From: Pseudobdellovibrionaceae bacterium
Lineage (GTDB): Bacteria > Bdellovibrionota > Bdellovibrionia > Bdellovibrionales > UBA1609
NCBI GenBank assembly: GCA_026712605.1
Contig: JAPORL010000216.1
Coordinates: 1-10,341 of the forward strand
Reading direction: 5' to 3'
Length of the DNA: 10,341 bases
Shown: positions 1 to 10,341 of the stretch, in pieces
Numbering within the stretch: the stretch's first letter is position 1
How the letters are laid out: the number at the start of each line of letters is the position of its first letter
Translations under genes and position numbers: made by a program
The notes under the pieces: model-generated
What the model was told of the DNA's origin: nothing
The model's database searches: none
What the model saw: only the letters and a program-made list of their open reading frames with translations

Positions 1-493
1 CAGCTATAATAATTATTTTCCAAGTCCAACTGATAAAAGTAGAAATTCTTTCTTTAACAACTTCTTCTACCTCTTTTTCAGATTGATACTCACTCTTAAC
101 AGCTGTTTTTTTATGAGGATCTTTAGCCGGTTTAATGATCTCTACTTCAGCTATACTAGCAGATTCTTTTTCTATCGGACTTAGAGTTTGTTTGCTTGCC
201 TCTGTTAGAGTTTTATCAACTGTCATATCATTAGATTTTTTAGAAATTTGGGAAATATTTGTGCTAACAGAAGACAAAAAATTTACTAAGCGAGTTTTTA
301 TACTCATAGATATAACAATTTTTTTGAATTCAGCATGATCTTGCAAATAAAACCATATTGTATAAGGCTCAGCCACTTCATCAAAAACTGATATTTTTCC
401 TTTTTTTATCAATTCTATAACTTCATCTTTAAAAAAAGGGCCTAAAATATGTCCTGAAGAGCGAATTAAAAATCTTTTATCTTTTTTAGACAT
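1..493 (-). CDS. GYF-like domain membrane protein, C-terminus beyond window
   Basis: An open frame of 164 codons runs leftward from an ATG at 493 to the window edge without a stop. Residues 7-58 look like a GYF-type adaptor domain: a GHILGPF motif (14-20), then helix EVIELIKKGKIS (24-35) and DEVAEPYTIWFYL (38-50). This is the usual pattern of an aromatic strand, GP(F/Y), a helix, 'G.I' and a tryptophan near the end. Residues about 75-150 are a low-complexity linker rich in Ser, Lys, Thr and Glu. A hydrophobic stretch begins at W156 (WTWKIIIIA) and probably starts a transmembrane helix. Seen: the motifs and the open frame. Inferred: an N-terminal cytoplasmic adaptor domain tethered to the membrane by a later helix. 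The partner is unknown. It lies 59 bp downstream of purH on the same strand but has its own promoter-like sequence in the gap. Confidence 0.7.
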   Translation of the reverse strand, partial: MSKKDKRFLIRSSGHILGPFFKDEVIELIKKGKISVFDEVAEPYTIWFYLQDHAEFKKIVISMSIKTRLVNFLSSVSTNISQISKKSNDMTVDKTLTEASKQTLSPIEKESASIAEVEIIKPAKDPHKKTAVKSEYQSEKEVEEVVKERISTFISWTWKIIIIA

Positions 494-509
494 AGGCTTT
501 TATGCTTCA

Positions 510-539
510 ATTATAATAAAATTTCTATTGATTTGTCCA
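510..539 (-). promoter_or_regulatory. Putative promoter for the GYF-like gene
   Basis: Reading leftward, TGGACA (539-534) and a perfect TATAAT (515-510) are separated by 18 bases. The -10 box ends 16 bases before the ATG at 493, giving a leader of roughly 10 nt. TGTCCA occurs again at 544-549, a short direct repeat beside the -35 box. Prediction from consensus only. Confidence 0.5.
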
Positions 540-552
540 ACATTGTCCAGTT

Positions 553-2067
553 TTAATGTTTAAAATGTCTTTGATTTGTTAAAATCATAGTTAAATTCAA
601 TTCTGAACTTTTTTCAAGAATCTCTCTGTCTTTAATTGATCCTCCGGGTTGTATAATCCAGCGAACTCCTCCCTTATAAGCCAATTCTATGGAATCAGGA
701 AAAGGGAAGAAGGCATCACTAGCTAAAATCAGATCTTTTTTATGATGAGAATGAAATTTATCTTTTCTCATTAAAGCCAAACGAACAGAATCCACTCGAT
801 TGACTTGTCCCATCCCTAAGCCTAGAGATTGTCTATTTTTGATAACAGCTATAGCATTGCTTTTTAAATGAGAACAAAGCTTCCATGAGAAAAGTAAGTC
901 CTTTTTGATTGTATTTGAGGGAGGAGGACCAATAATTTGCCAATTCTTAGACCAAATATGACTGACTTTATCTTTACTTTGAAGTAGAAAGCCTCCCATA
1001 ACTTCTTTAAGAGAGGAAGAATTTGAGCTTGAACAAAGCATTTCAGGCCATTCTAAGATTCTAAGATTTTTTTTATCTTTTAAAATATCCAATCCTGCTT
1101 TTGAAAACTGAGGCGCAATCAGACCTTCTAAAAAAATATCTTTTAGCTGTTTTGCGCAGTCAATATCAAGCTTTTGGTTAAAAGCTAAAACAGCTCCAAA
1201 GACGCTAACAGAATCAGCTGATAGAGTTTTTTTAAGGCTATTTGAAATTTTATCTCCCAGAGCTATTCCACAAGGATTATTATGTTTAACAGCAACAACG
1301 CAAGGCTCTTTAAAGTCTTTTACAGCTTGAAGAGCTGTTTCAAAATCTAAAATATTATTATAGGAAAGCTCTTTGCCTTGAATAATTTTTACAGAGTGCA
1401 AACCTGTGTCTCTTGTTTTAAACCAATCTGCTTTTTGATGAGGATTTTCTCCATAGCGTAATTTTTTAAAAAATCTTCCTTTTAGTTTAAATTCTTTCAG
1501 CTTTGAATTTTTATCTTTATTTAAGTTATTAGCTATCACAGAGTCATATTCAGAAAGTTTTTGGAAAACCTTTACTGCTAACTGTTTTCTTATTTGTATA
1601 TCTGTTCCTTTTTGAACTTTTAAATAATCTTTGGGATCACAAACTGTAGTAACTTGTGAATAGTTTTTTGCTCCTGCCCTCAAGAGACTGGGACCTCCCA
1701 CATCAATCCATTCCACTTTTTCTTTATCTGTAAGTTCAATAGCTTTTGTTTCAAAAGGGTAAAGATTTACAACTAAAAGATCAAAAGCTTGTATTTTATA
1801 GTTTTCTAGAACATCTTGATCTTTTTTAACTTCCTTTCTAGCTAAAAGAGGCATGAAAATAAAAGGATGAAGAGTTTTAACCCGTCCTGAAAGAACTTCA
1901 GGAAAAGAAGTTAAATTTTGAACTTCTTGAACTTTAAAATTTTTAGATTTTAAAAATTGAGCTGTTCCTCCTGTAGAAACCAGTTCAAGCCCCTTTTTAA
2001 CTAAAGGCTTTAAAAATTCTTCCAAACCTGTTTTGTCTGATACACTAATTAAAGCTTTTTTATACAT
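553..2067 (-). CDS. purH: Bifunctional AICAR formyltransferase / IMP cyclohydrolase PurH
   Basis: It catalyses the last two steps of de novo purine synthesis, AICAR to FAICAR to IMP, in the cytoplasm. At 504 aa it is close to the usual 510-530. The N-terminal cyclohydrolase (MGS-like) domain has SVSDKTGL (8-15), STGGTA (31-36), GRVKTLHP (61-68), DLLVVNLYPFE (96-106), and IDVGGPSLLRAGAKNY (121-136). The formyltransferase part has RYGENPHQKA (204-213), LSYNN (234-238), the catalytic Lys-His pair in VAVKHNNPCG (K261, H262), a late SDAFFPFPDSIELA block and PGGSIKDREI, and ends RHFKH as the family does. One oddity is that the block after GRVKTLHP reads FIFMPLLAR where the family normally has K/A-hydrophobic-H-G/A-G-hydrophobic-LAR, so a conserved His and a glycine are replaced. 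The ATG at 2067 aligns with normal family starts. No good Shine-Dalgarno is visible. It is divergent from obg. Confidence 0.97.
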   Translation of the reverse strand: MYKKALISVSDKTGLEEFLKPLVKKGLELVSTGGTAQFLKSKNFKVQEVQNLTSFPEVLSGRVKTLHPFIFMPLLARKEVKKDQDVLENYKIQAFDLLVVNLYPFETKAIELTDKEKVEWIDVGGPSLLRAGAKNYSQVTTVCDPKDYLKVQKGTDIQIRKQLAVKVFQKLSEYDSVIANNLNKDKNSKLKEFKLKGRFFKKLRYGENPHQKADWFKTRDTGLHSVKIIQGKELSYNNILDFETALQAVKDFKEPCVVAVKHNNPCGIALGDKISNSLKKTLSADSVSVFGAVLAFNQKLDIDCAKQLKDIFLEGLIAPQFSKAGLDILKDKKNLRILEWPEMLCSSSNSSSLKEVMGGFLLQSKDKVSHIWSKNWQIIGPPPSNTIKKDLLFSWKLCSHLKSNAIAVIKNRQSLGLGMGQVNRVDSVRLALMRKDKFHSHHKKDLILASDAFFPFPDSIELAYKGGVRWIIQPGGSIKDREILEKSSELNLTMILTNQRHFKH

Positions 2068-2154
2068 AGTTTTGTTAAATATTTAAAATCTTTTTTATTT
2101 TTATAAATTTTTTTTATTTTTTTAATCTGTAATGCAATATATCAATTTTTTGTG

Positions 2155-2273
2155 AAAAGCTTATAAGATATAAAGCTCAAAAACTCAGACATGCGTTTTG
2201 CCACAAAGCGACCTATGGTCGCTATGTGTTCAAATCCGAACTCGTTTTGAACTTTATATCTTATTAAGCTTTT
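2155..2273 (+). repeat. Intergenic repeat copy A: 60-nt core in self-complementary arms
   Basis: The core at 2184-2243 starts CTCAGACATGCG and ends CAAATCCGAACTC. It matches copy C (8162-8221) at 56 of 60 positions with no gap. Inside it, AGCGACC-TAT-GGTCGCT forms a perfect 7-bp stem, extended by CACA/TGTG across an A-A mismatch and by a GTTTTG/CAAATCC-type outer stem. The flanks 2155-2182 and 2245-2273 are inverted repeats of each other apart from one indel and one mismatch. Each starts one base from the core. The left arm begins AAAAGCTTATAAG. The arm sequence is not shared with copy C apart from the innermost TCAAAA/TTTTGA. Confidence 0.85.
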
Positions 2274-2312
2274 AATCAAGAAACTTAAATAGGAACAAAT
2301 AAACTCTAAAAT

Positions 2313-2372
2313 TTAAGACATGCGGTTTGCCACAAAGCAACCTTCAGTCGCTATTGTATCAAATCCGAACTC
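2313..2372 (+). repeat. Intergenic repeat copy B: diverged core
   Basis: This 60-nt core starts TTAAGACATGCGG and ends AAATCCGAACTC. It aligns without gaps to copy A with roughly a dozen differences. The central stem is weakened: GCAACC-TTCA-GTCGC replaces GCGACC-TAT-GGTCGC. The immediate flanks pair only partly (left ACTCTAAAA, right TTTTTAGTTC). TGTGAAAAGCTT at 2151-2162 is exactly complementary to AAGCTTTTCACA at 2394-2405, so copies A and B lie together inside one outer inverted repeat. This looks like an older, decaying copy in tandem with A. Confidence 0.75.
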
Positions 2373-2465
2373 CTTTTTAGTTCTGTATTTTACAAGCTTT
2401 TCACACAAAGCTCAAAATAAATAAAGATATCAAAATCCCTTCTATTCAATCTTAATTTTTTGTTT

Positions 2466-2471
2466 TATAAT
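2466..2471 (+). promoter_or_regulatory. Putative -10 box of obg, near-leaderless
   Basis: A perfect TATAAT ends eight bases before the obg ATG at 2480. No convincing -35 hexamer lies at 16-18 bases; TTCAAT at 2445-2450 is the closest. Transcription from here would start at or within a base or two of the start codon. No Shine-Dalgarno sequence is present. Confidence 0.4.
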
Positions 2472-2479
2472 ATACTATT

Positions 2480-3490
2480 ATGTTCAACTATAAAGATCAA
2501 TTTGTATTAAATGTAGCTAGTGGAGATGGAGGAGACGGAGCTGTTAGTTTTTATAGAACTAAAAAAAATCCAAGAGGAGGTCCTGATGGAGGAGATGGAG
2601 CTAAGGGAGGCTCTATTATTTTTACTTCTTCTAATGAATTAAGCGGATTTGAGCATTTTAAAAATATTAAAAAATATAAAGCAGGCTCTGGAGGTAAAGG
2701 AGCTAAACAGCTTAAATCAGGAAAAACAGGCAAAAATATTATAATAAAACTGCCTTTAGGAACATTAGTTAGGAATAGTCAAGGAGAAATTCTTAAAGAT
2801 TTTGCTGTTGAAAAAGAAGAGTTGTTTTTAGAAGGAGGCACTGGGGGCCGAGGCAATGCTTTTTTTAAAAGCAGTTTAAATCAAGCTCCTAGAAAATTTC
2901 AAAAAGGAAAAAAAGGAAAAAGCCAAAAAATTATTTTAGAGTTAAAACCTTTAGTAGATGTAGCTATTATTGGTAAAGTCAATACAGGAAAATCCTCGTT
3001 TTTTAATTTAGTTACAAAAGCTCAATCCAAAGTCGCTGTTTATCCCTATACCACTTTAGTTCCGCATATAGGTCAGTTAAAATCTATGTCTCATCAGTAT
3101 TTTTTAATGGATATTCCCGGTTTAGAGAAAGGAGCTAGTAAAAATATTTTCAAAGGTCTTTCTTTTTTAAGAAGTATTCAAAGGTCTAAAATTTTATTGC
3201 ATTTTATAGATGCCCTTAGCAACACGCCCTTAGAAGATTTGTTAGAAATCTATGAAGAGCTAAAAGCTTTTGATAAAAAATATTCAGAATTTTATTTTCA
3301 AAAATTACAGAAAAAAACCTGTTTTTATGTTTTAACAAAAATAGATGAGCTATCTTCAAAAAAAAATTTAGATGATATTTTACAAAAAATTAAAATAAAA
3401 AAGAATCAAAAAATTTTTACTCTTTCAAATAAAACAAAAAAAGGACTAAAGAAGCTTTTATCTCATGTTGAGAATCTTTGTGTTTCTTAA
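2480..3490 (+). CDS. obg: GTPase Obg (CgtA), large ribosomal subunit assembly
   Basis: Obg is a conserved GTPase that acts on late 50S subunit assembly and links growth to nucleotide levels. The N-terminal glycine-rich Obg fold spans residues 1-158: GDGGDGAVSF (15-24), GGPDGGDGAKGG (33-44), LPLGTLV (91-97), and EGGTGGRGNAFF (118-129). The G domain follows: G1 GKVNTGKS (165-172), switch I YPYTT (188-192), G3 DIPG (211-214), and G4 TKID (286-289). The protein stops at 336 aa after the G domain, so it has no C-terminal OCT extension, as in many Gram-negative Obg proteins. G1 has Val-Asn-Thr where Pro-Asn/Ser-Ala/Val is usual, and the GLG after G3 is altered. These deviations do not remove nucleotide-contacting residues. 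The start is the first ATG, directly before FNYKDQF, which fits family N-termini. Confidence 0.96.
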   Translation: MFNYKDQFVLNVASGDGGDGAVSFYRTKKNPRGGPDGGDGAKGGSIIFTSSNELSGFEHFKNIKKYKAGSGGKGAKQLKSGKTGKNIIIKLPLGTLVRNSQGEILKDFAVEKEELFLEGGTGGRGNAFFKSSLNQAPRKFQKGKKGKSQKIILELKPLVDVAIIGKVNTGKSSFFNLVTKAQSKVAVYPYTTLVPHIGQLKSMSHQYFLMDIPGLEKGASKNIFKGLSFLRSIQRSKILLHFIDALSNTPLEDLLEIYEELKAFDKKYSEFYFQKLQKKTCFYVLTKIDELSSKKNLDDILQKIKIKKNQKIFTLSNKTKKGLKKLLSHVENLCVS

Positions 3491-3495
3491 AAATT

Positions 3496-3566
3496 TAAAA
3501 CTATGTTTTTACCATAAAACGAGCTTTCAGTCGCAACATCTCCAAAGTTAAGCTTATTTTAGCCTG
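3496..3566 (+). repeat. Intergenic repeat copy D: degenerate core
   Basis: It begins six bases after the obg stop codon and aligns with the 60-nt core in the same orientation. The ATG near core position 8, an ACCATAAA block like GCCACAAA, TTTCAGTCGC (copy B has CTTCAGTCGC), a CCAAAG block like TCAAATC, and a trailing TTTTAG like that after copy B are all in order. The central stem is no longer complementary. It is probably a relic of the same family. Confidence 0.55.
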
Positions 3567-3787
3567 TATTTATAGCTTTTAGAAAAGATAAACTAAACTA
3601 AATATATGTAGAATTTAAGCAGATAATCTTGAACTTATAGTATAAGTTTGCTATAAATAGAAGCAGGTTGATAGAGTTTATAATTAAAAAATCTAGAACG
3701 ATCAAATTGTTATATTATACTCAATTTGTGATCTGCCCATTTAATATTTCCTTAAAGTCTAGTATATTTAAAAAATTTTTATTCGGA

Positions 3788-3815
3788 TTGAAAAAATTAA
3801 AATAAGGAATATAAA
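3788..3815 (+). promoter_or_regulatory. Putative promoter for nadD-rsfS
   Basis: TTGAAA (3788-3793) and TATAAA (3810-3815) are separated by 16 bases. The predicted transcript would start about 3822 and give a leader of roughly 13 nt before the TTG start. A second TATAAA at 3822-3827 has no matching -35 box. Consensus-based prediction. Confidence 0.45.
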
Positions 3816-3834
3816 TAAAGATATAAAAACTAAA

Positions 3835-4917
3835 TTGAAAAAAGTAAATTTAAAAAAACAATTAAAAACAGCTGTTATGGGAGGCAGTTTTGATCCTTTC
3901 CATTTGGCTCATCTGAATAGTTTATTGACAGTAAAAGAAAAATTTGAATTAGATCAAATTTTTTTAATTCCCGCTTTTAAGACTCCTTTAAAAAATGAGA
4001 AAAAAGAAATCAATCCCTTTCATCGTTTAGAAATGCTAAAACGAATTGCTGAAAACTACACTTTTATAATTATAGACGATCAAGAGATTAACCGAAAGGG
4101 AGTAAGCTATACCTATAAAACAATAAACGAATTGACTAAAAAAAGAAAAATAGAAGAGCTTTTTTTTATTATGGGATTAGATCAGTTTTATATTTTAGAT
4201 CAATGGAAAAACTATAAAACTTTATTACAAAAAACAAATTTAATTATAACCAGCCGACCGGGCAATCATTTTCCTAAAAAATTATCTGATTTTCCTTTTG
4301 GTTTAAGAGAATTTATCAAAAAAAGAAAAATAGATCATATCAAACTTAAAGTTACAAAAGATACCTCTAAAAATAAAACTCAAGAGGGAAAAAGTATTTA
4401 TTTTTGTGAATTAAAGGATATGGATATCTCTTCTTCTGATATAAAAAAGAGACTATTTGAAAAAAAAGAATTTTCTCATTTATTGCCACAAGAAGTTGAT
4501 ACCTATATCAAACAAAACAAACTTTACACCAATGAGGCTAAAGCCCCTGATCACACTCAATCTCTCATTAATTTGTCTATTCAGGAATTAAAAAAGAAAA
4601 AAGCTTATGATATAAAATTATATGATCTAAGAAAGAAGCCCTTGCCCTTTTCCTTTGCTGTCATTGCTATCGCTTCTAATACTAGACAGACTGTAGCTAT
4701 AGCTAATCATTTAAAAAGAACAATAAAAAACAAGTTTGATATAAAGCCTTGGGGCGAAGAAGGAAAAGATTCAGCTAAATGGATTGTCTTAGATTTTGGA
4801 GATATAGTTTTTCATATTTTTTATGATTATACAAGAAAGTTCTACAAATTAGAAGAGCTATGGGAAGATAGCTTGATAAATTCTAATTATCCAGCTATCC
4901 AAAGAAAATCAAGTTAG
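3835..4917 (+). CDS. nadD: NadD-RsfS fusion: NaMN adenylyltransferase plus ribosome silencing factor
   Basis: Two proteins that are usually encoded by separate neighbouring genes are joined in one 360-aa frame. Residues 10-232 are nicotinate-mononucleotide adenylyltransferase, which makes deamido-NAD from NaMN and ATP: GGSFDPFHLAH (16-26, the nucleotidyltransferase signature), FIMGLDQFYILDQW (111-124), ITSRPG (138-143), ISSSDIKKRL (198-207, for ISSTxIR) and VDTYIKQNKLY (221-231). Residues 242-348 are RsfS (DUF143), which binds uL14 on the 50S subunit and blocks subunit joining: LKKKKAYDIKLYDL (252-265), FAVIAIASNTRQTVAIA (274-290), GEEGKDSAKWIVLDFGDIV (307-325), FHIFYDYTRKFYKLEELW (326-343). 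Both halves look intact, without an internal stop or frameshift. The start is TTG: the only nearby ATG (Met15) lies inside the catalytic motif and no upstream ATG is in frame. The last 107 nt reappear at 6318-6424. Confidence 0.93.
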   Translation: MKKVNLKKQLKTAVMGGSFDPFHLAHLNSLLTVKEKFELDQIFLIPAFKTPLKNEKKEINPFHRLEMLKRIAENYTFIIIDDQEINRKGVSYTYKTINELTKKRKIEELFFIMGLDQFYILDQWKNYKTLLQKTNLIITSRPGNHFPKKLSDFPFGLREFIKKRKIDHIKLKVTKDTSKNKTQEGKSIYFCELKDMDISSSDIKKRLFEKKEFSHLLPQEVDTYIKQNKLYTNEAKAPDHTQSLINLSIQELKKKKAYDIKLYDLRKKPLPFSFAVIAIASNTRQTVAIANHLKRTIKNKFDIKPWGEEGKDSAKWIVLDFGDIVFHIFYDYTRKFYKLEELWEDSLINSNYPAIQRKSS

Positions 4918-4920
4918 TAA
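4814..4920 (+). repeat. Direct repeat, left copy (rsfS 3' end)
   Basis: These 107 bases, the end of the nadD-rsfS frame plus its stop and three more bases, recur at 6318-6424 with only six differences and no gap. The copies lie 1504 bp apart and bracket the ATPase gene. This copy is the one in the intact gene. Confidence 0.9.
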
Positions 4921-4967
4921 TAATTTATTTTTTTATTAAAGCTTTTTTAGAGTTTTTCAAAAAAATT

Positions 4968-5008
4968 CTAAACTTTTTAATATTTGACTTTCTAAAGTTT
5001 AGTTTTTT
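4968..5008 (+). terminator. Probable intrinsic terminator after nadD-rsfS
   Basis: CTAAACTTT (4968-4976) and AAAGTTTAG (4994-5002) form a 9-bp stem with a 17-base loop, followed at once by six T (5003-5008). The stem has few GC pairs, so it is weak by consensus rules. Its position, 50 bp after the stop and before the ATPase regulatory region, supports the call. Confidence 0.4.
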
Positions 5009-5018
5009 CTTATCAGTA

Positions 5019-5070
5019 TTTGATAGTCAATCATCAAATACCCGTGAGCATTTGATGATTGACCATCAAA
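5019..5070. promoter_or_regulatory. Double palindrome upstream of the ATPase gene, putative operator
   Basis: TTTGATAGTCAATCATCAAA (from 5019) is followed after a 10-base loop by its inverse, 5050-5070, with 20 of 21 positions complementary. Each arm is itself a dyad of the form TTTGAT-N8-ATCAAA, so there are four TTTGAT half-sites. The flanks CCCGTGAG and ACTCATGTG also resemble each other. The right arm contains TTGACC (5059-5064), a -35-like hexamer 17 bases before TAAATA (5082-5087), so a bound protein would cover the promoter. TATAAT at 5088-5093 abuts the ATG. It could alternatively act as a structured DNA or RNA site. Confidence 0.5.
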
Positions 5071-5093
5071 CACTCATGTGGTAAATATATAAT

Positions 5094-6233
5094 ATGAAAG
5101 GATTTCATAAAAGGTATTTAATGCGTCCTATAAAAACTTTTTTACGAGATAAGATGGTTTTTTTAGCTGGTCCAAGGCAGGTTGGAAAAACAAGCTTATG
5201 TCTTCATTTTTTAAAACCTCCTTCTACAGAAAACCCAGCTTATTTAAATTGGGACGATTTGTTGGCTCGGGATAAAATAAAAAAAGCAGAAGTTCCTGTA
5301 AATAAAAAAATTTTGTGTTTTGATGAAATTCATAAGTTTAAAAACTGGCGATCTCTTATTAAAGGTTTGTATGATACTAAAAAATATAAACATCAGTTTT
5401 TAGTCACAGGCTCTGCTCGCTTAGATTATTATAGAAGGGGAGGAGATTCTCTTTTAGGTCGTTATAGGTATTTAAGACTTCATCCTTTAACATTAGGAGA
5501 GCTTTCTTCTTCAAGTCAAAGTAGTGTGAAAACACTATTAAAGTTTGGAGGTTTTCCTGAGCCTTTTTTTAAAGGGACAGCCAAAAATCTTCGTTTGTGG
5601 CATAAAGAGAGAGTTTATAGAATAATTCATGATGACTTAAGAGATTTAGATCAGGTTAAAGAGTTAAGCTCTATGGAGCTTTTAGCAGATGCTCTCCCTT
5701 TTCGTGTGGGAGCTCCCTTGTCAATAAAAAACTTAGCAGATGATCTATTAACTAATCATAGCACCATTCGTCGTTGGGTGCAGATTTTAGATAATATTTA
5801 TTATTCTTACCGTATTTCACCTTACGGAGCTCCTAAAATACGAGCTGTTAAAAAAGAGCAAAAACTTTATCTTTGGGATTGGAGCTCTATTGAAGATTCT
5901 TCATTTAGATTTGAGAATATGGTAGCCAGCCATCTTTTAAAATATTGTCATTTTCTAGAAGATACACAAGGTTTTAATATGGAATTAAGGTTTTTAAGAG
6001 ATACGGATAAAAGAGAAGTAGATTTTGTGGTTCTAAAAAATAAAAAAGCTTTATTTGCAGTAGAGTGTAAAACGGGTGAAAAACAAATTTCTCCTCATAT
6101 AAACTATTTTAAAGCCAGAACAAATATACCCAAATTTTATCAAGTGCATTTAGGCTCAAAACATGTAGAGCTAGATAAAAAAACAGTGATAATCCCTTTT
6201 AGAAGCTTCTGCTCTCAAAAAAAACTCATATAA
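5094..6233 (+). CDS. AAA ATPase with C-terminal DUF4143 nuclease-like domain
   Basis: It belongs to the large AAA_14/DUF4143 group of P-loop ATPases, common in accessory genome regions and of unproven function. Residues 5-9 are the family's usual KRYL start. Walker A is GPRQVGKTS (26-34), Walker B is LCFDEIH (74-80; D77, E78), and the sensor block is VTGSAR (104-109) followed by LLGRYRYLRLHPLTLGEL (120-137). About residues 207-240 look like a winged helix (LADDLLTNHSTIRRWVQ). The C-terminal part has EVDFVV (308-313) and AVECKTG (322-328), an E-x-K arrangement like the PD-(D/E)xK fold. It is full length at 379 aa and apparently intact. The start at 5094 keeps the KRYL block; an ATG at 5121 preceded by AAAAGG is an alternative. 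It stands alone between two copies of the rsfS 3' end, which suggests insertion. Biochemical role and target are unknown. Confidence 0.88.
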   Translation: MKGFHKRYLMRPIKTFLRDKMVFLAGPRQVGKTSLCLHFLKPPSTENPAYLNWDDLLARDKIKKAEVPVNKKILCFDEIHKFKNWRSLIKGLYDTKKYKHQFLVTGSARLDYYRRGGDSLLGRYRYLRLHPLTLGELSSSSQSSVKTLLKFGGFPEPFFKGTAKNLRLWHKERVYRIIHDDLRDLDQVKELSSMELLADALPFRVGAPLSIKNLADDLLTNHSTIRRWVQILDNIYYSYRISPYGAPKIRAVKKEQKLYLWDWSSIEDSSFRFENMVASHLLKYCHFLEDTQGFNMELRFLRDTDKREVDFVVLKNKKALFAVECKTGEKQISPHINYFKARTNIPKFYQVHLGSKHVELDKKTVIIPFRSFCSQKKLI

Positions 6234-6260
6234 ACTAAAAATCATATAATTTTTTTTATT

Positions 6261-6421
6261 TTTGATCTAAAGCCTTAATTTGCAAAATGGATCGAAATTA
6301 TGGGAGTTTAATTTTTAATATTTTTTATGACTACACAAGAAGGTTCTACAAATTAGAAGAACTATGGGAAGATAGCTTAATAAATTCTAATTATCCAACT
6401 ATCCAAAGAAAATCAAGTTAG
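6261..6421 (+). pseudogene. Truncated duplicate of the rsfS 3' end
   Basis: From 6318 it matches 4814-4917 at about 94%, including the same TAG stop. Upstream the match is patchy: TTTGAT-x-TAAAGCCTT (6261-6276) and AAATGGAT (from 6285) align with the rsfS frame after a deletion, and codons for NYGSLIFN align with DFGDIVFH. An ATG at 6287 opens a 44-codon frame in register with RsfS and ends QRKSS like the parent. It lacks most of the RsfS domain, so a normal function is unlikely. It lies between the ATPase stop and the convergent cysteine-rich gene. Confidence 0.8.
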
Positions 6422-6424
6422 TAA
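6318..6424 (+). repeat. Direct repeat, right copy (rsfS 3' end)
   Basis: Partner of 4814-4920. The six differences are all transitions, and four are synonymous in the RsfS frame. Identity falls sharply just upstream of 6318, so this edge is a likely recombination or insertion junction. Confidence 0.88.
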
Positions 6425-6430
6425 AAGTAT

Positions 6431-6994
6431 TCAAAGGCAAAGAGGGGGCTCATTACAGCATTTTGGAACTGTTCTTTTCTTACAGCCTATAGCCTCTTTA
6501 TATGTTTTGAATTCATCTTTATGAGTTTTTTCATAATCATAATGCTTATAGTCTGGTGGACAACTTTTTAAATAAACCCATCCTTCTTTAATATTATATC
6601 TGTAATATTGCCAACCTTTATCAGTTTTTTCAGGAGGGTTTTGTTTTCCAAATAGACAACTTTTTGTTTTATGATTAACTATTATTTTATTTCCAACTTC
6701 AAGCTCTGGCTTTTCAGTTGATATAATAGTTTCAATTTTAAGAGCTTCTCTAGAGATAGATTTTATTTTATATAATTCTTTTTGTAAGTCTTTATAAGAT
6801 GTTGGACAGCTAGCTTTTTCAATCCATCCTTTATTTAAGATAGGATCACAAGAACTGCATGCGCCTACCTCATAAAATACGACACACTGTTTTGTTTCTT
6901 TATTTACTGCAAACCTATCAGGCCCTCTTGTGCTAAAAACAGCTATAGGAAAAGCTAGTATAAAAATAATACTTTTTTGAATATTAAAAAGCAT
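6431..6994 (-). CDS. Secreted cysteine-rich protein with two related repeats, function unknown
   Basis: I do not recognise a family. The 187-aa product starts with a basic-then-hydrophobic segment (KSIIFILAFPIAVFS, residues 7-21) that looks like a Sec signal peptide with cleavage after about residue 21. No lipobox cysteine is placed after it. The mature part has ten cysteines. Two related units can be seen: NKETKQC (31-37), KGW (55-57), CPTSYK (63-68), and then NHKTKSC (107-113), KGW/EGW (126-128, 137-139), CPPDYK (145-150). A cysteine-rich tail, CKKRTVPKCCNEPPLC, follows. This suggests a disulphide-stabilised exported protein, inferred to act in the periplasm or outside. The ATG at 6994 is preceded by TATAAT six bases upstream. 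The stop is TGA, nine bases from the end of the rsfS fragment on the other strand. Confidence 0.8.
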   Translation of the reverse strand: MLFNIQKSIIFILAFPIAVFSTRGPDRFAVNKETKQCVVFYEVGACSSCDPILNKGWIEKASCPTSYKDLQKELYKIKSISREALKIETIISTEKPELEVGNKIIVNHKTKSCLFGKQNPPEKTDKGWQYYRYNIKEGWVYLKSCPPDYKHYDYEKTHKDEFKTYKEAIGCKKRTVPKCCNEPPLCL

Positions 6995-7000
6995 GTTAAT

Positions 7001-7006
7001 ATTATA
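7001..7006 (-). promoter_or_regulatory. Putative -10 box of the cysteine-rich protein gene
   Basis: Reading leftward, a perfect TATAAT ends six bases before the ATG at 6994, with only ATTAAC between. The predicted start of transcription coincides with the start codon. No strong -35 box is seen; TTTTTA at 18 bases is the nearest. Confidence 0.4.
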
Positions 7007-7034
7007 CTACTTAAATTTCAATTTTAAAAATTTT

Positions 7035-7901
7035 TTATAGAAAACCTTCACTATAGTTAAAATAAGCCTGTAAAATTTTTAAAATAGGCTCTTCAATATT
7101 AGAGATCATTTGAGAAAAGCTTAACTCTGAATAATTAGGATCTATCCCACAAGCAGGATTAGATATTAAAGAAAAACCAGCTAACTTAGCTCCTGCTTGC
7201 TTTAAAGCAATGGCTTCTAAAACTGTTGACATGCCAACGGCATCAAATAAAGCTTTTGAACTTCTATTAAGCCATTCAATTTGAGCTGGGCTTTCTAGTT
7301 CTGGTCCACAAAGCCCTACATAAACTCCAGGGCTTACTCTTACTTTTAATTTTAAAAGCTCTTTGCTGATTTTTTCTCTTGTTTCTAAATCATAAATGCG
7401 AGACATATCGGGAAAGCGATGTCCGAGTTTTTTACCTTCTGGAGTTGTTTTTTCTTTTCCTATAAGAGGGCTAGTTCCTGTAAAATTCACATGATCACTT
7501 AAGGCTATCACTGTTCCCACTGTATGCTCTTTTTTTAAGCCACCTGATATATTGCTTAAAACAAAATGCTTAGTGCCTGCTAATAAAATTTGTATAACAG
7601 GCTCTACAACAGTTTGAGCAGAATGCCCTTCATAAAGGTGAAGACGCCCACATTGAAAGCTAATACATTTATTGGATTTTTTATGAACAAAAAAACGATA
7701 GAGTCCAGCATGGGATTTTACTGTAGGGGAGGGCAGTTGAGGGACATCAGAAAAAGAGCAAATCTGCCGTTCCTCCCAATTATTGAAACTATCTAGTTTT
7801 TTAATTTTATCTAAAGAAGAGCTAAAGCCTGAACCTAATACAAAGTGACAAAGAGGTGGGGATATATTTATCTTTTTATAATAGTTTTCAAAAAAAGACA
7901 T
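7035..7901 (-). CDS. punA: Purine nucleoside phosphorylase (trimeric, PNP/MTAP family)
   Basis: It cleaves purine nucleosides with phosphate to free base and ribose 1-phosphate, the salvage counterpart of PurH in this window. Counting from a TTG at 7937 as residue 1, landmarks are phosphate-site GSGFSS (35-40), SHAG (75-78), GRLHLYEGHS (97-106), NISGG (129-133, usually NAAGG), DHVNFTGTSPLIG (148-160), FPDMSRIYD (175-183), GPELESPAQ (211-219) with the base-binding Glu, GMSTVLEAIA (235-244), and SLISNPACG (256-264) with the base-binding Asn. All catalytic positions appear present. I place the start at the ATG at 7901 (Met13), giving 288 aa, because the upstream TTGACA looks like a -35 box and not a start; a TTG start at 7937 would give 300 aa. 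Substrate choice between inosine, guanosine and methylthioadenosine cannot be fixed by eye. Confidence 0.92.
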   Translation of the reverse strand: MSFFENYYKKINISPPLCHFVLGSGFSSSLDKIKKLDSFNNWEERQICSFSDVPQLPSPTVKSHAGLYRFFVHKKSNKCISFQCGRLHLYEGHSAQTVVEPVIQILLAGTKHFVLSNISGGLKKEHTVGTVIALSDHVNFTGTSPLIGKEKTTPEGKKLGHRFPDMSRIYDLETREKISKELLKLKVRVSPGVYVGLCGPELESPAQIEWLNRSSKALFDAVGMSTVLEAIALKQAGAKLAGFSLISNPACGIDPNYSELSFSQMISNIEEPILKILQAYFNYSEGFL

Positions 7902-7908
7902 GCTGTGT

Positions 7909-7937
7909 TTTTTACCCAGCTTTTTAAATTTTGTCAA
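7909..7937 (-). promoter_or_regulatory. Putative promoter of punA
   Basis: Reading leftward, a perfect TTGACA (7937-7932) is followed after exactly 17 bases by TAAAAA (7914-7909). The -10-like box ends seven bases before the ATG at 7901, the same spacing seen at obg, acn and the cysteine-rich gene. Confidence 0.45.
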
Positions 7938-8034
7938 AAATATTTGTGTTTAAATTTACATTAATTTTCTATACTAATTTAAGTGACTTATAATCCTTTT
8001 AAAGGCTATAAAAACAGGCTCTAAGTTTGTATTT

Positions 8035-8067
8035 GACTAAATAGCAACTAAAAGTTACTATTTAGTC
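8035..8067. repeat. Hairpin next to repeat copy C, possible relic core
   Basis: GACTAAATAGCAACT (8035-8049) and AGTTACTATTTAGTC (8053-8067) pair at 14 of 15 positions around an AAA loop. The order AGCAAC, then AGTTACTATT, then CTGAATTCTTTTT loosely follows copy B (AGCAAC, CAGTCGCTATT, CCGAACTCCTTTTT). It may be a decayed repeat copy or an unrelated hairpin. Confidence 0.4.
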
Positions 8068-8085
8068 TTAAGTCTGAATTCTTTT

Positions 8086-8309
8086 TAAAAATTTTAGGAA
8101 TTATATCCATAACTTTCCAAAGTTATTAATCTGTCTAAAGGCAATAAAAAAGCTTCAAAATTTCAGACATGCGGTTTGCCACAAAGCGACCTATGGTCGC
8201 TGTGTGTTCAAATCCGAACTTATTTTGAGGCTTTTTTATTGCCTTTAGAAGAGATAGAATAAATTTAATCTTTTCTGGAAAGTTATGGATATAATTCCTA
8301 AAATTTTTA
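8086..8309 (+). repeat. Intergenic repeat copy C: core inside a 224-bp palindrome
   Basis: The 60-nt core (8162-8221) starts TTCAGACATGCGG and ends AAATCCGAACTT. Its internal stem AGCGACC-TAT-GGTCGCT and the outer CGGTTTG/CAAATCCG pairing are intact. One base away on each side lie inner arms 8134-8160 and 8223-8249, which pair at 26 of 27 positions (left arm begins TCTAAAGGCAATAAAAAAGC). After unequal spacers (14 and 26 bases), outer arms 8086-8119 and 8276-8309 pair at 34 of 34 (left arm begins TAAAAATTTTAGGAATTA). The element lies between the divergent punA and acn genes. Confidence 0.9.
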
Positions 8310-8349
8310 TATTTTTTTGAAAAGATAGGCTAGCTAGTTAAAACTTAAT

Positions 8350-8379
8350 AGGAGAAACTCTATGAACTCTCAAGATTAA
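8350..8379 (+). other. Five-codon ORF with a strong ribosome binding site
   Basis: AGGAGA (8350-8355) lies six bases before ATG at 8362, which opens a frame reading MNSQD and then TAA. It is the best Shine-Dalgarno and start pair in the window, although no gene follows. It could be a leader peptide, a remnant of a lost gene or chance. The rest of 8310-8502 shows only AT-rich DNA and the acn promoter. Confidence 0.3.
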
Positions 8380-8465
8380 AAAGCATAATTTTTTAAATGA
8401 GTTAGAATTAAATTTTTTTATCTGATAAAATTATGGCTTAAATAAAATTCTATTTTATTGAGTTA

Positions 8466-8494
8466 TTGATTTTTATTAAAAACTATTTTATAAA
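8466..8494 (+). promoter_or_regulatory. Putative promoter of acn
   Basis: TTGATT (8466-8471) and TATAAA (8489-8494) are separated by exactly 17 bases. The -10 box ends eight bases before the acn ATG at 8503, so the transcript would be leaderless or nearly so. No Shine-Dalgarno precedes the ATG. Confidence 0.5.
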
Positions 8495-8502
8495 CTAAAA
8501 TC

Positions 8503-10341
8503 ATGTTTGATAAAGTTAAAAGTCCTATTTTTGTTGAAAACTGTTATAAAAAAGCCAGAAAAAATCTTGATTTTGCTAAAAAAAATTTAAATAGAGCTTT
8601 TACCTTAACAGAGAAAATTTTATTTTCACATCTTTTTTCACCAGAGGAATTTAAAGGCGCTGAGAGCTTTTTAAATTTAAGCCCTAATCGGGTTATTATG
8701 CAAGATGTAACCGCTCAAATGGCTTTATTGCAGTTTATGCTGACTAATAAAGATTCTACAGCTATCCCAACGACTATTCACTGTGATCATCTGATTATAG
8801 CTAAAGAAGGACTTGATAAAGACCTTAAGGAATCTTTAGTTTCTAATAAAGAAGTGTTTGATTTTTTATCTTCAGCCGCAAATCGTTACAATATTGGTTT
8901 TTGGAAACCGGGAGCTGGTATTATTCATCAAGTGGCTTTGGAAAATTATGTCTTTCCGGGAGCTTTAATGATTGGAACCGACTCTCATACTCCTAACGCA
9001 GGAGGTTTAGGAGCTGTAGCTGTGGGAGTAGGGGGCGCAGACGCTGTGGATGTTATGGCAGGCTTTCCTTGGGAACTAAAAAGACCAAAGATATTAGGAG
9101 TTCATTTGACAGGATCTTTATCGGGTTGGACAGCTCCTAAAGATGTCATTTTAAAACTCTTAGGTATTTTAACAGTTAAAGGCGGAACAAATAAAATTAT
9201 TGAATATTTTGGAGAAGGAACAGGTAATATAAGCTGTACAGGGAAAGCAACTATTACAAATATGGGAGCAGAGCTAGGAGCTACAAGCTCTGTCTTTCCC
9301 TATGATTTAAAAATGCGAGATTATTTAATAGCCACTGGAAGAAAAAGTATTGCAGATTTAGCCAATGCTTTTTCAGAAAATTTAGTTTCTGATCCAGAAG
9401 TTTTAAAAGCGCCTGAAAAATATTATGATGAAATCATAGAAATCAATTTATCTGAGTTAGATCCTCATGTATCAGGACCTCATAGTCCAGATAAAGTTCG
9501 TCCTTTAAAAGATTTAAAGGAGGAGGCTAAAAAAGAGGGCTGGCCTATTGAACTTTCAGCGGCTTTGATTGGATCTTGCACAAACTCTTCTTATGAAGAT
9601 ATTGGCTTATCGGCTCATGTGGCTCGTCAAGCTAGTTCAGAAGGAATTAAAATGCCTCAGCCTTTTTTGGTAACGCCCGGCTCTGAACTTGTGAAAAAAA
9701 CTATTGAGCGAGACAATTATATGGAAGACTTTAACAAAGTGGGAGCTCTTGTTTTAGCTAATGCCTGTGGTCCTTGCATTGGTCAGTGGCAAAGAAATCT
9801 TCCAAAAGGACAAACCAACACTATACTTAATAGCTTTAATAGAAACTTTGCTGGTCGCAATGATGCAAATCCTAGCACTCTTTCTTTTATTGCCAGCCCT
9901 GAAGTTGTCATGGCGGTAGGTTTATCAGGGCGTTTGGATTTTAATCCGGAAACTGACTTTTTAGAACAAGGAGATAAAAAAGTAAAACTGTCAGCTCCAA
10001 CAGCCAAAGAACTGCCAGATCAGGATTTTGTGATAGATACAGAATCTTATTTAGCTCCTGACGATAAAAAAACAGAAGTGAAAATCAAAAAAGATTCTTT
10101 AAGACTGCAAGAACTACAGGCTTTTGAGCCTTGGGATGGAAAAGATATTACAAACTTAATTGTTTTATGCAAAGCCAGAGGAAAATGCACAACAGATCAT
10201 ATTTCTCCTGCCGGCTTTTGGCTTAAATATAGAGGGCATTTAGATAAAATTTCAGATAATCTTTTGTTGGGAGCTACAAATGATTGGACAGGGGAAAGAG
10301 GACGGACAGAAAACCTCTTTAAAAAAAAAGTGGCTGGTTTT
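8503..10341 (+). CDS. acn: Aconitate hydratase, mitochondrial type, C-terminus beyond window
   Basis: It interconverts citrate and isocitrate in the TCA cycle with a [4Fe-4S] cluster. The frame is open for 613 codons to the window edge; the family is about 750-780 aa, so roughly the last fifth is missing. Cluster ligands are C359 in IGSCTNSS, and C422 and C425 in ANACGPCIGQW, almost exactly the spacing and numbering of mammalian mitochondrial aconitase (358, 421, 424). Other matches are IHCDHLI, WKPGAGIIHQ, GTDSHTPNAGGLG, MGAELGATSSVFPYD, TPGSE, SFNRNFAGRNDANP and CTTDHISPAGFWLKYRGHLDKIS in shorter conserved blocks. These place it with the mitochondrial-type (Aco2) branch, not bacterial AcnA or AcnB. 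The ATG at 8503 is the natural start and has a consensus promoter directly upstream. It is divergent from punA. Confidence 0.96.
   Translation, partial: MFDKVKSPIFVENCYKKARKNLDFAKKNLNRAFTLTEKILFSHLFSPEEFKGAESFLNLSPNRVIMQDVTAQMALLQFMLTNKDSTAIPTTIHCDHLIIAKEGLDKDLKESLVSNKEVFDFLSSAANRYNIGFWKPGAGIIHQVALENYVFPGALMIGTDSHTPNAGGLGAVAVGVGGADAVDVMAGFPWELKRPKILGVHLTGSLSGWTAPKDVILKLLGILTVKGGTNKIIEYFGEGTGNISCTGKATITNMGAELGATSSVFPYDLKMRDYLIATGRKSIADLANAFSENLVSDPEVLKAPEKYYDEIIEINLSELDPHVSGPHSPDKVRPLKDLKEEAKKEGWPIELSAALIGSCTNSSYEDIGLSAHVARQASSEGIKMPQPFLVTPGSELVKKTIERDNYMEDFNKVGALVLANACGPCIGQWQRNLPKGQTNTILNSFNRNFAGRNDANPSTLSFIASPEVVMAVGLSGRLDFNPETDFLEQGDKKVKLSAPTAKELPDQDFVIDTESYLAPDDKKTEVKIKKDSLRLQELQAFEPWDGKDITNLIVLCKARGKCTTDHISPAGFWLKYRGHLDKISDNLLLGATNDWTGERGRTENLFKKKVAGF

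Follow-up and report, generated by a model that had tools for sequence, protein, structure and literature searches.

Proof of RNA structure conventionally rests on compensatory changes. Arm homogenisation and spacer inversion by template switching are reported in PMC8604942 (as excerpted), and the origin and upkeep of stems by the same process in PMC8794818 (as excerpted). In the excerpted text of the latter only multiple compensatory changes rise above simulation, whereas single ones and those with loop inversion do not. The repeat family described here shares arm homogenisation, multiple double replacements and spacer inversion with the events of these two sources, which in the excerpted text are scattered through unrelated genes rather than gathered in a whole repeat family. 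REP/RAYT elements, as far as the excerpt of PMC2817692 describes them, are likewise palindromic, intergenic and high in copy number, but the present repeat is longer (~115-250 nt), its arm sequence is not conserved, its copies form head-to-tail arrays, and no PF01797 match was found in six of seven copy-rich genomes. Mitochondrial genomes carry repetitive hairpin-forming elements, among them those of sponges (PMC2800124, in excerpt), and double-hairpin elements; these too are dispersed intergenic hairpins with tandem copies and no known enzyme. Those of sponges have conserved stems and variable loops, whereas the present repeat, which is bacterial, keeps its head from family to family and varies in its stems. 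Bacterial MITEs resemble one copy of the repeat, copy C, in having terminal inverted repeats, an 8-bp target duplication and no coding capacity, but in most sampled genomes the core occurs without such a carrier, and it is better conserved than any ends. A limited literature search found no published description of the repeat.

The window, a stretch of 10,341 nt from a Pseudobdellovibrionaceae bacterium (contig JAPORL010000216.1), contains four copies of the repeat, A to D (Table 1). The original prediction put the likeness of cores A and C at 56 of 60 positions, which a recount reproduced, and arm pairing at 27 of 29 positions in A and 26 of 27 in the inner arms of C; for A the recount aligned 29 nt with 30 nt, giving 27 matches and a single 1-nt gap, and for C it gave one further pair over one further position, both in agreement with the earlier figures. 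The best arm alignment scored 50 around A (highest of 1000 shuffles, 33). Around C it scored 67, against a highest shuffle of 27, and widening the flanks raised these values to 103 and 34. Folding z-scores on the plus and minus strands were -8.1 and -8.9 for A and -10.4 and -10.5 for the inner part of C, and reached -17.2 for the whole of copy C. Core B is identical to core A at 49 of 60 positions and has a decayed P2 helix; its right arm (~2373-2402) resembles that of A, and no significant complementary left arm was found for it (own-arm score 24, highest shuffle 27). The arms of A and C resemble each other no more than chance would allow, in line with the earlier claim, the left arms agreeing at 12 of 29 ungapped positions against a shuffled mean of 13.3. 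The description of the arms as copy-specific is accurate between subfamilies and between genomes but not for every copy: the inner arms of C recur nearly unchanged in four other copies of the window's genome (97-100% over 115-116 nt), and many A-type copies have a recognisable arm consensus in common, drawn from 71 matches that extend down to doubtful scores.

Table 1. Features of the repeat family in the window
Feature	Position	Strand	Remark
Left arm of copy A	2155-2183	.	3' arm of minus-strand hairpin
Core of copy A, 60 nt	2184-2243	-	structured on minus strand; 107.4 bits with covariance model R1
Right arm of copy A	2244-2273	.	5' arm of minus-strand hairpin
Core of copy B	2313-2372	-	tandem with A, spacing 129
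Copy D, decayed relic	3482-3567	-	31 bits (locus L011 2811-2896)
Left 8-bp target-site duplication AAAATTTT	8088-8095	.	
MITE, 204 nt, carrier of copy C	8096-8299	.	23-nt terminal inverted repeats 8096-8118 and 8277-8299
Inner left arm of copy C	8134-8161	.	complementary to inner right arm at 27/28
Core of copy C, 60 nt	8162-8221	-	100.1 bits
Inner right arm of copy C	8222-8249	.	complementary to inner left arm at 27/28
Right 8-bp target-site duplication AAAATTTT	8300-8307	.	

Core matches at E<=1e-4 were found in 24 of 368 genomes of the phylum, no more than 12 candidates per genome being scored, and the core is present in four families of one order, all relatives of Bdellovibrio, in few to more than 100 copies. 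Matches of at least 80 bits lie at no fewer than 107 places in the window's genome among the matches listed; per-genome copy counts for G000 and G001 are among the best 150 matches and include some mirror-strand hits (~30 bits). Congeners range from no copy to more than 100. No site in common between congeners was found in the copies sampled (50 of G000 and 23 of G002, for instance), and those candidate orthologous sites with genes in common on one side that were checked proved not to correspond. In the genus of G031, rpoD was inspected for an empty site, but at the 11 other sites viewed (of 13) the DNA between the genes did not align. Dispersal of the core is supported. The clusters viewed run head-to-tail and do not show the alternating orientation of REP/RAYT clusters, the one exception being an inverted, decayed neighbour in locus L077. 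A host element with a fixed intergenic role (terminator, insulator or processing site, for instance) would fit the position of 88 of 101 copies outside predicted ORFs of at least 70 aa, some of them exactly between gene ends, and an RNA strand that is more often antisense among co-directional neighbours (54 vs 34, p=0.04). Such a role is nevertheless highly improbable, given that gene orientation is otherwise without a strong bias (among 153 loci, 88 are co-directional, 37 convergent and 28 divergent, without the preference for gene 3' ends of intrinsic terminators) and that congener G003 has no core match while other congeners have dozens or more.

Inverted arms were scored around copies drawn from 265 rows of matches, of which 207 were carried forward; the omissions, selected by the authors, comprised weak matches, matches truncated at a contig end and mirror-strand hits to a palindrome already represented. 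The 207 rows represent 205 distinct copies, and 200 were tested after five with too short flanks were set aside. Inverted arms were present in 176 of the 200 copies, from 20 genomes, compared with 7 of 200 when the 3' flanks were shuffled and 25 of 200 when flanks were taken from another genome. Across every copy with enough flank in eight genomes, own arms match at 0.76-0.98 and arms swapped between copies of the same genome at 0.57-0.71, with the weakest contrast in the window's genome (0.76 own, 0.66 swapped). Most copies sit in a stem with near-complementary arms, closer to each other than the arms of different copies are, and neither outcome that would have gone against the original prediction, a core mostly without inverted flanks or a single flank sequence throughout, was seen. 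Long palindromes in the sampled loci, which were chosen for having a core, numbered 122 with a core and 10 without, three of the latter being runs of N and two further cores. Because coreless long palindromes are rare in these loci, the arms were probably not palindromes that existed beforehand, and insertion into such targets is unlikely.

On the minus strand the head, ~60 nt long, reads as a conserved and structured element of the form 5'-GAGUUCGG-M-(variable hairpin)-M-CGCAUGUYYGAR-3' (M = A or C); its architecture comprises a short P2 helix, freely covarying P3/P4 and an asymmetric internal loop. In 48 copies, 95.9% of 1102 cells in the head helices pair, and 38 cells are changed on both sides compared with 10.9 in shuffles, a covarying and conserved secondary structure of the kind expected of structured non-coding RNA. 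RNAalifold recovers P2 on the minus strand only, where the majority G-U pairs correspond to A-C on the plus strand, and G-U cells outnumber A-C cells in the head helices by 107 to 15, a count over related and hence not independent copies. The core helices change mostly by single, wobble-keeping minus-strand steps, which are a mark of RNA or of minus-strand ssDNA, either of which would give this pattern. No Rfam family matched the window at gathering threshold in a search at E<=5, the one match overlapping core A being at chance level (MIR7504, 2217-2342, 23 bits, gathering 83), and at gathering threshold the core was unmatched in loci L113, L114, L119 and L125, where a tRNA and a purine riboswitch beside it were the sole matches. 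The head is a structured motif without an Rfam match at threshold, in the window and four loci, that occurs in four families of one order. A tRNA-like head was considered and dropped, since no tRNA was found in the window.

The outer arms change differently. Over 157 copies above the score threshold, their pairs comprise 4762 Watson-Crick, 77 G-U, 48 A-C and 216 other; the raw excess of G-U over A-C has p=0.012, and distinct G-U and A-C number 58 and 44 (p=0.2). In comparisons with the nearest copy, using trimmed stems above the score threshold (n=122), the arms show 362 double Watson-Crick changes and 111 single ones and the core helices 15 and 64, giving double/single ratios of 3.3 and 0.23. 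Untrimmed stems of 24 columns give 309 double and 174 single changes in the arms, and the ratio hinges on the strictness of stem choice, as trimming hides single mismatches: it is 1.8, 1.3, 1.1 and 0.9 for stems with at least 20, 18, 16 and 14 of 24 pairs. Arms and core differ in how they evolve, a contrast that looser counting reduces. Copying of one arm onto the other would be expected to leave a surplus of double changes with little wobble preference, and the core is inverted relative to its flanks in 2 of 36 copies of G001, which fits template copying within the hairpin.

Selection for a long RNA stem, in which the whole hairpin would be a functional RNA at each site and its arms would evolve by compensatory change, is unlikely. 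The core is clearly selected as structure, the raw G-U excess of the outer arms points the same way, and under looser stem choice single changes become as common as double ones. Set against this, G-U makes up 1.5% of outer-arm cells compared with 9.7% in the core helices, the double/single ratio of the arms remains ~4 to 14 times that of the core helices, and sampled copies have no site in common between congeners. Of the original suggestion of a long hairpin with a fixed head, the head is supported by its covariation, minus-strand G-U tolerance and conservation across families, but the outer arms have little of an RNA-type wobble pattern. An indication of RNA-pairing selection on the arms of G250 (17 G-U vs 0 A-C) was withdrawn, as it came mostly from the same inner positions in all copies; minus the inner 8 nt, the count is 1 vs 0.

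Copy C had been taken, with A, as the reverse of a MITE. This is apt for copies that have arms only, but copy C itself lies inside a MITE, and its outer arms are the MITE ends, which are perfect reverse complements, together with the target duplication. Both ends of this carrier are present in 9 of 15 loci viewed, and an exact 8-bp duplication flanks 5 of the 9, window copy included, compared with 6 of 438 mismatched flank pairs. Outer inverted ends are, by eye, also common to G001 copies. These observations fit an ordinary MITE family in which the core is filler between terminal inverted repeats, but as an account of the family this is very unlikely: conservation across families extends to the filler but not to the ends, flank similarity is near null by 36-60 nt from the core in 7 of 8 genomes (arm similarity by distance was counted over 153 copies above the score threshold), and the same core sits in two unlike carriers, the C-type of G000 and the type of G001. 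Direct repeats of at least 6 bp at arm ends were found in 0/17 copies of G002, 0/18 of G004, 1/16 of G016, 0/11 of G262, 0/8 of G263, 0/9 of G250, 0/24 of G000 and 1/31 of G001, with a null of 0-1%, and mean direct-repeat length was slightly above null (0.89 vs 0.34 in G250, 1.06 vs 0.29 in G001). The core family as a whole does not share terminal repeats and target duplication as a MITE family does.

Arms could instead be made once per insertion, the head being joined to a target end, folding back and priming the copying of adjacent DNA. The cores of G250 are 98% identical between copies and own arms match at 0.98, while between copies arm positions 36-60 lie close to the shuffled null (0.50 vs 0.44 and 0.42 vs 0.37), as such a process would leave them, and the paucity of direct repeats at arm ends in genomes with arm-only copies and the rarity of coreless long palindromes in the sampled loci also agree with it. 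Against it, arms are above null near the core in 8 of 8 genomes tested, arm length is narrow within a genome, as in an inherited unit (28-30 in 8 of 8 copies of G263), and decayed cores retain good arms (13 of 16, with 293 of 313 columns matching). Arms made only at insertion are a doubtful explanation. Of the mobile core that duplicates its flanks in inverted form, as originally proposed, the dispersal is supported and the near-chance outer arms of G250 agree with it, but arm homology near the core and the good arms of decayed cores count against insertion as the only time of copying.

The reading preferred here, with moderate confidence that the looser stem counts lowered slightly, is a dispersed non-coding hairpin repeat whose two parts follow different rules, the arms kept alike by template switching and the head serving a trans-acting factor. 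Replication would switch template within the hairpin and copy one arm onto the other at the DNA level, sometimes inverting the head and perhaps sometimes extending into local DNA. Copies would be selfish or neutral mobile hairpins, and the head a recognition module for a putative RNA- or ssDNA-binding factor that spreads the core, which may also hitch-hike in ordinary MITEs such as the carrier of copy C. Decayed cores with good arms, together with arm homology near the core, suggest that copying probably also goes on in place and not only at insertion. Points counted against template switching are the dependence of the ratio on stem choice, the raw G-U excess, the simulation result in the excerpt of PMC8794818, and a correlation of arm score with core identity (Spearman 0.41 in G000 and 0.46 in G002; these and the decayed-core counts use the 113/144 above the score threshold). 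A bolder and less likely version, a new class of selfish bacterial hairpin with a conserved RNA-like or ssDNA head that spreads without terminal repeats or target duplication and both makes and remakes its own stem by fold-back copying of adjacent DNA, would give every copy a private and nearly perfect palindrome. Across the ~200 sampled copies, one molecule seems to combine wobble-mediated changes in the head with copy-mediated double changes in the arms. The family offers natural material on which template switching at hairpins can be measured, records how DNA copying may mend and rewrite them, and carries the warning that selection is not required for covarying stems.

Neither an IS200-type transposase nor a reverse transcriptase tracks with copy number, and both were rejected as movers. 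PF01797 (Y1 transposase) was not found in G000, G002, G004, G016, G262 or G263 (six assemblies, 83-94% complete), and its matches number 1 in G001, 10 in G250, 7 in G231 and 2 in G031. PF00078 had no match in G000; reverse-transcriptase matches are present in the copy-free G003 and absent from G000 and G263. A plasmid or phage origin was dropped, as plasmid and phage collections gave no blastn match and the exact 19-mer was absent from viral contigs. The exact 19-mer also occurs in the Bacteroidaceae record L062, within a long open frame, and was taken as chance.

The element is read here as a hairpin, mobile or formerly mobile, with a conserved RNA-like head and with arms that would be held in register largely through DNA copying. 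In the window, which is contig C23 of a 1.35-Mb genome in 251 contigs from a group that probably belongs with the relatives of Bdellovibrio, the cores of copies A and C agree at 56 of 60 bases, and each copy forms a hairpin far outside the range of shuffled sequences. The original prediction of alike cores within self-complementary arms is correct as an observation. It is also general: 176 of the 200 copies with sufficient flank possess such arms. A further unit, copy B, lies at a spacing of 129 nt from A and has a right arm of A's kind and a left arm that is not significant.

Features of the window and of other sampled loci
Feature	Locus	Coordinates	Description
Copy A, core	window	2184-2243	A and B lie between purH-type (minus) and obg-type (plus) genes
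Copy B, core	window	2313-2372
Copy D	window	3482-3567	relic of the element
Fused frame	window	3835-4917	PF01467 and PF02410
128-nt repeat	window	4793-4920	3'-end piece of the fused gene
Coreless palindrome	window	5012-5077	28-nt arms (89%), 10-nt loop
ATPase gene	window	5094-6233	AAA/DUF4143
128-nt repeat	window	6297-6424	90% match to 4793-4920
MITE	window	8096-8299	204 nt, 23-nt ends
Copy C, core	window	8162-8221	between nucleoside-phosphorylase-type (minus) and aconitase-type (plus) genes
Three-unit arrays	L117 (G027)	1294-1702; 7413-7782	period 132
Palindrome	L131	3854-4016	different head
Palindrome	L040	2553-2664	different head

The 116-nt C hairpin returned 79 blastn matches in its own genome, part of them mirror-strand pieces, and an 85-nt core query matched genomes of the same genus and of other genera. 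A covariance model built from 48 copies gave at least 150 matches in each of the window's genome (G000) and G001, 76 in G002, 37 in G004, 53 in G016 and none in the congener G003; within one genus, copy number ranges from 0 to more than 100. By our own count, the matches listed for G000 include 107 places at 80 bits or more, and mirror-strand matches score about 30 bits. Across the phylum, 24 of 368 genomes, from four families of one order, have a match at E<=1e-4; the one-contig genome G031 holds one copy (56.6 bits) between rpoD, identified by eye, and a tRNA gene. The 21 matches checked in 13 lower-copy genomes also lie within inverted arms, of 18-152 matched bases, which independently supports them as genuine matches.

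On the minus strand the head reads GAGUUCGG, A/C, a variable hairpin, A/C and CGCAUGUYYGAR, with variants. RNAalifold recovers its P2 helix, in which UUCGG pairs with CYGAR, only when the minus strand is folded. Of the 48 sequences, 38 have a G-U pair and 31 a U-G pair in P2, the plus-strand equivalent being A-C. Across the head structure 95.9% of cells are paired and 38 are double-changed, against 10.9 in shuffles, and slid versions all fall far below the true register. This pattern fits RNA and single-stranded DNA of the minus strand equally well.

Copies given a shuffled 3' flank passed the arm test in 7 of 200 cases, those given a 3' flank taken from another genome's copy in 25 of 200, and those given the 3' flank of a different copy in the same genome in 107 of 192, a rate explained by the kinship of arms inside a genome. 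When every copy that has flank is counted in each of eight genomes, complementarity is 0.76-0.98 for own arms and 0.57-0.71 for swapped arms, the gap being least in the window's genome (0.76 versus 0.66) and greatest in G262 and G250. Between-copy identity in 153 copies with clear arms is 0.83-0.98 in the core and 0.59-0.70 in the arm (nt 11-36), against a shuffled null of 0.31-0.47. Similarity drops toward the null by the arm end in seven of eight genomes, the exception being G001, where outer ends are common to copies. Arm length can be narrow: 28-30 in 8/8 copies of G263 and 54-65 in 9/9 of G250.

Core helices in the 48-copy alignment contain 107 G-U cells versus 15 A-C cells, and outer arms contain 58 G-U versus 44 A-C distinct states. 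Nearest-relative comparisons, which overlap and are not independent events, gave 15 double and 64 single changes in core helices, and 362 double Watson-Crick and 111 single changes in trimmed arms. Since trimming is biased toward perfect stems, untrimmed 24-column stems were recounted, giving 309 double versus 174 single changes at 20 or more pairs and 354 versus 395 at 14 or more; the double-to-single ratio in arms is thus about 4 to 14 times that of the head, its size varying with the stems admitted. An excess of double changes in arms is the direction predicted by arm-to-arm copying. PMC8604942 describes template switching at inverted repeats as homogenising arms and inverting spacers, and PMC8794818 describes it as creating and maintaining stems, with multiple, not single, compensatory changes exceeding simulation. 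The core is inverted relative to its flanks in 2 of 36 G001 copies (13 being unclassed by the pattern used), and the flanks of this pair are common to 21 others with the core in the usual orientation; spacer inversion, as reported for template switching, occurs among G001 copies.

Arms could be copied in place or acquired at insertion. Among 144 copies from five genomes, 13 of 16 decayed cores retain arms of at least 15 columns (293/313 columns matching), as do 65 of 78 fresh cores (1521/1559), and good arms around decayed cores favour copying in place, with the reservation that arm score correlates with core identity in G000 and G002. G250, where cores are near-identical and outer arms near-unrelated between copies, favours acquisition at insertion. 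Both processes may occur.

None of the sampled copies form a cross-genome pair with both neighbour genes in common, and one-sided matches were distinct sites in the cases checked. Direct repeats of at least 6 bp flank the arms in 2 of 134 copies from eight genomes, and neither an IS200-type transposase nor a reverse transcriptase tracks copies across the genomes searched. Elements nest within each other or in other hairpins. In G231 (L114, L115, L116), cores are nested on opposite strands and, by eye, a second whole element replaces the outer apical hairpin; in G262 a different palindrome fills the P4 loop; and after the rpoD stop in G217 (L256), the rpoD terminator hairpin lies, by eye, within half-core remnants and 28-bp arms. 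Array units of G027, from another family, each contain a 5' arm and core, with a 3' arm in the last unit only, and G000 arrays share this layout at a period of about 128-129. Copy C is itself nested, its core and inner arms being enclosed in a MITE flanked by the target duplication AAAATTTT. Both MITE ends are present at 9 of 15 loci with MITE-end matches in the window's genome, and at five of these nine, including the window copy, the 8-bp duplication is exact; among mismatched flank pairs this holds for 6 of 438.

The L131 and L040 palindromes contain CCAGGATGG/CCAGGACGG hairpins, which we take to resemble CsrA-type sites, and are perhaps a second hairpin family. In the window, a single open frame fuses a cytidylyltransferase-like domain, judged by eye to be NadD, with ribosome silencing factor RsfS. 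The ATPase gene stands between the two 128-nt repeats and, from this arrangement, looks as if it was brought in along with the duplication.
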